Shown here piece by piece: positions 1 to 64,000 of a stretch of DNA of 64,000 nt; the stretch's first letter is position 1, and each line of letters starts with the position of its first letter. The stretch is from an uncultured bacterium (GTDB lineage Bacteria; Bacillota_I; Bacilli_A; Acholeplasmatales; Anaeroplasmataceae): the NCBI GenBank assembly GCA_949291115.1, contig CASETY010000006.1, forward strand, positions 1-64,000, given 5' to 3'. A program made the position numbers and the translations under genes. Below the pieces are notes generated by a model. That model was not told the DNA's origin. It searched no databases and worked only from the letters and a program-made list of their open reading frames with translations.

Positions 1-6
1 GTAAAT

Positions 7-60
7 AAAAGAGTATTAGCTATGATTGTTTTGCTTTAATCTATGCTAATACTCTTTTTT
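7..60. terminator. Bidirectional terminator after guaA
   Basis: A 14-bp inverted repeat (AAAAGAGTATTAGC / GCTAATACTCTTTT) with T-rich ends on both strands lies downstream of the guaA stop. It would end the purine operon on the minus strand. The 61-214 stretch between it and guaA is plain AT-rich sequence with a few imperfect TTTATAG repeats; I see no gene there. Confidence 0.75.
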
Positions 61-214
61 AATTACTAGTATTCTAAATTTATAATTTTATTAATAATAT
101 TTTAAAGCTATACTACAAATAATTTATAGTTCTAATAATCATTATTTATAGTTATAATACTTTTTGTTTATAGCTCTAAACACTAAATACTACTTAGAAT
201 TTAAAGAACCTTAA

Positions 215-1753
215 TTATTCAAATTCAATAGTTGCTGGTGGTTTGGAAGTACAATCATAAAGTACTCTATTAACACCTTTAACTTCATTAACAATTCTTC
301 TTGATACAATATCTAAAACATCGTAAGGAATTTTAGCCCAATCGGCAGTCATAAAATCACTAGTTAACACAGCTCTTAGGCAAACAGCGTAGTCATATGT
401 CCTTTCATCACCCATAACACCAACTGATTGCATATTAGTTAAAGCTGCAAAATATTGACTAAGTGTTTTATCTAAACCAGCTTTTTTAATTTCTTCTCGA
501 TAAATATAGTCGGCATCTTGTACTATTTTTACTTTTTCACCAGTTACTTCACCAATTATTCTGATACCTAAACCAGGACCTGGGAATGGTTGGCGGAAAA
601 CTAAATAATCTGGTAAGCCAAGTTCTAAGCCAACTTTTCTTACTTCATCTTTAAATAATAATCTTAAAGGTTCAACAATTTCTTTAAAATCAACTACTGA
701 TGGTAAACCTCCAACATTATGATGTGATTTGATAACAGCTGATTTACCAAGACCACTTTCAATAACATCGGGATAAATAGTCCCTTGGACTAAATAATCA
801 ACTTTACCTATTTTTTTAGCTTCTTCTTCAAAAACTTTGATAAATTCATTGCCAATGATTTTTCTTTTCTTTTCTGGATCGGTCACACCTTTTAAAGCTT
901 TATAAAATCTTTCTTTAGCATCAACTTTAATAAAGTTTAAATCATAATGACCATTCTTACCAAAAATTTCTTCAACTTCTTCACTCTCATTTTTGCGAAG
1001 AAGACCATGATCAACAAATACACAAGTAAGATTTTTGCCACAAGCTTTCGCAAGTAAAATAGCGGCTACCGAACTATCTACACCACCTGATAAAGCGCAT
1101 AAAACTTTACCATCTTTGATTTTTTCTTTTAATTCTAAAATTTTATCTTTAACAAAATCAGTCATTTGCCAATCTTTATTAACTTGACAAACATTAACTA
1201 AAAAATTGTTTAATAAAGTATTACCATATTCAGTATGCATCACTTCCGGATGGAATTGAACTGCATATAATTTTTTATCTGCATTTTCAAAAGCTGCATA
1301 AGGACAGTCTTTAGAAAAAGCTATCTTCTTAAAACCGCTAGGTAATTTACTAACATAATCAGTATGGCTCATCCACACAACATTTTCACTTGGAATTTCT
1401 TTAAATAATAACGACTGATTATCGCTTGAAATAAGGGTTTTTCCATATTCTGAAGTCAAAGCTTTTTCAACTTTTCCACCAAGTAAATGAGCCATTAATT
1501 GGGATCCGTAACAAATACCTAAAATAGGAATGTTTAAATCAAAAATTCCCTTATCACATAAAGGTGAATCCTCTAGGTAACAACTATTAGGACCACCTGT
1601 AAAGATAATACCTTTAGGATTATATTCTTTTATTTTTTCAATAGACATTGTATAAGGATGCACTTCTGCATAAACATTCAAGTCACGAACACGTCTACAA
1701 ATCAACTGATTATACTGACCACCAAAATCTAAAACTAATATCTTTTCATGCAT
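215..1753 (-). CDS. guaA: GMP synthase (glutamine-hydrolysing)
   Basis: Converts XMP to GMP with ATP and glutamine. The N-terminal class I glutamine amidotransferase domain (about residues 1-190) shows the nucleophile motif [10 protein letters not shown] and the partner motif VQFHPEV. The central ATP pyrophosphatase P-loop SGGVDSS follows near residue 220, and the C-terminal dimerisation domain ends in [12 protein letters not shown], the usual GuaA tail. The length of 512 residues is normal. It is the last gene of the purine operon, 9 bp after guaB, and is followed by a strong terminator. Pairing with guaB puts both IMP-to-GMP steps together. Confidence 0.97.
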
Positions 1754-1762
1754 AAATTTGAC

Positions 1763-4530
<2,768 letters not shown>

Positions 4531-4548
4531 ACGTTTCTCCTTCTAGTT

Positions 4549-4695
4549 TATTTATTTGGTCATCTAGTTAATTTTATTTGGTCATTTATTGGGTCATTTT
4601 GTAAAAAACATTGGAATTAAGCCAAAATTATATTTAATAAAAATAATTTATTTGGTCATTTACTTAATTTTATTTGGTCATTTATTGGGTCATTT
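4549..4695. repeat. TTTGGTCA direct-repeat cluster
   Basis: Two roughly 48-bp direct repeats (4549-4600 and 4646-4695) each contain TTTATTTGGTCA, then TTTATTTGGTCATTTATT, then GGGTCATT. The right copy includes the last codons (MTQ-stop) of the AlbA gene, so that gene's tail has been duplicated toward purB. The same core occurs upstream of the AlbA gene at 6042-6087. The repeats could be regulator binding sites or a scar of local duplication. Confidence 0.7.
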
Positions 4696-6025
4696 GTCTA
4701 ATAAAATAACCGCCTGTTTTTTTAGAGCCCTTAAAAATAACATATTTTTCAAGTTTTCTTTTTAATGCGTTTCTTATTACATCTATTGTTACTTTTGTAT
4801 TATTATCTAATAAAATATTATATATATCATTAACTTTTATTCCTGGATACACATTAATTATTTTTAGAATTTCTAAATCATCATCATTTAAAGAATTATC
4901 GACAAATGATATATCATTATTTGGTTTGTTTTGGTTATCTTTATAGTTTAAATTAGGAAGATAGACATAAAAATGATTATCAGTACTTTCAAATTTTGGT
5001 TTTAAAGAACTATTAGCGTATGCTGATTGAATCCTTAGAATACCCATACCAAAATTTTCAATAATTTTTAATTTGTCAAACACATGTACAAGTTTTGGAT
5101 TACGATATGTTTGAGTTCCATTTAATATTTCTTCTAAAGTGGCATTAAAAATTCCACCAGGATTAGATATTTTAACTTTATCTGGATAAAAATATATTGA
5201 AATATCTGAGCGAATAAAATAATTAGCATGGCAAAAAGCATTTACGATAGCCTCTCTTAAAGCAATCTCTGGATATGATTTTTGCTCAATTCTCATAAAT
5301 GTACTAGCATTAATAATTGCAGATGTGTCATTTAAACGTAATACTTGATCCCTTACTTCAAAGAAACATTTTATTAATGAACCAACAAATTCTTTCTTTA
5401 CTTTAAAATTAAGATTTTCATCAAATTCTGCAACTTTAATTTTTATATTAGATTGATCAGATAATAACCACGCTAAATTAGTATACTTTGAATTTTTATT
5501 ATAAAAGCCTAATGAATTAAACGTACGTTTATTTAAAATAACACCTTGTTCATCAAATACATTTTTGAGGGCTTTAAAAGTCAAATCTTGTTCTTCGGAT
5601 TGTCCATTTTCATACACATATGAATTCGAATTCATAATCATTAACAAAATTTCATCTTCATTCACTTTTCTTATGGTACTACCAACTCTTTTATATACAC
5701 CGCTTGGTTTTGGTCCTTTATCTCTTAAAAAATAAGGCTTTTTTTCACCCATTTTAATATTAATTACTAAGACGTTATCGTCATTAAAACTATAATTTAT
5801 TAAATTACTAGGAGATGGGTAAAAAGAATCTTCTAACCAATTTGCTAATTTATTATTAATGGCATCTTTATCTAAATTTTTAACGAAATCTCCATTTATA
5901 GTACCATCATCGTTTACACCAACATAAATTGTTCCACCTGATGTGTTTAAAAAAGCCAAGATTTCTTTTTTTATGTCATCAACCATTTCCCTTTTTAATT
6001 CTGTTCTAGCATCTTCAAAATACAT
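4682..6025 (-). CDS. AlbA_2 / HATPase_c_4 / winged-helix protein
   Basis: A 447-residue member of the divergent-AAA/Schlafen-like AlbA_2 family, often annotated as ATP-binding protein or transcriptional regulator. Visible parts are an N-terminal AlbA_2 domain with FLNTSGGTIYVGVNDDG (about 26-42), a GHKL-type ATPase-like domain with ALREAIVNAFCHANY (about 255), SNPGGI and the NFGMGI motif, and a C-terminal winged helix (about 380-447, ending GGYFIRQ). Its cellular function is not established. It sits inside the purine operon between folD and purB but has its own promoter with a palindrome in the spacer, so autoregulation is plausible. A decayed relative lies at 56105-57090. It may have been inserted into an older pur operon. 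Confidence 0.8.
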   Translation of the reverse strand: MYFEDARTELKREMVDDIKKEILAFLNTSGGTIYVGVNDDGTINGDFVKNLDKDAINNKLANWLEDSFYPSPSNLINYSFNDDNVLVINIKMGEKKPYFLRDKGPKPSGVYKRVGSTIRKVNEDEILLMIMNSNSYVYENGQSEEQDLTFKALKNVFDEQGVILNKRTFNSLGFYNKNSKYTNLAWLLSDQSNIKIKVAEFDENLNFKVKKEFVGSLIKCFFEVRDQVLRLNDTSAIINASTFMRIEQKSYPEIALREAIVNAFCHANYFIRSDISIYFYPDKVKISNPGGIFNATLEEILNGTQTYRNPKLVHVFDKLKIIENFGMGILRIQSAYANSSLKPKFESTDNHFYVYLPNLNYKDNQNKPNNDISFVDNSLNDDDLEILKIINVYPGIKVNDIYNILLDNNTKVTIDVIRNALKRKLEKYVIFKGSKKTGGYFIRQMTQ

Positions 6026-6041
6026 ATTTTCACCTCGTTTG

Positions 6042-6091
6042 TTTGGTCATTGTTATAATTATATTATAATTTATTTGACCAAATAAAACAA
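6042..6091 (-). promoter_or_regulatory. Promoter and palindromic operator of the AlbA gene
   Basis: On the minus strand, TTGTTT (6086-6091) and TATAAT (6063-6068) are separated by exactly 17 bp. The spacer region contains the 18-bp palindrome TTTATTTGGTCAAATAAA (6070-6087). A further TTTGGTCA half-site follows at 6043-6050, before the ribosome-binding site. This layout suggests a repressor that blocks RNA polymerase. The same core is repeated at the other end of the gene. Confidence 0.6.
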
Positions 6092-6093
6092 GT

Positions 6094-6951
6094 CTACTTT
6101 TTAAAATGACCTAAATAAGCAATAAATGTATTTTCTAATAAACAACAGATGGTCATTGGGCCAACACCACCAGGAACTTTAGTTATATATGATGCCTTCA
6201 AAGAAACATTGTCAAAGTCAACATCACCACATAATTTATTAGTTAGTGGATCTTTATTAGCTCCTACGTCGATAACAACCGCTCCTTCTTTAACCATATC
6301 TGCAGTTATATATTTAGCTTTTCCTAAACAAGCAATTAAAATGTCTGCCTCTTTAGTAATAGAAGCTAAATCTTTAGTTCTAGAATGACAAATAGTAACT
6401 GTAGCATTTCTATCTAACAACATTTTAGCCATCGGCATACCAACAATGTTAGAACGACCTACAACAACCGCCCTCTTACCTTCAATAGTAATGTTTTTGC
6501 TATCTAATAAAGTAATGACTCCTTTAGGTGTACAAGGACTTATACCTGTTTGTTTTAAATATAAAGATGCAACATTACGGGGATGAAAACCATCAACATC
6601 TTTACTTGGATCAACTAAATTAATTATATAATCGGTATTAATATGTTTTGGTAAAGGCAATTGAACTAAAATACCATCTACACTATTATCATTATTTAAT
6701 TCTCTTATTTTATTTTCAACATCTATTTCTTTTATATCTTCTTGATAATGATAAGTATCGATTAAAATACCAACTTCTTTAGCTGCTTTTTCTTTACCTT
6801 TAACATAAGATAAAGAACCCATATCATTACCAACTAAAATTACCGCTAATTTAGGTACACGACCATGAATCTTAGCTGCCACTAAGATATCTTTACTTAA
6901 TCTTTCTCTAATGCTTAAAGCTAATTTAGTACCACTTATAACAATTGACAT
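6094..6951 (-). CDS. folD: Methylenetetrahydrofolate dehydrogenase/cyclohydrolase
   Basis: Bifunctional enzyme making 10-formyl-THF, the one-carbon donor used by PurN and PurH in the same operon. The 285-residue protein carries the family motifs YVKGKEKAAKEVGI (catalytic Lys region), DGILVQLPLPKHI, the NADP-binding stretch VVGRSNIVGMP, and PGGVGPMT near the C-terminus. The start has a good AGAGGG ribosome-binding site. It lies 56 bp after purD and supplies cofactor for two purine steps, so its place in the operon makes sense. Confidence 0.96.
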   Translation of the reverse strand: MSIVISGTKLALSIRERLSKDILVAAKIHGRVPKLAVILVGNDMGSLSYVKGKEKAAKEVGILIDTYHYQEDIKEIDVENKIRELNNDNSVDGILVQLPLPKHINTDYIINLVDPSKDVDGFHPRNVASLYLKQTGISPCTPKGVITLLDSKNITIEGKRAVVVGRSNIVGMPMAKMLLDRNATVTICHSRTKDLASITKEADILIACLGKAKYITADMVKEGAVVIDVGANKDPLTNKLCGDVDFDNVSLKASYITKVPGGVGPMTICCLLENTFIAYLGHFKK

Positions 6952-7007
6952 ATATAAAACCCTCTTTTTTTATTTTAAATATAATTATATAGCTTAAAAC
7001 CTATTTT

Positions 7008-8255
7008 TTAAAGAGAATCTTTACCAATGTCCTTACGATAAAATAAATTAGCACATTCGATAGAATCAACCATATCATAAGTTAAATCCTTAGCTTCTTC
7101 TAAAGTATAACCTTGATTTACAACCATTAGAACACGACCACCATTAGTATATAACTTATCATCATTAATCTTAGTACCCATATGGAAAACATAACCATTT
7201 TCAAAAGGTGGAATAAAAATCTCAAAATTCTTTTGATAAGTTTTTGGATAACCTTTAGAAGCTAAAACAACCCCTAAAGTCGGTCTATTATCCCAAATTA
7301 ATTCAGGTTCTTTATCATTTAAAATATCAATAATAGCTTGATATAAATCACTTTTTAAACAAGGTAAGACAACTTCTGTTTCAGGATCACCAAAGCGAGC
7401 ATTAAATTCAATAACTTTAATACCATCTTTAGTCTTCATTAAACCACCATATAAAATCCCGGTAAAAGGATTATTTTCTTTAACGAGTGCCTTAGCCATC
7501 TTTACCATAATTTCTTCATAACTATAATTAATATCTTCATTAGTTAAAAACTTAAGTCGTGTATAAGCTCCCATACCACCAGTATTAGGACCTAAATCAT
7601 TATCAAAAGCTCTTTTATGATCTTGAGCAGGAATCATTTTATAAACATTTTCCTTATTAACAAAACACATGAAAGAAAATTCTTTACCAACTAAATATTC
7701 TTCAATAACCACACTACTTTTACCAAATTCATGTGCTACTAACATATCATTTAAAGTAACTTTAGCCTCTTCAAAATTATTAACAATAACTACACCTTTA
7801 CCTAAAGCTAAACCATCATATTTTAAAACTAGTGGATAAGTGTTATTAGACTTAACATAATTTATAGCGCTATCATAATCACTAAACACTTCATAAGAAG
7901 CAGTTGGTATATTATACTTTTTCATAATATCTTTAGCATAGGCTTTACTAGATTCAACCATTGTAGCTTTTTTAGTTGGACCAAATATCTTTAAACCATG
8001 TTTATTAAACTCATCAACAATACCTAAAGCCAAGCTAGCTTCTGGACCAACAATAGTTAAATCAATTTTTTCTTTTAAGGCAAAATTAACTAAACCATCA
8101 ACATCATCTACAGCAATAGGGACTAAAATCGCATAACGAGCCATGCCAGGATTACCTGGTGCGGCAAATAAAAAATCAATTTTTTCGCTTTCTTTTAGCT
8201 TCATGCAAATGGCATCACATCTGCCACCACTACCAATAACTAAAACCTTATTCAT
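7008..8255 (-). CDS. purD: Phosphoribosylamine-glycine ligase (GAR synthetase)
   Basis: Joins phosphoribosylamine to glycine using ATP. The 415-residue ATP-grasp protein opens with VLVIGSGGRCDAI and includes the GPEASLALGIVD region, the ATP-grasp segment LVLKYDGLALGKGVVIV near residue 143, and the family signature FNARFGDPETEVVL near 285. The family usually reads GGREHA at the N-terminus; here it is GGRCDA, a small departure. Its start overlaps the purH stop by one base, implying coupling. Confidence 0.96.
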   Translation of the reverse strand: MNKVLVIGSGGRCDAICMKLKESEKIDFLFAAPGNPGMARYAILVPIAVDDVDGLVNFALKEKIDLTIVGPEASLALGIVDEFNKHGLKIFGPTKKATMVESSKAYAKDIMKKYNIPTASYEVFSDYDSAINYVKSNNTYPLVLKYDGLALGKGVVIVNNFEEAKVTLNDMLVAHEFGKSSVVIEEYLVGKEFSFMCFVNKENVYKMIPAQDHKRAFDNDLGPNTGGMGAYTRLKFLTNEDINYSYEEIMVKMAKALVKENNPFTGILYGGLMKTKDGIKVIEFNARFGDPETEVVLPCLKSDLYQAIIDILNDKEPELIWDNRPTLGVVLASKGYPKTYQKNFEIFIPPFENGYVFHMGTKINDDKLYTNGGRVLMVVNQGYTLEEAKDLTYDMVDSIECANLFYRKDIGKDSL

Positions 8256-9784
8256 TAGTGTTTAAAATGTCTCCTTCCTGTAAATAACATTGGAATATTA
8301 GCTTCATTACAAACAACAATTGAATCTTGGTCTCTTACTGAACCACCAGGTTGAACGATAGCTTTAATACCATGTTCTACTGCAAATTTAGCGCAATCAT
8401 CAAAAGGGAAGAATCCGTCAGAAGCTAAAACTAAGTCTTCATTATGTTTAAAACTTAAAGCTTCGTTATAAGCTATTTCTAAAGAACCAATTCTATTCAT
8501 TTGACCAGCACCAACTCCACAAGTAGTGCCATCTTTAGCTAAAACAATGGCATTAGACTTAACATGTTTAACAATTTTAAAGGCAAAATCTAAATCTTTC
8601 AAAGTCTTTTCATCAACACTTGTATTAGTCACATTCATTTCTTTAGTTAAAGATAAAGTATTTAAACTATTATCTAAATCTTGAACTAATAAACCACCAT
8701 TTACAAAAGTAAATTGTTCCTCTTTGGTAACATTATCCATTTTACAAGTCATTAAACGAATATTTTTTTTCTTAGAAAGTAAAGCTAAAGCTTCCTCACT
8801 AAAAGCAGGAGCGATAATTACTTCTAAGAAAATAGGCTTTAATAAATTAGCTAATTCTAAATTAACTTCTCTATTTAAAGCTACAATACCACCAAAAATA
8901 GAAACTGGATCAGCTTCATAAGCTTTCTTAAAAGCTTCTACAATATCACTTCCTAAAGAAGCTCCACATGGGTTCATATGTTTAACAGCCACGGCAAATG
9001 GTTCTTTAAATTCAGAGGTAATCATTAAAGCAGCATTCGCATCTTGAATATTATTATAAGATAAAGCTTTACCATGTAATTGTTTAGCATTAGCTAAAGA
9101 ATAAGATAAATTATCTTTTAATTTATAAAAAGTGGCCTTTTGATGCGGATTTTCACCATATCTTAAATCTTCAACTTTAGTAGCGTGAATGAAATAATCA
9201 TTATTGTTTCCACTAATTTTTTCTAAATAATTGGCAATCATCATATCATAAGAAGCAGTATGACTAAATACTTTAGAAGCCAAATATAAACGATAAGTTT
9301 CATCATCTTCTTTAGCTTTTAAATGATTAATTACATCTTCATAATCATTAGGATCACATACAGCATAAACACTCTTATTATTCTTAGCGGCACTACGTAA
9401 CATTGAAGGACCACCAATATCAATATTTTCAATAGCTTCTTCTAATGTTACATTTTCTTTTTCAATTGTCTTTTTAAATGGATATAAGTTAACACAAACT
9501 AAATCAATAGGAGTAATATTATTTTCTTTTAAAGTCACCATATGACTTTCTAAATCTCTTCTAGCTAACAAAGCACCATGAATGGCTGGATGAAGTGTTT
9601 TTACTCTACCATCTAATATTTCTTTACTATGAGTGACATCTTCAACATATATAACTTTAATACCCGCTTCTTCTAAAACTTTTTTAGTTCCCCCTGTCGC
9701 AATTATTTCAAAACCAAGTTTAACTAATTGACTTGCAAACCAAACAACTTTCGTTTTATCACTAACACTAATTAAAGCTCTCAT
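8255..9784 (-). CDS. purH: AICAR transformylase / IMP cyclohydrolase
   Basis: Performs the last two steps to IMP. The N-terminal MGS-like cyclohydrolase domain (about 1-190) has IATGGTKKVLEEAG and the KTLHPAIHGALLARR motif. The C-terminal transformylase domain includes YGENPHQKA, the catalytic Lys-His of VAVKHMNPCG, and ends QPGGSVRDQDSI...MLFTGRRHFKH. The length of 509 residues is normal. It uses 10-formyl-THF supplied by folD and fhs. It follows purN by one base. Confidence 0.97.
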   Translation of the reverse strand: MRALISVSDKTKVVWFASQLVKLGFEIIATGGTKKVLEEAGIKVIYVEDVTHSKEILDGRVKTLHPAIHGALLARRDLESHMVTLKENNITPIDLVCVNLYPFKKTIEKENVTLEEAIENIDIGGPSMLRSAAKNNKSVYAVCDPNDYEDVINHLKAKEDDETYRLYLASKVFSHTASYDMMIANYLEKISGNNNDYFIHATKVEDLRYGENPHQKATFYKLKDNLSYSLANAKQLHGKALSYNNIQDANAALMITSEFKEPFAVAVKHMNPCGASLGSDIVEAFKKAYEADPVSIFGGIVALNREVNLELANLLKPIFLEVIIAPAFSEEALALLSKKKNIRLMTCKMDNVTKEEQFTFVNGGLLVQDLDNSLNTLSLTKEMNVTNTSVDEKTLKDLDFAFKIVKHVKSNAIVLAKDGTTCGVGAGQMNRIGSLEIAYNEALSFKHNEDLVLASDGFFPFDDCAKFAVEHGIKAIVQPGGSVRDQDSIVVCNEANIPMLFTGRRHFKH

Positions 9785-9785
9785 C

Positions 9786-10352
9786 CTATTCCTCCAACAA
9801 TTTCTTTAATGTTTTTACATATAACCTATGTTCAAGTAAATGAATTCTCTTTTCAATTTCTAAAATATTCATTCCTTCTTGATAATTAATAACTCCCTGG
9901 CTAATAATCTTACCACCATCTACTTCTTCACTTACATAATGAATAGTAACACCGTAAACTTTAACACCATAATTATAAGCATCTTCTATTGCATGAGCTC
10001 CTTTAAAAGCTGGTAATAAAGCTGGATGAATATTAATGATTTTATTATTATAAGCTTTAAGTAAAGTATCACTTATAATCTTCATATAACCAGCTAAACA
10101 AATTAATTCGACTTTTAAAGATTCTAACACCTTCAAGATAGCTTCTTCATAAGTTTTTTTATCCCCATATTTTTTTAAACTAAAAACAAAACTTTTAACC
10201 TTATATTTCTTCGCTCTTTCTAAAACGTAAGCATCTTTCTTATCACAAATTAAACAAACTAAATTAGCTTTTAATTTACCATTTTTTATCGCTTTGGCAA
10301 TAGCTTCAAAATTAGAACCATTACCACTCGCAAAAACCGCTATTCTTTTCAT
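9786..10352 (-). CDS. purN: GAR transformylase, folate-dependent
   Basis: Transfers a formyl group from 10-formyl-THF to GAR. The 188-residue protein shows the formyltransferase fold motifs [13 protein letters not shown] (residues 5-17), [24 protein letters not shown] with the catalytic Asn-His, and [16 protein letters not shown] with the catalytic Asp. The start overlaps the end of purM by four bases (ATGA type), so translation is probably coupled. Confidence 0.96.
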
Positions 10353-11371
10353 TTAATAGTTACACCTTCTTGGTTAGTAACTTCACCAATAACATAAGCT
10401 TTTTCACCATTTTCTTCTAAAAGCTTAATAATTTCTAAACTATCTTCCTTACTAGTAACTAAAACCATTCCAATACCCATATTAAAGACATTATACATTT
10501 CCCTATGATTAATCTTGCCATAACCTTCTAAGAATGGGAAGATAGGGTGAATAGGCCAAGTACCTTCATTAATTAAAATACCTTGCCCATCTTTAATACC
10601 TCTTACCAAGTTTTCATCAAAACCACCACCAGTTACATGCATAACTGAGTGAACTTTTTTAGTTTTAATGGCCTTTAAAACAGGCTTTACATAAATTCTA
10701 GTAGGTGTTAAAAGCACTTCTCCTAAAGGTTTAGTAAAACAATAATTTTCCTTTAAATCTAAATTATTATCACTAACAATCTTTCTTACTAAACTAAAAC
10801 CATTAGAATGAACACCACTAGACAAAAGGCCAATTAAAACATCGCCTTCTTTAACCTTACTACCATCAAGAATTTCACTTTTTTCAACAACACCTACCGA
10901 AAAACCAGCAATATCATATTCACCATCTTGATATAAACCAGGCATTTCCGCTGTCTCACCACCGATTAAAGCTGAATTAGCTAATACACAACCATCACTA
11001 ACACCCTTAACAATTTGTTCAACTAAAGCTGGATAATTTTTGCCAACCGCTACATAATCTAAAAAGAATAATGGTTCTGCCCCTTGCGCTAAAACATCAT
11101 TTACACACATTGCCACTGCATCAATACCGATTGTATCGTGCTTATTCATTTGAAAGGCAATCTTTAATTTAGTACCAACACCATCAGTACCAGATACTAA
11201 AACTGGTTCTTTATAATTTAAAATACTTAAATCAAACAAACCACCAAAAGAACCTATACCACCCATTACACCTATACGATTAGTATTTTTAGTGTGTTTC
11301 TTTATTCTTCTTACTACTTCATAACCAGCTTCTAAATCAACACCAGCTTTAACATATTCTTTTGAACCCAT
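10349..11371 (-). CDS. purM: AIR synthetase (FGAM cyclo-ligase)
   Basis: Closes FGAM to AIR using ATP. The 340-residue PurM has [19 protein letters not shown] at the N-terminus, the [13 protein letters not shown] nucleotide-binding motif near residue 80, [16 protein letters not shown] near 138, and [14 protein letters not shown] near 245. It is encoded 11 bp after purF and overlaps purN. The length and motifs are complete. Confidence 0.97.
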
Positions 11372-11382
11372 ATTTACTCCTC

Positions 11383-12780
11383 CTAGAACTTACCGTCTTT
11401 ATTCGCATCTTCATAACTTTGATATAAAGCCGTTGGATATTTTCCACAAAAACAAGCTGTACAAAGTTCACTGCGCTTACTTGCTTCAAATAAATTCTTT
11501 TCATCTAAAAAGACTAAAGTATCCGCATTTATCATCTTTCTTACTTCTTCTACACTATGATGTGCACTAATTAACTCATCATAAGTAGACATATCAACAC
11601 CATAAAAACAAGGATGTGTAATTTGTGGAGAAGCAATCGCTACATGTACTTCTTTAGCTCCTGCATCTCTTAACATTTGAACAATTCTTTTAGAAGTTGT
11701 ACCTCTAACAATTGAATCATCAATTAAGATAACTCTCTTATCTTTAACAATACTTCTAACTGCACTTAATTTTAATTTTACGCCGCGTTCTCTTAAAGCT
11801 TGCGAAGGCTCAATAAAAGTACGAGCAACATATTTATTTTTAACTAAGCCCATTTCATAAGCTATTTTAGACTCTTCGGCATAACCAATCGCCGCTGATA
11901 AAGAAGAATCAGGTACACCTACTACAATATCACCTTCAATTGGGTGTTGTTTATATAAAAGCTTACCTGTTTCTTTTCTAAAAGTATGGACATTTAAAGA
12001 CTCAATATCACTATCTGGACGAGCAAAATAAATATATTCCATTGCACACATCTTGTTTTTCTTAAAAATAGAATATCTAAAACTTTCCATGCCATTATCA
12101 CTAAAAACAACTACTTCACCTGGATTAACATCACGAACATAAGTAGCTCCTATCGCATCAAAAGCACAAGTTTCACTACTTATAACAAAACCATCTTCTA
12201 ATTTGCCAATTGAAAGTGGTCTTAAACCATATTTATCACGACAAGCATATAATCTATCCTTAGTTAAAATTAAGAAAGAAAAGGCTCCTTCTAACATATT
12301 TAACGCATCAATAATCGTAGGGATTCTATTTTCATCATTACTGTTTTTCTTAATTAAATGCGCTAAAATTTCCGTATCTGATGTAGATTGAAAAATACTA
12401 CCTTGATCTTCTAAATACTTTTTTAATTCCTTAGAATTGACAATATTACCATTGTGAGCTAAAGCAAAATCACCTGAATTATGTCTAAAAAATAACGGTT
12501 GAACATTTTCTAATAAATTACCACCACTAGTTGAATATCTAACATGACCAATGGCGATATTACCTTTTAAACTAGCTAAAGCCCCATTTCTAAAAACTTC
12601 TGTAACTAGACCTTGACCTTTTTGTTTATAAAATGTTTCTTCATCTAAGCTTACAATTCCACAAGCTTCTTGCCCACGGTGTTGTAAACTATGAAGACCA
12701 TAATAAGTTAAAGAAGCGGCGTTTTTGATATTATAAATACCAAAAACCCCACATTCTTCATGCAATTCTTTACTAAACAT
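11383..12780 (-). CDS. purF: Amidophosphoribosyltransferase
   Basis: First committed step of the pathway, PRPP plus glutamine to phosphoribosylamine. The nucleophile Cys is at residue 10 (HEECGVFGI), after a short propeptide-like leader. The amidotransferase domain has the [11 protein letters not shown] motif. The PRPP loop [14 protein letters not shown] is near residue 350. Cys residues at MCAME and near the end ([11 protein letters not shown]) match the positions of the 4Fe-4S ligands of the oxygen-sensitive Bacillus-type enzyme, so an Fe-S cluster is likely. The length is 465 residues. Confidence 0.97.
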
Positions 12781-12781
12781 C

Positions 12782-13492
12782 TTATAAATTACCTAAACGA
12801 TTATAAATTTCTTGATAAGCTTCGCTAACATGACCAAGATCACGTCTAAAACGATCCTTATCTAAACGATTATGAGTTTTTTCATCCCATAAACGAGCTG
12901 TATCAGGAGAAATTTCATCAGCTAAAACAATCTTACCATCTTTAGTTTTGCCAAATTCAATCTTGAAATCTACTAAAATAATACTCACTTTTTTAAATAA
13001 AGCAATTAATAATTCATTAATACGAGCTGTTAAATCATAAATTTCATTCAATTCAGCATAAGTGGCAGCCTTTAAAGCTACGGCATGATGATCATTAATT
13101 AATGGATCACCTAAACTATCATTTTTGTAACAAATTTCATAGATGACATTTTCCGGTTTAGTACCTTCAGGTATACCTAAACGTTTAGACATTGAGCCAG
13201 CAATAATATTTCTAACAATTACTTCTAAAGGAAAAATAGTTACTTTTTTACATAATTGATCACGTTCATTTAAAGTTTCAATATAATGAGTAGGAATACC
13301 ATTTTCCATTAAATATTTATAGATAATAGTTGAAATCTTGTTGTTTAATTCACCTTTATCTTTAATTTGAGCTTTCTTAACTCCATTATAGGCAGTCGCA
13401 TCATCTTTATAATGCATTATAATTTCATCATCTTTAGTAGTTTTATAAATTTGCTTTGCTTTACCTTCATAAATTTTTTCTAATTTTTCCAT
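12782..13492 (-). CDS. purC: SAICAR synthetase
   Basis: Ligates aspartate to CAIR with ATP. The 236-residue protein matches short bacterial Pur[12 protein letters not shown] at the start, the substrate motif [18 protein letters not shown], and [11 protein letters not shown]...[14 protein letters not shown]. It lies between purL and purF with gaps of 14 and 1 bp, so it is a core gene of the operon. Confidence 0.97.
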
Positions 13493-13506
13493 ATTATCAT
13501 TTCTCC

Positions 13507-16500
13507 TTACTTTCTAAAATAATTAACACCATTTCTAAAAATAGGTTCTACTTTATTCCCATATATATTTTTAAAACAACCTTCTGTATAACGTTCTGTA
13601 TGACCCATCTTACCTAAAATTAAACCATCTTCACTAACGATACCTTCAATACCATAATAAGAACCATTAGGGTTATATTTACCATCAACAGTAACATTAC
13701 CATCATCATCAACATAACTAAAGGCTATCATACCTTTATTTAAAAAGTCCTTAAACATCGCTTCTCTAACCACAAATTTACCTTCACCATGTGAAATCGC
13801 AATTTCATGGACTTCTCCTAAATTAAGTCCTGCTAACCAAGGTGAATTATTACTCATAACCTTAGTCTTAACAATCCTAGAAGCATGTCTATTGATATCG
13901 TTTTTAAATAAGGTAGGACTGTTTTTTTCAACCATACCTAATTTAGAATAAGGTAATAGACCTGATTTAACTAAGGCTTGGAAACCATTACAAATACCAA
14001 TAATTAAATTCTTCTTTTCTAGATGTTTATTAATCGCCTTTTTTACAACTTCATTATTAATAACATTATAAATAAACTTACCAGAACCATCTGGTTCATC
14101 ACCAGCACTAAAGCCTCCGGCAAAAGCTAAAATATCACATTTTTCAATTTCTAAAGCTAAATTCTTAATTGAATTTAAAATATTTTCACTACTTAAATTA
14201 TTGAATACAAAGAAGTTTACAGTAGCACCTTCGGCTTCAAAAGCTCTTTTTGTATCATAATCACAGTTAGTACCAGGGAAAACTGGAATTAAAACTTTTA
14301 CTTCTTTTTGATTCTTACCTTTAAATTCATTATTAGTTTTATAAGGCTTATAATCAACTAGCGGACTGTTTGAATTAACTTCATCTTTATAAATATTAAT
14401 AAATGGTTTACGATTAACTTCATATAAATCATTAATATTGAAACTATTTTGATTAATTATTAAATTATCCTTAATTGTTTTACCAATTAAAATACCATTA
14501 TCTAATTTAGTCTTAGACTCAACTATTAAAGAACCATATAAAAACTTATTCAATAAAGCCTTATCAACACTAACATCACAACCAATATTATTACCAAAAC
14601 TCATCTTCGCTAAAGCTTCAATAATACCACCATTTAAAAGTGGATGAGCAGAAATAATGTCATTGTTAATTACATGTTCATGAATATAATCATAGATTTC
14701 CATTAAATATTTAGTATCTAAAATATGCTTATCATCTTCTTTATTTAAAAATAAATAAACATAATTACCATCTTCTTTAAACTCTGGTGAAATAACATGA
14801 TTAGCCTTAACCATCGTAACCCCAAAAGCCATTAACATTGGTGGAACATTTAAATCTTTGTAAGTTCCACTCATTGAATCCTTACCACCAATAGCTGGTA
14901 ATTTAAAATCCATTTGACACTTTAAGGCCCCAAGTAAAGCCATTAAAGGTAGGCCATAATCTTTTGCGCTTTGCATCCTCTTAAAATATTCTTGGAAAGA
15001 AAATCTAATCTTTTTATAATCACCACCAGCAGCAACTATTTTACTAATCGCTTCAACTACAGCATAAATAGCCCCAACATAAGGATTATATTTAGAAATT
15101 AAAGGATTATAACCAAAAGCCATCATTGAAGCATCTAAAGTGTTAGTTAAAACTGGTAACAATTCACAACTTACTAATGACTCTGTTCTATATGTTTTGC
15201 CACCAAAAGGAAGTAAAACAGTTGATCTACCAATGGTTGAATCAAACATTTCAATTAGACCTTTTTGACTAGTAACATTAGGTAATTGTAAAACGTCTAA
15301 CACCATTTCTGAAATCGATGATTGCATACAAATAGTTGGAAATTTATTAGTGTTACTATCAACAATAACTTCTGTTTTATGTAAAGCTCCATTACTATTT
15401 AAAAAATTACGATCAATATCAACAACAACTTGACCATTATAACGCATCACTAAGCGATTTTTATCAGTTACAACTGCCACCTTAGTTGATAAGATATTTT
15501 CTTCTTCACAAAGCTTTTTAAATAAAGCTTCATCTTTTTTATCAATCACAACTGCCATTCTTTCTTGTGATTCAGAAATTGCTAATTCAGTCGCATTTAA
15601 ACCTAAATATTTAACCTTAATAACATCTAAATTAATATCTAGACCATCAGCCAACTCACCAATCGCAACACTAACGCCACCAGCACCAAAATCATTACTC
15701 TTTTTAATTAACTTACAAACATCTTCTCTTCTAAATAAACGTTCTAATTTTCTTTCTTCTAAAGCATTACCTTTTTGCACTTCTGATGCACATTCAGTAA
15801 TACTCTTATCATTATGTTCCTTAGAAGACCCTGTCGCCCCACCTATACCATCACGACCTGTTAGACCACCAAGTAATAAAATCACATCGCCTGGCTGTGG
15901 ACTTTCTCTTCTAACATTTTTAGCCTTAACTGCTCCTACTACAGCACCAACTTCTAAACGTTTAGCTACATAATCTTCATCATAAATTTCTTTAACATGC
16001 GTAGTCGCAAGCCCTATTTGATTACCATATGATGAATAACCAGCAGCCGCTTTTTGACTAATGACTCTTTGAGGAAGCTTATTTGGTAAGGTGTTTTTAA
16101 CTTCTTCATAAATATTAGCAGCTCCCGTAACTCTCATTGCTTGATAAACATAACTTCTACCAGATAGTGGATCTCTAATTGCCCCACCTAAACAAGTAGA
16201 GGCCCCACCAAATGGTTCAATTTCGGTTGGATGATTATGAGTTTCATTTTTAAACTGTAATAGCCACTTTTCTTTTTTACCATTTTCTTCTACATCAACA
16301 TAAATGCTACAAGCATTATTTTCTTCACTTATTTCTAAATCATCTAAATAGCCAGCTTTTCTTAAAGCTGAAGCTCCTATTACCGCTAAATCCATTAAAC
16401 AAAGTGGTTTATTTTCTCTATTAGTTTCTTTTCTTAAATTTAAATATAAATTATAAGCATTCATTAACTCAGCTTTTAAAGGTGAATCTAGAAAACTAAC

Positions 16501-17184
16501 TTTAGTAAATAAAGTATTAAATGTAGTATGTCTACAATGATCTGACCAGTATGTATCTAATATTCTTAACTCTGTTTCCGTTGGATCACGACGAACATCT
16601 TCAAAATAATCAATAACCGTTTTTAAATCATCTTCTGACATCGCCAGACCATAATTACTTATAAATTCTTTTAAATTAGTCAATTTTCTAAAGCCATCTA
16701 AAACTTTAACTTCTTTAATTGTGGTGTTAATTGAATCACTTAAAACATTTAAATCTTTTTCTCTAGCTTCTACTTTATTTATTAAATAATTTTTAATCTT
16801 ATTTAAATCATTATCATCTAAATCTTTATTAAATAAATAAAGTCTACTACTTTTAACATTAACTAAACTTTTAGGATCAATAATCATTAAACAAGACTTA
16901 GCCGCTTCTGCCCTTTGATCAAATTGACCAGGTAAATATTCAATAGCTAATACTTTATAAGGACTTAAATCTAAATCTAAATAAACATTATCTGTTTGTA
17001 CTTCCCCAAATACTAAATATTTACTCTTTTCTAATAAAGTCTCTTCTATATTAAAAACATCATAAACATTTAAATACCTTAAAGAACTTAAATTAAGATT
17101 TAGATTCAAATTTAAATCATCTAAAATAGACTTAGTTTCTACTAAAAAATTATCTTTTTTTTCAACATAAATACGACAGTTCAT
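13507..17184 (-). CDS. purL: FGAM synthase, fused synthetase and glutaminase
   Basis: Converts FGAR to FGAM with ATP and glutamine. This is the single-chain PurL/PurQ form (1225 residues), not the split PurS/Q/L complex usual in Bacillus. The synthetase half contains [13 protein letters not shown] (about 215), [18 protein letters not shown] (about 305) and [12 protein letters not shown] (about 785). The C-terminal class I glutaminase starts near 980 with [15 protein letters not shown], has the nucleophile motif [11 protein letters not shown], and ends with the Gly-His-Glu region. Fused forms of about this size also occur in clostridia and gut Firmicutes. It is 4 bp after purK. Confidence 0.96.
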
Positions 17185-17188
17185 CTAA

Positions 17189-18262
17189 TTACCTCTTAAA
17201 TTTCTTATTGTAAGTATTAATAAAATCATCATAATTAATATCAGTAAACGTTATATGAGCCATTTTTCTTAAACTCTTAACTTCTTTTTTATGATAATCA
17301 TGAATATAAACATTATTTAAATCTTTAAAATCATTTAAAGAAGCATAATCAACACCTAAAATATTTTTCATTACACTATTTTTTAACAAAATTGGTTCTT
17401 CTAAAGGAAGGTCTAACAAATAATTAACTAAAAGATCATATTGACTTAAAGAAGACCCCTCAATCGAAAAATGTCCACTATTATGAGGCCTTGGTGCCAT
17501 CTCATTAAAGTAAAAATCATCACCTTTTACAAAATATTCAATTGTTAAAATACCATATATATCTAACTCTTCCATAAACTTATAAGAAGCTTGTTTAAGC
17601 TTAGTAAACACTAAATCATTCTTCTTACATGCATAACTAATATCTAAAATACCATCTTTATGATAATTGATTGTCGGTTCTAAACTTACAGTTTTAAACT
17701 TGTCTCTTACCATAATAATAGAAGTTTCATAATCAAAATCAACAAAGCCTTCTAAAATGCCTTCTTCACCAAGCTTAACCTTTTCTAAATCTTCTAAATT
17801 ATTAATAACATATTGGCCATGGCCATCATAACCTAAAGTAGTTGTCTTATAAATAGCTTTTCCATTTAGCTTGTTATAAGCTTCTTTTAAATCTTCATAA
17901 CTACTAATTTTGTAAAAAGGAGCCGTCTTTAAACCACAACTTCTAGCAGCTTCTTTCTCTCTTAGCCGATTTTGGGAAATGTATAATTGTTTAATCCCTT
18001 GTTTAAGATTATAATTTTTAACTAAAAATTCTAAAGGCTTAGCTTCAATGTTTTCAAATTCATAAGTAATAACATCACTTTTTTTGCCAAGTTCTTCTAA
18101 CTTATTAACATCATTATAATCACCAACAATAACTTCATCACAAATATACTTACATGAACAATTAGGATTTGGATCTAAAGCGATTGTTTTAACATTTAAC
18201 TTTTTAGCCGCCTCGGCAATCATCATACCTAACTGTCCACCACCAATGATACCTATTTTCAT
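17189..18262 (-). CDS. purK: N5-carboxy-AIR synthetase
   Basis: ATP-grasp enzyme that carboxylates AIR; its product is used by PurE, which is encoded 5 kb away at 23596. The 357-residue protein starts IGIIGGGQLGMMIAEAAKKL and shows YKTTTLGYDGHGQY (ATP-grasp) and FNEMAPRPHNSGHFSIEG. It is the first structural gene of the main operon. Its ATG is overlapped (ATGA) by a short leader ORF and lies about 13 bp after the riboswitch terminator. Its own ribosome-binding site, GGTGA, is weak. Confidence 0.95.
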   Translation of the reverse strand: MKIGIIGGGQLGMMIAEAAKKLNVKTIALDPNPNCSCKYICDEVIVGDYNDVNKLEELGKKSDVITYEFENIEAKPLEFLVKNYNLKQGIKQLYISQNRLREKEAARSCGLKTAPFYKISSYEDLKEAYNKLNGKAIYKTTTLGYDGHGQYVINNLEDLEKVKLGEEGILEGFVDFDYETSIIMVRDKFKTVSLEPTINYHKDGILDISYACKKNDLVFTKLKQASYKFMEELDIYGILTIEYFVKGDDFYFNEMAPRPHNSGHFSIEGSSLSQYDLLVNYLLDLPLEEPILLKNSVMKNILGVDYASLNDFKDLNNVYIHDYHKKEVKSLRKMAHITFTDINYDDFINTYNKKFKR

Positions 18263-18348
18263 ACTATCACCAAAACAAAAAAAGACGCACTAATTGCGTC
18301 TTTTAGATTTCCAAATATAAATGATTTATTTTGCATTAGATTTTTCAT
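18259..18348 (-). CDS. Possible 29-residue leader ORF before purK
   Basis: An ATG at 18348 preceded by GGAAGG at 5-bp spacing opens a 29-codon frame that reads through the riboswitch terminator. It stops at TGA, which overlaps the purK ATG. The peptide begins MKNLMQNKSFIFG and ends hydrophobic (FFVLVIV). It could couple purK translation to read-through, or be chance. No homology is recognised. Confidence 0.35.
   Translation of the reverse strand: MKNLMQNKSFIFGNLKDAISASFFVLVIV
18274..18304 (-). terminator. Intrinsic terminator of the purine riboswitch
   Basis: On the minus strand, AAAGACGC and GCGTCTTT form a hairpin followed by seven T residues, just before the purK start. It is positioned as the expression platform of the guanine riboswitch upstream. 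Confidence 0.85.
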
Positions 18349-18393
18349 ATTGACCTTCCAATCCAAGCAATAAATCTCTACAACAACAAAAAA

Positions 18394-18471
18394 TAAAATC
18401 TTATAGTCCTAAAATTAATGGTTTTAGGGTAGAGACTTGCTTACCATATTAAAGCTATTATATAAGATTTC
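18394..18471 (-). ncRNA. Guanine-type purine riboswitch aptamer
   Basis: On the minus strand the element has P1 (AAATCTTAT / ATAAGATTT), the J1/2 core TATAATA, and P2 with the conserved loop AATATGG. J2/3 is AAGTCTCTACC and P3 is CCTAAAA / TTTTAGG. J3/1 reads GACTATAAG. The C in that segment corresponds to position 74 of the xpt aptamer and indicates guanine/hypoxanthine rather than adenine. Binding would favour the terminator at 18274-18304 and switch off the pur operon. Downstream sequence at 18363-18381 (minus GTAGAGA..TTGCTTGG) is complementary to J2/3 and could act as an alternative pairing partner. Confidence 0.9.
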
Positions 18472-18594
18472 AACTAAATTATATCAAATTATAAAAAACT
18501 AGTAAACAATTAAAGCGCTATCATTAAATATAAAAATTAACACATAACTTAACAACCTATCTAATATAGTTCCATCAAACATTTTCATATAAAT

Positions 18595-18635
18595 AAAAAA
18601 CTCTAATTTTAACTAGAGCCTAATTAGAGTTTTTA
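18595..18635 (-). terminator. Terminator of the 18643 membrane-protein gene
   Basis: Inverted repeat AAAACTCTAATT / AATTAGAGTTTT followed by T residues on the minus strand, just past the stop of the preceding gene. The 18472-18594 stretch holds no visible gene; the riboswitch promoter should lie in it. Confidence 0.75.
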
Positions 18636-18642
18636 TAATAAG

Positions 18643-19203
18643 TTAATTATTTAAATTTATTTTGTCTTTTTTAGGTAGATAATATATAACTATTGGATAA
18701 ATAATAATAGCTAAAAAATAAATTAAAAGAATAACGCTATAAGCTATGAAAGCTTTAAAAGAAATAATAATTCCCATTATTCCTAAAATAGGTGTAAGAA
18801 CTACCAAACCCATAATAATAAATCTATGAATAGCTAATTTTTGATTAACAATTAAATTGCCAATCAAATAAGGGATTAGAACTATACTTATATAAAGTCC
18901 TAATGAAGTAAAATTCGTTTCATGAACGCCATGCATAGATTCACCAGTACTACTTGTATAATTTAAATTACTAAAGGCAATCGCAATTACTACCACTATA
19001 TAAAATAACAAGACACCTAAATTAATAATAACTTGATTTTCATTATCCTTATTAACAATATTTAAAACTATATAAGGTATAAAAGATATCGCTAAAATAC
19101 CAAAAGCTAAATTTGTTTCTTTCATGGCTTGAATCCCTGTAACAACCATTAAAATTAAAGTCATTACTGAAACTAAAGCTATGTTTATTAAATTCTTTTT
19201 CAT
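18643..19203 (-). CDS. Hypothetical multi-pass membrane protein
   Basis: A 186-residue protein I do not recognise. Hydrophobic segments suggest six membrane helices, at about residues 7-25, 33-47, 58-78, 98-117, 125-147 and 153-176, with a lysine-rich C-terminus (LPKKDKINLNN). It stands alone between the riboswitch and groEL, with its own terminator. The start has an AGGGGATG-type ribosome-binding site, and a perfect inverted repeat lies about 30 bp upstream. Confidence 0.7.
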   Translation of the reverse strand: MKKNLINIALVSVMTLILMVVTGIQAMKETNLAFGILAISFIPYIVLNIVNKDNENQVIINLGVLLFYIVVVIAIAFSNLNYTSSTGESMHGVHETNFTSLGLYISIVLIPYLIGNLIVNQKLAIHRFIIMGLVVLTPILGIMGIIISFKAFIAYSVILLIYFLAIIIYPIVIYYLPKKDKINLNN

Positions 19204-19233
19204 GTTTTCATCCCCTTTTTAAATGTTAATTTA

Positions 19234-19253
19234 TGATGAAAGTGATTTCATCA
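19234..19253. promoter_or_regulatory. Perfect inverted repeat upstream of the membrane-protein gene
   Basis: TGATGAAA-GTGA-TTTCATCA is an 8-bp perfect dyad with a 4-bp spacer, located between a TATATA-rich region and the start of the gene. Position and shape suit a repressor operator (MarR-, PadR- or GntR-sized). The regulator is unknown. Confidence 0.5.
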
Positions 19254-19384
19254 AGTATATAATAACACCCCCCCTTTTTTTGTCAACTAAAAATGTTTTT
19301 TAAATACTTTTTTAACTTATATTTTGAAAATAAATAATAATTGACGTTTTTGATACAAATTGTCTATTGAAAAAAATAAAAATT

Positions 19385-19430
19385 AAAAAGTCACTAAAAA
19401 TAGAATTTTATTCTATCTTTAATGACTTTA
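19385..19430 (-). terminator. groEL terminator
   Basis: A long inverted repeat, AAAGTCATTAAAGATAGAAT paired with its near-complement, followed by T residues on the minus strand directly after groEL. Confidence 0.85.
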
Positions 19431-19433
19431 TTT

Positions 19434-21336
<1,903 letters not shown>

Positions 21337-21352
21337 AATAATTCCTCCTGTT

Positions 21353-21416
21353 TTGGCACTCTATATATTAATCTGCCAACAATTAATAGTATAGTCACTT
21401 TTGTTAATCTTGTCAA
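21353..21416 (-). promoter_or_regulatory. groESL promoter with CIRCE-like operator
   Basis: On the minus strand a consensus promoter, TTGACA (21411-21416), 17-bp spacer, TATACT (21388-21393), is followed by TTGGCAGAT-N9-GAGTGCCAA (21353-21379). This resembles the HrcA operator CIRCE (TTAGCACTC-N9-GAGTGCTAA): one half is close to consensus, and the other keeps only its outer six bases. HrcA repression of groE is well known in Firmicutes. Confidence 0.75.
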
Positions 21417-21630
21417 TAATGAAAACAACAAATTTTATGTTTGTTTTATAAAATACTATTCTAAAAACGAAACTATAATCTATTAAATATATTTTCTAAA
21501 AGTAATTCACCTTGATATTAGTTAATTAAAAATATTAGTTCTAACTTTACCTTTCCGTATTTTTTTTACGGATTGTGTTGCTTTCGTTGTTTAAATTGTG
21601 TTAGAATAATCTAAGAAAGCGGGGATGTTT

Positions 21631-22734
21631 ATGCTAATAAAATTTAAAGTTTCAGGCTATAAAGGCTTTAACGAGCCTTTAATTCTTGATTTAAAAGCAC
21701 GAGAATATGCTTTTAATACTGAAATAGTTAAGAATAATATTGTTAATAAAGGCTTAATTTATGGTAAAAATGGTATCGGCAAAAGTAATTTAGGAACAGC
21801 TCTCTTTGATATTATTTTACATCTAACCGATAAAGAAAAATTACCAGTTCAATATTTACAAAATTATTTAAACTTAGACTCTAAAAACAACTATGCTGAA
21901 TTTTCATATGAGTTTATGTTCGGCTCTGATAAAGTTGTTTATGAGTATAAAAAAAGCTCACCCTTTGATTTGATAGAGGAAAAATTAAATATTAATGATA
22001 AAAACACAATTTATTACAACTACTTTAATAAGAAAAACAATTATGTTGATTCAAACTTAATAGGCTCTTTAAATATAGAATTAATTGATAATAAACTATC
22101 AATTATAAAATATATATATAGGAATATGCCTACTAATCCTGCCTCTTTACTTTATAAAATGATGAACTTTGTCGATAATATGCTTTGGTATAGAGGGCTT
22201 AGTGAAGGTAATGCCTATTGCGGCTTTAAAAATGGTGGAGAGCTATTAACTGAGGGATTATATAAAAGTGGTAAAATAAAGGAATTTCAAAACTTTTTAA
22301 TAAGTAACGAGATTTACTATGATTTAGACTGGCAAATTATCAATGGCATGCACGAACTTATGGTAAAATTTCCATCTGGAAAGGTGGCTCCATTCATGAA
22401 TATTGCGTCTACGGGTACAAAATCATTGTTATTGTTCTTCTATTGGAGTATTTCTTTTAACAAAATTTCCTTTCTATTTATAGATGAGTTTGACGCCTTT
22501 TTTCACTATGAAGCAGCTAAAAATATTATAACTATACTCAATAATAACCAAAATTTCCAAACTTTAGTTACTTCTCATAACACATACTTAATGCAAAATA
22601 AATTAACACGCCCTGATTGCTGCTTCTTAATGACTAAAAATAGTATTAAAAGCTTATATAATTCTACTGATAAAGAGATACGCGAAGCCCACAACTTAGA
22701 AAAAATGTATATAAATGGGGTATTCACTGAATAA
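21631..22734 (+). CDS. AAA/ABC-type ATPase of a candidate defence pair
   Basis: A 367-residue SMC/ABC-like ATPase of the RloA/AAA_21 type. Walker A is GKNGIGKS (45-52), the signature-like ASTGTKS is near 259, Walker B is FLFIDEFD (281-288) and the H-loop TSH is near 315. The start at 21631 is chosen because AAGCGGGG lies at the right distance; an in-frame ATG two codons earlier is possible. It overlaps the next gene by one base. Such ATPases paired with TOPRIM/RloB-like partners occur in AbiL-, PARIS- and OLD-type antiphage systems. The pair is on the opposite strand from its housekeeping neighbours, suggesting an accessory cassette. Confidence 0.75.
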   Translation: MLIKFKVSGYKGFNEPLILDLKAREYAFNTEIVKNNIVNKGLIYGKNGIGKSNLGTALFDIILHLTDKEKLPVQYLQNYLNLDSKNNYAEFSYEFMFGSDKVVYEYKKSSPFDLIEEKLNINDKNTIYYNYFNKKNNYVDSNLIGSLNIELIDNKLSIIKYIYRNMPTNPASLLYKMMNFVDNMLWYRGLSEGNAYCGFKNGGELLTEGLYKSGKIKEFQNFLISNEIYYDLDWQIINGMHELMVKFPSGKVAPFMNIASTGTKSLLLFFYWSISFNKISFLFIDEFDAFFHYEAAKNIITILNNNQNFQTLVTSHNTYLMQNKLTRPDCCFLMTKNSIKSLYNSTDKEIREAHNLEKMYINGVFTE

Positions 22735-23528
22735 TGGCAAAAAATGTATTAATTATTGTTGAAGGTAAAAAAACAGAGCCAAGACTCTTTGAGCAATTAA
22801 ATAAATGCTTTTTTAGATCAAACCTTACGATTTATTGCTTAGAAACTAATATATATTCTTTATATGTTAAATTAAAAGAGTGCGAATTCAATGCCAATAT
22901 AACTGATTTATTAATAGAAATTCATCCTGATAAAGAAGAAATTTTAAAACAAAGTTTTACTTATACATATTTATTTTTTGATTGTGATCCTCACCATCCA
23001 AAAAAGGAAGACAATCGTTCTATAAAGGAAATAGTATTAGATAATTTTGAAAAATTAAGCGAATTAGTTTCTTATTTTATCGATGAAACAGATCCAACAA
23101 TTGGAAAGCTCTATATTAACTATCCTATGATGGAATCATACCGCGATTGTGATGATTTTTTTGATAAAAGTTACGAATCAACTGCCATAAATATTAACGA
23201 TATAGTAAAATATAAATCACTTGTTCACAAAAAGAAACTAGCTGGTTACAATATAAATAAATATACAACTTCTAATTTTGAATCATTAATATTACAAAAT
23301 TTGTATAAATTAAATAAAATTTCATCGAATAAGTGGGCAAAACCAAGTTATGATCAATATTTAAAAATGGTAGATTCTATAAATATTTTAAATAAAGAAA
23401 AAGAATTTGTTGAAAAATATAATTTAATTCAAGTTTTAAATACAGCCTTACTTCTTGTCACCGATTATTATGGCAATAGAAATTACTTTTATGATAAATT
23501 AGATGAAAATGACTTAAACTCAAAATAA
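22734..23528 (+). CDS. RloB/TOPRIM-like partner protein
   Basis: A 264-residue protein starting VLIIVEGKKTEPRLFEQL, which looks like the first acidic motif (E10-G11) of a TOPRIM/RloB-like nuclease fold. A second acidic motif FFDCDPHH (D83, D85) follows, and INYPMMESYRD near 128-138 is typical of RloB-like proteins. Its start overlaps the ATPase stop, so both are made from one transcript. By analogy to AbiL or PARIS effectors it may cut nucleic acid when the ATPase senses infection. This is inference; a standalone role in DNA repair is also possible. Confidence 0.65.
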   Translation: MAKNVLIIVEGKKTEPRLFEQLNKCFFRSNLTIYCLETNIYSLYVKLKECEFNANITDLLIEIHPDKEEILKQSFTYTYLFFDCDPHHPKKEDNRSIKEIVLDNFEKLSELVSYFIDETDPTIGKLYINYPMMESYRDCDDFFDKSYESTAININDIVKYKSLVHKKKLAGYNINKYTTSNFESLILQNLYKLNKISSNKWAKPSYDQYLKMVDSINILNKEKEFVEKYNLIQVLNTALLLVTDYYGNRNYFYDKLDENDLNSK

Positions 23529-23583
23529 AAACACTTGCATTTTAAAATAGACCCTATAAATAAAATGTAAGTGTTTTTTTTAT
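23527..23583. terminator. Bidirectional terminator between the defence pair and purE
   Basis: AAACACTTGCATTTTA pairs with TAAAATGTAAGTGTTT, with a T run on the plus side and an A run on the other, serving two convergent genes. Confidence 0.85.
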
Positions 23584-23595
23584 TTCATTTAAATA

Positions 23596-24078
23596 TTAAA
23601 ATTCATTTGGTAAGTCAGTGCTTAAAACATCGTGTGTTTGTTTATTTCTAAAGTTTTCTAGTTTCAAAGCTAATTCTTTATCTTCTAAGGCAAGTATTTG
23701 AATAGCACTTAAAGCCGCATTTTTGGCACCATTAATAGCGACTGTTAAAACAGAAACACCAGCCGGCATTTGTACTATTGAAAGTAAAGAATCTAAACCA
23801 TTTAAAGTTCTAGATTTGACAGGTACACCAATAACTGGTAGTGATGTGTTAGCCGCTACCATACCTGGTAAATGAGCAGCTCCACCAGCTCCCGCTATTA
23901 TTACTTTAAGGCCTCTATTTTTAGCTTCTTTAGCATAATTAAATAATAAATCAGGGGTTCTATGTGCACTTACAATCTTTTTTTCATAAGGTACATTAAA
24001 TTCATCTAATAATTTACAGGCATCTTTCATAACTTCAAAATCAGAAATAGAACCCATTATTACTCCTACTTTAACCAT
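23596..24078 (-). CDS. purE: N5-CAIR mutase
   Basis: Class I PurE (160 residues) that converts N5-carboxy-AIR from PurK into CAIR. Motifs are [41 protein letters not shown] and GVPVKS. It is separated from the main pur operon and sits 2 bp after an HprK/PEPCK-like gene in a short operon headed by fhs, so its expression probably follows one-carbon supply rather than the guanine riboswitch. Confidence 0.96.
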
Positions 24079-24080
24079 AA

Positions 24081-25790
24081 TTACTCCATTAATAATTTAA
24101 ATAATTTTTTACTAACTGCTTCTGGTCCTTCATGTTCATACCCATCAACAGCTAATCTTGTATAAATTTCCCCAACTTTAATGTTGTCTTTAAATAATTT
24201 AGAAAAATATTTATCTAATAAAACTCTAGTTTCCGCTTCTTTTTGAACAGGACCAAATGGGTTAGCGAAGAACGATTCAACTAAACCAATCTCGCCGGTT
24301 GTTCCTTTAGCTTTACGAGCTCCTCTAATAAAACAGTTTAAAGCTTCTTCTTTATCGGTAAAAAACTTAATCTCATCAGAATCATCATAATTATTAGCGT
24401 ATAGTACCATATCTATTTTATAACCATGCATAATTTGTAAATAAGTAGATACTGGAATTACTAAACGGGCATTAATTTTATCAGGATTCATGAAAATAGC
24501 TCTGTCCATTTCACGATAAGCATAGTCACTAGACATATCATCAAGTCTAACAAAGGCTCCTATTTCAGTTCCATAAGCCATCACTTTATTATCATTGATT
24601 TTAAAAGTACCCATGTCATCAAAAATTGTATGCATAGAAATAATATTATCACCAGCACATTCACTTAAAGCCGCCAAAGTCTCACTCTTACCAGCACCGC
24701 TGTCACCAATAATAACAACTGTTTTTTCTTTTTTATTTTTTAGTTTAAAGTGAACACAAGCACCATGAATTGGTAAGCCACCTTCTTTAATCATCTTTAC
24801 ATTATATAAGGTTAATAACATTTTTTTCATATAACCAAAATAATCAACACTTGCATCTAAAGGGGCAATACCAACATAAATATTTTCTTTTTCATCATAA
24901 TAAAAGGCTGATTCATCTTTGCCATAGCCAAATAAATAAATTAAATCTGGTTTTCTATTTTCAACTTCTTCAGAAGAAGCAAACTCAAACAAATTAGAAA
25001 TAGTTATGCCATGCGCCATAAATTGTTTATTAAAATAAACATAAGTTAAGGCACTACCAACTTTACAAGGATAACATAGATAATCTTCAGCTTTAATTTG
25101 AACATTTTTTAAAGGATTTTCAAATACTTCTTTATATACACCAGTTCTTTTATTTTTAGCTGAATAAGAAATAAATGGTGGACGAATTAATACAGATTCA
25201 ATAGCGCCAACATTATTAAATATCTTATATAAAGAATCCGGACTAGCCCAGTCTAATCTACTAATTAAAATAGAAGCGTTAACGCCAGCTGGTAATTGAC
25301 GATAAACTGAGAATTGATGATTATATACTTTTTCACTAACCGAACGATAAGTCTTTAAAATTGTATTAGTAAATTCTTCGTTATATTGTCTAAATACTGA
25401 TTTTTGAAGACCTGTATCAACTTTCTTCGCAACAATTACTGAATAACGTTCTAACTTACGCCAATAATCATAAAAATCTTCAGTTAATTGATATAATAGT
25501 TCTCTTCTTTTTAACACTTCTTTAAATTGAGGAGCTATCTTAACAATTTCTTCATATTTAAAAGTATGTATTAATTTAAAAAGCTCAATAAAGGCTAGTT
25601 TAGGCCTTTTTACCAAATTAAGCAAGTCAACTAAATCAACTTTATTATGCTTAACTAAATGATCAACAAAGGAACCAAAAACCATCTTAAAACATTCGCT
25701 GTTTAAAACTTCAGTTGCACTCTTACAATAAACTTGAGTAAAGTTTAAAACAACCATCTTTTCTGTTTGATAAAAACTTTTTTTAAGCAT
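24081..25790 (-). CDS. HprK/PEPCK-superfamily P-loop protein, unknown role
   Basis: A 569-residue protein I cannot assign. Residues 1-330 show no domain I recognise. The C-terminal half has a P-loop [18 protein letters not shown] near 357, the same GxSGxGKSE pattern as HPr kinase, followed by IFDDMGTF (a Walker B-like Asp pair) and [10 protein letters not shown], which recall PEP carboxykinase. It is far longer than HPr kinase (about 310 residues) and lacks the ordinary PEPCK motifs. It sits between fhs and purE with gaps of about 12 and 2 bp. It may bind or phosphorylate something in one-carbon or purine metabolism; that is inference. Confidence 0.6.
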
Positions 25791-25802
25791 TATAATACCC
25801 CC

Positions 25803-27455
25803 TTAAAATAAACCTTCAATCTCACCATCAACTAAATCAATCTTATTAGCTGCTGGTTCTTTTGGTAAACCAGGCATTCTAATAATATCACCAGTTAAAC
25901 AAACAACAAAGCCAGCCCCACTAGCTAAAGTACAATCACTAATTGTTAAGACAAAATCAGTAGGTGCCCCCATTAATTTTGGATTATCAGAGAAAGAGTA
26001 CTGAGTTTTAGCCATACAAATTGGTAAATTACCATAGCCAAGTTTAGTATAACGAGCTAATTTATTTTTTGCTTTATCGGTATAAATTACATCTTTAGCA
26101 CCATATATATTTAAAGCTATTTCTTTTATTTTCTTTTTTAAAGGTAAATCTAATTCATATAAACACTTAAAATCATTATCCTTTTCAACTAAAGAGACAA
26201 CTTTATTAGCTAAATCAATTGCTCCTTTACCACCATCTGTAAAGACAGTTGATAAACTAAATAAATAGCCTTCTTCTTTACAAAAATCTTCAATTACTTT
26301 AATTTCATTAAGAGTATCAGTACTAAATTTATTAATCGCTACTACTAATGGTAAATTATATTTTTTAATATTAGAAGCATGTCTTTTTAAATTAGCTAAT
26401 CCTTTTTCTAAAGCCAAAACATTTTCTTCTTTTAATTCGTCTTTTAAAAGCCCACCATGCATTTTAAGAGCTCTAATGGTTGCGACTAAAACAACGGCTT
26501 TAGGTTTTAAATTGCCATAACGACATTTAATATCAAAGAACTTTTCAGCCCCTAAATCAGCACCAAAACCAGCTTCTGTAATTACATAATCAGCTAATTT
26601 TAAACCCATTTTAGTAGCAATTAAACTATTACAACCATGCGCAATATTAGCGAAAGGCCCACCATGAATTAAAGCTGGTGTATGTTCTAAAGTTTGCACT
26701 AAATTAGGCTTAATCGCTTCTTTCATTAAAACTGTAATAGCTCCTTCTATCTTTAAATCACCAACTGTAACTGGTTCTTTATCATATGTATAAGCAACAA
26801 CCATTCTTTTAATTCTTTCCTTAAAATCAGCTAAAGAATTAGAAAGACATAAGATAGCCATTACTTCGGAAGCTACTGTTATATCAAAATGATCTTCACG
26901 TGGCATCCCATTAGCTGTACCACCAAGACCAATGACTACATTTCTTAAACTACGATCATTTAAATCTAAAACACGATGAATTTCAATTCTTGTTGGGTCA
27001 ATTTTTAATTCATTACCATGCATAATGTGATTATCAATCATGGCACAAATCGTATTATTAGCACAAGTTATGGCATGTAAATCACCAGTAAAATGAAGAT
27101 TAATATCTTCCATCGGAATAACCTGGGCATAGCCACCACCACAAGCACCGCCTTTAACACCCATAACTGGACCTAAAGAAGGTTCTCTTAAACAAACAAT
27201 AGCATCTTTACCAATTTGTCTTAAACCATCAGCTAAACCAATTGTAGTTGTCGTTTTGCCTTCACCAGCAGGTGTTGGGGAAATAGCCGTAACTAAAATT
27301 AAATTACCTTTATCTTCTTTATCTAATAAAGATAGTTCTAACTTAGCTTTATCTTTACCATATAAAGTAACATCGTCTTCTAAAATACCTAGTTCTTTGG
27401 AAATTTCTAATATATGTTTTCCTTTTGTTTCTCTTGCGATTTCTAAATCTGTCAT
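25803..27455 (-). CDS. fhs: Formate-tetrahydrofolate ligase
   Basis: Makes 10-formyl-THF from formate, ATP and THF, feeding PurN and PurH. The 550-residue protein has the P-loop TPAGEGKTTTTIGL near residue 66, GVKGGACGGGYAQVIPMEDINLHFTGD near 112, and GFVVCLTGDIIRMPGLPKEPAA at the end. It is the first gene of an operon with the HprK-like gene and purE, and is preceded by a short leader ORF and hairpin that look like an attenuator. Confidence 0.97.
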   Translation of the reverse strand: MTDLEIARETKGKHILEISKELGILEDDVTLYGKDKAKLELSLLDKEDKGNLILVTAISPTPAGEGKTTTTIGLADGLRQIGKDAIVCLREPSLGPVMGVKGGACGGGYAQVIPMEDINLHFTGDLHAITCANNTICAMIDNHIMHGNELKIDPTRIEIHRVLDLNDRSLRNVVIGLGGTANGMPREDHFDITVASEVMAILCLSNSLADFKERIKRMVVAYTYDKEPVTVGDLKIEGAITVLMKEAIKPNLVQTLEHTPALIHGGPFANIAHGCNSLIATKMGLKLADYVITEAGFGADLGAEKFFDIKCRYGNLKPKAVVLVATIRALKMHGGLLKDELKEENVLALEKGLANLKRHASNIKKYNLPLVVAINKFSTDTLNEIKVIEDFCKEEGYLFSLSTVFTDGGKGAIDLANKVVSLVEKDNDFKCLYELDLPLKKKIKEIALNIYGAKDVIYTDKAKNKLARYTKLGYGNLPICMAKTQYSFSDNPKLMGAPTDFVLTISDCTLASGAGFVVCLTGDIIRMPGLPKEPAANKIDLVDGEIEGLF

Positions 27456-27480
27456 TTCTAACCCTTCTTTCTAAAAATAA

Positions 27481-27528
27481 CAAAAAAAGGCAACCTCTAA
27501 AGATAAAGGTTGCGCATTAGAGGCGTTA
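27481..27528 (-). terminator. fhs leader attenuator
   Basis: On the minus strand, GCAACCT pairs with AGGTTGC and is followed by seven T residues (terminator, 27482-27513). Just upstream, CCTCTAA (about 27517-27523) can instead pair with TTAGAGG (27494-27500). This would break the terminator, so the region can form two mutually exclusive structures upstream of fhs. Confidence 0.65.
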
Positions 27529-27556
27529 AAAGAATAAATAAAGAATCTTTAATCAT
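27497..27556 (-). CDS. Candidate 19-residue fhs leader peptide
   Basis: An ATG at 27556 preceded by AAGGTGTTAGGA opens a 19-codon frame (MIKDSLFILLTPLMRNLYL) whose TAG stop lies inside the 3' arm of the attenuator hairpin. It contains six Leu and two Met codons. This is the geometry of ribosome-controlled attenuation, although no single amino acid dominates. I know of no described leader peptide for fhs. Confidence 0.5.
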   Translation of the reverse strand: MIKDSLFILLTPLMRNLYL

Positions 27557-27613
27557 TCCTAACACCTTCTTTCTAGGTGATATTTTATCATAATTTAAAA
27601 TCTATTTAAATAT

Positions 27614-28732
27614 CTAATTTTCAAAAATAGAAGCTACTTCTTCTAAATAACTAGTAATGTTTAAATGCTGAGGACACATTCTTTCACACTGTCTACATTT
27701 AATACAACTAGATGCTTCCCCAAATTCTAAAATTTGTTTTTGATATTCTTCTTTTTCTTTATTATAGTTCTTATTTAAATTATATTTAGCTTTATTATAT
27801 AAACTAAAATAAAGAGGAATATTAATATGTTTTGGACATTTTTCTGTACAATAGTTACAAGCTGTACATGGAATAGTAATAGCCTCATTAATTAACTTTG
27901 CACAATCTAAAACCATCTTATTTTCTAAAGTTGTTAAAGGTTTAAAATCCTTCATATAACTAACATTATCTTCCATCTGTTTAAAATTACTCATACCAGA
28001 TAAAACAACCATTACCTCATCTAAAGAAGCTGCATACCTAATAGCCCAAGAAGGAATTGACATTTTTGAATCATAATTTAAAAAGACATCACTAGCTTGT
28101 TTAGGTATGTTTACTAATGTTCCTCCTTTAACGGGTTCCATTACAATAATCTTTTTATTATATTCTCTTACTGTTTCATAACATAGTCTAGATTCTACAT
28201 TTTCTGAATCCCAGTCAATATAATTAATTTGTAATTGGACAAATTCTATATCTTGATGATGCTTTTCTAGTATTTTTCTTAATTCAAAAGCTTTGCCATG
28301 AAAAGAAAACCCTAAATGTTTAATTAAACCTTTTTCTTTCATTTTTAAACAAAAATCGAAACTATTAAACTTCTTTGCTTTCTCATAATTATTAACATTT
28401 AAATTATGTAATAAATAATAATCAAAATAACTAACACCACATTTTTCTAACTGCTCATTAAAAAACTTTTCATTATCTTCTTTAGAAGTCAAAAACATCG
28501 TTGGTAACTTAGAAGCTAATGTATAAGAATTACGATCATATCTTTCAACTAAACACTTCTTAACAATTCTTTCACTTTCATGATTATGATACATATAAGC
28601 AGTATCAAAATAAGTAAAACCATTAGCTATAAAATAATCAACCATTTTATTAACTTCTAAAATATTAACACTAGTTGGATCATCTTCTTTTAAAAGAGGA
28701 AGTCTCATCATTCCAAAGCCTAATTTTTTCAT
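27614..28732 (-). CDS. Aldo/keto reductase with C-terminal ferredoxin domain
   Basis: A 372-residue oxidoreductase. The N-terminal AKR barrel has GFGMMRLP, FDTAYMYHNHESE (catalytic Asp/Tyr), SKLP (Lys) and YYLLHNL (His). The C-terminal 80 residues carry two 4Fe-4S motifs, CTACNYCTEKCP and CIKCRQCERMCP. This fused class is common in anaerobic gut Firmicutes; its natural substrate is unknown. It is a single gene after the tRNA terminator and divergent from nothing obvious. Confidence 0.9.
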   Translation of the reverse strand: MKKLGFGMMRLPLLKEDDPTSVNILEVNKMVDYFIANGFTYFDTAYMYHNHESERIVKKCLVERYDRNSYTLASKLPTMFLTSKEDNEKFFNEQLEKCGVSYFDYYLLHNLNVNNYEKAKKFNSFDFCLKMKEKGLIKHLGFSFHGKAFELRKILEKHHQDIEFVQLQINYIDWDSENVESRLCYETVREYNKKIIVMEPVKGGTLVNIPKQASDVFLNYDSKMSIPSWAIRYAASLDEVMVVLSGMSNFKQMEDNVSYMKDFKPLTTLENKMVLDCAKLINEAITIPCTACNYCTEKCPKHINIPLYFSLYNKAKYNLNKNYNKEKEEYQKQILEFGEASSCIKCRQCERMCPQHLNITSYLEEVASIFEN

Positions 28733-28794
28733 ATTATCGCCTCACTATCTAATATTATTTTAGAATAATAATTACAAAATAGCTAGTTTTTTAT

Positions 28795-28820
28795 AAAAAA
28801 AGAACTTCTAAGAGTTCTTA
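28795..28820 (-). terminator. Terminator after tRNA-Arg
   Basis: AAGAACT / AGTTCTT with a six-base loop, followed by T residues on the minus strand, 13 bp past the tRNA 3' end. Confidence 0.75.
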
Positions 28821-28832
28821 AAGACTAATTGT

Positions 28833-28907
28833 TGGCGCACTCAGTAGGAATCGAACCTACCTTATAACCTTCGGAGGGTTATGTACTATCCACTATACGA
28901 TGAGTGC
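28833..28907 (-). tRNA. trnR: tRNA-Arg (anticodon CCG)
   Basis: The cloverleaf can be drawn by hand: acceptor GCACTCA/TGAGTGC, D stem GTAT/GTAC, anticodon stem TAACC/GGTTA with loop CTCCGAA (anticodon CCG, codon CGG), T arm GTAGG-TTCGATT-CCTAC. The discriminator is G and the 3' CCA is encoded. The 75-nt length is normal. CGG is a rare codon in such an AT-rich genome. Confidence 0.95.
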
Positions 28908-28946
28908 GTACAACAATTATATACTAATTATTTTAATTTTAAAAGT

Positions 28947-30110
28947 TTAAAAAGAAGCTAAAATAATCTCTCTAACTTCATCACTATTAAGCTTTTTATA
29001 GCCACCACCTAAAGCTGTAGCTTTAACAATATCATCAACCATATCTAAAGTAGCCCCTAAATCTGTTAGATTCATCACCAAACCAATTTCTTTCATCCAA
29101 GAAAGCATTTCATTTAATCCATCTTTAGCTACCTGTTCATCCGTTTTATTAGTAGGATCTACATTCCAAACATTAATTGCAAAACGTTTAAAACGATGTA
29201 AACCATATGGCATAATATATTCATAATAAGCTTTAGTCACAGCTGATAAAGTCATACCATGAGTCGCATCAGTAACTGCCCCTACGGCTTGTCCTAACAT
29301 GTGAACCATCCAATCTGTTTCTTTACCCATTGCAACTAAGGTATTTAAAGCTAAAGTTGCATCCCACATAATATTAGAACGAGCTTCATAATCATATGGA
29401 TCTTTAACTGCTTTTAAAGAGGCTTTAATTAAATTCTTCATTAAGCCTTCACTAACATAATCAGAAGTATTATCATCATCACCAGAAAAATACTGTTCTA
29501 AAATATGAGACATAATATCATAAATACCCGCAATCATTTGATATTTAGGAACTGTATAAGTTAATTCTGGATTTAAAATTGAAAACTTAGGGAAAACATT
29601 AGGCCCAAATACATGACCAATTTTTAACTTTTGATGAGGGTTGGTAATAACCGCCCCTCCATTAGCTTCGCTACCAGTTCCTGCCATTGTTAAAATAGAA
29701 CCAACTGGTACAATTTCATTATCCACATCTTTAAAATCTAGATAATATTTTTGCCACGGATCTTCTTTACAATGAATAGATACCGATACCGCCTTAGCAT
29801 AATCAATAACTGAACCACCACCAACAGCTAATAATAAAGAAGCTTTACTATCACGAGCAATTTTAATACCCTCATATAGCTTATCAACAGTTGGATTAGG
29901 CATAACTCCTGCATCTTCAACAACTGTCTTATTAGCTTCTTTTAAAATCGCCATCACCTTATCATAAAGGCCAGTCTTTTTAATTGAACCACCACCATAA
30001 ATTAAACAAACAACATCACCATAGTTTTTTAGTTCATCCTTTAAATTATCTAAGGCATCCTTACCAAAATAAATCTTAGTTGGATTATAAAAAGTAAAAT
30101 TACCAAGCAT
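28947..30110 (-). CDS. Iron-containing alcohol dehydrogenase
   Basis: A 387-residue group III alcohol dehydrogenase of the BdhA/YqhD subfamily, reducing aldehydes to alcohols with NAD(P)H. Visible are the nucleotide motif YGGGSIKKTG, AVGGGSVIDYAKAVS, MAGTGSEANGGAVI, and the metal ligands in YDIMSHILEQY (Asp, His), WMVHMLGQ (His) and DATHGMTL (His). The start ATG has an AGAGG ribosome-binding site. It is transcribed away from a MerR regulator through a promoter of the MerR-activated type. Confidence 0.92.
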   Translation of the reverse strand: MLGNFTFYNPTKIYFGKDALDNLKDELKNYGDVVCLIYGGGSIKKTGLYDKVMAILKEANKTVVEDAGVMPNPTVDKLYEGIKIARDSKASLLLAVGGGSVIDYAKAVSVSIHCKEDPWQKYYLDFKDVDNEIVPVGSILTMAGTGSEANGGAVITNPHQKLKIGHVFGPNVFPKFSILNPELTYTVPKYQMIAGIYDIMSHILEQYFSGDDDNTSDYVSEGLMKNLIKASLKAVKDPYDYEARSNIMWDATLALNTLVAMGKETDWMVHMLGQAVGAVTDATHGMTLSAVTKAYYEYIMPYGLHRFKRFAINVWNVDPTNKTDEQVAKDGLNEMLSWMKEIGLVMNLTDLGATLDMVDDIVKATALGGGYKKLNSDEVREIILASF

Positions 30111-30154
30111 ATAACATACCTCTTTTCAAAAATACTTGCGTTAAACGCATTTTT

Positions 30155-30185
30155 AGTATAACATTAAAGCAAACTTTAAAGTCAA
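30155..30185 (-). promoter_or_regulatory. MerR-type promoter of the alcohol dehydrogenase gene
   Basis: On the minus strand, TTGACT (30180-30185) and TATACT (30155-30160) are separated by 19 bp, the over-long spacer typical of MerR-activated promoters. The spacer contains the dyad TTAAAG-TTTG-CTTTAA, where MerR proteins bind. A second small dyad, TGCGTTTAACGCA, lies just downstream at about 30137-30149. Confidence 0.75.
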
Positions 30186-30195
30186 GAGGGATAAA

Positions 30196-30558
30196 ATGTT
30201 AAAAATAAACGAAGTGGCGAAAATTTATAATTTAAAAGAAAGTACAATAAGATATTATGATAAAGAAGGATTATTACCAACCATTAAAAGAGACGATAAC
30301 AACTATCGTTATTTTAATGAAAATGATCTAGAGGTTTTTAATGTAATTCGTTGTTTAAAAAATAGTGGTATGTCAATTAACAAAATTAAAGAATACATGA
30401 TAATGGCTAAACAAGGCGATAAAACTATAAAAGATAGATACGAATTTATGTTAAAACATAAAGAAGATATTTTAAAGAAGAAACAAGAACTTGAAGAAAG
30501 CCTTAAACTAGTTAATTATAAAATTACTCTTTATGAAAACTATTTAAAAAAACAATAA
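30196..30558 (+). CDS. MerR-family regulator (AdhR-like)
   Basis: A 120-residue regulator with the MerR DNA-binding domain (INEVAKIYNLKESTIRYYDKEGLLPTIKRDDNNYRYF, residues 3-43), the FNVIRCLKNSGMSINKIKEYM helices and a coiled-coil dimerisation tail (about 80-118). No Cys ligand pattern is visible, which fits the AdhR/aldehyde-responsive type more than the metal sensors. It is divergent from the iron alcohol dehydrogenase, whose promoter has the 19-bp spacer; it probably activates that gene. Confidence 0.88.
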   Translation: MLKINEVAKIYNLKESTIRYYDKEGLLPTIKRDDNNYRYFNENDLEVFNVIRCLKNSGMSINKIKEYMIMAKQGDKTIKDRYEFMLKHKEDILKKKQELEESLKLVNYKITLYENYLKKQ

Positions 30559-30561
30559 ATT

Positions 30562-30608
30562 AAAAAGCATTCGTAAAAACTTTAATGTTAATACAAATGC
30601 TTTTTTTC
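30562..30608. terminator. Terminator between merR and the sigma-factor gene
   Basis: AAAAAGCATT and AATGCTTTTT flank a 24-base loop, with a T run on the plus side. It is positioned to end both convergent genes. Confidence 0.7.
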
Positions 30609-31102
30609 TATTTAACTTTTTCTTCTAGTTTTGTTAAGGCTTTTTTATAGATGTTGTAACAATTAGTCTTTTTCATATTTAAACTATTCGCAATATCTAA
30701 AAAATTCATCTTATAAATATAATGACGAACAATGATCTTTTGTTCCAAAGGGGATAAATATTTTCTAACTGCTTCCCAAATTAAATCTTTAAAAGCAGGA
30801 ACCGTAAAGTAAGTTTCATATTTATCTATGATATTACTTTCTCTTTCTTTAAACTTTAAATAATTATAAGATTCGTTTTTAGCGATTGTTATTAAAAAGT
30901 ATTTTAAATTTCCATCCCTAAAAGTATCTATTTTATTCCATAATTTCATAAAGACAATTTGTAAAATGTCTTCCGTAGTTTCTTTATTCTTAATAATGTC
31001 TAAAATAATATGTCTTAATAGTTTTTCATATTTAACATATAACATATTAAAAGCTACTTCATCTTTTTGTCTTAAGCCCTCAACTAATAACTTATCTTCC
31101 AT
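30608..31102 (-). CDS. Small sigma-70-family factor
   Basis: A 164-residue ECF-like sigma factor. Region 2 is visible as AFNMLYVKYEKLLRHIILDIIKNKETTEDILQIVFMKLW (about 17-56), and region 4 as LSPLEQKIIVRHYIYKMNFLDIANSLNMKKTNCYNIYKKALTKL (about 115-159). No anti-sigma gene is adjacent. It starts 11 bp after the large helicase gene and is almost certainly on the same transcript. Its regulon is unknown. Confidence 0.82.
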   Translation of the reverse strand: MEDKLLVEGLRQKDEVAFNMLYVKYEKLLRHIILDIIKNKETTEDILQIVFMKLWNKIDTFRDGNLKYFLITIAKNESYNYLKFKERESNIIDKYETYFTVPAFKDLIWEAVRKYLSPLEQKIIVRHYIYKMNFLDIANSLNMKKTNCYNIYKKALTKLEEKVK

Positions 31103-31113
31103 AATAAATCTCC

Positions 31114-34100
31114 CTATTCTTCTATTTCATATTGATTATCCTTACAAATTAAATAAATATAATTCATAATATCCCTAATAACCTCATCTTTGTTTTTCCA
31201 CCAAAGCATAACAAAGATACGATAAATATGCCATGATCTAGCTTCTAAATATTTAATTCTGAAATAATCACGCTCTCTATAATTTGTTTCTAGTCTTACT
31301 AATGAGGTATCAAAATCTAAACCCAATATGAACTTATCATTTTGTAAAATAGCTACATCAATACTATATTTACCAATGCCTACATTATATTTAATATTAA
31401 AACCATGTTTAGATATTTCCTTATAAACATCTAACATAAAACTAGATTTATAACTTATAACTGAAAATTCTTCGTGTAAAGAATATAAAGTATTCTTGGC
31501 TTTCTTAAAATCAGCTTCACTTACACTAAAGCAATATTCTAAATATTTTTTTAACATAAATGGACCTGTATTAGTAGTCTTATCAATTTTTAAATCTGTA
31601 GGTCTTATCGAAGTTACAATAAAAATATGTTCTTTGGCTCTTGTTATCGCTACATTTAACCGGTTTTCGCCACCCTTTTGGTTTAACCAACCAAAATTAT
31701 GAATAAATTTGCCAGCTTCATTCTTAGCATAACCAATAGAAAAGATAATAATATCTCTTTCATCACCTTGAACATTTTCAATATTCTTAACAAAAAGGCC
31801 AATATCTTCACCATCTAGTTTACGCGCGAACTCAACTTCAACATTCTTTTGAAATTCACCATCATGCATACATTCTTCATCAATCATATCATAGATTAAA
31901 TCACGCTGTTGACTATTGAAGGTAATAATACCAATAGTTTCATTGTGCAACCTAGTTTTAAAAATTTGTTTTAAAAGTTCGATAACTTTCTTCGCTTCAA
32001 CCACATTTTGTCTATTAATCCACTTACCATCAACCTTAAATACTTCAATTGGTTTAAAAGAAGAAATGCTGACATTAGGTGAAATATATAAATTGTCTTC
32101 ATAAAAAGCATAATTAGAAAAAGAAATTAATTCCTGATAACGACTTCTATAATGAAAATTTAAAACCACTGGCGGCATTACTTTATACTTCGCTAAATTA
32201 AGTAAACTTTCTTCTTCTAAGGCAATATTATCTTCATCATATTCATCAAAATCATATTCTAACCTACCACTACCAAGCGAAGATGGTCTTAATTGCTTAG
32301 AATCCCCTGCAATTACAATCTTTTTACCTCTAAATAAAGAAGGAATACTCTTTTCTACATATAACTGAGATGCTTCATCAAAAATAACTAAATCAAATGA
32401 AGATTCAAAAAGTGGAAATAAAGAGGATACAACTTCTGGTGTCATTAACCAGATCTTAATACCATTATACAATTCATAATAATATTTATTAAAAAATCTT
32501 TCGACAGAAAATCTTTTTTTCTCACTTAAGGCATTATGATTTAAATCATTAAAATTAGCACTCGCAAAAATATATTCTTTAATATTTTTAGTTAAAGTAT
32601 TAGTAACTTCTTTTTTAACTAGTTCTTTTTTCTCATTAAGCAAATTATCAAGCTTATTTACTAAAGCTTGGTAGTTTTTACAATCATTAATTAACTCTAA
32701 ATTGTTATTTTCATAAGTTTTAATAATTTTATAGAAAATGTAATTTAATAACTCTTTATTCGCTAAACTATAATTATTATTATAATACTTAACAACCTTA
32801 ATTAAGGCTTCTAAATATAGTTTATCTAATTTATCTAAACTATTAAATATAGTCTTCGAACTATTAAAATTATAATAATCATCTAAATAACTAACATCTA
32901 ATTTATCTGTTAATAAAATTTTATAATTACGATGTTTTTTAACCTTAAAATATTTATCAATAAACTTATAAGCTTCTTTTTTAACTTTACCTTTAAATAG
33001 CTTACTAAAGCCATTTTTATTATTATAATCATCAATAATTTTAACTAGCTTCTTTAAATCACTTCTTAAATCAACTAATACTAATTCACTAAAGCCTTCC
33101 GTTAAATAACCCATAAAAGAATGTTCATATTTTTTATATAAGAAAGACTTTGTTAAAATAGAATTATCATTAAACTTATTAAAAGTATTTTTTAAAGAAT
33201 GATAATCATAAGAACTAAAATCAAAAGAACTTAAATTTTCTTCTAAAGATAAATAATTTTTCTTTAATTCTGGTTTATTAAAATCATAATTATAACTATC
33301 TAAATAAAACTTATAAAAAGGAACTTTATATAAATCATTAACTTGATAAAAGGCCTTATCTATCTTTTCTAAACGTTTAAAAGTGGATTCTAATTCACTA
33401 TTTATACTAGAAATAGGAATATCATTATAAACATTAACGTCTAAAGCTAAAATATCTTTTAATTTATCATAAAAAGCTTTCTTATCATTAATATCATCAA
33501 TTTGAAAAGCAAATTTATTAAGCGATTGTAGCCTTGAATAAACAACATCTAAAGCTGCTTTCTTTTCAGATACCAATAAAACATTTTTATTATCTAAAAC
33601 AAAATTAGTAACTAAAGAAGTAATAGTTTGACTCTTACCTGTTCCTGGTGGTCCTTCAACAACCACAATATCTTTTCTTTTTATCGCCTTAATTACTTCT
33701 TCTTGACTACTATTTAAATTACCAACATAACTTAAATCTTTTTCACTTAATTCCATTTTGTGTTCTTTTAATTCTTTATTATCTAATAAAACACTTAAAT
33801 TAGGAGTAGTTACATTATTATTTAAAAACAATTCAAAATCTTTTTGAATAACTGTTGAATAAGAAGAAAATCTACCAAATATTGCAAATCCTTCTAAAGA
33901 ATAATCACCTTTTTTATAATATTTTAAAGTTAAAGGACTAGCTTCCACAAAATTCATAGGTCTGCTGTTATCACTAAAGAATCTAATTCCTTCTTCTTCA
34001 TAAAAAGCTTTTAAATTAGGAATAAAATTCTTAAGTTCTACTTCATCTAAAGTAACATCAGGTAAAGGTTTATTTATTTCATTAAACTTATAATGAGCTA

Positions 34101-34746
34101 ATAATAAATGACTATTATAAGTAATTTCTTTAGAACTATCTAATTTAATTCTTAAATAATCAACACCCTTTTCAATGGCAATTGGAAATAAAACTAAAGG
34201 CGCATATAAATAAAAATCTTCATCTAATTTACCCTTAATAAAAGGATAACCCACATATAAATCCATAATCCCTTTATCACGATAATTCTTACTGGCATCA
34301 CGATAAATATTATTAAATACTTTATATTCAAAAGTCATATCTGAAGTAATCTTTAAAGACTTATGTCTAAATAACAAATCTAATGGATCAGCATTTAAAG
34401 TTAAGTCATAAGCTGTTAAAGGCACTTTAGGAAAATAAAGCATTCTATTTCTTTTATTAATATCAATTAATTTCTTTTCTAATTCTTTTAAAGTCTTAAC
34501 TGTTAAATTTGAAGGTTCTTCTAAATTAGCTTTTACTTTATTAAATTCATTAATTAAAGTGAAAAAATCTTTTAAATAACGTTCTTCTACTAAATTTAAA
34601 GAAGCTAATTCTTGATAAGACCTAACATTTAAAATCTTATCAATGTTTTTATCCTCAATAATAATAGGTTTTTCTTTTTTCTTACTTTCAGAAATTAATC
34701 TATCTTTTAATCTAATAATTTCATTTTTTAAAACATTTTCATACAC
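31114..34746 (-). CDS. DUF4011-type superfamily 1 helicase with C-terminal nuclease-like domain
   Basis: A 1210-residue protein. The N-terminal segment has ELEKKLIDINKRNRMLYFP, the motif seen in DUF4011 helicases. The SF1 helicase core follows: Walker A GPPGTGKSQTI (about 362), Walker B LVIFDEASQL (about 788), VIAGDSKQLRPS, FHYRSRYQELI, and NVQGDERDIIIFS with LNVAITRAKE (motifs V-VI). The last 90 residues (YSIDVAILQNDKFILGLDFD ... RIKYLEARSWHIYRI) resemble the Vsr-like MTES_1575 nuclease domain. Such proteins are often found with defence genes. It heads a two-gene unit with a sigma factor. Confidence 0.8.
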   Translation of the reverse strand: MYENVLKNEIIRLKDRLISESKKKEKPIIIEDKNIDKILNVRSYQELASLNLVEERYLKDFFTLINEFNKVKANLEEPSNLTVKTLKELEKKLIDINKRNRMLYFPKVPLTAYDLTLNADPLDLLFRHKSLKITSDMTFEYKVFNNIYRDASKNYRDKGIMDLYVGYPFIKGKLDEDFYLYAPLVLFPIAIEKGVDYLRIKLDSSKEITYNSHLLLAHYKFNEINKPLPDVTLDEVELKNFIPNLKAFYEEEGIRFFSDNSRPMNFVEASPLTLKYYKKGDYSLEGFAIFGRFSSYSTVIQKDFELFLNNNVTTPNLSVLLDNKELKEHKMELSEKDLSYVGNLNSSQEEVIKAIKRKDIVVVEGPPGTGKSQTITSLVTNFVLDNKNVLLVSEKKAALDVVYSRLQSLNKFAFQIDDINDKKAFYDKLKDILALDVNVYNDIPISSINSELESTFKRLEKIDKAFYQVNDLYKVPFYKFYLDSYNYDFNKPELKKNYLSLEENLSSFDFSSYDYHSLKNTFNKFNDNSILTKSFLYKKYEHSFMGYLTEGFSELVLVDLRSDLKKLVKIIDDYNNKNGFSKLFKGKVKKEAYKFIDKYFKVKKHRNYKILLTDKLDVSYLDDYYNFNSSKTIFNSLDKLDKLYLEALIKVVKYYNNNYSLANKELLNYIFYKIIKTYENNNLELINDCKNYQALVNKLDNLLNEKKELVKKEVTNTLTKNIKEYIFASANFNDLNHNALSEKKRFSVERFFNKYYYELYNGIKIWLMTPEVVSSLFPLFESSFDLVIFDEASQLYVEKSIPSLFRGKKIVIAGDSKQLRPSSLGSGRLEYDFDEYDEDNIALEEESLLNLAKYKVMPPVVLNFHYRSRYQELISFSNYAFYEDNLYISPNVSISSFKPIEVFKVDGKWINRQNVVEAKKVIELLKQIFKTRLHNETIGIITFNSQQRDLIYDMIDEECMHDGEFQKNVEVEFARKLDGEDIGLFVKNIENVQGDERDIIIFSIGYAKNEAGKFIHNFGWLNQKGGENRLNVAITRAKEHIFIVTSIRPTDLKIDKTTNTGPFMLKKYLEYCFSVSEADFKKAKNTLYSLHEEFSVISYKSSFMLDVYKEISKHGFNIKYNVGIGKYSIDVAILQNDKFILGLDFDTSLVRLETNYRERDYFRIKYLEARSWHIYRIFVMLWWKNKDEVIRDIMNYIYLICKDNQYEIEE

Positions 34747-34825
34747 ACTATCACTTCCAGTTAAACCAATTATACCATTAAATCAATTAAAAATAACCTT
34801 ATTCTTAACAAATATTAAAATCAAT

Positions 34826-34876
34826 AAAAAACACTTGTATTAGTTAATGTGTTATATTAACCAACCAAGTGCTTTA
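34826..34876 (-). terminator. Terminator after the PHP-phosphatase gene
   Basis: Long imperfect hairpin on the minus strand (GCACTTGGTTGGTTAAT paired with ATTAACTAATACAAGTG) followed by six T residues. Confidence 0.75.
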
Positions 34877-34886
34877 TTTCTTTAAC

Positions 34887-35711
34887 TTATATTTTCATAA
34901 AATCTTGAACTTTTAAGCCTAAATCTTTAGCGAATTTAATGACCGCTTTAACATCATCATTATATAAATTATTAGGATTGTGAGCATCTGCCCCAATTAA
35001 TATTTTTAAATCTTTATATGAACTAGCAATTTTCCAAAATTCTTTTCTAGGATATAACCAATCACTACTATCACCAAAACGACGAGAATTGCTAGGACCA
35101 TTAGCGTTTATTTCTAAATAAACATCGTTTTTAATAGCTTCTTCAATAATCATTTTACTAACTTTTTCACAATGTTTATCAAAAGTGTGACAACCATTTT
35201 CATCTTTGTAACTAAAAAAGAATAAATCAGGATGAACTAAAGTTTTATAAAGACCACTTTTAATACCTTTAATAGCTACATTTGCATAATCATAAATAGT
35301 TTTATAATTAACATCATCATAACTATTTAAAAAATGACCATTAGATTCAAAAAAGTGAATACCTAAATTTAAATAATCTAAATTAGCTTTTAAACCAATA
35401 TAATATTCTTCATGTCCTTCAATATATTCAACTTCTAATCCTTTATATATTTTAATTTTATCACCATATTTTTTAATAGCTTCATCTAAACTTGGTAAAT
35501 AAATATCATAATAATCTTCTAAAGACATTAATCTTTCTAACCAATTATTTTTATACTCTTCTTCACTCATAAATGCAGCTGGTACGTGCCCGTGATCAGA
35601 AATACCTATTTCTTTAAAACCAAGTTCTATAGCTTTTAAAATATAATCTTCTGGCATCCCTACAGCATGATTACATAATTTTGTGTGTGTATGATAATTA
35701 GCCTTTAACAT
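34887..35711 (-). CDS. PHP-domain phosphoesterase (histidinol-phosphatase-like)
   Basis: A 274-residue metal-dependent PHP protein. The HxH motif is YHTHTKLCNH (residues 6-15), then ISDHGH (37-42), KGLEVEYIEG, VHPDLFFFS and IGADAH near 244. This is the HisK family. As no other his genes are visible, the true substrate is uncertain and another phosphoester is possible. It lies 67 bp before the right-hand end of the ABC operon. Confidence 0.85.
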   Translation of the reverse strand: MLKANYHTHTKLCNHAVGMPEDYILKAIELGFKEIGISDHGHVPAAFMSEEEYKNNWLERLMSLEDYYDIYLPSLDEAIKKYGDKIKIYKGLEVEYIEGHEEYYIGLKANLDYLNLGIHFFESNGHFLNSYDDVNYKTIYDYANVAIKGIKSGLYKTLVHPDLFFFSYKDENGCHTFDKHCEKVSKMIIEEAIKNDVYLEINANGPSNSRRFGDSSDWLYPRKEFWKIASSYKDLKILIGADAHNPNNLYNDDVKAVIKFAKDLGLKVQDFMKI

Positions 35712-35778
35712 TCTATTTTCCTTTCTAACTTAAAAATCGTAAGTATATTTTAATTTACCCTTACCGAAAAAGCAAGCA

Positions 35779-38316
35779 TTACATATCATATTTAGATACA
35801 AGCTTAGCTGGACTATTTCTTAAATAAAGCAAAATAGGTAAAATACCGATAACGATATTTATTACATAAATAATTATAAGGCCACTAAAGAAACTTAGAA
35901 AATTTAAATAATAAAATTCAAAAGCTATTATATCTTTTACTAAACTATTTAAAGTAAACATAAATAAGTAAACTAATAAATAACCAAGAGTCGAAGTAAA
36001 TAAAGAAAGCATTATAATATTCTTAATGTATTTAGCATAAAAACTCTTTTTAGTCGCTCCTAAAGAACGATAAATAGCTATATCTCTTTGTTCCTTTAAA
36101 ATTTGGGAACGCATAATTAAGAAAATAAAGCTAACATAAACAACCGCAAGTACACCTAAAACCGCCCCTAAACTAATTAAATCTTCTTGACGGTCTTCTT
36201 CATTAATCCTAATGAGATTATCATAAGCATTAACCACACTAACTTCCGAAGTTAATTCATTATTAATTAAATAATTATTTAAACCATCAAAATCAATAAC
36301 ATAAAATTGTAAATAGTAAGGCCTTACAACATTTATAATAATATCATTTGTATACATTAAAATACTATTATGAGTTTCATTGTAATTACCTTCATATAAG
36401 CCTACTACTTTGATGTCATTAAACAAAGAGTCTACATTGTAAAAGTAATTAACTGGTGCTAAACATTCTTTAGGTGATTCTGGTAATCTACCTTCCACTA
36501 AATTAAAGTCAGTATATTCAATTCCTTGAAAATTTCTATTAGTATCTCTAACATTATTTAAGGTTCTAACTTTATCTTCATCTAAAATAAATAAAGTAGA
36601 TTCATCATAGCCTCTTAAATCATCTAAACTGACTTTACCAACAATTTCTACATTATTATTTTTAATAATAGAACCAACAACATATTTAGAATTAACTAAA
36701 GCATAAGCCTTAATAGTATCATTTGAACCAGCTATTTCTTCACTAACTATGCCACCTTCAAAGTCACCATAATAAACATAATTAGCTATTCCACTATCAT
36801 AATTGTTTTTACTAAGAGTAATATAATTAATTAAATCATAGTCAGGAACGAAACAAGCCTTTCCATTATCTTTAACAATACCAGTAATTTTATATGACTT
36901 TTCATAATTAGAATTCGCAAAAACAATTAATTTTTCACCAACTATTTCTTTATAATTAGTAGTTGAAAAAATATTTTTTGCTAATGTAGTTGTTAAACAT
37001 AAACCGCTATTATCACCAACAATTATTTTACTAGTATTTAAAGAACTTAATAAAGTGATTGATTCATAATTTCTTTTTCCCTCAGCATAAGTATTATCAT
37101 TATCAACTTTAACATAAGTTTTTGCATAACCAAAATAATTTTCAATATACGGACTTATATCATTATAATCTATTCTTTCACTATCATAATTATGATAAAC
37201 AAGTAGTGACTTACCATCTAAAAAAACAAAATTACTAGTGTCAATATGCATTGAATTAAAAAACAAGAAAGTTACAACCGCAAATAAAACCCCTAGAAAA
37301 AGAAAGGCTATTTTCATAAAAAAGTCTCGTTTACGCCTTAAATTAAAGAAATTAATAAAAGCCTCTTTCCAAGTTAATAAAGTACCACTTTTTTTATTAT
37401 CAACAAAAAAGGAAGTGTCATAATTAGTATTATCGTCATAAATGGCTAATTGTTCCCTTTTTTCTTTAACATTATTAGGATTAATTATTTGTAACTTCTT
37501 ATTGCTTACTAAATATAAATTCTTACCTCTTAGAATAATCTTAAGTTCTAATTTAGAAACATCACCATATAAACTTAAACTAACATCATCATTACTTAAA
37601 TCTTTTTTATCATAATCTTCTAAATAAATAACATCATCTAAATAATCTACTTTATTATAATCTAGATTAGTATTATTATCTAAAACATTACCATCAACCA
37701 TTTGAATAATTCGGTCACTATAAACACTAGCTAACTCTTTATTATGAGTAACTAATAATACTAAAGTTGTTTTACTTAAACGCTTTAAAATATTCATTAT
37801 TTCAATGGAATTACGTCTATCTAAATTACCAGTTGGCTCATCAGCTAAAATAATTTTAGTATTTTTTACTAAGGCTCTAGCAATACTAACCCGTTGCATC
37901 TGTCCACCAGATAAATTCTTAGCTAATTTCTTTCTTTGTTTAAACATACCAACCTGTTTTAAAACATAAGAAATTCGTTTATCAACTTCTTCTTTATCTT
38001 TAATACCAATAGTTCTTAAACAAATAGCTAAATTTTCATAAACAGTTAACTCTTCAAACAACAAATAATTTTGAAAAATAAAACCAATATTATCCTGTCT
38101 AAACAAATCTAAAGCTAGTCCTTTATAAGTTTTACCATTATAAGTAATTGTCCCTGCATAAGAATCTAATCCTCCAATTGTGTGTAACAACGTCGTTTTA
38201 CCACAACCAGATTCCCCAACTATACTTATTAGACCATTATCTTCCAAACTTAAACTAACATCTTTTAAAACATGCAGGTTGCCATAATATTTATCTACAT
38301 TTTTTAAATCAAGCAT
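35779..38316 (-). CDS. ABC transporter, fused ATPase and FtsX-type permease (845 aa)
   Basis: A single chain with a MacB/LolD-type ATPase (Walker A GESGCGKTTLLHTI, signature LSGGQMQRVSIARAL, Walker B IILADEPTGNLD, residues 1-220) and, after a linker, a membrane helix near 335, a large extracytoplasmic domain (about 355-720) and three membrane helices ending the FtsX/MacB permease fold. RSLGATKKSFYAKYI near 762 is typical of FtsX permeases. It is the last gene of the operon with the other fused ABC protein, overlapping it by 8 bp. The pair could form a heterodimeric mechanotransmitter acting on the envelope. Confidence 0.88.
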   Translation of the reverse strand: MLDLKNVDKYYGNLHVLKDVSLSLEDNGLISIVGESGCGKTTLLHTIGGLDSYAGTITYNGKTYKGLALDLFRQDNIGFIFQNYLLFEELTVYENLAICLRTIGIKDKEEVDKRISYVLKQVGMFKQRKKLAKNLSGGQMQRVSIARALVKNTKIILADEPTGNLDRRNSIEIMNILKRLSKTTLVLLVTHNKELASVYSDRIIQMVDGNVLDNNTNLDYNKVDYLDDVIYLEDYDKKDLSNDDVSLSLYGDVSKLELKIILRGKNLYLVSNKKLQIINPNNVKEKREQLAIYDDNTNYDTSFFVDNKKSGTLLTWKEAFINFFNLRRKRDFFMKIAFLFLGVLFAVVTFLFFNSMHIDTSNFVFLDGKSLLVYHNYDSERIDYNDISPYIENYFGYAKTYVKVDNDNTYAEGKRNYESITLLSSLNTSKIIVGDNSGLCLTTTLAKNIFSTTNYKEIVGEKLIVFANSNYEKSYKITGIVKDNGKACFVPDYDLINYITLSKNNYDSGIANYVYYGDFEGGIVSEEIAGSNDTIKAYALVNSKYVVGSIIKNNNVEIVGKVSLDDLRGYDESTLFILDEDKVRTLNNVRDTNRNFQGIEYTDFNLVEGRLPESPKECLAPVNYFYNVDSLFNDIKVVGLYEGNYNETHNSILMYTNDIIINVVRPYYLQFYVIDFDGLNNYLINNELTSEVSVVNAYDNLIRINEEDRQEDLISLGAVLGVLAVVYVSFIFLIMRSQILKEQRDIAIYRSLGATKKSFYAKYIKNIIMLSLFTSTLGYLLVYLFMFTLNSLVKDIIAFEFYYLNFLSFFSGLIIIYVINIVIGILPILLYLRNSPAKLVSKYDM

Positions 38317-40330
38317 TTATCTCACCTGCCTTTAATGCCTTAGCATTTGTCTCTTTATATAATCTTCTATTTATTTGATAAGCTAATAATAAAGCAAAGA
38401 TTAACATAATAAAGATAAATACTAAAACAATATATGCATTAATATAACTATAAAGAACAACTTTTAAGCCTAAAATAATACTTAAAATAAAAGTTAATAA
38501 AGATGTAAAAATAACTTCAATAATAACTTCTAAAAATAAAATCTTATGCATATCTTTTTTTAAAACACCAATGTCTCTTAAAATCGCAAAATCTTTAAAT
38601 TTAGAAGTATAAACAATTCTTAATAAAATATATGAAATAAAATAAATTAAAATAACTGGAATCATAAGTAAGATAGTAAAAACAAACACAATTGCTTTTT
38701 CTGCACTATTAGCTTCTAAATTATCACTTGGTCGATATACAAAATAACCTAAATCTTCTAATTTATCTTTAACCTTACTTGCATCACTACTATATAAAGA
38801 AGCTTCATAAACTCCTAAATCATCATAGCCAAAATCAACTGGTAAATAAATAATAGGCGTTAAAATGGTTGAATCATAAACAATATCATAATCAATATCA
38901 ACTTTAAAATGAGAAGATGTAGTAAACGTAATATCGCCATAATCAAGATAACTTGGCGGAATAGCTAGAGTTACTTTTTGACAGTTGATATTTTCTTCTG
39001 ATTTTATAGTAAGTCCTTCATAATTACTAAAAGTCGCATTTAATAAATTAGAAATAGCGTAATCATTTAAAACCTTTAAAGACAAATCATCATAAGTAAC
39101 TATTGATGTTTTTCTTACATCAGCATAGGCTACACCGACAACCTTTTGCCCTAGAATCTCTGCATTAGAAATCATATTCTTATAATAATCAACATTCGAT
39201 TTATTAGAAAAAATGATATTACACTCACCAGACCTAGTAGGTTTTTCACCAATTAAATATAAATAATCAGGCTTAAAATTAAGATAATAAAAATAACCTA
39301 ATAAATCATCTTCGATACCAACATAACTAACATTATTATAAGCTTTAATATTAGAATTAACACTTAAAAGTTCATCCATATCTAAAGCACTCTTATCACT
39401 ATTTTGGATAATTAGATACTTATCACTAGTAGTTATAACAGAATCATTACTACTTCTACTAATATGGCCAAAGTTATAATTAATATTTTGAAACATAGTT
39501 AAAATAAGAAAAGATGATATAAATAAAATAAAGAATAAGAAAAGAGTCTTTTTAGGTGTAGATAAAATATTATTTTTAACAAAATATAATAAATTTTTAA
39601 AACTTAATTTTTGGCTTGTTAAAACCATTTTTTGGCTTTCATCACTATCAACTTCTTTAATCACTTTATCTTCTATAACTTCACCATCTAATAAAGTAAC
39701 TTTTCTTGTGACAATGTCCTTTACTTGTTCATAATTGTGAGTAACTATTAATACTAATTTATCTTTAGCTACTTCTTTTATTAAAGAAATTATCTCTTTA
39801 GCTGTATTACTATCTAGATTACCAGTTGGTTCATCACAAGCTAAAATCTCAGGATCTTTAGCTAAAGCTCTTGCGATAACTACTCTTTGTTTTTGCCCAC
39901 CCGATAACTTTGTGCCTCTGTGTTTTACCCATTTTGTTAAACCAACTTTTTCAATTAATTCTAAGGCTTTTTTCTTCGCATCTTGATAAGCTAAGCCTTT
40001 TATTAAAAGCGGAGCCATAACATTTTCTAAAACAGTATAAGAATCAATAATATTATAATTTTGATAAATAAAACCAACATAATTATTTCTAAAATTGTCT
40101 TTATCGGCCAAATCAAAATAACTTGTTTCTTCACCTTTAAAATATATTTCACCATCTTCATAACTATCATTTGCGCATATTACATTTAATAAGGTAGACT
40201 TACCAGAACCAGATTCGCCTGTAATCGCCACAATATCACCCTTATTAAAACTTAAATTAATATGTTTTAAAGCAGCTGTGATGACACCATTAGAATTATA
40301 ATATTTAGATACATCTACTAACTTAACCAT
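38309..40330 (-). CDS. ABC transporter, fused ATPase and FtsX-type permease (about 673 aa)
   Basis: Same layout as its partner: ATPase (Walker A GESGSGKSTLLNVI, signature LSGGQKQRVVIARAL, Walker B ILACDEPTGNLD) followed by a membrane helix near 270, an extracytoplasmic domain and C-terminal helices. The ATG at 40330 is preferred, because AAAGGAAG lies about 9-10 bp upstream; an in-frame GTG at 40339 is possible. It follows the DUF4250 gene with almost no gap and overlaps the second ABC gene. The substrate is unknown; operon context points to the lipoprotein at 40521. Confidence 0.88.
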   Translation of the reverse strand: MVKLVDVSKYYNSNGVITAALKHINLSFNKGDIVAITGESGSGKSTLLNVICANDSYEDGEIYFKGEETSYFDLADKDNFRNNYVGFIYQNYNIIDSYTVLENVMAPLLIKGLAYQDAKKKALELIEKVGLTKWVKHRGTKLSGGQKQRVVIARALAKDPEILACDEPTGNLDSNTAKEIISLIKEVAKDKLVLIVTHNYEQVKDIVTRKVTLLDGEVIEDKVIKEVDSDESQKMVLTSQKLSFKNLLYFVKNNILSTPKKTLFLFFILFISSFLILTMFQNINYNFGHISRSSNDSVITTSDKYLIIQNSDKSALDMDELLSVNSNIKAYNNVSYVGIEDDLLGYFYYLNFKPDYLYLIGEKPTRSGECNIIFSNKSNVDYYKNMISNAEILGQKVVGVAYADVRKTSIVTYDDLSLKVLNDYAISNLLNATFSNYEGLTIKSEENINCQKVTLAIPPSYLDYGDITFTTSSHFKVDIDYDIVYDSTILTPIIYLPVDFGYDDLGVYEASLYSSDASKVKDKLEDLGYFVYRPSDNLEANSAEKAIVFVFTILLMIPVILIYFISYILLRIVYTSKFKDFAILRDIGVLKKDMHKILFLEVIIEVIFTSLLTFILSIILGLKVVLYSYINAYIVLVFIFIMLIFALLLAYQINRRLYKETNAKALKAGEINA

Positions 40331-40344
40331 AACTACCACTTCCT

Positions 40345-40524
40345 TTAACTTTTATAAATAAACTGATTCACCTTATCATCATAAAAGTAATTAATTTTTT
40401 CTAAAACTTTTCTAACTTCCTCTTCATCATAATCTAAATCTTCACATAATAAAGCTAAACTATCATAAGCATCTCTTAGTTTAGTATTTATAAAAGATAA
40501 TAAAATATTAGGATCACTTATCAT
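40345..40524 (-). CDS. DUF4250-family small protein
   Basis: A 59-residue protein beginning MISDPNILLSFINTKLRDAY and containing LCEDLDYDEEEVRKVLEKI, which I recognise as the DUF4250 pattern (LLS-N--LRD-Y-SL--LC-DL). It is acidic and cytoplasmic. Its ATG overlaps the TGA of the upstream lipoprotein gene (ATGA), so translation is coupled, and the ABC gene follows about 14 bp later. The family has no known function. It does not look like barstar, despite sitting next to a barnase-like gene. Confidence 0.8.
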   Translation of the reverse strand: MISDPNILLSFINTKLRDAYDSLALLCEDLDYDEEEVRKVLEKINYFYDDKVNQFIYKS

Positions 40525-41612
40525 AAAAAAGCCCTCCTTATAACATCAACATAAGGTGTTGGATTATATTTTTCATCACTAGAAAGCTGGCCACCACCTG
40601 TGATATTACCAAACATTTGACCAAAACCACCCTCATAATTTAAATATTCTTGAAAATCATTATAATGATTATAAGTATAAAAAACATATCTTTCATCAGG
40701 ATCAACTATATTATTACCATCAACATCATATCTAGTATAAACGATACGAGCAGCCCCTCTTGTTATAGATATTCCGTTATTATAAAGCTTAGCTTGATAA
40801 TATGGATCACAAGTAGTGCCTGTCGTTCCTAAGTCTATTTCATAATAATCATATATTTTGCCAGTTCCTGGTAATAATGGTTCATATGGGTATTTTTCTG
40901 TATCACAAGAAAAATAAGTATTGTTCAGTCTTAAATATTCTTTCCAAGCACTATATGTTGGCTTTAAACTTTTACCACTTACATAATTAACAGGTACATC
41001 ACCAAAAGCTAACAAATAAGCACATACTTCTTCTAAGGTAATGTAAGCCCCTCCTTTAAAAACATGATCAACTACATTACCATAACCATCTAAAATATAA
41101 TAAGTATTATAATCATCACTATAATAATAAGTTGTATTCCTTATAAAAAGATTATTTTCTTTTGGTTGATAACCTGCCAAAGTAGGCGCTTCATCAGGAA
41201 CAACAATATCACCACTCATTAAAAAATTAGCGGTTCTAAAACAAGCTTCTTCATAAGTCCTTGCCTCTTCATAGTCAGTATAAAAATCTTCTTCATTCGT
41301 AAATTCATAGGTTATCTCTTCTTCAATAACCTTAATTATAATACTAGAACTATATTCACCTAAACTTAAATCAACAATACTTTCACCAACAGATAAGGCC
41401 TTAACTAAGCCAATTTCACTAACTGTTATATTATCAGCTTCTGTCTTAAAAGAAACTTTACCTTCTAAATTATTAATTTCACTTTCAATTTGATAAGTAT
41501 CACCAACATTAATAGTAACATCATCAAATGTCGCATCTAAACTTGGCTCATTTTTATCTTTACAACCAGTTACCGTAAATAATAAAATTATAAACATTAT
41601 TAAAATACGCAT
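40521..41612 (-). CDS. Lipoprotein with barnase-like ribonuclease domain
   Basis: A 363-residue lipoprotein (lipobox VTGC, Cys17). Residues 25-100 look like a BIG2/Ig-like domain (VNVGDTYQI-type start, ending SSIIIKVIEEE). Residues 160-325 resemble barnase: YITLEEVCAYLLAFGDVPVNYV aligns with the first helices, E258 in YYEID with the catalytic Glu73, R285/R289 with Arg83/Arg87, and H316 in YNHYNDF with His102. Between R289 and H316 is an extra loop DVDGNNIVDPDE (296-307), a perfect EF-hand-type calcium pattern. It is probably a membrane-tethered, possibly calcium-dependent RNase. It heads the operon with DUF4250 and two ABC proteins. Confidence 0.7.
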   Translation of the reverse strand: MRILIMFIILLFTVTGCKDKNEPSLDATFDDVTINVGDTYQIESEINNLEGKVSFKTEADNITVSEIGLVKALSVGESIVDLSLGEYSSSIIIKVIEEEITYEFTNEEDFYTDYEEARTYEEACFRTANFLMSGDIVVPDEAPTLAGYQPKENNLFIRNTTYYYSDDYNTYYILDGYGNVVDHVFKGGAYITLEEVCAYLLAFGDVPVNYVSGKSLKPTYSAWKEYLRLNNTYFSCDTEKYPYEPLLPGTGKIYDYYEIDLGTTGTTCDPYYQAKLYNNGISITRGAARIVYTRYDVDGNNIVDPDERYVFYTYNHYNDFQEYLNYEGGFGQMFGNITGGGQLSSDEKYNPTPYVDVIRRAFL

Positions 41613-41629
41613 AAAAACACCTCAACTAA

Positions 41630-41638
41630 ATTATAGCA
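41630..41638 (-). promoter_or_regulatory. Extended -10 promoter of the lipoprotein/ABC operon
   Basis: TGCTATAAT on the minus strand matches the extended -10 (TGnTATAAT), 18 bp before the operon's first ATG. No good -35 is visible. Confidence 0.5.
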
Positions 41639-41683
41639 CAATCAAACATAGAAAAATATATAATTATTTTAGATAAATACAGT

Positions 41684-41712
41684 AAAAAAACCTGTAGTTT
41701 TTATCCTACAGG
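41684..41712 (-). terminator. Terminator after the 145-aa protein gene
   Basis: CCTGTAG / CTACAGG hairpin with an eight-base loop and seven T residues on the minus strand. Confidence 0.85.
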
Positions 41713-41734
41713 CCTTCACATATTAACTTAAAAA

Positions 41735-42172
41735 TTATTTATTAAACCAATCAGGAAAATCTAAACCAGCAATTTGATAACCTTCTAAAAATTCATGTTC
41801 CAAACTATATTTATTAAGATAATGCTTAGAAATACTGCAGTAACAATCTTCATAATAAATTAATATTCTCCTGTCGTCAGCTATTTTAAGACCACGCCAT
41901 TCTATTCTATAACGATAATTTTCTATAAAATCATTAACTTCATCTAAATATTCTTCACTAACTTCTCGATCAACACTAGATGCGCCGTTAGAAACCTCCC
42001 ATTCAGCATCATCATCTAAGCTTAAATCTTGATAATAAACTTTAACTATATCTTCATCTGGTAAAAAAGAACTTATCTTTCTTGGAACATAATAATAAGT
42101 TACCCATACAATTGGCCCAATTAATAATAATAGTAAAACAACCAAAATAATTATCTTTATTTTTTTAGCCAT
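41735..42172 (-). CDS. Hypothetical single-pass membrane protein
   Basis: A 145-residue protein with an N-terminal membrane anchor (MAKKIKIIILVVLLLLLIGPIVWVTYYYV) and an acidic extracytoplasmic part (about 30-145), with Cys residues in EDCYCSISKH. No family is recognised. It is preceded by a GGAGATGG ribosome-binding site and followed by a strong terminator. The neighbouring membrane protein at 42304 is about 130 bp upstream and ends without a clear terminator, so the two could be one transcript. Confidence 0.65.
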   Translation of the reverse strand: MAKKIKIIILVVLLLLLIGPIVWVTYYYVPRKISSFLPDEDIVKVYYQDLSLDDDAEWEVSNGASSVDREVSEEYLDEVNDFIENYRYRIEWRGLKIADDRRILIYYEDCYCSISKHYLNKYSLEHEFLEGYQIAGLDFPDWFNK

Positions 42173-42303
42173 AACTAGCCATCTCCTTCTATATATGATT
42201 CTTGAATGTGTCCTTCTAATTTTATTGTAATCTTTTTTTTATTTATGTCAACACTAAAAAACTACTTGTAATATTTAACTACCACAAATACTTCTTAACA
42301 TAA

Positions 42304-42837
42304 TTATATATTTTCTCTTTTTATTCTTATAAAATCATCTACTATTAGATATGTGCATAAAGCGAATTGACATCCATATAAACAAGCAAGAATTGCATAC
42401 TTGATATTATCGTGTTCTTGAGTAGAAGGATAAGTTCCGTAACAAATAGCTATTATAAATATAACAACAAAAAGTATAACAATTAAAACTTTAAAAATAA
42501 CTTCTAATAATAACTTATTACCAGTAGTTGAAAACAAAGTATAGCACCATATTATTATTGAAAAATAACAAATCATATAAAAAATTTCAAAATTATAACT
42601 AGAAACATAACCGCCAAAATAAGCTATTAACATAAATATAACAGTTGAACCTAAAACTATAAATAATTTATATATTTTATTAATATTTATAAATTTTAAA
42701 GTTAATGTTAATAAAATCCCAAAAGGTACAGCGACAATAAAAATTACGCCGTTATCGCCAACAAAAGAATCTACTAATCCATAAACTAAGCAAACTAAGC
42801 TTAATAAACCAAATAAAATAGGCCACTTATATTTCAT
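42304..42837 (-). CDS. Hypothetical multi-pass membrane protein
   Basis: A 177-residue protein with about five hydrophobic segments (roughly 5-22, 26-47, 57-77, 84-105, 110-132) and another near 145-167. No family is recognised. It has a GGAGATGG ribosome-binding site, and both this and the next gene share the same GAT/GGAGATGG start context. Codon use matches the neighbours. The 42838-43028 stretch upstream is AT-rich, with no other gene. Confidence 0.65.
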   Translation of the reverse strand: MKYKWPILFGLLSLVCLVYGLVDSFVGDNGVIFIVAVPFGILLTLTLKFININKIYKLFIVLGSTVIFMLIAYFGGYVSSYNFEIFYMICYFSIIIWCYTLFSTTGNKLLLEVIFKVLIVILFVVIFIIAICYGTYPSTQEHDNIKYAILACLYGCQFALCTYLIVDDFIRIKRENI

Positions 42838-43028
42838 AACTATCCATCTCCTTTAATCTAATCTTCTATTTAAATTATAAACCTATAAAGTATGCTTGTC
42901 AAATTAATTTATATTTTATTATATAATTCTAAAAATCTATTTTTTTTGAATAATATTCAAAAAAGGACTATTTTAAATACTCTATTGAATTTAATTTTTT
43001 TAAAAATTAAAATAAATAATAATATAAC

Positions 43029-43056
43029 AAAAAAAAGATGAGCTTAAACCCATCTT
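43029..43056 (-). terminator. glnA terminator
   Basis: AAGATG / CATCTT with a ten-base loop, then an eight-T run on the minus strand after the glnA stop. Confidence 0.85.
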
Positions 43057-43071
43057 TATCTATAATTTATA

Positions 43072-44424
43072 TTAATAACGCATTAAATAAGTTTTAATTT
43101 CCCATTCTGTTACTTGTGTACGATAACGATCCCATTCAATTGATTTGGCTTGGATAAGTTTTTCAGTAATATGTTCACCTACTGCTTCTTGCATCAATTT
43201 ATCTTGTTTGAAAGCTTTAATGGCTTCATGTAAATTAGCAGGTAATGAATCAACACCTTTTTTCTTACGATCTTCATCGGTCATTTTAAATAAATTATCA
43301 TAAATTGGTTGAACTTTTTTACAATTACCTTTTACACCATCTAGGCCAGCTACTAAAATTGCTGACATAGCTAAATATGGATTAGCGGCAACGTCAACAC
43401 TTCTAACTTCTGTTCTTGTTTTTAAGCCACGGGCAGCTGGAATTCTTATCATTGTTGAACGGTTAGAATCACTCCATGATATATAACAAGGAGCTTCAAA
43501 TCCTGGCACAATTCTTTTATAAGAGTTGACAATTGGATTTGTTAATAGACAAAAACCTTTCGCATGATCTAAAATACCAGAAATCCAGTTTAAACATAAT
43601 TCAGAAAGACCATTCTTAGCATTTTCATCGTAAAAAGCATTCTTACCATCTTCTTTTACTAATGAACAGTTCGCATGCATACCAGAACCGTTAATACCAG
43701 CAATAGGTTTTGGCATAAATGTCGCATGTAAACCATGACGTCTAGCTACATTCTTAACCACAATCTTAAATGTTTGTACATGATCGCATGCTTCTAAAAC
43801 AGAATCAAAGCGGAAATTAATTTCATGTTGAGATTTACTAACTTCATGATGAGCAGCTTCTACTACAAACCCAATTCTTTGTAACTCAGCTACAATATCA
43901 CGTCTACAATCTTCTGCACAATCTATTGGTGATAAATCAAAATAACCACCATTGTCATTGAAATTTAAAGTTGGATTGCCCTTTTCATCTAATTTAAATA
44001 AGAAAAACTCTGGTTCTAAACCAACGTTAAATGACTTAAAACCCATTGCATTCATTTTCTTAACATTACGTTTTAACACACCTCTAGGATCCCCTTCAAA
44101 AGGAATGTGTTTACCATCTTTACCAGGACGATAGATATCACAAATAAAACGAGCTACTTTCCCATATGAGTTATTTTCCCAACTTAATACTAAGAAAGTA
44201 TCTAAATCTGGATGTAAAAACATATCAGCTTCATAAATACGTACAAAACCTTCAATTGAAGAACCATCAAACATAACGTTGTTATCTAAGGCATCTTCCA
44301 AACGCGTAATTGGAATTTCAACATTCTTTACAGTACCTAAAATGTCTGTAAATTGCATTCTAATGTAGTGAATATTTTCCTCCTTGCAGATTCTTCTAAT
44401 GTCTTCTTTTGTGTAGTGTTGCAT
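43072..44424 (-). CDS. glnA: Glutamine synthetase type I-alpha
   Basis: Makes glutamine, the nitrogen donor for PurF, PurL and GuaA in this window. The 450-residue enzyme shows [17 protein letters not shown] (including the Arg that mediates feedback inhibition in Bacillus GlnA), [36 protein letters not shown], and [13 protein letters not shown]. The length and absence of the adenylylation-type insertion fit the I-alpha class. It is a single gene with a consensus promoter and a 100-bp leader that carries candidate ANTAR hairpins and a terminator. No glnR lies next to it. Confidence 0.97.
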
Positions 44425-44452
44425 AATTTCCCCTTCTTTTTAATCAAAATAA

Positions 44453-44517
44453 AAGGTCGCAAAAAAACTTGCGACCTTGCATTTCGAATTTTTTTATTAT
44501 TTTGAGCCCCATTGCTC
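44453..44517 (-). promoter_or_regulatory. glnA leader: candidate ANTAR dual hexaloop and terminator
   Basis: On the minus strand, hairpin 1 is TGAGC-AATGGG-GCTCA (44503-44518). Hairpin 2 is TGC-AAGGTC-GCA (44470-44481). Both hexaloops carry A at position 1 and G at position 4, the conserved bases of ANTAR target RNAs. Hairpin 2 overlaps the 5' arm of a strong terminator AAGGTCGCAA/TTGCGACCTT (44453-44478) followed by T-rich sequence. Binding of the two hairpins by an ANTAR protein would prevent the terminator. The 3-bp stem of hairpin 2 is short, which lowers confidence. Confidence 0.65.
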
Positions 44518-44524
44518 ATTTGTT

Positions 44525-44553
44525 ATAATACCAAAAAATAAAATTAGTGTCAA
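44525..44553 (-). promoter_or_regulatory. glnA promoter
   Basis: TTGACA (44548-44553), 17-bp spacer, TATTAT (44525-44530) on the minus strand. The transcript would begin just at ANTAR hairpin 1. The -35 lies at the 3' end of the Gx transporter gene. Confidence 0.85.
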
Positions 44554-45062
44554 TTACTATTTTTAGATAAAATCAATTTAAATCTCTTTCTTAATAATAT
44601 ACAAATAATTCCACTAAAAACACCAGTTGCAATTGATAATAAAGCTATTAATGGAAAATAATAGATTACTCCTTTAGTACTAACTAAAATTATTAAAATT
44701 GTAATTTGACCGATAGTGTGAAATACTGATCCTAACACCGAAACACCAATACTTGAAAATAAATTAAATCTTGAAAAGATAGTCATTATTAAAAAAGCTA
44801 ATATTCCTCCAGCTAAAGACATATACCAAGTTGGCGTTAAAAAAGTACCTAAGATAAAACCCGTTAAAAATATTCTTAATATTAAAACTATAAAAGCATC
44901 AACAATATTATCTTCATACAATAATAAGAGAATAACCACATTAGCTAAACCAAGCTTAACCCCAGGAACAGGAATAGGAATAAAACTTTCAACATAGCCA
45001 ACTACTATCGCTATCGCTAGCATAATAGAAAGAAGAACTAATTTTTTTACTTTGCTTTTCAT
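44550..45062 (-). CDS. Gx transporter family protein (heptaprenyl diphosphate synthase component I-like)
   Basis: A 170-residue membrane protein with about five helices. It carries the family signature IPIPVPGVKLGLANVVILLLLY (residues 28-49) and the later FLTPTWYMSLAGGI and GSVFHTIGQI stretches. The family (Pfam Hpre_diP_synt_I) is regularly found next to NusG_II and ApbE genes in Rnf and extracellular electron-transfer loci, where it may take up quinone precursors or flavin-related compounds. The role is not proven. It is the last gene of the Rnf operon, sharing one base with the NusG_II gene. Confidence 0.85.
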   Translation of the reverse strand: MKSKVKKLVLLSIMLAIAIVVGYVESFIPIPVPGVKLGLANVVILLLLYEDNIVDAFIVLILRIFLTGFILGTFLTPTWYMSLAGGILAFLIMTIFSRFNLFSSIGVSVLGSVFHTIGQITILIILVSTKGVIYYFPLIALLSIATGVFSGIICILLRKRFKLILSKNSN

Positions 45063-45472
45063 TATTCTAACACCGTCACTTCTTCATTATAAATTTGAAT
45101 AGTAACAAAATTAGGCAAACAAACAATTGGCCCATCTTTAACACTCGTAATTAGACCCATTTTCATACAAGTATGGTCATAACAGTTAGATTCTAAAACT
45201 CTAATTCCTTTTTCACTATAAACGATTATCATTGAATAATTTATTTTATCACTTATTATACATTTATCATTTTCTATTAATAAATATAAATATTCTTCAT
45301 CTTTATATTCTAAATAATTTAACTCAATTACTGTTTCTTCTTTATAAGTTATTAAAGCATAATTGTTTTCATCATCACTACTATGTTCATAAGTAAAAAG
45401 AAAATAAGTAAATATTCCTATTAAAACTATTAAAATAACAATTAAAATTAAATCTGTAATCTTAAACTTCAT
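45062..45472 (-). CDS. NusG domain II-containing membrane-anchored protein
   Basis: A 136-residue protein from the ATG at 45472 (MKFKITDLILIV); a longer frame to 45496 is open but has no ribosome-binding site. One membrane helix at the N-terminus is followed by an extracytoplasmic NusG_II-like domain with NCYDHTCMKMG and IVCLPNFVTIQI, the conserved Cys pattern of the family. It overlaps the end of apbE. Such proteins accompany ApbE and Gx transporter genes in Rnf loci; their exact job is unknown. Confidence 0.82.
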   Translation of the reverse strand: MKFKITDLILIVILIVLIGIFTYFLFTYEHSSDDENNYALITYKEETVIELNYLEYKDEEYLYLLIENDKCIISDKINYSMIIVYSEKGIRVLESNCYDHTCMKMGLITSVKDGPIVCLPNFVTIQIYNEEVTVLE

Positions 45473-46748
45473 AATTATTATAAATAACCTTTCCATCTTT
45501 ACTTAAGATAACAGATAAATCATTTTCTAAAACAAAGTCTTTTAAAATATCTATTGGCATAACAAATAAAGCTGTTGATAAGGCATCTAATTTACCACTA
45601 TCATCACCAATAACTGTTACACTATCTACATAATTATTATAGTTTTCATCATTTAAAGGATAGCCAGCAGGGACACCTGTAAACGGGGAAATTAAATGAT
45701 GAACAATACCTGCACCATCATCAAAATGTTGTTCAGAAGGTGAAGATGTACAAACATCTTTGTTCTTTACTTTAATCCGAGTTAAAACTAAACTATCAAC
45801 TAATTCAACCTTACCATTTTCTTTTTTATAAAGTTTCGCATCATTCATATTTAAAATAACATCGCCATCTTCATAGCCACTTGGTACCATTCCTTGATAT
45901 GAATAATCTAAATGAAAATTAGATTCATCTTCAATTTTTATCTTAGTTTGATAATCATCTATCTTTAATAAACCATCATTAATACTAATATTAGGCTCCT
46001 TAGGATAACCATATACATAGCTAATACCAACATTATAATAACTATTAGTTGGATCTTCTCCTAAAGCGATTGATGATGCACCAGCATTTAACAAATAATC
46101 ATTAATGCCAATACTCTTTAAATATTCTTTAACCATATTAGTGGCATAACCTTTAGCTATACCTCCTAAATCAATTAAGCTTTTTTCTAAAGAATTATTG
46201 ACACCGCCATTTAAAATAACTTTAGTACCTTCAATAGTTAAACTAGTATTATTCATTCTATTTAAATATTCATTAATTTCTCCTGGTGATGGTTTAGATG
46301 CACTCATACCATCTAAAGTTAAATAAGCTTTCCAAGCGTGATTTAATTCACCCATAAATAAATTAAAATAACCATGTGTATAACTATTCATTTCTAAAGC
46401 AAAATTTAATAAATTAATAAGTTCAGAAGTTGCATCTTCCAAAACCCTATTAGCATTTAAAACGGCTAATTCACTTGCATTTTCGTTAGTAGTATTAGTT
46501 ATAGGATCATAACCATCCGTAGCTAAACTATCATATGTTTGATAAATTTCTTTTACCTTTTTCCAAACATTAGAGGCATAACTTTCACCCTTATCAGTAT
46601 AAAACTTTAAACTGATAACCGTATTCATTGTATTATAATTACCAACATAAGCTTTTTGATTAGAACTTGGGTTATTACCGCTAGTATCATACATACAAGA
46701 AACCAAAAAAATTGGTAATAATAATATAAATATTAATAACTTCTTTAT
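45462..46748 (-). CDS. apbE: ApbE flavin transferase lipoprotein
   Basis: Attaches FMN covalently to Thr in SGAT-type sites of RnfG and RnfD outside the membrane, so it matches the giant RnfG here. Motifs are YDSLATDGYD...NASELAVLNAN, YFNLFMGELNHAWKAYL, IDLGGIAKGYATNMVKEYL (FAD/Mg site), LLNAGASSIALG and HHLISPFTGVPAG; Asp/Thr at the C-terminal VTVIGDDSGKLDALSTALFVM. The first ordinary start codon is a TTG at 46706, which would remove the signal peptide. In frame upstream lies a full lipoprotein signal (IKKLLIFILLLPIFLVSC) starting at ATC/ATA 46751-46746, placed 5-8 bp after AGGAGG. A non-AUG start is therefore likely. Confidence 0.88.
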   Translation of the reverse strand: MKKLLIFILLLPIFLVSCMYDTSGNNPSSNQKAYVGNYNTMNTVISLKFYTDKGESYASNVWKKVKEIYQTYDSLATDGYDPITNTTNENASELAVLNANRVLEDATSELINLLNFALEMNSYTHGYFNLFMGELNHAWKAYLTLDGMSASKPSPGEINEYLNRMNNTSLTIEGTKVILNGGVNNSLEKSLIDLGGIAKGYATNMVKEYLKSIGINDYLLNAGASSIALGEDPTNSYYNVGISYVYGYPKEPNISINDGLLKIDDYQTKIKIEDESNFHLDYSYQGMVPSGYEDGDVILNMNDAKLYKKENGKVELVDSLVLTRIKVKNKDVCTSSPSEQHFDDGAGIVHHLISPFTGVPAGYPLNDENYNNYVDSVTVIGDDSGKLDALSTALFVMPIDILKDFVLENDLSVILSKDGKVIYNNYEV

Positions 46749-46772
46749 GATTTACACCTCCTAATAACATAT

Positions 46773-46797
46773 TAAGCCATGCATAAGCACGGCTTAA
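46773..46797. repeat. Hairpin between rnfB and apbE
   Basis: TTAAGCC / GGCTTAA with a 12-base loop, without a T run. It lies just before the apbE ribosome-binding site and may be an mRNA processing or stability element. Confidence 0.5.
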
Positions 46798-46801
46798 TTG
46801 T

Positions 46802-47131
46802 TTAATTTAATTTTGTTTGATTAACTGAGCCATCTGGATTAGGATGTTCATCTAAATATTGTCTTAATTTAGCAGGAACACCAGCTTTTAAACCTGGCTT
46901 ACATAAAGATAAATTTTCTGCTTTACCAGCTAAAATTGCATCCGCATAACCAGCACAACCAGGATAACCACAAGCCCCGCAATTAGCGTTAGGTAATATC
47001 GCCACGATTTCTTCTTTTCGATTATCTTCTACAACATGTAAGTATTTAGAGGCAATCCCTAAGCCAATACCAAAGAGTAAACCAAGGCCAGCTAAGATTA
47101 AGACAGCCCAAAGTAATGTTAATGGATCCAT
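46802..47131 (-). CDS. rnfB: Short RnfB: membrane anchor and one Fe-S domain
   Basis: A 109-residue protein. The N-terminal helix (PLTLLWAVLILAGLGLLFGIGLGIASKYLHV) and the 4Fe-4S motif NANCGACGYPGCAGYADAI...LCKPG (about 49-82) are characteristic of the RnfB N-terminus. Normal RnfB proteins of about 190-330 residues continue with two or more ferredoxin-type clusters; here the protein ends after the first domain in an ordinary TAA, and no continuation is visible in any frame downstream. The subunit that would take electrons from ferredoxin is therefore missing its usual part. It follows the 67-residue Cys protein and precedes apbE. Confidence 0.88.
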   Translation of the reverse strand: MDPLTLLWAVLILAGLGLLFGIGLGIASKYLHVVEDNRKEEIVAILPNANCGACGYPGCAGYADAILAGKAENLSLCKPGLKAGVPAKLRQYLDEHPNPDGSVNQTKLN

Positions 47132-47334
47132 TATTCTTTCTCCTTTTCTAAAGCTTCTTTTTCTTTCTTAACTATTTTTAAAGCACAATCAGTAACTTTA
47201 CAAGTTTGACAATTACCTTCCTCAATTAAATCTCTACAACCATCAGGTTTAGGAGTTTTGTTATTTAAAACATAAGAAACGAAAAAGATAGCTACTAATA
47301 AAACAATAACTATAATCGCTATTGCAACTTTCAT
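47131..47334 (-). CDS. Small membrane-anchored Cys-rich protein
   Basis: A 67-residue protein with one N-terminal helix (residues 2-24) and a soluble tail containing four Cys in GCRDLIEEGNCQTCKVTDCALK, enough for an iron-sulfur or metal site, then a lysine/glutamate-rich end. I do not know the family. Its ATG overlaps the rnfA TGA (ATGA), and its stop overlaps the rnfB start by one base, so it is firmly part of the Rnf operon. It could supply a cluster missing from the short RnfB. Confidence 0.75.
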   Translation of the reverse strand: MKVAIAIIVIVLLVAIFFVSYVLNNKTPKPDGCRDLIEEGNCQTCKVTDCALKIVKKEKEALEKEKE

Positions 47335-47924
47335 TGACTAATCATTCCTTGAATGCCCATAAATGCAATAGCCATTGAAGCAGCCACTACTAAGGCAATT
47401 GGAATACCTTTAAAAGCCTTAGGAATATCCATTGCATCTAATTTAATTCTAATTGTTGAGAAAACAAAAATTACTAAAGCAAACCCAATAGATGTACCTA
47501 GAGCATTACCCATTGAAGTTAAGAAATCATAAGCATTATTAGTATTTTCTTGAGCTACACCTAATACAGCACAATTTGTTGTAATAAGTGGTAAATATAC
47601 ACCTAAAGCATTATATAAAGCTGGACTAAACTTCTTAATAAACATTTCAACTAATTGTACTAAAGAAGCAATTACTAAAATGTATACTAAAGTATCCATA
47701 AAGGCAATATTAGCTGGCACTAAAATATAATTATAAATTGGCCAAGTAACTGCCGCTGACAAAACAATAACAAATATTACGGCAACCCCCATACCTAAAG
47801 CAGAGGTTGGTTTTTTAGAAACACCTAAGAAAGGACAAATACCATAAAATCTAGATAAGGTTACGTTATTAATAAGCATTGCATTAACAATACCTAATAT
47901 AAAAGCCAAAAACATCTTAAGCAC
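47331..47924 (-). CDS. rnfA: Rnf complex subunit A
   Basis: A 197-residue integral membrane subunit with six helices. NNVTLSRFYGICPFLGVSKKPTSALGMGVAV near the N-terminus and PLITTNCAVLGVA near residue 115 carry the conserved Cys residues (one per half) that hold a membrane-embedded 2Fe-2S cluster between RnfA and RnfE. It overlaps rnfE by 8 bp. Confidence 0.95.
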   Translation of the reverse strand: MLKMFLAFILGIVNAMLINNVTLSRFYGICPFLGVSKKPTSALGMGVAVIFVIVLSAAVTWPIYNYILVPANIAFMDTLVYILVIASLVQLVEMFIKKFSPALYNALGVYLPLITTNCAVLGVAQENTNNAYDFLTSMGNALGTSIGFALVIFVFSTIRIKLDAMDIPKAFKGIPIALVVAASMAIAFMGIQGMISQ

Positions 47925-48636
47925 CTGCCTTTTCTTGTTGTAGTTTTTCTAATTTAGCCTTTTTTAAAGCTTCAATACGTTCTTTTTCTTTAGCTACTAA
48001 AATAGCTTGTTTATGATTCTTAATGTACTGAATAAAAGCTAAGATACAAGCTAAAGTTAAGAAACCACCTGGAGCTTGCGTAAACATAGAAATTTTATAA
48101 GTAGCAAGTGGTGTCCAAGAAACTTCCGGAATGAAAGTGAACACTTTACCAAAAGTGAAACCACCAGTTCCAATAAATTCACGGAAAATAGCCATAATTA
48201 ATAAAGCCATACCGAAGCCAACTGACATCCCTAAAGCATCAACTAAAGATGAAAGTGGACCATTTTTAGAAGCAAAAGCTTCCGCCCTACCTAAAACAAT
48301 ACAGTTTACAACAATTAAAGAAATGAATAGGCCAAGAGTGTTATATAACTCTGGCATAAAGGCCTGACAAAGCATTCTTACAATCGTTACAAAAGCTGCG
48401 ATAACTACGATATAACAAGGAATCTTTACTTGACTAGGAATAATATTTCTTAATAAAGAAATTATCACATTAGAACAAACAAGAACTAAAGCAAATAAGA
48501 TAGCCATCCCAATTGCCCCTTCAATTGAAGTTGTTGTTGCTAAAGTAGGACAACAACCAAGTAAAGAAACAAATACTGGGTTTTCAACAATTATACCTTT
48601 TAAGAAATTCTTCTTTTGACTCATTTTCTCTTCCAT
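47917..48636 (-). CDS. rnfE: Rnf complex subunit E
   Basis: A 239-residue homologue of RnfA with six helices. It has NPVFVSLLGCCPTLATTTSIEGAIGMA and ISLIVVNCIVLGRAEAFA, giving the conserved cluster Cys residues. The C-terminal KEKERIEALKKAKLEKLQQEKAGA is a charged cytoplasmic tail. An apparent frame starts with MEEKMSQKKNFLKGI; the second Met is also possible. It shares one base with the end of rnfG. Confidence 0.95.
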   Translation of the reverse strand: MEEKMSQKKNFLKGIIVENPVFVSLLGCCPTLATTTSIEGAIGMAILFALVLVCSNVIISLLRNIIPSQVKIPCYIVVIAAFVTIVRMLCQAFMPELYNTLGLFISLIVVNCIVLGRAEAFASKNGPLSSLVDALGMSVGFGMALLIMAIFREFIGTGGFTFGKVFTFIPEVSWTPLATYKISMFTQAPGGFLTLACILAFIQYIKNHKQAILVAKEKERIEALKKAKLEKLQQEKAGA

Positions 48637-51600
48637 TAGTTGTTACCTCCTTTAACACTGTTATAAGCTTCAAAAGCCTTTGCAAATAAACTTTTAATTA
48701 AATCAGAACCAAGCGTAGCCCCGCTAACAGCATCAACACCAGCAACTTCTGCTTCTGCTTTATCTGTAAATTTATCTAAATAATCTTCTAACCTTTGGTT
48801 TCTACCACCAGTTTGATCTAGATTGATATAATTTGCACCAACTATCTTACCATTAGTATCAATACCAACACCAATAGTAATATTACCATAGGTATTATCA
48901 CCACTTACGGCAAAATAATAACCCAATAAAGAATTATTTACATTATTAGCTGTTCCCATAACTTTATAGGCATATGCTATACCATCAATAGTTAAAACTT
49001 CTGAACGAGTCGCAACCATATAACTATAAATTAATTTAGCACTATTTTCATATAAACTATAATTATTAACGCCTGCTTCTTGCATAGCTAATAAAATACC
49101 AAGTCTAATTACTTCAACAGTAAATGATGAATGAGCATCTGGATCATTAGTTGGATTATAATTAATCTTATTAATATCATCAACTGTTAAGCCTGATTTA
49201 AAGACATCAGGATTTTCTTTTGTAAAATCATCAATATTAGAATGATTATTTTCAATATCTAAAACAGCCACTAATTTATTATTTGTATCTAGACTTACTA
49301 ACATAATATTATAGCCATAGGCATTGCTTAAAGAAACAACATAACTATATCCTAATAAGTTTTTATTTTTATCACAAACACTATAAGCTTCTAAAATAGA
49401 ATCTTCATTCTTTACTGTTAATAAAGTAGATGTTTTAGAATCAAAGGCATTAAAACTCTTTAATACAAATTCATCATAACTGCCTAAATCGCCATGATTT
49501 TTAACCTCTTCAAATAATTTAATAGCGTTATTCTTAGCTGTTTCATTACCAGATAAAGCATTTAAACCTTCTAAACTTAAACCAACAGTTATAGAATCAT
49601 AGAAAGCTTGTTCATCTTCACTTAAGATAGCTACTGCTTTATAACCCACATAATTAAAGTTTTCATCAAAAGCCATCATTACATTATTTCTAACTAGTAC
49701 ATAACCTAATAAAATACCAACTTTAAAATTTTTAACACCTACAACTCTTAAACCATATGTAAAGCTTCCATCTTCTATACTAAGACTTCTACTACGAGTC
49801 ATTACTACAAATGGGAATAATTCTTTAACATAATTTTCATATAAGATATCAGTTGAAATTTCACCAGTAGCTTCTTTTAAGGCAATCTTAACTGCTAATT
49901 TAGTTAATTCTACTGAATAAGAAGAATCACCATCTAAAGAATTATACTTAATTTCATCAACTTGACTATAAGTCATGTTTTCTTTAAATAATGGTTTAAC
50001 ATTATCTAAAGCTGCATGATTATTTTCAACATCATAAATGTTAATTAATCTATTATTTTTACTTACATGAACTAAAATGTAATTATGAGTGTAAACATTC
50101 TTTACATCAATAATATAAGCTCTACTATCATCAGCTAAATTTTTAATACCAGCTAATGTATTTTCATATTTAAAATCTTTTAATACTTCAACATTAGTTA
50201 AATCTAAATTATCAATAGCATTTAAATAAATTTGGCTATTATTATAAAGATTAATTGTTCCTAAAGTTTTATTAGCTTTTTCATTTAAAGCTAATCTTAA
50301 ACCATATTTAACAAGTTGACTAGCATAACTTGCTCCTTCTAAAAGTAAGGCATTCTTAATTTCATTTTCATTAGAACCAGCTAAAGAATTTAAATAAGTA
50401 TTAACTCTACTTCTTAAAGTATCCTTAAATGAACCATTTACATTAATAACTGAACTCTCTTTTGTTTGATAATCATGAATAATACCACCAACATAATTAC
50501 CATCCATATCAACACCAATTACTAATGACATATAAATATCATCATTTTCAACATTTAAGAAATATACATAACCTAATTTAACACCATCTTCACCACTAGT
50601 TCCAACAATCTCATAACCTTTATAAATAGCACTATTCTTAAAATCACCAGTTAATTTAGATGAACGAGTCATAACTACATAAGGGAATAATGTTTTAATA
50701 TAAGTTTCATCTAATACACTTTCACTTAATGAATTATTTTTATTAACATCTAAAGCAATTAAAATGCCAAGTCTAATATTTTCAATTGTAAATGAAGAAT
50801 GAGCTTCTGGATCATTAGTTGGATTATAATTAATCTTATTAATATCTTCTAAAGTCATACCAGGTTTAAAGACATTAGGATTTTCACTTGTAAAGTCATC
50901 AACATTAGAATGATTATTTTCAACATCTAAAACTTGTTTAAATGTACCATCATTATTAACACCAACGCACATCACATTATAACCATAAGCATTTTCAACT
51001 CTAACAATATATGCTTTACCTAAAACACTGTTACCTTTTTTAACTTCAACAGCTTGTAAAACTTCACTTACAGTTATATTTTTTAATACTTCATAAGTAA
51101 TATCTTCACCAAAAATAGTTAAATAATACTCATCATAAGAAACTACAGCTTCTAAAGCTAATTTAACTAATGACTTAAATTGAATTGAACCTGGACTATC
51201 AGGAGTCGCATTCGCTACACTATCAACATCAGAAGCAGTCATACCAACACTAAAGTTATTTTCATAGCCATCTAATAAGCTACCATAACCACCAGTTTGA
51301 TTATTAGCTAACATAATAACTTTTTGTAATTTAGCTGTTGGACTAACACCTACCATTAATGTTAAAGTACCATCAAATTTATTAGGAGTACTTGTTAAGA
51401 CAAAACCATAACCTAATAAATTACCATCTTTATCATATAATTCTTTAGCTTCATCAAATTGTTCATCTAAAGCTGAAATATCATATTCTTTACTCTTCGT
51501 TAAATCAACACCTGTAAATAATGATAGATATTCTTCATCATAACCAGCTTTTGGTCTTTCACCAGTAACTTGTTCAAAAGCAGATGCAATTAAATCTTTT

Positions 51601-52895
51601 GTCGTGTTCGCTGCGAAAGTTGCACCACTTATAGCTTCAACACCTAGCATTTCACTACCATTCATACCAGGAGTTACATTATAAATAAATTCACCTAAAG
51701 ATTCATCTTTGCCAGCAGTTTGACCATTTTCTAAAACAAAGATACCAGCTAATTTAGCTGATGATGAATCAGTGCCCGTTAAACCAACATAAAGTTTAAT
51801 TGCCCCGTATTTATTAGAGCCACTAACTTCCACTACTTTACCTAAAGAATTGCCATCTTTTAATACATCAAAATATTTATTAACGTCTTCAACACTTGCT
51901 TTTAATTCAGTAGTATTTGTATAATCACCAAACATAATATTTAAAGCTAATGTTTCGTCAAAGCTTGACTTAGCTTCATTAATTGCTACTAAAATAGCAT
52001 ATTTAGCTGAATCAGAACCAAATGTAGCTCCACTAACAGCATCAACGCCTTCTACATCAGCAGCTGTCATACCATTAGTAAAACTTGGTAAATAATTTGT
52101 AATTGTTTCATCTCTTCCACCTGTTTGGCTAATATCAACAAGATTTGCAACTTTAACACTATAATCACTATTTAAACCAACACCAACTTCTACATAACCA
52201 TATGTATTATTAACTCTAACATCATAATAATAACCAAGTAAAGTATCATTACTATCTTTTACTGTATAACCAGCAGCAATTTGGTTAGCGTAGATTAAAT
52301 TAGTATCAATAATTGATTTTTCAAAATCAACACTTTCACCAAAGATATTAACAATATCTTTTTGAACTTTTGTTAAAATACCAGCTTCTGAAAAAGCCGC
52401 CTCTACTAAAGTCTTAATTAAATTAGAACCAAATGTAGCTCCACTTACAATCGGTAAGTCACTTACATCATCAGCAGTCATACCAGCTGTAAAATCATCT
52501 TCTGCCCACGCTGTTAATTCAGCAGCTGACTTAGTTTGCCCATTTTCTGTACAAGATATACCAATTAACTTACCATCCATATCTAAGCCAACAATTAAAG
52601 TAATGACCCCGTAAGAATTTCTGCCACTAACTTTAATACCAATACCAATTTCTACACCATTAGCGTCTTTTACAGTCATTTTTTCTTTAACATAACTAGA
52701 TTTAAATCCATCTTCAACAATTAAAGAGTTATTCGCATCCATTGTTGGGAAAAATTCCATATAAGCTTCCATTGTTAATTGTTTTTGATATTCTTCAATT
52801 TTAGGAGCTGTAAATAGATTAACACCAGCTACTAATAAAGCACAAACTAAACAAATAGAAGTTAAAACCGCCGCTATTTTTACATACTTTTTCAT
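48636..52895 (-). CDS. rnfG: Giant multi-FMN RnfG-like protein
   Basis: RnfG proteins are usually 180-230 residues with one FMN_bind domain. This one has 1419 residues: a membrane anchor (about 5-28) and about ten FMN_bind-like modules, ending near residues 170, 310, 440, 580, 715, 870, 1008, 1130, 1270 and 1410. Intact SGAT flavinylation motifs occur at T154, T291, T426 and T1394. Module 4 has ANAT (564) and module 6 EGAS (853-856). Modules 5, 7 and 9 have replaced the site with NYNPTNDPEAHSS or similar, and module 8 is degenerate. Modules 5 and 9 are nearly identical, showing recent duplication. The four or more bound flavins would form an electron path outside the membrane. Confidence 0.92.
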   Translation of the reverse strand: MKKYVKIAAVLTSICLVCALLVAGVNLFTAPKIEEYQKQLTMEAYMEFFPTMDANNSLIVEDGFKSSYVKEKMTVKDANGVEIGIGIKVSGRNSYGVITLIVGLDMDGKLIGISCTENGQTKSAAELTAWAEDDFTAGMTADDVSDLPIVSGATFGSNLIKTLVEAAFSEAGILTKVQKDIVNIFGESVDFEKSIIDTNLIYANQIAAGYTVKDSNDTLLGYYYDVRVNNTYGYVEVGVGLNSDYSVKVANLVDISQTGGRDETITNYLPSFTNGMTAADVEGVDAVSGATFGSDSAKYAILVAINEAKSSFDETLALNIMFGDYTNTTELKASVEDVNKYFDVLKDGNSLGKVVEVSGSNKYGAIKLYVGLTGTDSSSAKLAGIFVLENGQTAGKDESLGEFIYNVTPGMNGSEMLGVEAISGATFAANTTKDLIASAFEQVTGERPKAGYDEEYLSLFTGVDLTKSKEYDISALDEQFDEAKELYDKDGNLLGYGFVLTSTPNKFDGTLTLMVGVSPTAKLQKVIMLANNQTGGYGSLLDGYENNFSVGMTASDVDSVANATPDSPGSIQFKSLVKLALEAVVSYDEYYLTIFGEDITYEVLKNITVSEVLQAVEVKKGNSVLGKAYIVRVENAYGYNVMCVGVNNDGTFKQVLDVENNHSNVDDFTSENPNVFKPGMTLEDINKINYNPTNDPEAHSSFTIENIRLGILIALDVNKNNSLSESVLDETYIKTLFPYVVMTRSSKLTGDFKNSAIYKGYEIVGTSGEDGVKLGYVYFLNVENDDIYMSLVIGVDMDGNYVGGIIHDYQTKESSVINVNGSFKDTLRSRVNTYLNSLAGSNENEIKNALLLEGASYASQLVKYGLRLALNEKANKTLGTINLYNNSQIYLNAIDNLDLTNVEVLKDFKYENTLAGIKNLADDSRAYIIDVKNVYTHNYILVHVSKNNRLINIYDVENNHAALDNVKPLFKENMTYSQVDEIKYNSLDGDSSYSVELTKLAVKIALKEATGEISTDILYENYVKELFPFVVMTRSRSLSIEDGSFTYGLRVVGVKNFKVGILLGYVLVRNNVMMAFDENFNYVGYKAVAILSEDEQAFYDSITVGLSLEGLNALSGNETAKNNAIKLFEEVKNHGDLGSYDEFVLKSFNAFDSKTSTLLTVKNEDSILEAYSVCDKNKNLLGYSYVVSLSNAYGYNIMLVSLDTNNKLVAVLDIENNHSNIDDFTKENPDVFKSGLTVDDINKINYNPTNDPDAHSSFTVEVIRLGILLAMQEAGVNNYSLYENSAKLIYSYMVATRSEVLTIDGIAYAYKVMGTANNVNNSLLGYYFAVSGDNTYGNITIGVGIDTNGKIVGANYINLDQTGGRNQRLEDYLDKFTDKAEAEVAGVDAVSGATLGSDLIKSLFAKAFEAYNSVKGGNN

Positions 52896-54097
52896 GATCT
52901 TAGACCTCCTAAAACACTAATAAAATTAGTTGTTTGAGGAACCTCAATACGACCATTTACAGTAAAACAAATAATTAAAGTAACACAAGTAATAACTACT
53001 ACTAATCCTAAAGCTTGAATCCAAGTATAAGAATTTTTCTTGCCACGCATAAAGTAATCTAGTGCACAAGTAATAATATTAGCTAATAAAATCGCAAATG
53101 CCACCCCTTCAGGATAACCGCCAATATAACGAATTAAAGCTACCATAATACCAGCAAAAGCCCCGTAACAAACTCTACCAAACTTAGTAACTGGTGATGT
53201 TACTGGATCTGTTATCATAAAAGTAGCCCCAAATAATAACCCACCAGCTAACAATTCATAAGCCATAAAATTACCAACATGTGTTGGTGTTTTCATATTT
53301 AAAACAATACCAACAAAGAAAGTAATAATCATAAAACTTGCTATCATACTTAATGTTGATCTTAAATCAATAGCTTTTCTTACTACCAAATATAAAAGCG
53401 AAACTAAAATTAAAACTGAACAAACTTCACCCATAGCTCCTGGTACATTACCTATAAATAAATCCATTAAAGAATAATTTTGTAAAGATGAAGCAAAATT
53501 ACCTAAATTAGTACCAATTTGTGCTAAAGGAGTTCCGCTAGTAATAACTAAAGTGCCATCAGTACCTTCGCTTACTAAACTAGGAAAAATTTGACTAGTT
53601 TGGTTAATTAAAGCACTGTCAAGTTGAGAAGTAAAACAAAGCTTAACAAATATAAATCCTAAAGCAGCCGGATTAAAAATATTATTACCATAAGGACCAA
53701 AAACCAACTTGCCAAATAAAATACCAACTATGCTACCAACAATAACCACATAAACAGGAGTGGCAGCTGGTAATAATAATGAAAATATTAAAGCTGATAT
53801 AATTGGACAAGTTAAATTATTAATTGTATAGCCACCAAGAACTCTCTTAAACCCTTCTTTTGAAAAAAGTTCTTTTCTTTTCATACCTTGTGGCCATTTA
53901 ATAAGCATTACCGCAATAGCTTCAACTATAAGCATAGTAAGAACTGAGGCTAATATTACATAAATGCCATTCCAACCATTTTGAATTGTCGCAAATAAAA
54001 CGATTGGAATTAAAGCAATAATAACATCAAGCATCATACGCTTAACAGAAACATTCTTACGAATATAAGGGCTTGTTTCTCTAACAAATTTCATCAA
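52892..54097 (-). CDS. rnfD: Rnf complex subunit D
   Basis: A 401-residue integral membrane subunit, homologous to NqrB. It starts with FVRETSPYIRKNVSVKRMMLDVIIALIP, shows the TINNLTCPIISALIF and GNNIFNPAALGF helices, and has TSGTPLAQ with T189 before Pro190, the usual place for covalently bound FMN. Later MITDPVTSPVTKFGR is the conserved loop. At 401 residues it is longer than short RnfD proteins, with an extracytoplasmic loop around the flavin site. It overlaps rnfG by 4 bp. Confidence 0.94.
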   Translation of the reverse strand: MMKFVRETSPYIRKNVSVKRMMLDVIIALIPIVLFATIQNGWNGIYVILASVLTMLIVEAIAVMLIKWPQGMKRKELFSKEGFKRVLGGYTINNLTCPIISALIFSLLLPAATPVYVVIVGSIVGILFGKLVFGPYGNNIFNPAALGFIFVKLCFTSQLDSALINQTSQIFPSLVSEGTDGTLVITSGTPLAQIGTNLGNFASSLQNYSLMDLFIGNVPGAMGEVCSVLILVSLLYLVVRKAIDLRSTLSMIASFMIITFFVGIVLNMKTPTHVGNFMAYELLAGGLLFGATFMITDPVTSPVTKFGRVCYGAFAGIMVALIRYIGGYPEGVAFAILLANIITCALDYFMRGKKNSYTWIQALGLVVVITCVTLIICFTVNGRIEVPQTTNFISVLGGLRS

Positions 54098-54106
54098 AAA
54101 ATCCCC

Positions 54107-55402
54107 CTATTTAACCATTTTTTTAGCTTTACGCATATAATCAGTTAGATGAATTTTAGAAGTACAAGTATAAGTACACATACCACATTCAACACATTCA
54201 TTAACTCTTAACTTTTTAAGACCATCAACATCTTTAGTCTTATAAGCATTCATAATTAAAACTGGTTGTAAGCCTGCTGGACAAGAATAAACACAAGATG
54301 CACAATGAATGCAAGGTTCTTCTTTATAGTCTTTTTTATTGATAACAATTAAAGAAGTTGAACTCTTTGTACACATCGCATCATCTTTTAAAAGATTAGC
54401 CCCCATCATTGGACCACCCATAATTAATATCTTGTCAGAATCATCAGTATAACCACCACATTTTTCAATTAAGTCTTGAACCGATGTACCAATTCTAATT
54501 CTTAAATTTGATGGGTATTTAATACCATTACCAGTTACTGTAAAGTTTCTTTCAATTACTGGTGTATTAAATTTAATAGCTCTATAAATACCAACAACTG
54601 TCGAAACATTAAAATTAACAACCCCGTAATCAACTGGTAATTTACCATGTTCTATTTTGATACCTAAGGCTTTTTTAATCATTTCAACTTCCCAACCTTG
54701 TGGGTAATAATTACCTAAACGTTTAATTTCAATTGGTAAGTCACTAAATCTTTTTAAAGTTTGGGATAATACATTATATAAATCATCATATTTCTTCTTA
54801 ATACAAATATAAGCTTTTTTAGCTTTAAAAGCTTGTAAGCAATACTTAATACCCTTCATAATTAAATCAGGATATTCAAGCATAATACGATGATCAGTAG
54901 TTAAAGATGGTTCACATTCAATACCATTAATAGTTATATAATCAATTGGTTTATTAGTTTGAAACTTAACATAAGTAGGGAAAGAACTACCACCTAAACC
55001 AACTACTGAATTTTCCTTAACTATTCTTGTAAAGTCATCTTTAGTGAATTTTTCAATTTCTTCATCAGAACGTTCCTTTATAGAATCTTCTCTTTCATCT
55101 AAAAAGTTATTTTCAATTTCAATAGCGTCAACTAATTTACCAGTACGACTAAACTTTTTAGCAAATCCAACCACTTTACCACTAACAGTCGAATGAATGT
55201 TTTGTTCCAAAGTGTTAGTATATCTCTTACCTAAAATAGTGCCTATTTTAACTGAATCGCCTGGTTTTACGTAAATCTCCGCTTTATCAAAACGTTGGTT
55301 AGTAAAACCTAAATATATTCTTTTAGGTTTAACATACCTAATTGTAGGAAGTTCTGTTGTAATGTCTAAGGCCTCACCAATAGTGCGTGTTTTTGCGATC
55401 AC
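54107..55402 (-). CDS. rnfC: Rnf complex subunit C
   Basis: A 431-residue peripheral subunit that oxidises or reduces NAD(H). An N-terminal barrel-sandwich segment (KPGDSVKIGTILGKR...STVSGKVVG) precedes the FMN/NAD domain GLGGSSFPTYVKF (about 135) and NGIECEPSLTTDHRIM, an SLBB domain (GTSVQDLIEKCGG) and two 4Fe-4S motifs, CIHCASCVYSCP and CVECGMCTYTC, near 365 and 405. Length and motifs are complete. Its start overlaps the stop region of the ANTAR gene. Confidence 0.95.
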   Translation of the reverse strand: MIAKTRTIGEALDITTELPTIRYVKPKRIYLGFTNQRFDKAEIYVKPGDSVKIGTILGKRYTNTLEQNIHSTVSGKVVGFAKKFSRTGKLVDAIEIENNFLDEREDSIKERSDEEIEKFTKDDFTRIVKENSVVGLGGSSFPTYVKFQTNKPIDYITINGIECEPSLTTDHRIMLEYPDLIMKGIKYCLQAFKAKKAYICIKKKYDDLYNVLSQTLKRFSDLPIEIKRLGNYYPQGWEVEMIKKALGIKIEHGKLPVDYGVVNFNVSTVVGIYRAIKFNTPVIERNFTVTGNGIKYPSNLRIRIGTSVQDLIEKCGGYTDDSDKILIMGGPMMGANLLKDDAMCTKSSTSLIVINKKDYKEEPCIHCASCVYSCPAGLQPVLIMNAYKTKDVDGLKKLRVNECVECGMCTYTCTSKIHLTDYMRKAKKMVK

Positions 55403-55956
55403 GTTAACACCCTTTCTATGATCATTTTTGCAATTTCTGCTTTTGTTTTTCTAAGTTCCATAGCTTTTTTTATGATATATTTATGAGCTTGTTCTTCTTG
55501 ATAGTTCTTCTCTTTTATCAATATGAGCTTAGCTTCTTGTATAAGTGTCATACTTTCTGCTTTATCTTTTAATCTTCTTATTTCTTCTAAAGATTTTTCA
55601 TGCTTTTTCCTAACATTTAACATATATTTTACTATGTTATTTAAAGCTTTAATGCCATCAACACTTAAAAGAAAAAAACTAGGATTATCTAACACATTAT
55701 AAAGAAGTCCATATTCTAAACTATCACTAATATAAATAACTATATTATGATTCATATTGACTAAAACATCTAAAACTTGACTTCTGCTTTTAACAAAATA
55801 AGAGCTAATAACAATTATTTCTTCTTTTATACTTAGAAGTTTATAATAAATTTCTTCTAAACTCCCTTGATAAATTACATATTCATCTTTTTTAAATAGA
55901 CCATACAATTGATATTCAAGCATCTTATTGTTTAAAAAACAGCTAAGCTTAAACAA
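55399..55956 (-). CDS. ANTAR-domain RNA-binding regulator
   Basis: A 185-residue protein starting at a TTG with GAGGTG 7 bp upstream. Residues 1-115 look like a degenerate receiver-type domain: the acidic phosphorylation site is not evident, and it has IIVISSYFVKSR where the Asp would be. A coiled segment follows (KKHEKSLEEIRRLKDKAE), then the ANTAR three-helix domain (about 128-182: SMTLIQEAKLILIKEKNYQEEQAHKYIIKKAMELRKTKAEIA). ANTAR proteins bind paired hexaloop RNAs to stop termination. It heads the Rnf operon. A matching leader is seen at glnA, 11 kb away. Confidence 0.85.
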   Translation of the reverse strand: MFKLSCFLNNKMLEYQLYGLFKKDEYVIYQGSLEEIYYKLLSIKEEIIVISSYFVKSRSQVLDVLVNMNHNIVIYISDSLEYGLLYNVLDNPSFFLLSVDGIKALNNIVKYMLNVRKKHEKSLEEIRRLKDKAESMTLIQEAKLILIKEKNYQEEQAHKYIIKKAMELRKTKAEIAKMIIERVLT

Positions 55957-55988
55957 TTATAATCACCTCAAAAAGCTAGTTTCATTTA

Positions 55989-56017
55989 ATTATATCACCT
56001 ATTAAATACATTTTCCA
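55989..56017 (-). promoter_or_regulatory. Promoter of the Rnf operon
   Basis: On the minus strand, TGGAAA (56012-56017), 17-bp spacer, and an extended TGATATAAT (-10 at 55989-55994), about 30 bp before the ANTAR gene. No terminator hairpin is seen between it and the start. Confidence 0.6.
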
Positions 56018-56104
56018 TAATAACTTACGGATTTCATATCTTGTTAAATATAAAAAATACTACTATATAAGGATAATTCCTTAATTTGTGGCATTTAAAC
56101 TTAT

Positions 56105-57090
56105 TTATAAAATTTCCCAGTAGCCCTTCTTATTAGAACCAACTCTTTTAATAAGGCCATTTTCTTCTAAAGATGACAATTCACGATAAATAGAAGATTT
56201 CAACTTAGTTAAAAGTGAAGCTAATTCTTTTCTATTAAGTGTGGATTTTCTTTTAATAATGTAAGAACATCTTTTGGCTTATCTATAATATTAGTTTTAA
56301 ATGGTATGCTGACTCTTATAAAACTTGGTGAAAACCTAAATATTTCTTGCGGATAAAACTTTAAAACCCGTCTAATACCAGTTCCTAATCTTTCAGCTAG
56401 TCCTAAATCTCTAAAAACTCTAATTAAGATTGTTTTACTGGCAGGGAATAGCTAGCTAAAAAATCTTCTTTAGTAAAGCCTTGTGGTAATCCCCCAAATG
56501 AAGATATTTCAAAACGATTAAAAAACTCTTCAAATGTAGGAAGGCCATTTGTTCTATAATCGTTATGGACAATTGCATTTACCACAATTTCTATTAAGGC
56601 AATCTCATTAAATTTTTGGATTTCTACTCTTCCATTAGCTATGATTTTTGTATATGTTATATTGTGAGAATTAAAAAGTTCAATTAATTCAATTGTCGTT
56701 TTTATAATAGATTGGTTAGTGAATGTTTTTTGTTCACACAATTCAAAAACATCATCTCCTTTACATCTAGCCTATTGAAAAATTAAATTATTTTGATCCG
56801 AAAATAAAAATGCAGCATAATTAAACTTATTATCATCAATATAAAATTCTAATTGTTTTAATAAATTATCACCAATTTCATATCATTTATCTATGTATTT
56901 TCTAAATAAATAATCAAAAGATAGTAATTGAATAGGTAAGATAGTGTTAATTAAAGTTCGCTTTTCTCTTTTTTGAAATAAATCAATAATCATTGTATCA
57001 GACATTTTTTCAGCTTCTTTGTCAATATTAGAAGATGAAACAATAATTGAAGCAATAAAAAAGTTTGTAAAAGCTTTTGGCTAATACAAA
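56105..57090 (-). pseudogene. Decayed AlbA_2/ATPase-type gene
   Basis: Fragments of a protein related to the gene at 4682 are spread over this stretch in different frames. They include a segment with an in-frame TGA (56883-56885) and TAG (56772-56774), then EIALIEIVVNAIVHNDYR (56424-56741, the GHKL-like ATPase part), and at the left end a winged-helix tail reading SSIYRELSSLEENGLIKRV...GYWEIL. Several frameshifts and stops mean no full product can be made. The whole 56018-57099 interval is explained by this remnant. Confidence 0.75.
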
Positions 57091-57099
57091 CATTATTTT

Positions 57100-57414
57100 T
57101 TATTCTTTATTATATTCTTTTTCTAAATATTTAATAATGGTTTCATCTTCTATAGCTTCTAAAGTATAGTTTTCATTTTCATCTTTAACTGCCATAAAAG
57201 GATAAATATAATTTGTATCGAATTCTTTAGAAAGGGTTAATGGGTGTAAAATTGTACAAATAAACTCTTCATCATTATATTGATCGTAATAAGGGATAGT
57301 CGCTAATTGCTCAAAATTAACCACTTTACCATAACGATCAGTTAAAGTTATCTCTTGTTTATTATTTTCATCTAATAATATATCTAACAATTCTTTTTTA
57401 TGCAATTCTTTCAT
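57100..57414 (-). CDS. DUF1292-like protein
   Basis: A 104-residue acidic protein. The middle (EITLTDRYGKVVNFEQLATIPYYDQYNDEEFICTILHPL) follows the DUF1292 pattern of a small beta-rich domain, and the C-terminus (EAIEDETIIKYLEKEYNKE) matches the family's end. Its function is unknown; the family is common in Firmicutes. It lies 2 bp after the aminopeptidase gene, so they are likely co-transcribed. Confidence 0.75.
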   Translation of the reverse strand: MKELHKKELLDILLDENNKQEITLTDRYGKVVNFEQLATIPYYDQYNDEEFICTILHPLTLSKEFDTNYIYPFMAVKDENENYTLEAIEDETIIKYLEKEYNKE

Positions 57415-57416
57415 AA

Positions 57417-59201
57417 CTAGATTCTTCTAGTGACAAAAGTTAGCCACTGAAGTATTTCCTCCTCCTTAATATATTCTTTTAGTGTGTTGAAAACAGTTTG
57501 ATGATAGTTATTTAACCATTCTTTTTCATCTTTTGTTAATAAATTTTCGTCAATTGCATCTAAATCAATCGGACACAAAGTTAAAGTTTCAAAGCCCAAA
57601 AATTTACCATATTCACTTTCACCTTTAGATACACAAAGCATTTCATTTTCAATTCTAATACCATATTTATTATCGATATAAATACCTGGTTCATTGGTTG
57701 TTATCATACCATTTTCTAAAGTGGCACTATCATTTCTTTCGGAAACTTTTTTCCATCTAAAGCCATTAGGACCTTCATGAACACTTAAAATATGACCAAC
57801 ACCATGACCCGTTCCACAGCGATAATCTAACAATAAATTCCAAATAGGGCCACGGGCTAAAATATCTAAATTTTGACCTGTGCAGCCCTCTAAGAAAATA
57901 GCTTTACTAAGCGCAATTACAGATTTTAAAACAGTTGTAAAGTGTTTCCTTTCTTCTTCAGAAATATTACCAATCGCAATGGTTCGCGTAATATCAGTAG
58001 TACCTTCTAAATATTGACCACCTGAATCTACTAAAAGTAACCCATCACCATTTATATCAGTGTCTGTTTCTATAGTTGCACTATAATGTAACATTGATGC
58101 GTTAGCTTTAAAACCACAAATAGTGTTGAAAGATGGTTCTAAAAATCCTTTTTGTTCTTCTCTACATCTTAACAAATAGTCGCTAGCTTTCAATTCAGTT
58201 AAACTATCTTTTTTGTAATTATGTTTAACATAATATATAAATTTAGTAACAGCGACACCATCTTTAATATGAGCTAACTTGGTATTTTTAATTTCTATTT
58301 CATTTTTAACTGCTTTTAAAGCTAAAGTTGGATTTTGATTTAATACTATTGCATTATTAGCTTTTAAACTTTGATACAATTCATAATTTACCTTATCAGG
58401 ATCAATTAAGATAGTTCTATTGTTAATCTTTTTTACATCACTATAAATCGCATAATAATCTTTAACCTTAATATTATTTTCATTTAAATATTTTACAACA
58501 TCGAAGCCTAATTTACTTTTATTAACATATAAAGTCACTTCTTTATCATTTATATATAAATAGCTTAAAAAGACTGGTGTATATAAAACATCATTACCTC
58601 TTAAATTTAAAAGCCAAGCAATATCTTCTAAAGCCGTTAATAAAAAATCAGTGACTTTTAAGTTAGTTAATTTTTTTCTTACTTCACTTAATTTTTCTTG
58701 ATAAGTCTTACCAGCAAAAAAATTAGCTAATAAATAAATCTTATCTTTTGGTAATTGCGGACGATTTGGCCACAACAAATCAATAAAGTCTAAATCAGTA
58801 CGAAAATTAACATTCTTTCCTTTAAAAGACCTAACCATTTCTTTAACAAAATTAGTACTAACAACTTTAGGATCAAACGCAATAGTGTCACCATCTTTTA
58901 AGACATTATCTAAAAATTCAAAAATTGTTGGAATGTTTTTTTGACCCATACGCATTAAACTTACATATTTACCATCTAATTCCTTTTCTGCTTGTAAGAA
59001 ATATCTACCATCTGTCCATAATCTAGCATCAGAATCAGTAATAACTAAAGTTCCTGCAGAACCTGTAAAGCCACTTAAATAAGCTCTAGTTTTAAAATAA
59101 TCACTTATATATTCGCTTTGATGATAATCAGAAGTAGGAACGATATAAGCTTTTATATTTTCATTTTTAAGTTTTTGTTCAAATGTTTCCATTAAATTCA
59201 T
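57417..59201 (-). CDS. Xaa-Pro aminopeptidase (M24B family)
   Basis: Removes an N-terminal residue before Pro. The 594-residue three-domain form starts MNLMETFEQKLKNENIKAYIVPTSDYHQSEY. The creatinase-like N-terminal domains run to about residue 305, and the pita-bread domain follows. Metal ligands are visible: Asp in LLVDSGGQYLEGTTDITRT (two Asp), His in GTGHGVGHILSVHEGP, Glu in TTNEPGIY and Glu in RIENEM. It resembles the long eukaryote-type aminopeptidase P1. It is divergent from cvpA. Confidence 0.93.
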   Translation of the reverse strand: MNLMETFEQKLKNENIKAYIVPTSDYHQSEYISDYFKTRAYLSGFTGSAGTLVITDSDARLWTDGRYFLQAEKELDGKYVSLMRMGQKNIPTIFEFLDNVLKDGDTIAFDPKVVSTNFVKEMVRSFKGKNVNFRTDLDFIDLLWPNRPQLPKDKIYLLANFFAGKTYQEKLSEVRKKLTNLKVTDFLLTALEDIAWLLNLRGNDVLYTPVFLSYLYINDKEVTLYVNKSKLGFDVVKYLNENNIKVKDYYAIYSDVKKINNRTILIDPDKVNYELYQSLKANNAIVLNQNPTLALKAVKNEIEIKNTKLAHIKDGVAVTKFIYYVKHNYKKDSLTELKASDYLLRCREEQKGFLEPSFNTICGFKANASMLHYSATIETDTDINGDGLLLVDSGGQYLEGTTDITRTIAIGNISEEERKHFTTVLKSVIALSKAIFLEGCTGQNLDILARGPIWNLLLDYRCGTGHGVGHILSVHEGPNGFRWKKVSERNDSATLENGMITTNEPGIYIDNKYGIRIENEMLCVSKGESEYGKFLGFETLTLCPIDLDAIDENLLTKDEKEWLNNYHQTVFNTLKEYIKEEEILQWLTFVTRRI

Positions 59202-59274
59202 ATTGTAATCACCTTCTACTTAGTATTATAATAAGAGTAGCTTTTTTTGCAAGCAAAAAGAAAGGAGAATTATA

Positions 59275-59976
59275 ATGTTTTTAAGTTATTTTGATTATAT
59301 TAGTATCGTTGATATTATAATGGTTCTATTATTTATAATCGCTATTGTAATTGGCTTTAAAAAAGGTTTCTTACAAAAATTCTTAGACATAGGTTCATGG
59401 ATTGTAAGTCTTATTCTCTCAGTAATTTTTTGTGGACGCTTTAGTGACTTATTAATTAAACATCAAGTTATTTTCCCAGCTATCCAAAAAAATATTGAAG
59501 AAAATATTAGAACTAATGGTGGTTCTGATATGCAAACATTCTTAGATAATCTTGGCTTGCCTAAAGCTTTAGCTGATTATATTGGTCCAAAAATTGATGC
59601 TTCTGTTTTAGATTGGCAAACAAGCATGGCTAATGAATTGGCTAACATCTTTATGGTTATCATTTCCTTTCTCTTCTTATTTATTGGTATTTGGGTAGTT
59701 ATAAAATTATTAAAAATTGTTGTTAAAGCTATTAGAGTTTCAACTGTTGTAAAAATTGTTGATGGTATTTTAGGTGTTGTATTATATGGCTTTTTAGCTG
59801 TTGTGTCGATTTATATTTTAATGTTTGTGTTATCTATTTTAATGCAAATACCAGCATTAGAAGGTATGCAAACATTCCTAATTAATGATATGCAACTAAC
59901 AACTGAAAAATTTAGATTATCTAAATATTTCTATGAAAATAATATTTTAATTAATTTATTGAAGATTTTCTTCTAA
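59275..59976 (+). CDS. CvpA family membrane protein
   Basis: A 233-residue protein with about four helices. The first 40 residues (SIVDIIMVLLFIIAIVIGFKKGFLQKFLDIGSWIVSLILS) match the CvpA start, and the later FIGIWVVIKLLKIVVKAIRVSTVVKIVDGILGVVLYGFLAVVSI is the typical second half. CvpA proteins affect envelope stress and colicin V export in other species. An AAAGGAG ribosome-binding site precedes the ATG. asnA follows after a short hairpin. Confidence 0.88.
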   Translation: MFLSYFDYISIVDIIMVLLFIIAIVIGFKKGFLQKFLDIGSWIVSLILSVIFCGRFSDLLIKHQVIFPAIQKNIEENIRTNGGSDMQTFLDNLGLPKALADYIGPKIDASVLDWQTSMANELANIFMVIISFLFLFIGIWVVIKLLKIVVKAIRVSTVVKIVDGILGVVLYGFLAVVSIYILMFVLSILMQIPALEGMQTFLINDMQLTTEKFRLSKYFYENNILINLLKIFF

Positions 59977-59996
59977 GAACCATTTAATTGGTTCTT
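59975..59996 (+). terminator. Weak hairpin between cvpA and asnA
   Basis: AAGAACCA / TGGTTCTT with a six-base loop, followed by only TATTTAT. This may be a leaky terminator. Confidence 0.5.
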
Positions 59997-60014
59997 TATT
60001 TATAAAGGAGTATT

Positions 60015-61001
60015 ATGTATAAAAGTATATTAGATTTAAAAGAAACAGAAAGAGCTGTTAAATTAATAAAAGACACTTTCGAAATAAAATTAGCTAAAAA
60101 GCTTAATTTAGAACGTATTTCCGCCCCCTTATTTGTTTTAAAAGAAACAGGCTTAAATGATGATTTAAATGGTATCGAAAAAGCCGTTAGTTTTAAATCA
60201 CACGATATAGGTGATAAAAATATTGAAATTATCCATTCATTAGCTAAATGGAAAAGATATTCACTTAAAAAATACAACTATTTAGAAAACGAAGGTATTT
60301 ATACTGATATGAATGCCATTAGAAAAGATGAGCATTTAGATAATCTTCATTCTATTTATGTTGATCAATGGGACTGGGAAAAAGTAATTAATGAGCATAA
60401 TCGTACTTTAACTTATTTGAAACAAACAGTTAGAAAAATAGTTTTAGCTTTAATTGAAACAACTAAAGTTGTAAATAAAAAATATCCAGAAATTAATATC
60501 AACTTAGAAAAAAATGTTTATTTTATTACAACCGAAGAATTATTAAAAAAATACCCTAATTTATCACCAAAAGAAAGAGAAAGAGAAATTGTTAAAGAAC
60601 ATAAATCTGTCTTTCTTATGAATATTGGCCCCATCTTAACAAACGGCAAGCCTCATGATTTAAGAGCACCCGATTATGATGATTGGTCTTTAAATGGTGA
60701 CTTACTTTTCTATAGTGAAACTTTAGACGATTCTATAGAAGTTAGTTCAATGGGAATTAGAGTAAATAAAGAAAGTTTAATGAAGCAATTAACCATAACT
60801 TCTTCTTTAGATAGATTAAATTATCCTTATCATCAAGCTATCATCAATGAAGAATTACCTTACACTATTGGTGGTGGTATTGGTCAATCTAGAATATGTA
60901 TGTTACTGCTCAAAAAGCTACATATTGGAGAAGTTCAAGCTTCTTTATGGAGTGATGAAGTCCTAGAATATGCAAAAAAAATGGGACTTTCTCTTCTCTA
61001 A
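60015..61001 (+). CDS. asnA: Aspartate-ammonia ligase
   Basis: Makes asparagine from aspartate and ammonia with ATP. The 328-residue class II synthetase-like enzyme shows RISAPLFVLKETGLNDDLNGIEKAVSF, LAKWKRYSL, the DAIRKDE-type motif (MNAIRKDE), YVDQWDWEKVI and the C-terminal GGGIGQSRICMLLL motif 3. The length is normal. A canonical AAAGGAG ribosome-binding site precedes it and a hairpin terminator follows. Confidence 0.95.
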   Translation: MYKSILDLKETERAVKLIKDTFEIKLAKKLNLERISAPLFVLKETGLNDDLNGIEKAVSFKSHDIGDKNIEIIHSLAKWKRYSLKKYNYLENEGIYTDMNAIRKDEHLDNLHSIYVDQWDWEKVINEHNRTLTYLKQTVRKIVLALIETTKVVNKKYPEININLEKNVYFITTEELLKKYPNLSPKEREREIVKEHKSVFLMNIGPILTNGKPHDLRAPDYDDWSLNGDLLFYSETLDDSIEVSSMGIRVNKESLMKQLTITSSLDRLNYPYHQAIINEELPYTIGGGIGQSRICMLLLKKLHIGEVQASLWSDEVLEYAKKMGLSLL

Positions 61002-61013
61002 AACGTTTTCTAA

Positions 61014-61034
61014 GCAAAAATATTTGCCTTTTTT
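61014..61034 (+). terminator. asnA terminator
   Basis: GCAAA-AATA-TTTGC followed by CTTTTTT. The stem is short but the T run is good. It overlaps the next gene's -35 element. Confidence 0.65.
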
Positions 61035-61051
61035 AACAAAAAAGCTATAAT
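61024..61051 (+). promoter_or_regulatory. Promoter of the 37-residue peptide gene
   Basis: TTGCCT (61024-61029), 16-bp spacer, TATAAT (61046-61051), leading straight to a consensus ribosome-binding site. Confidence 0.7.
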
Positions 61052-61081
61052 TGTATTTCCATGAAGTAAGGAGGTGGAATT

Positions 61082-61195
61082 ATGATTATAGCTTTATTAG
61101 TTATTATAGCCTTAGTATCTATGATTATATTAAAAGTTAAAAGTTGGTCAACTGACGTAAACAACTACGAAAACAAAGAACATAGAATTTATTAA
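61082..61195 (+). CDS. Small membrane peptide (37 aa)
   Basis: An ATG preceded by TAAGGAGGTGGAATT, a near-perfect ribosome-binding site. The peptide has one membrane helix (MIIALLVIIALVSMIILKV, residues 1-19) and a charged tail ending NKEHRIY. It has its own promoter and ends in a strong terminator after a six-codon ORF. I do not recognise it. Candidates are a small regulatory membrane protein or a toxin-like peptide; nothing in the sequence decides between them. Confidence 0.65.
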   Translation: MIIALLVIIALVSMIILKVKSWSTDVNNYENKEHRIY

Positions 61196-61207
61196 GAGGA
61201 AGAAAAA

Positions 61208-61228
61208 ATGAAAACAATAACTAACTAA
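61208..61228 (+). CDS. Six-codon mini-ORF
   Basis: ATG-AAA-ACA-ATA-ACT-AAC-TAA (MKTITN) with an AGAGGAAG ribosome-binding site. Its stop touches the first base of the terminator hairpin. It may be a leader or translational tag, or chance. Confidence 0.3.
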   Translation: MKTITN

Positions 61229-61270
61229 TTTCCCGTATCTGTAAGGTTAAGATTCGGGAAATATTTTTTT
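61228..61270 (+). terminator. Terminator after the small-peptide unit
   Basis: ATTTCCCG-T-ATCT / AGAT-T-CGGGAAAT, a 12-bp stem with one mismatch and a 9-base loop, followed by eight T residues. Confidence 0.85.
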
Positions 61271-61331
61271 TATATCTTTATTTAAAATATTTGTTTAACA
61301 ATTAACATAAACGATAGGGCTGAATTAAAAA

Positions 61332-61452
61332 TTGACAAACTATTTAAATTAAATATAATTTAATTAGAGAAAGCTAAATCGCTTGTCTCTTAGCGTGTTA
61401 AGTTGCTAATTAGTTAAAAAGAAAACCCTAGGATGGCTGTCCTAGGGTTTTC
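61332..61452 (+). ncRNA. Orphan promoter-terminator unit, candidate small RNA
   Basis: TTGACA (61332-61337), 16-bp spacer, TATAAT (61354-61359) is a full-consensus promoter. The transcript from about 61366 would contain no ORF and would fold into three hairpins: AGAGAAAGC-TAAATC-GCTT(G)TCTCT (61366-61390), TTAGC-N10-GCTAA (61390-61409) and the terminator AAAACCCTAGGA-TGGCTG-TCCTAGGGTTTT (61422-61451). The predicted RNA is about 87 nt. I cannot match it to tmRNA, 6S, SRP or RNase P RNA. Confidence 0.6.
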
Positions 61453-61739
61453 ACTATTTTGGAGGCGGGTTAAGTTTGCTATTCTTCTTTTACTATAAAT
61501 TTCTTTAATTATTTGGATACGTTCATCTAAAACAAATTTATAATCATTGATTATTATTTTATTACCATTTCTAAAACCACTATAAACATCATTAACAAAT
61601 TGAAGTATTTAAACTGCCATTAATAATAATTGCAGCATTAATCAGTGGAATTTACTTTTACAATTAACATTATTTATTTAATTTAAGAAACCGCTTTTAA
61701 AAGAGCTGTAAATAGTTTATAATATAAATATCATAAACG
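61453..61739. other. Gene-poor stretch with a possible gene remnant
   Basis: No complete gene is visible. On the minus strand a start-less open frame of about 64 codons (61414-61608) encodes NDVYSGFRNGNKIIINDYKF-like sequence followed by LDERIQIIKEIYSKRRIANL; it looks protein-like and may be the remnant of a lost gene. The plus strand just before 61755 should hold the promoter of the P-loop gene (TATAAT-like sequence near 61719-61726). Confidence 0.4.
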
Positions 61740-61754
61740 TTGGAGGAAAGAAAA

Positions 61755-62054
61755 ATGAAATTTATCTTAGGAGCACCTGGAACAGGTAAAACAAAAGAAA
61801 TCTTGCGCTTGAGTGCAGAAAACAGGATTCCTGTGTTATGTGAATCACAAGCGAGAAAAGAAAGGTTATTGCAAAGAGCTTACCAATATGGTTATGTAAT
61901 ACCTGTGCCTATTGTTTTTTCAGAAGTAAGTAGTAAAGATGGTGTTGTTTATATTGATGATATCGATCGTCTTTTTAAAGCTATGTTCCCTTGTAAAGTA
62001 GAGGCTGTAACATTAAATTTAGAAAACGAAGATGATTTAAAAGTTTTAAAATAA
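61755..62054 (+). CDS. Minimal P-loop NTPase-like protein (99 aa)
   Basis: I start it at the ATG of MKFILGAPGTGKTKEIL (61755), because TTGGAGGAAAG sits just upstream; an in-frame TTG at 61740 would overlap that site. Walker A is GAPGTGKT (residues 6-13) and a Walker B-like VVYIDDIDRLF is near 66-76. The sequence between them (RIPVLCESQARKERLL) fits a RecA-like core, but there is no room for sensor or lid parts. Function unknown. A clear terminator follows, so it is expressed alone. Confidence 0.7.
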   Translation: MKFILGAPGTGKTKEILRLSAENRIPVLCESQARKERLLQRAYQYGYVIPVPIVFSEVSSKDGVVYIDDIDRLFKAMFPCKVEAVTLNLENEDDLKVLK

Positions 62055-62106
62055 TAAAAAAGCTACCGCTTATTGAACTAGTTCATATAAGTTTGGTAGC
62101 TTTTTT
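62055..62106. terminator. Bidirectional terminator
   Basis: AAAAAAGCTACC / GGTAGCTTTTTT around a 27-base loop, between two convergent genes. Confidence 0.85.
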
Positions 62107-62111
62107 ACTTA

Positions 62112-63608
62112 TTAATCTTGTTTCTCATTAAATTCATAAACAGTTTCATTTAGGTCTCTAAAAGCTGAAAGTGAAACTGAAAAATTTCTAATTCCTAGTT
62201 GCATAAATGCTTTACTTATTGTAGGAATTGAAGCTAACTCACCACAAATAGATAAATAAATCTTATTTTCTTTAGCAAAGTCGACTACTTTTTTTAAAGC
62301 TTTTAATAAATCATCAACATAAGCTGTTATTTTACTAGATTGTTCATCTCGTCTTATTTGGAATAGTTCTTGGGTTAAATCATTAGTACCTATACTAATA
62401 AAATCCACTTCTTTAAATTCATCTATACTAATAAGGGCTTTTTTAGTTTCTAGCATCATACCTATTAAGATAGGTTTATCATTGTTCATTTCTTTTTTAA
62501 TTCTTAAAACCCAATTCTTTAAATATTTAAATTCATCAATGGTTTCTACCATCGGAAACATTATCTTTAAATTACCATTAACATTACTTGCTAGTAAAGC
62601 TTTAATTTGAGTTTCAAAAATAGTAGGATTATTTACATAATTCAAAAACCCTTTGTGATGCGCTTTAATATAGGCAACTTGTTTATCATCACCAATGTCA
62701 AAAGTTCTAAAACATACAGGTTTACCATTCATTAAAGTAATTGCTTCTTTATAAATTTTTTGTTGTTCATCATAAGTCATCGGCCTATTTTCATGCATAA
62801 AAACAAACTCTGTACGATATAGACCAATACCATCAACATCTAAATTGGCCGCTTTTTTAACTTCTTGATTGTCAAAAACATTTACAAGCAAATTAAATTC
62901 CTTATATTTTTTTACTTCAAAATCAGTATTTTTATTCATTAAATGACTGATTTCTAAAATATAGCTTTCTTCTGGTTCTTCAAATAAGGCTTTTCTTCTA
63001 GTATCAATAATAATATCTTCACCGTTTTTTAAATTGATATTATTGCATACAACAAAAGGAATTCCAGCACCTCTTGCCAAAATAGCACCATGTGAGGTCA
63101 TACCAGCTTTTTTAGCTACAACACCTAAGATGTTTTCTTTATTTTCTAAAAAGATTGATGGCATTAATTCATCACAAACTAAAACGAAAGGTGTTTTAGG
63201 AAAATTATTTTTTTTATTTAAAAGAATTAATATTATTCTTCTTTTAACATCTTCTAAATCATAAACACGTTCTTGTAAATATTTGGAATTAGATTTTAAA
63301 AGGTTTTCTTTATACTTATCTAAAGCTTCTGATAAAGCTGTAGCCGCATTTTTCTTTTCTTTTTTAATAATTTCTACAGCATCTTTCTTTAATATTGGAT
63401 CATTAATCATCATATTTTGAATATCAAAATATTCATATGTTGAATGCTTAACAACATCATGGGCTGCTTGTTTTAAGGCCATTTCTAGTTTTTGTATTTC
63501 TTTATCAACATTTATTTTTTTATCTTCCAAGATAAGCTCTGGTATTGTCACAAAAGCTGGACCATAAGCATACCCTTCTGAAATTACCTCTACAAAATGA
63601 ATTTTCAC
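62112..63608 (-). CDS. Divergent PTS enzyme I-like protein
   Basis: A 498-residue homologue of PEP-protein phosphotransferase, shorter than usual enzyme I (about 570). It has the phospho-His motif GMTSHGAILAR (normally GxTSHxAI), GIGLYRTEFVFM, CFRTFDIGDDK, GTNDLTQ and CGELAS with the catalytic Cys. The usual ENPxLGxRxIR motif after FRTxDIG is reduced to FLNYVNNPT, so one PEP-binding Arg appears lost. No HPr gene is near. It may serve a nitrogen-PTS or other phosphorelay, or be an enzyme I that has diverged. Confidence 0.8.
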   Translation of the reverse strand: MKIHFVEVISEGYAYGPAFVTIPELILEDKKINVDKEIQKLEMALKQAAHDVVKHSTYEYFDIQNMMINDPILKKDAVEIIKKEKKNAATALSEALDKYKENLLKSNSKYLQERVYDLEDVKRRIILILLNKKNNFPKTPFVLVCDELMPSIFLENKENILGVVAKKAGMTSHGAILARGAGIPFVVCNNINLKNGEDIIIDTRRKALFEEPEESYILEISHLMNKNTDFEVKKYKEFNLLVNVFDNQEVKKAANLDVDGIGLYRTEFVFMHENRPMTYDEQQKIYKEAITLMNGKPVCFRTFDIGDDKQVAYIKAHHKGFLNYVNNPTIFETQIKALLASNVNGNLKIMFPMVETIDEFKYLKNWVLRIKKEMNNDKPILIGMMLETKKALISIDEFKEVDFISIGTNDLTQELFQIRRDEQSSKITAYVDDLLKALKKVVDFAKENKIYLSICGELASIPTISKAFMQLGIRNFSVSLSAFRDLNETVYEFNEKQD

Positions 63609-63763
63609 CTTTAAAATCCTCGTTCTTTTAATTTATAACTATTTTACCTTATGTTTAAATAACAATAAATGTGAAAACGTTTTATATTAATTAACAAATC
63701 TTATCACAATTATTATGAAAAACATAAAATAAATAAAGTCATCATAAAAAGTGTGGTGAAACT

Positions 63764-64000
63764 ATGTATGTAAGAAAAATAGATCGAATTTTAGAAGAAT
63801 TTAAAACCAAAAATTAAAAAAAGCAATTGTTATAAACGTAGGAGCTAAAAGTGATTACAAAGATAATATGGAGCTTGGTGGAGTTAAGAATATTCGTGAT
63901 TACTTTACTACTGGCAAAACTGGTTACTCTCAAATGTTTATAGATAATTATCAAAAAAGAGTAAATAGGGAAATAATGAAAATAGCTAGTATGAATGTTG
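63764..64000 (+). pseudogene. Broken gene at the window edge, possibly a DUF4143-type ATPase
   Basis: An ATG at 63764 opens MYVRKIDRILEEFKTKN and stops at 63815. After a frame change in an A-run, KKAIVINVGAKSDYKDNMELGG continues and stays open to the window end. The start resembles DUF4143 ATPases (a short helix, then the I-I-GARQ-GKT region), but the P-loop is missing and sequence from later in the protein follows. A frameshift plus internal deletion is the simplest reading. The gene continues beyond 64000. Confidence 0.5.

Follow-up and report, generated by a model that had tools for sequence, protein, structure and literature searches.

A dual-hexaloop leader of glnA in an uncultured Anaeroplasmataceae bacterium and its probable control by an ANTAR protein encoded at the head of the rnf operon

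The analyzed stretch of DNA (64,000 nt, hereafter the window) belongs to an uncultured bacterium of the family Anaeroplasmataceae. On its minus strand it carries an ANTAR regulator gene, an rnf cluster, and the glutamine synthetase gene glnA, the last of which is preceded by a structured leader. The features of the locus are as follows.

55399..55956, minus strand: ANTAR regulator with a pseudo-receiver and an ANTAR domain, 185 aa, TTG start (PF03861; AlphaFold model)
44550..55402, minus strand: rnfC, rnfD, rnfG-like, rnfE, rnfA, rnfB-like, apbE, NusG-II, and hepT-like genes, lying on one strand between the ANTAR gene and glnA
44525..44553, minus strand: promoter of the glnA leader, sigma-70-type (sequence)
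44503..44518, minus strand: hairpin 1, P1 (fold; covariance models R1 and R2; stem covariation)
44482..44502, minus strand: A/U-rich linker, 21 nt (sequence)
44470..44481, minus strand: hairpin 2, P2, the predicted antiterminator (fold; stem comparison; covariance models R1 and R2)
44453..44478, minus strand: intrinsic terminator stem-loop, 11 bp, loop TTTT (fold)
43072..44424, minus strand: glnA, type I glutamine synthetase, the proposed controlled gene (PF00120/PF03951; TIGR00653)

The leader promoter consists of a -35 box TTGACA (44553-44548), which shares bases with the stop codon of the hepT-like gene lying upstream, a 17-nt spacer, and a -10 box TATTAT (44530-44525), all on the minus strand. 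Since the hepT-like gene ends at this promoter, transcripts of the rnf cluster could read on into the glnA leader. Hairpin 1, TGAGC[AATGGG]GCTCA, is formed by a 5-bp stem and the hexaloop AATGGG, and hairpin 2, TGC[AAGGTC]GCA, by a 3-bp stem and the hexaloop AAGGTC; both loops have A in the first position and G in the fourth (A1 and G4). The terminator upstream of glnA (AAGGTCGCAAG-TTTT-3' arm, 44478-44453) shares the bases of its 5' arm with hairpin 2 and is followed by TTATTTT (44452-44446), i.e., UUAUUUU in RNA. The predicted folding energy of the leader is -29.4 kcal/mol, compared with an average of -14.2 for dinucleotide shuffles (z -6.4), and the isolated terminator stretch has a z of -4.4. 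The glnA product matches TIGR00653 with a score of 532 bits over the cut-off.

Both strands of the window were scanned for a pattern of two A1/G4 hexaloops and an overlapping terminator, and the glnA leader was the sole site on either strand. The same pattern was observed in none of 20,000 shuffles of the leader and in none of 30 shuffles of the whole window. The Rfam scan of the leader yielded no family at the gathering score, the weak matches being to unrelated families. The leader shares the defining features of the dual-hexaloop class (Ramesh et al., 2012), namely two A1/G4 hexaloop hairpins (with stems of 5 and 3 bp in the window), a variable linker, an overlap between hairpin 2 and the terminator, and an ANTAR protein that is encoded in the same genome and co-inherited with the leader. 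An RNA element of another kind, a purine riboswitch aptamer (RF00167, 74.2 bits), is located at 18384-18485 on the minus strand of the window.

The ANTAR gene at 55399-55956 scores 40.9 bits with PF03861 (cut-off 27.3), is the single ANTAR gene in the genome, and stands first in the rnf operon, overlapping rnfC by 4 nt. Thus, the earlier note on this DNA, which was made from the sequence alone, had correctly placed an ANTAR gene at the head of the Rnf operon at 55399, and had described the promoter, the two hairpins with their A1/G4 loops, and the terminator overlap accurately to the base, as the sequence and the fold confirm. The AlphaFold model of the protein (pLDDT 91.7) comprises a receiver and an ANTAR domain, and its best PDB match is the EutV-RNA complex 6ww6 (Z 12.8, 177 aligned residues), followed by unbound EutV and AmiR; the fold also matches Rv1626. 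A streptococcal redox sensor (5u8m) among the structural matches was discarded, as it reflects the common receiver fold and provides no evidence of redox sensing.

The position of the phosphoacceptor aspartate (Asp54 of EutV) is occupied by Ser51 in the window protein and by S, T, N, H, or Q in all aligned rnf-type rows (15/15), the aspartate being present only in two rows of the alignment that represent glnA-adjacent genes of the genus g3. The window protein is thus not classed as a phospho-activated response regulator of the EutV type, which is recognized by its receiver aspartate, and because this residue is missing, the signal is probably other than phosphorylation. The Met plug of EutV and one Arg are conserved, and the other RNA-contact residues vary (with the offset in residue numbering being inferred). 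The ANTAR protein showed no recognizable conserved sensory residue or cofactor site. The same rnf-associated ANTAR is present in the genome of Anaeroplasma bactoclasticum.

Among 50 genomes of the family that have glnA, 22 contain the leader motif within 300 nt upstream of this gene, in the form GC[AANGGN]GC, 14-24 nt, GC[AANGTC]GC or a close variant, and a competing terminator-like stem folds in the other leaders of the family as well. A promoter of the form TTGAC(A/T)-N16/17-TAnnnT ends 4-7 nt ahead of hairpin 1 in all distinct family leaders (21/21). Since the promoter is kept at this fixed distance, the transcript should start at hairpin 1 or directly beside it. The linker varies between 14 and 24 nt in the family and between 15 and 40 nt in the compared leaders of other families.

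The base pairs of hairpin 1 change on both sides among the family leaders. In hairpin 2, the inner two pairs are invariant and the outer pair is formed in 11 of 21 leaders, so this stem has no covariation support within the family. The stems and loops were then compared across families, with the linker removed, and the middle pair was found to switch between G-C and A-U in both hairpins; with the other families added, it is G-C in 23 and A-U in 12 leaders for hairpin 1, and G-C in 22 and A-U in 12 for hairpin 2. The switch may represent one single event. G4 is kept in all compared leaders (37/37) and A1 in all of them except for the hairpin-2 loop of a single genome (G005), the set having been gathered in part by patterns that demand A1 and G4. 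Two observations had been named in the earlier note as arguing against an ANTAR target, a lack of covariation in the stem of hairpin 2 and a loss of A1/G4 in relatives. The outcome is mixed and on the whole favorable: the former holds within the family but not across families, where the middle pair switches, and the latter is limited to the one loop in this partly preselected set.

The covariance model R1, built from 21 family leaders, recognizes the window leader in its own genome with 53 bits (E 1e-9, a rough value), the next match having 18.3 bits. The model R2, made without the window's genus (g1), still recovers it with 47.7 bits (E 7e-8, likewise rough) and finds no other good match in the genome, the next one scoring 17.1 bits, and in each of the eight genomes of the genus (8/8) the glnA leader is the only match of R2 below E 0.1. 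Positives held out from R1 comprise the leaders of glnN-glnA operons in two genomes (G022, 51.4 bits; G002, 44.3 bits) and a leader in the genus g3 (G029:C49, 31.5 bits). The model R3, derived from the ANTAR-glnA leaders of other families, which have an A-U closing pair and longer linkers, missed the window leader and gave no clear match among the family leaders; hence, the element is not recognizable across families by R3.

The g3 leader (L193, 1382-1425) is a second leader of the ANTAR type, located ahead of an operon for an Orn/Lys/Arg decarboxylase, a PAD_porph-family deiminase, and a carbon-nitrogen hydrolase. The deiminase is probably an agmatine deiminase, and the operon, which could release ammonia, fits a role in nitrogen recovery.

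The distribution of the motif was analyzed in 42 family genomes with an RnfC match. All genomes that have both Rnf and the rnf-type ANTAR possess the motif ahead of glutamine synthetase (20/20, in one case, G022, upstream of a glnN-glnA operon), whereas none of the Rnf-bearing genomes without this ANTAR do (0/22; Fisher p 2e-12). Thus, the leader is predicted by the ANTAR gene and not by Rnf alone. On the GlnA tree, the presence of the ANTAR gene changes at least 10 times, and the motif follows it with two exceptions, G002 and G012, in which the motif is present and an rnf-type ANTAR was not detected; both are bins of about 78% completeness that contain no rnfC or rnf locus. The co-conservation of leader and ANTAR gene, which the earlier note suggested as a check, is apparent in the counts and along the tree, with these two mismatches.

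The ANTAR genes of the family are of two kinds, those located directly upstream of rnfC and those located beside a second glutamine synthetase or elsewhere, and the two kinds form separate clades (100/100 support). Those beside the second glutamine synthetase are referred to here as NitR-like, a name given purely by position. The window ANTAR falls into the rnf/gln clade, outside the NitR-like one (100/100). Of the 10 genomes with only a NitR-like ANTAR, nine have no glnA motif, and the tenth is the incomplete bin G012. Two ANTARs of the genus g3 that are encoded directly upstream of glnA are nested inside the rnf-type clade (100/100), and the searched genomes of this genus yielded no RnfC match. 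The glutamine synthetase beside some NitR-like ANTARs is preceded by a different hexaloop hairpin, GAAC[AARGGC]GTTC (L094, L120, and L121), which is a likely target of the NitR-like clade.

The contiguous order ANTAR-rnf-apbE-NusG-II-hepT-leader-glnA on one strand was observed in the window genome and in one other genome (G035, L096), and in 20 genomes rnfC is immediately preceded by the ANTAR gene. Given this overlap or adjacency, co-expression of the ANTAR gene with rnf is probable. Elsewhere in the class, in other families, the nearest ANTARs are encoded directly upstream of glnA, mostly with a dual hexaloop and a terminator in between; several of these loci have the order glyA-ANTAR-glnA. 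In the Anaeroplasmataceae genera g2 and g5, glyA is located upstream of the ANTAR gene, and rnf follows it. This gene order points to an insertion of the rnf cluster between glnA and an ANTAR gene that originally adjoined it, which is the most likely reason for the location of the ANTAR gene in the rnf operon.

One family (f24) has an ANTAR-glnA interval with a single hexaloop and no evident terminator. In five loci of one family (L209, L210, L211, L216, and L220) the interval contains a single A1/G4 hexaloop followed by AAGAAAGGTTRT, with no evident second hexaloop or terminator, and is possibly a translational version of the leader.

The rnf cluster of the window has several peculiarities. 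The product of the rnfG-like gene (48636-52895, minus strand) has 1419 aa and combines FMN_bind domains with long internal repeats, and family genomes of other genera match just its first 170-190 residues at the equivalent place. The rnfB-like gene (46802-47131, minus strand) encodes 109 aa with an Fe-S domain and without the ferredoxin domains expected of RnfB, and its counterparts in relatives are alike. Upstream of the ANTAR gene, an apparent broken reading frame (56140-56500, minus strand) is perhaps the remnant of a gene that encoded a putative DNA-binding protein.

A further hexaloop was found at the ANTAR gene itself in the sister genera. All rnf-type ANTAR genomes of g2 and g5 (12/12; loci L110, L103, L104, L111, L112, L105, L113, L107, L108, L114, L116, and L102) contain, within a few bases of the ANTAR start on its 5' side, a hairpin CAC[AAWGGR]GTG whose loop and 3' arm make up the gene's ribosome-binding site. 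The same hairpin is present in six loci of another family (L212-L215, L218, and L225). Its fourth pair is A-U in some loci and U-A in others, and such hexaloops occur at only 0.014 per kb of the DNA examined. The hairpin is absent from the genomes of the window's genus (8/8), and no hexaloop motif was found upstream of the rnf operon in the window genome or its genus. Its placement suggests that ANTAR proteins may regulate their own translation in the sister genera.

Taken together, the leader of glnA is very probably an anti-termination element operated by the ANTAR protein of the rnf operon head (55399-55956). Transcription would start at or next to hairpin 1, and by default the RNA would fold into the 11-bp terminator, so that transcription would stop before glnA. 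The active ANTAR protein would bind the A1/G4 hexaloops of hairpins 1 and 2; once stabilized, hairpin 2 would sequester the terminator's 5' arm, allowing RNA polymerase to continue into glnA. The anatomy and conservation of the leader, the covariation of its stems, and its co-inheritance with the rnf-type ANTAR clade are computational observations, whereas for binding, the direction of control (activation), and the signal the proposal follows the analogy with EutV and NitR. ANTAR control of glnA appears well supported on comparative grounds, because the leader is recovered by the genus-excluded model, co-occurs with the ANTAR over at least 10 changes, and has orthologous ANTARs adjoining glnA elsewhere. 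The central proposal of the earlier note, that this leader is a target of the rnf-head ANTAR, thus gains strong support from the comparison of genomes. Several points run against this interpretation: the linker is 21 nt long, compared with 5-12 nt in the eut leaders of E. faecalis, the stem of hairpin 2 often has only 2 bp in relatives, R3 misses the leader, not all EutV contact residues are kept, and two bins have the motif without the ANTAR.

The terminator lies just after the hepT-like gene in the same orientation, with the promoter as its 5' neighbor, as would be expected if it simply ended the rnf-apbE-hepT transcript upstream of a glnA promoter and the hairpins were incidental, with no role for ANTAR. 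This explanation is extremely improbable given the lack of chance matches in shuffled sequences, the recovery of the leader by the genus-excluded model, the co-occurrence with the ANTAR (20/20 vs. 0/22), and the covariation of the hairpin stems. An ANTAR-type leader might also work in another way: a different RNA-binding factor could operate it, or the ANTAR could repress, or act on translation instead of on termination. Binding and direction are indeed deduced by analogy for this leader, actinobacterial ANTARs repress translation at targets overlapping ribosome-binding sites (PMC8164766), and the sister genera hold the ribosome-binding site of the ANTAR gene in a hexaloop hairpin. Nonetheless, hairpin 2 overlaps the 5' arm of the terminator as in published leaders and lies upstream of the ribosome-binding site of glnA, and no other ANTAR could act in a genome encoding a single one; we consider a different mode of action improbable.

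A role of the ANTAR protein as a functional part of the Rnf operon, sensing redox or energy state and placing glnA under redox control, deserves somewhat more weight, yet it is rather doubtful. It agrees with the 4-nt overlap with rnfC and the position upstream of rnfC in 20 genomes, which make co-expression likely, and with the hexaloop at the first ribosome-binding site of the ANTAR-rnf operon in 12 of these 20 genomes. However, ANTARs of the same clade adjoin glnA in the Rnf-less genus g3 and in other families, and therefore the ANTAR-glnA partnership is independent of Rnf; moreover, 22 family genomes have Rnf but not the ANTAR, and the protein has no identified conserved sensory residue or cofactor site. 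The link between nitrogen and redox control that the earlier note drew from the ANTAR position accordingly remains a hypothesis: there is no hexaloop upstream of rnf here, rnf operons without ANTAR exist, the gene order suggests insertion, and the receiver has lost its phosphoacceptor aspartate. Anti-termination of glnA by the ANTAR protein remains the preferred explanation. As a more tentative extension, the ANTAR may constitute a two-point circuit, in which a non-phosphorylated pseudo-receiver protein would control glnA via dual-hexaloop anti-termination and, in the sister genera, also its own gene and the attached rnf genes via the ribosome-binding site hexaloop, the insertion of rnf having brought energy conservation and nitrogen assimilation under a common control; this is possible, with the balance of probability against it.

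The proposed pairing assigns a specific RNA target to an uncharacterized ANTAR protein of the wall-less Anaeroplasmataceae, including a cultured genus (Anaeroplasma bactoclasticum). The natural gains and losses of the ANTAR-leader pair make this assignment of a regulator to its target unusually clean, and the locus offers a case of a regulator that was kept tied to its target while an energy operon came to adjoin the regulator. The leaders further suggest that hexaloop elements tolerate longer linkers than those of the eut model.

Among the closest known counterparts is the EutV/EutW system of Enterococcus faecalis, for which the anti-termination mechanism has been demonstrated (PMC3369931, PMC8934654). 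The eut leaders likewise have two A1/G4 hexaloop hairpins, the second of which overlaps a terminator, and are served by a receiver-ANTAR protein. In contrast, the leaders described here have linkers of 14-24 instead of 5-12 nt and precede glnA instead of eut genes, the receiver has no phosphoacceptor aspartate, and the ANTAR gene is located in the rnf operon. In E. faecalis, an eutP linker of 14 nt, or one extended by 20 nt in vitro, impaired function (PMC3369931, PMC8934654); the linker of 5-12 nt is a trait of the E. faecalis eut locus and lies outside the definition of the dual-hexaloop class. In actinobacteria, translation is repressed by ANTARs from targets overlapping the ribosome-binding site (PMC8164766), which resembles the hexaloop at the ribosome-binding site of the ANTAR gene in the sister genera; the actinobacterial RNAs are dual stem-loops on other genes, whereas the sister genera have a single hairpin at the ANTAR gene.

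With respect to the target, the proposed system resembles NitR of Clostridium saccharobutylicum, an ANTAR regulator described as acting through anti-termination on the genes for glutamine synthetase and GOGAT when nitrogen is limiting (Stutz et al., 2007, as cited in PMC6316151). The survey of Ramesh et al. (2012; PMC3369931), in the parts considered here, reports nitrogen genes, glutamine and glutamate synthases among them, that are preceded by ANTAR leaders, i.e., the same class of element and the same kind of target gene as in the window; in those parts no mention was found of the Anaeroplasmataceae or of a location in an Rnf operon. In our literature search, no paper was found that places an ANTAR gene in an Rnf operon, which is weak evidence of absence. 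Control of glutamine synthetase genes through ANTAR anti-termination has thus been published before, and the window leader joins this class. What seems to be new is the pairing of the rnf-head ANTAR with glnA, together with the history of the gene order.
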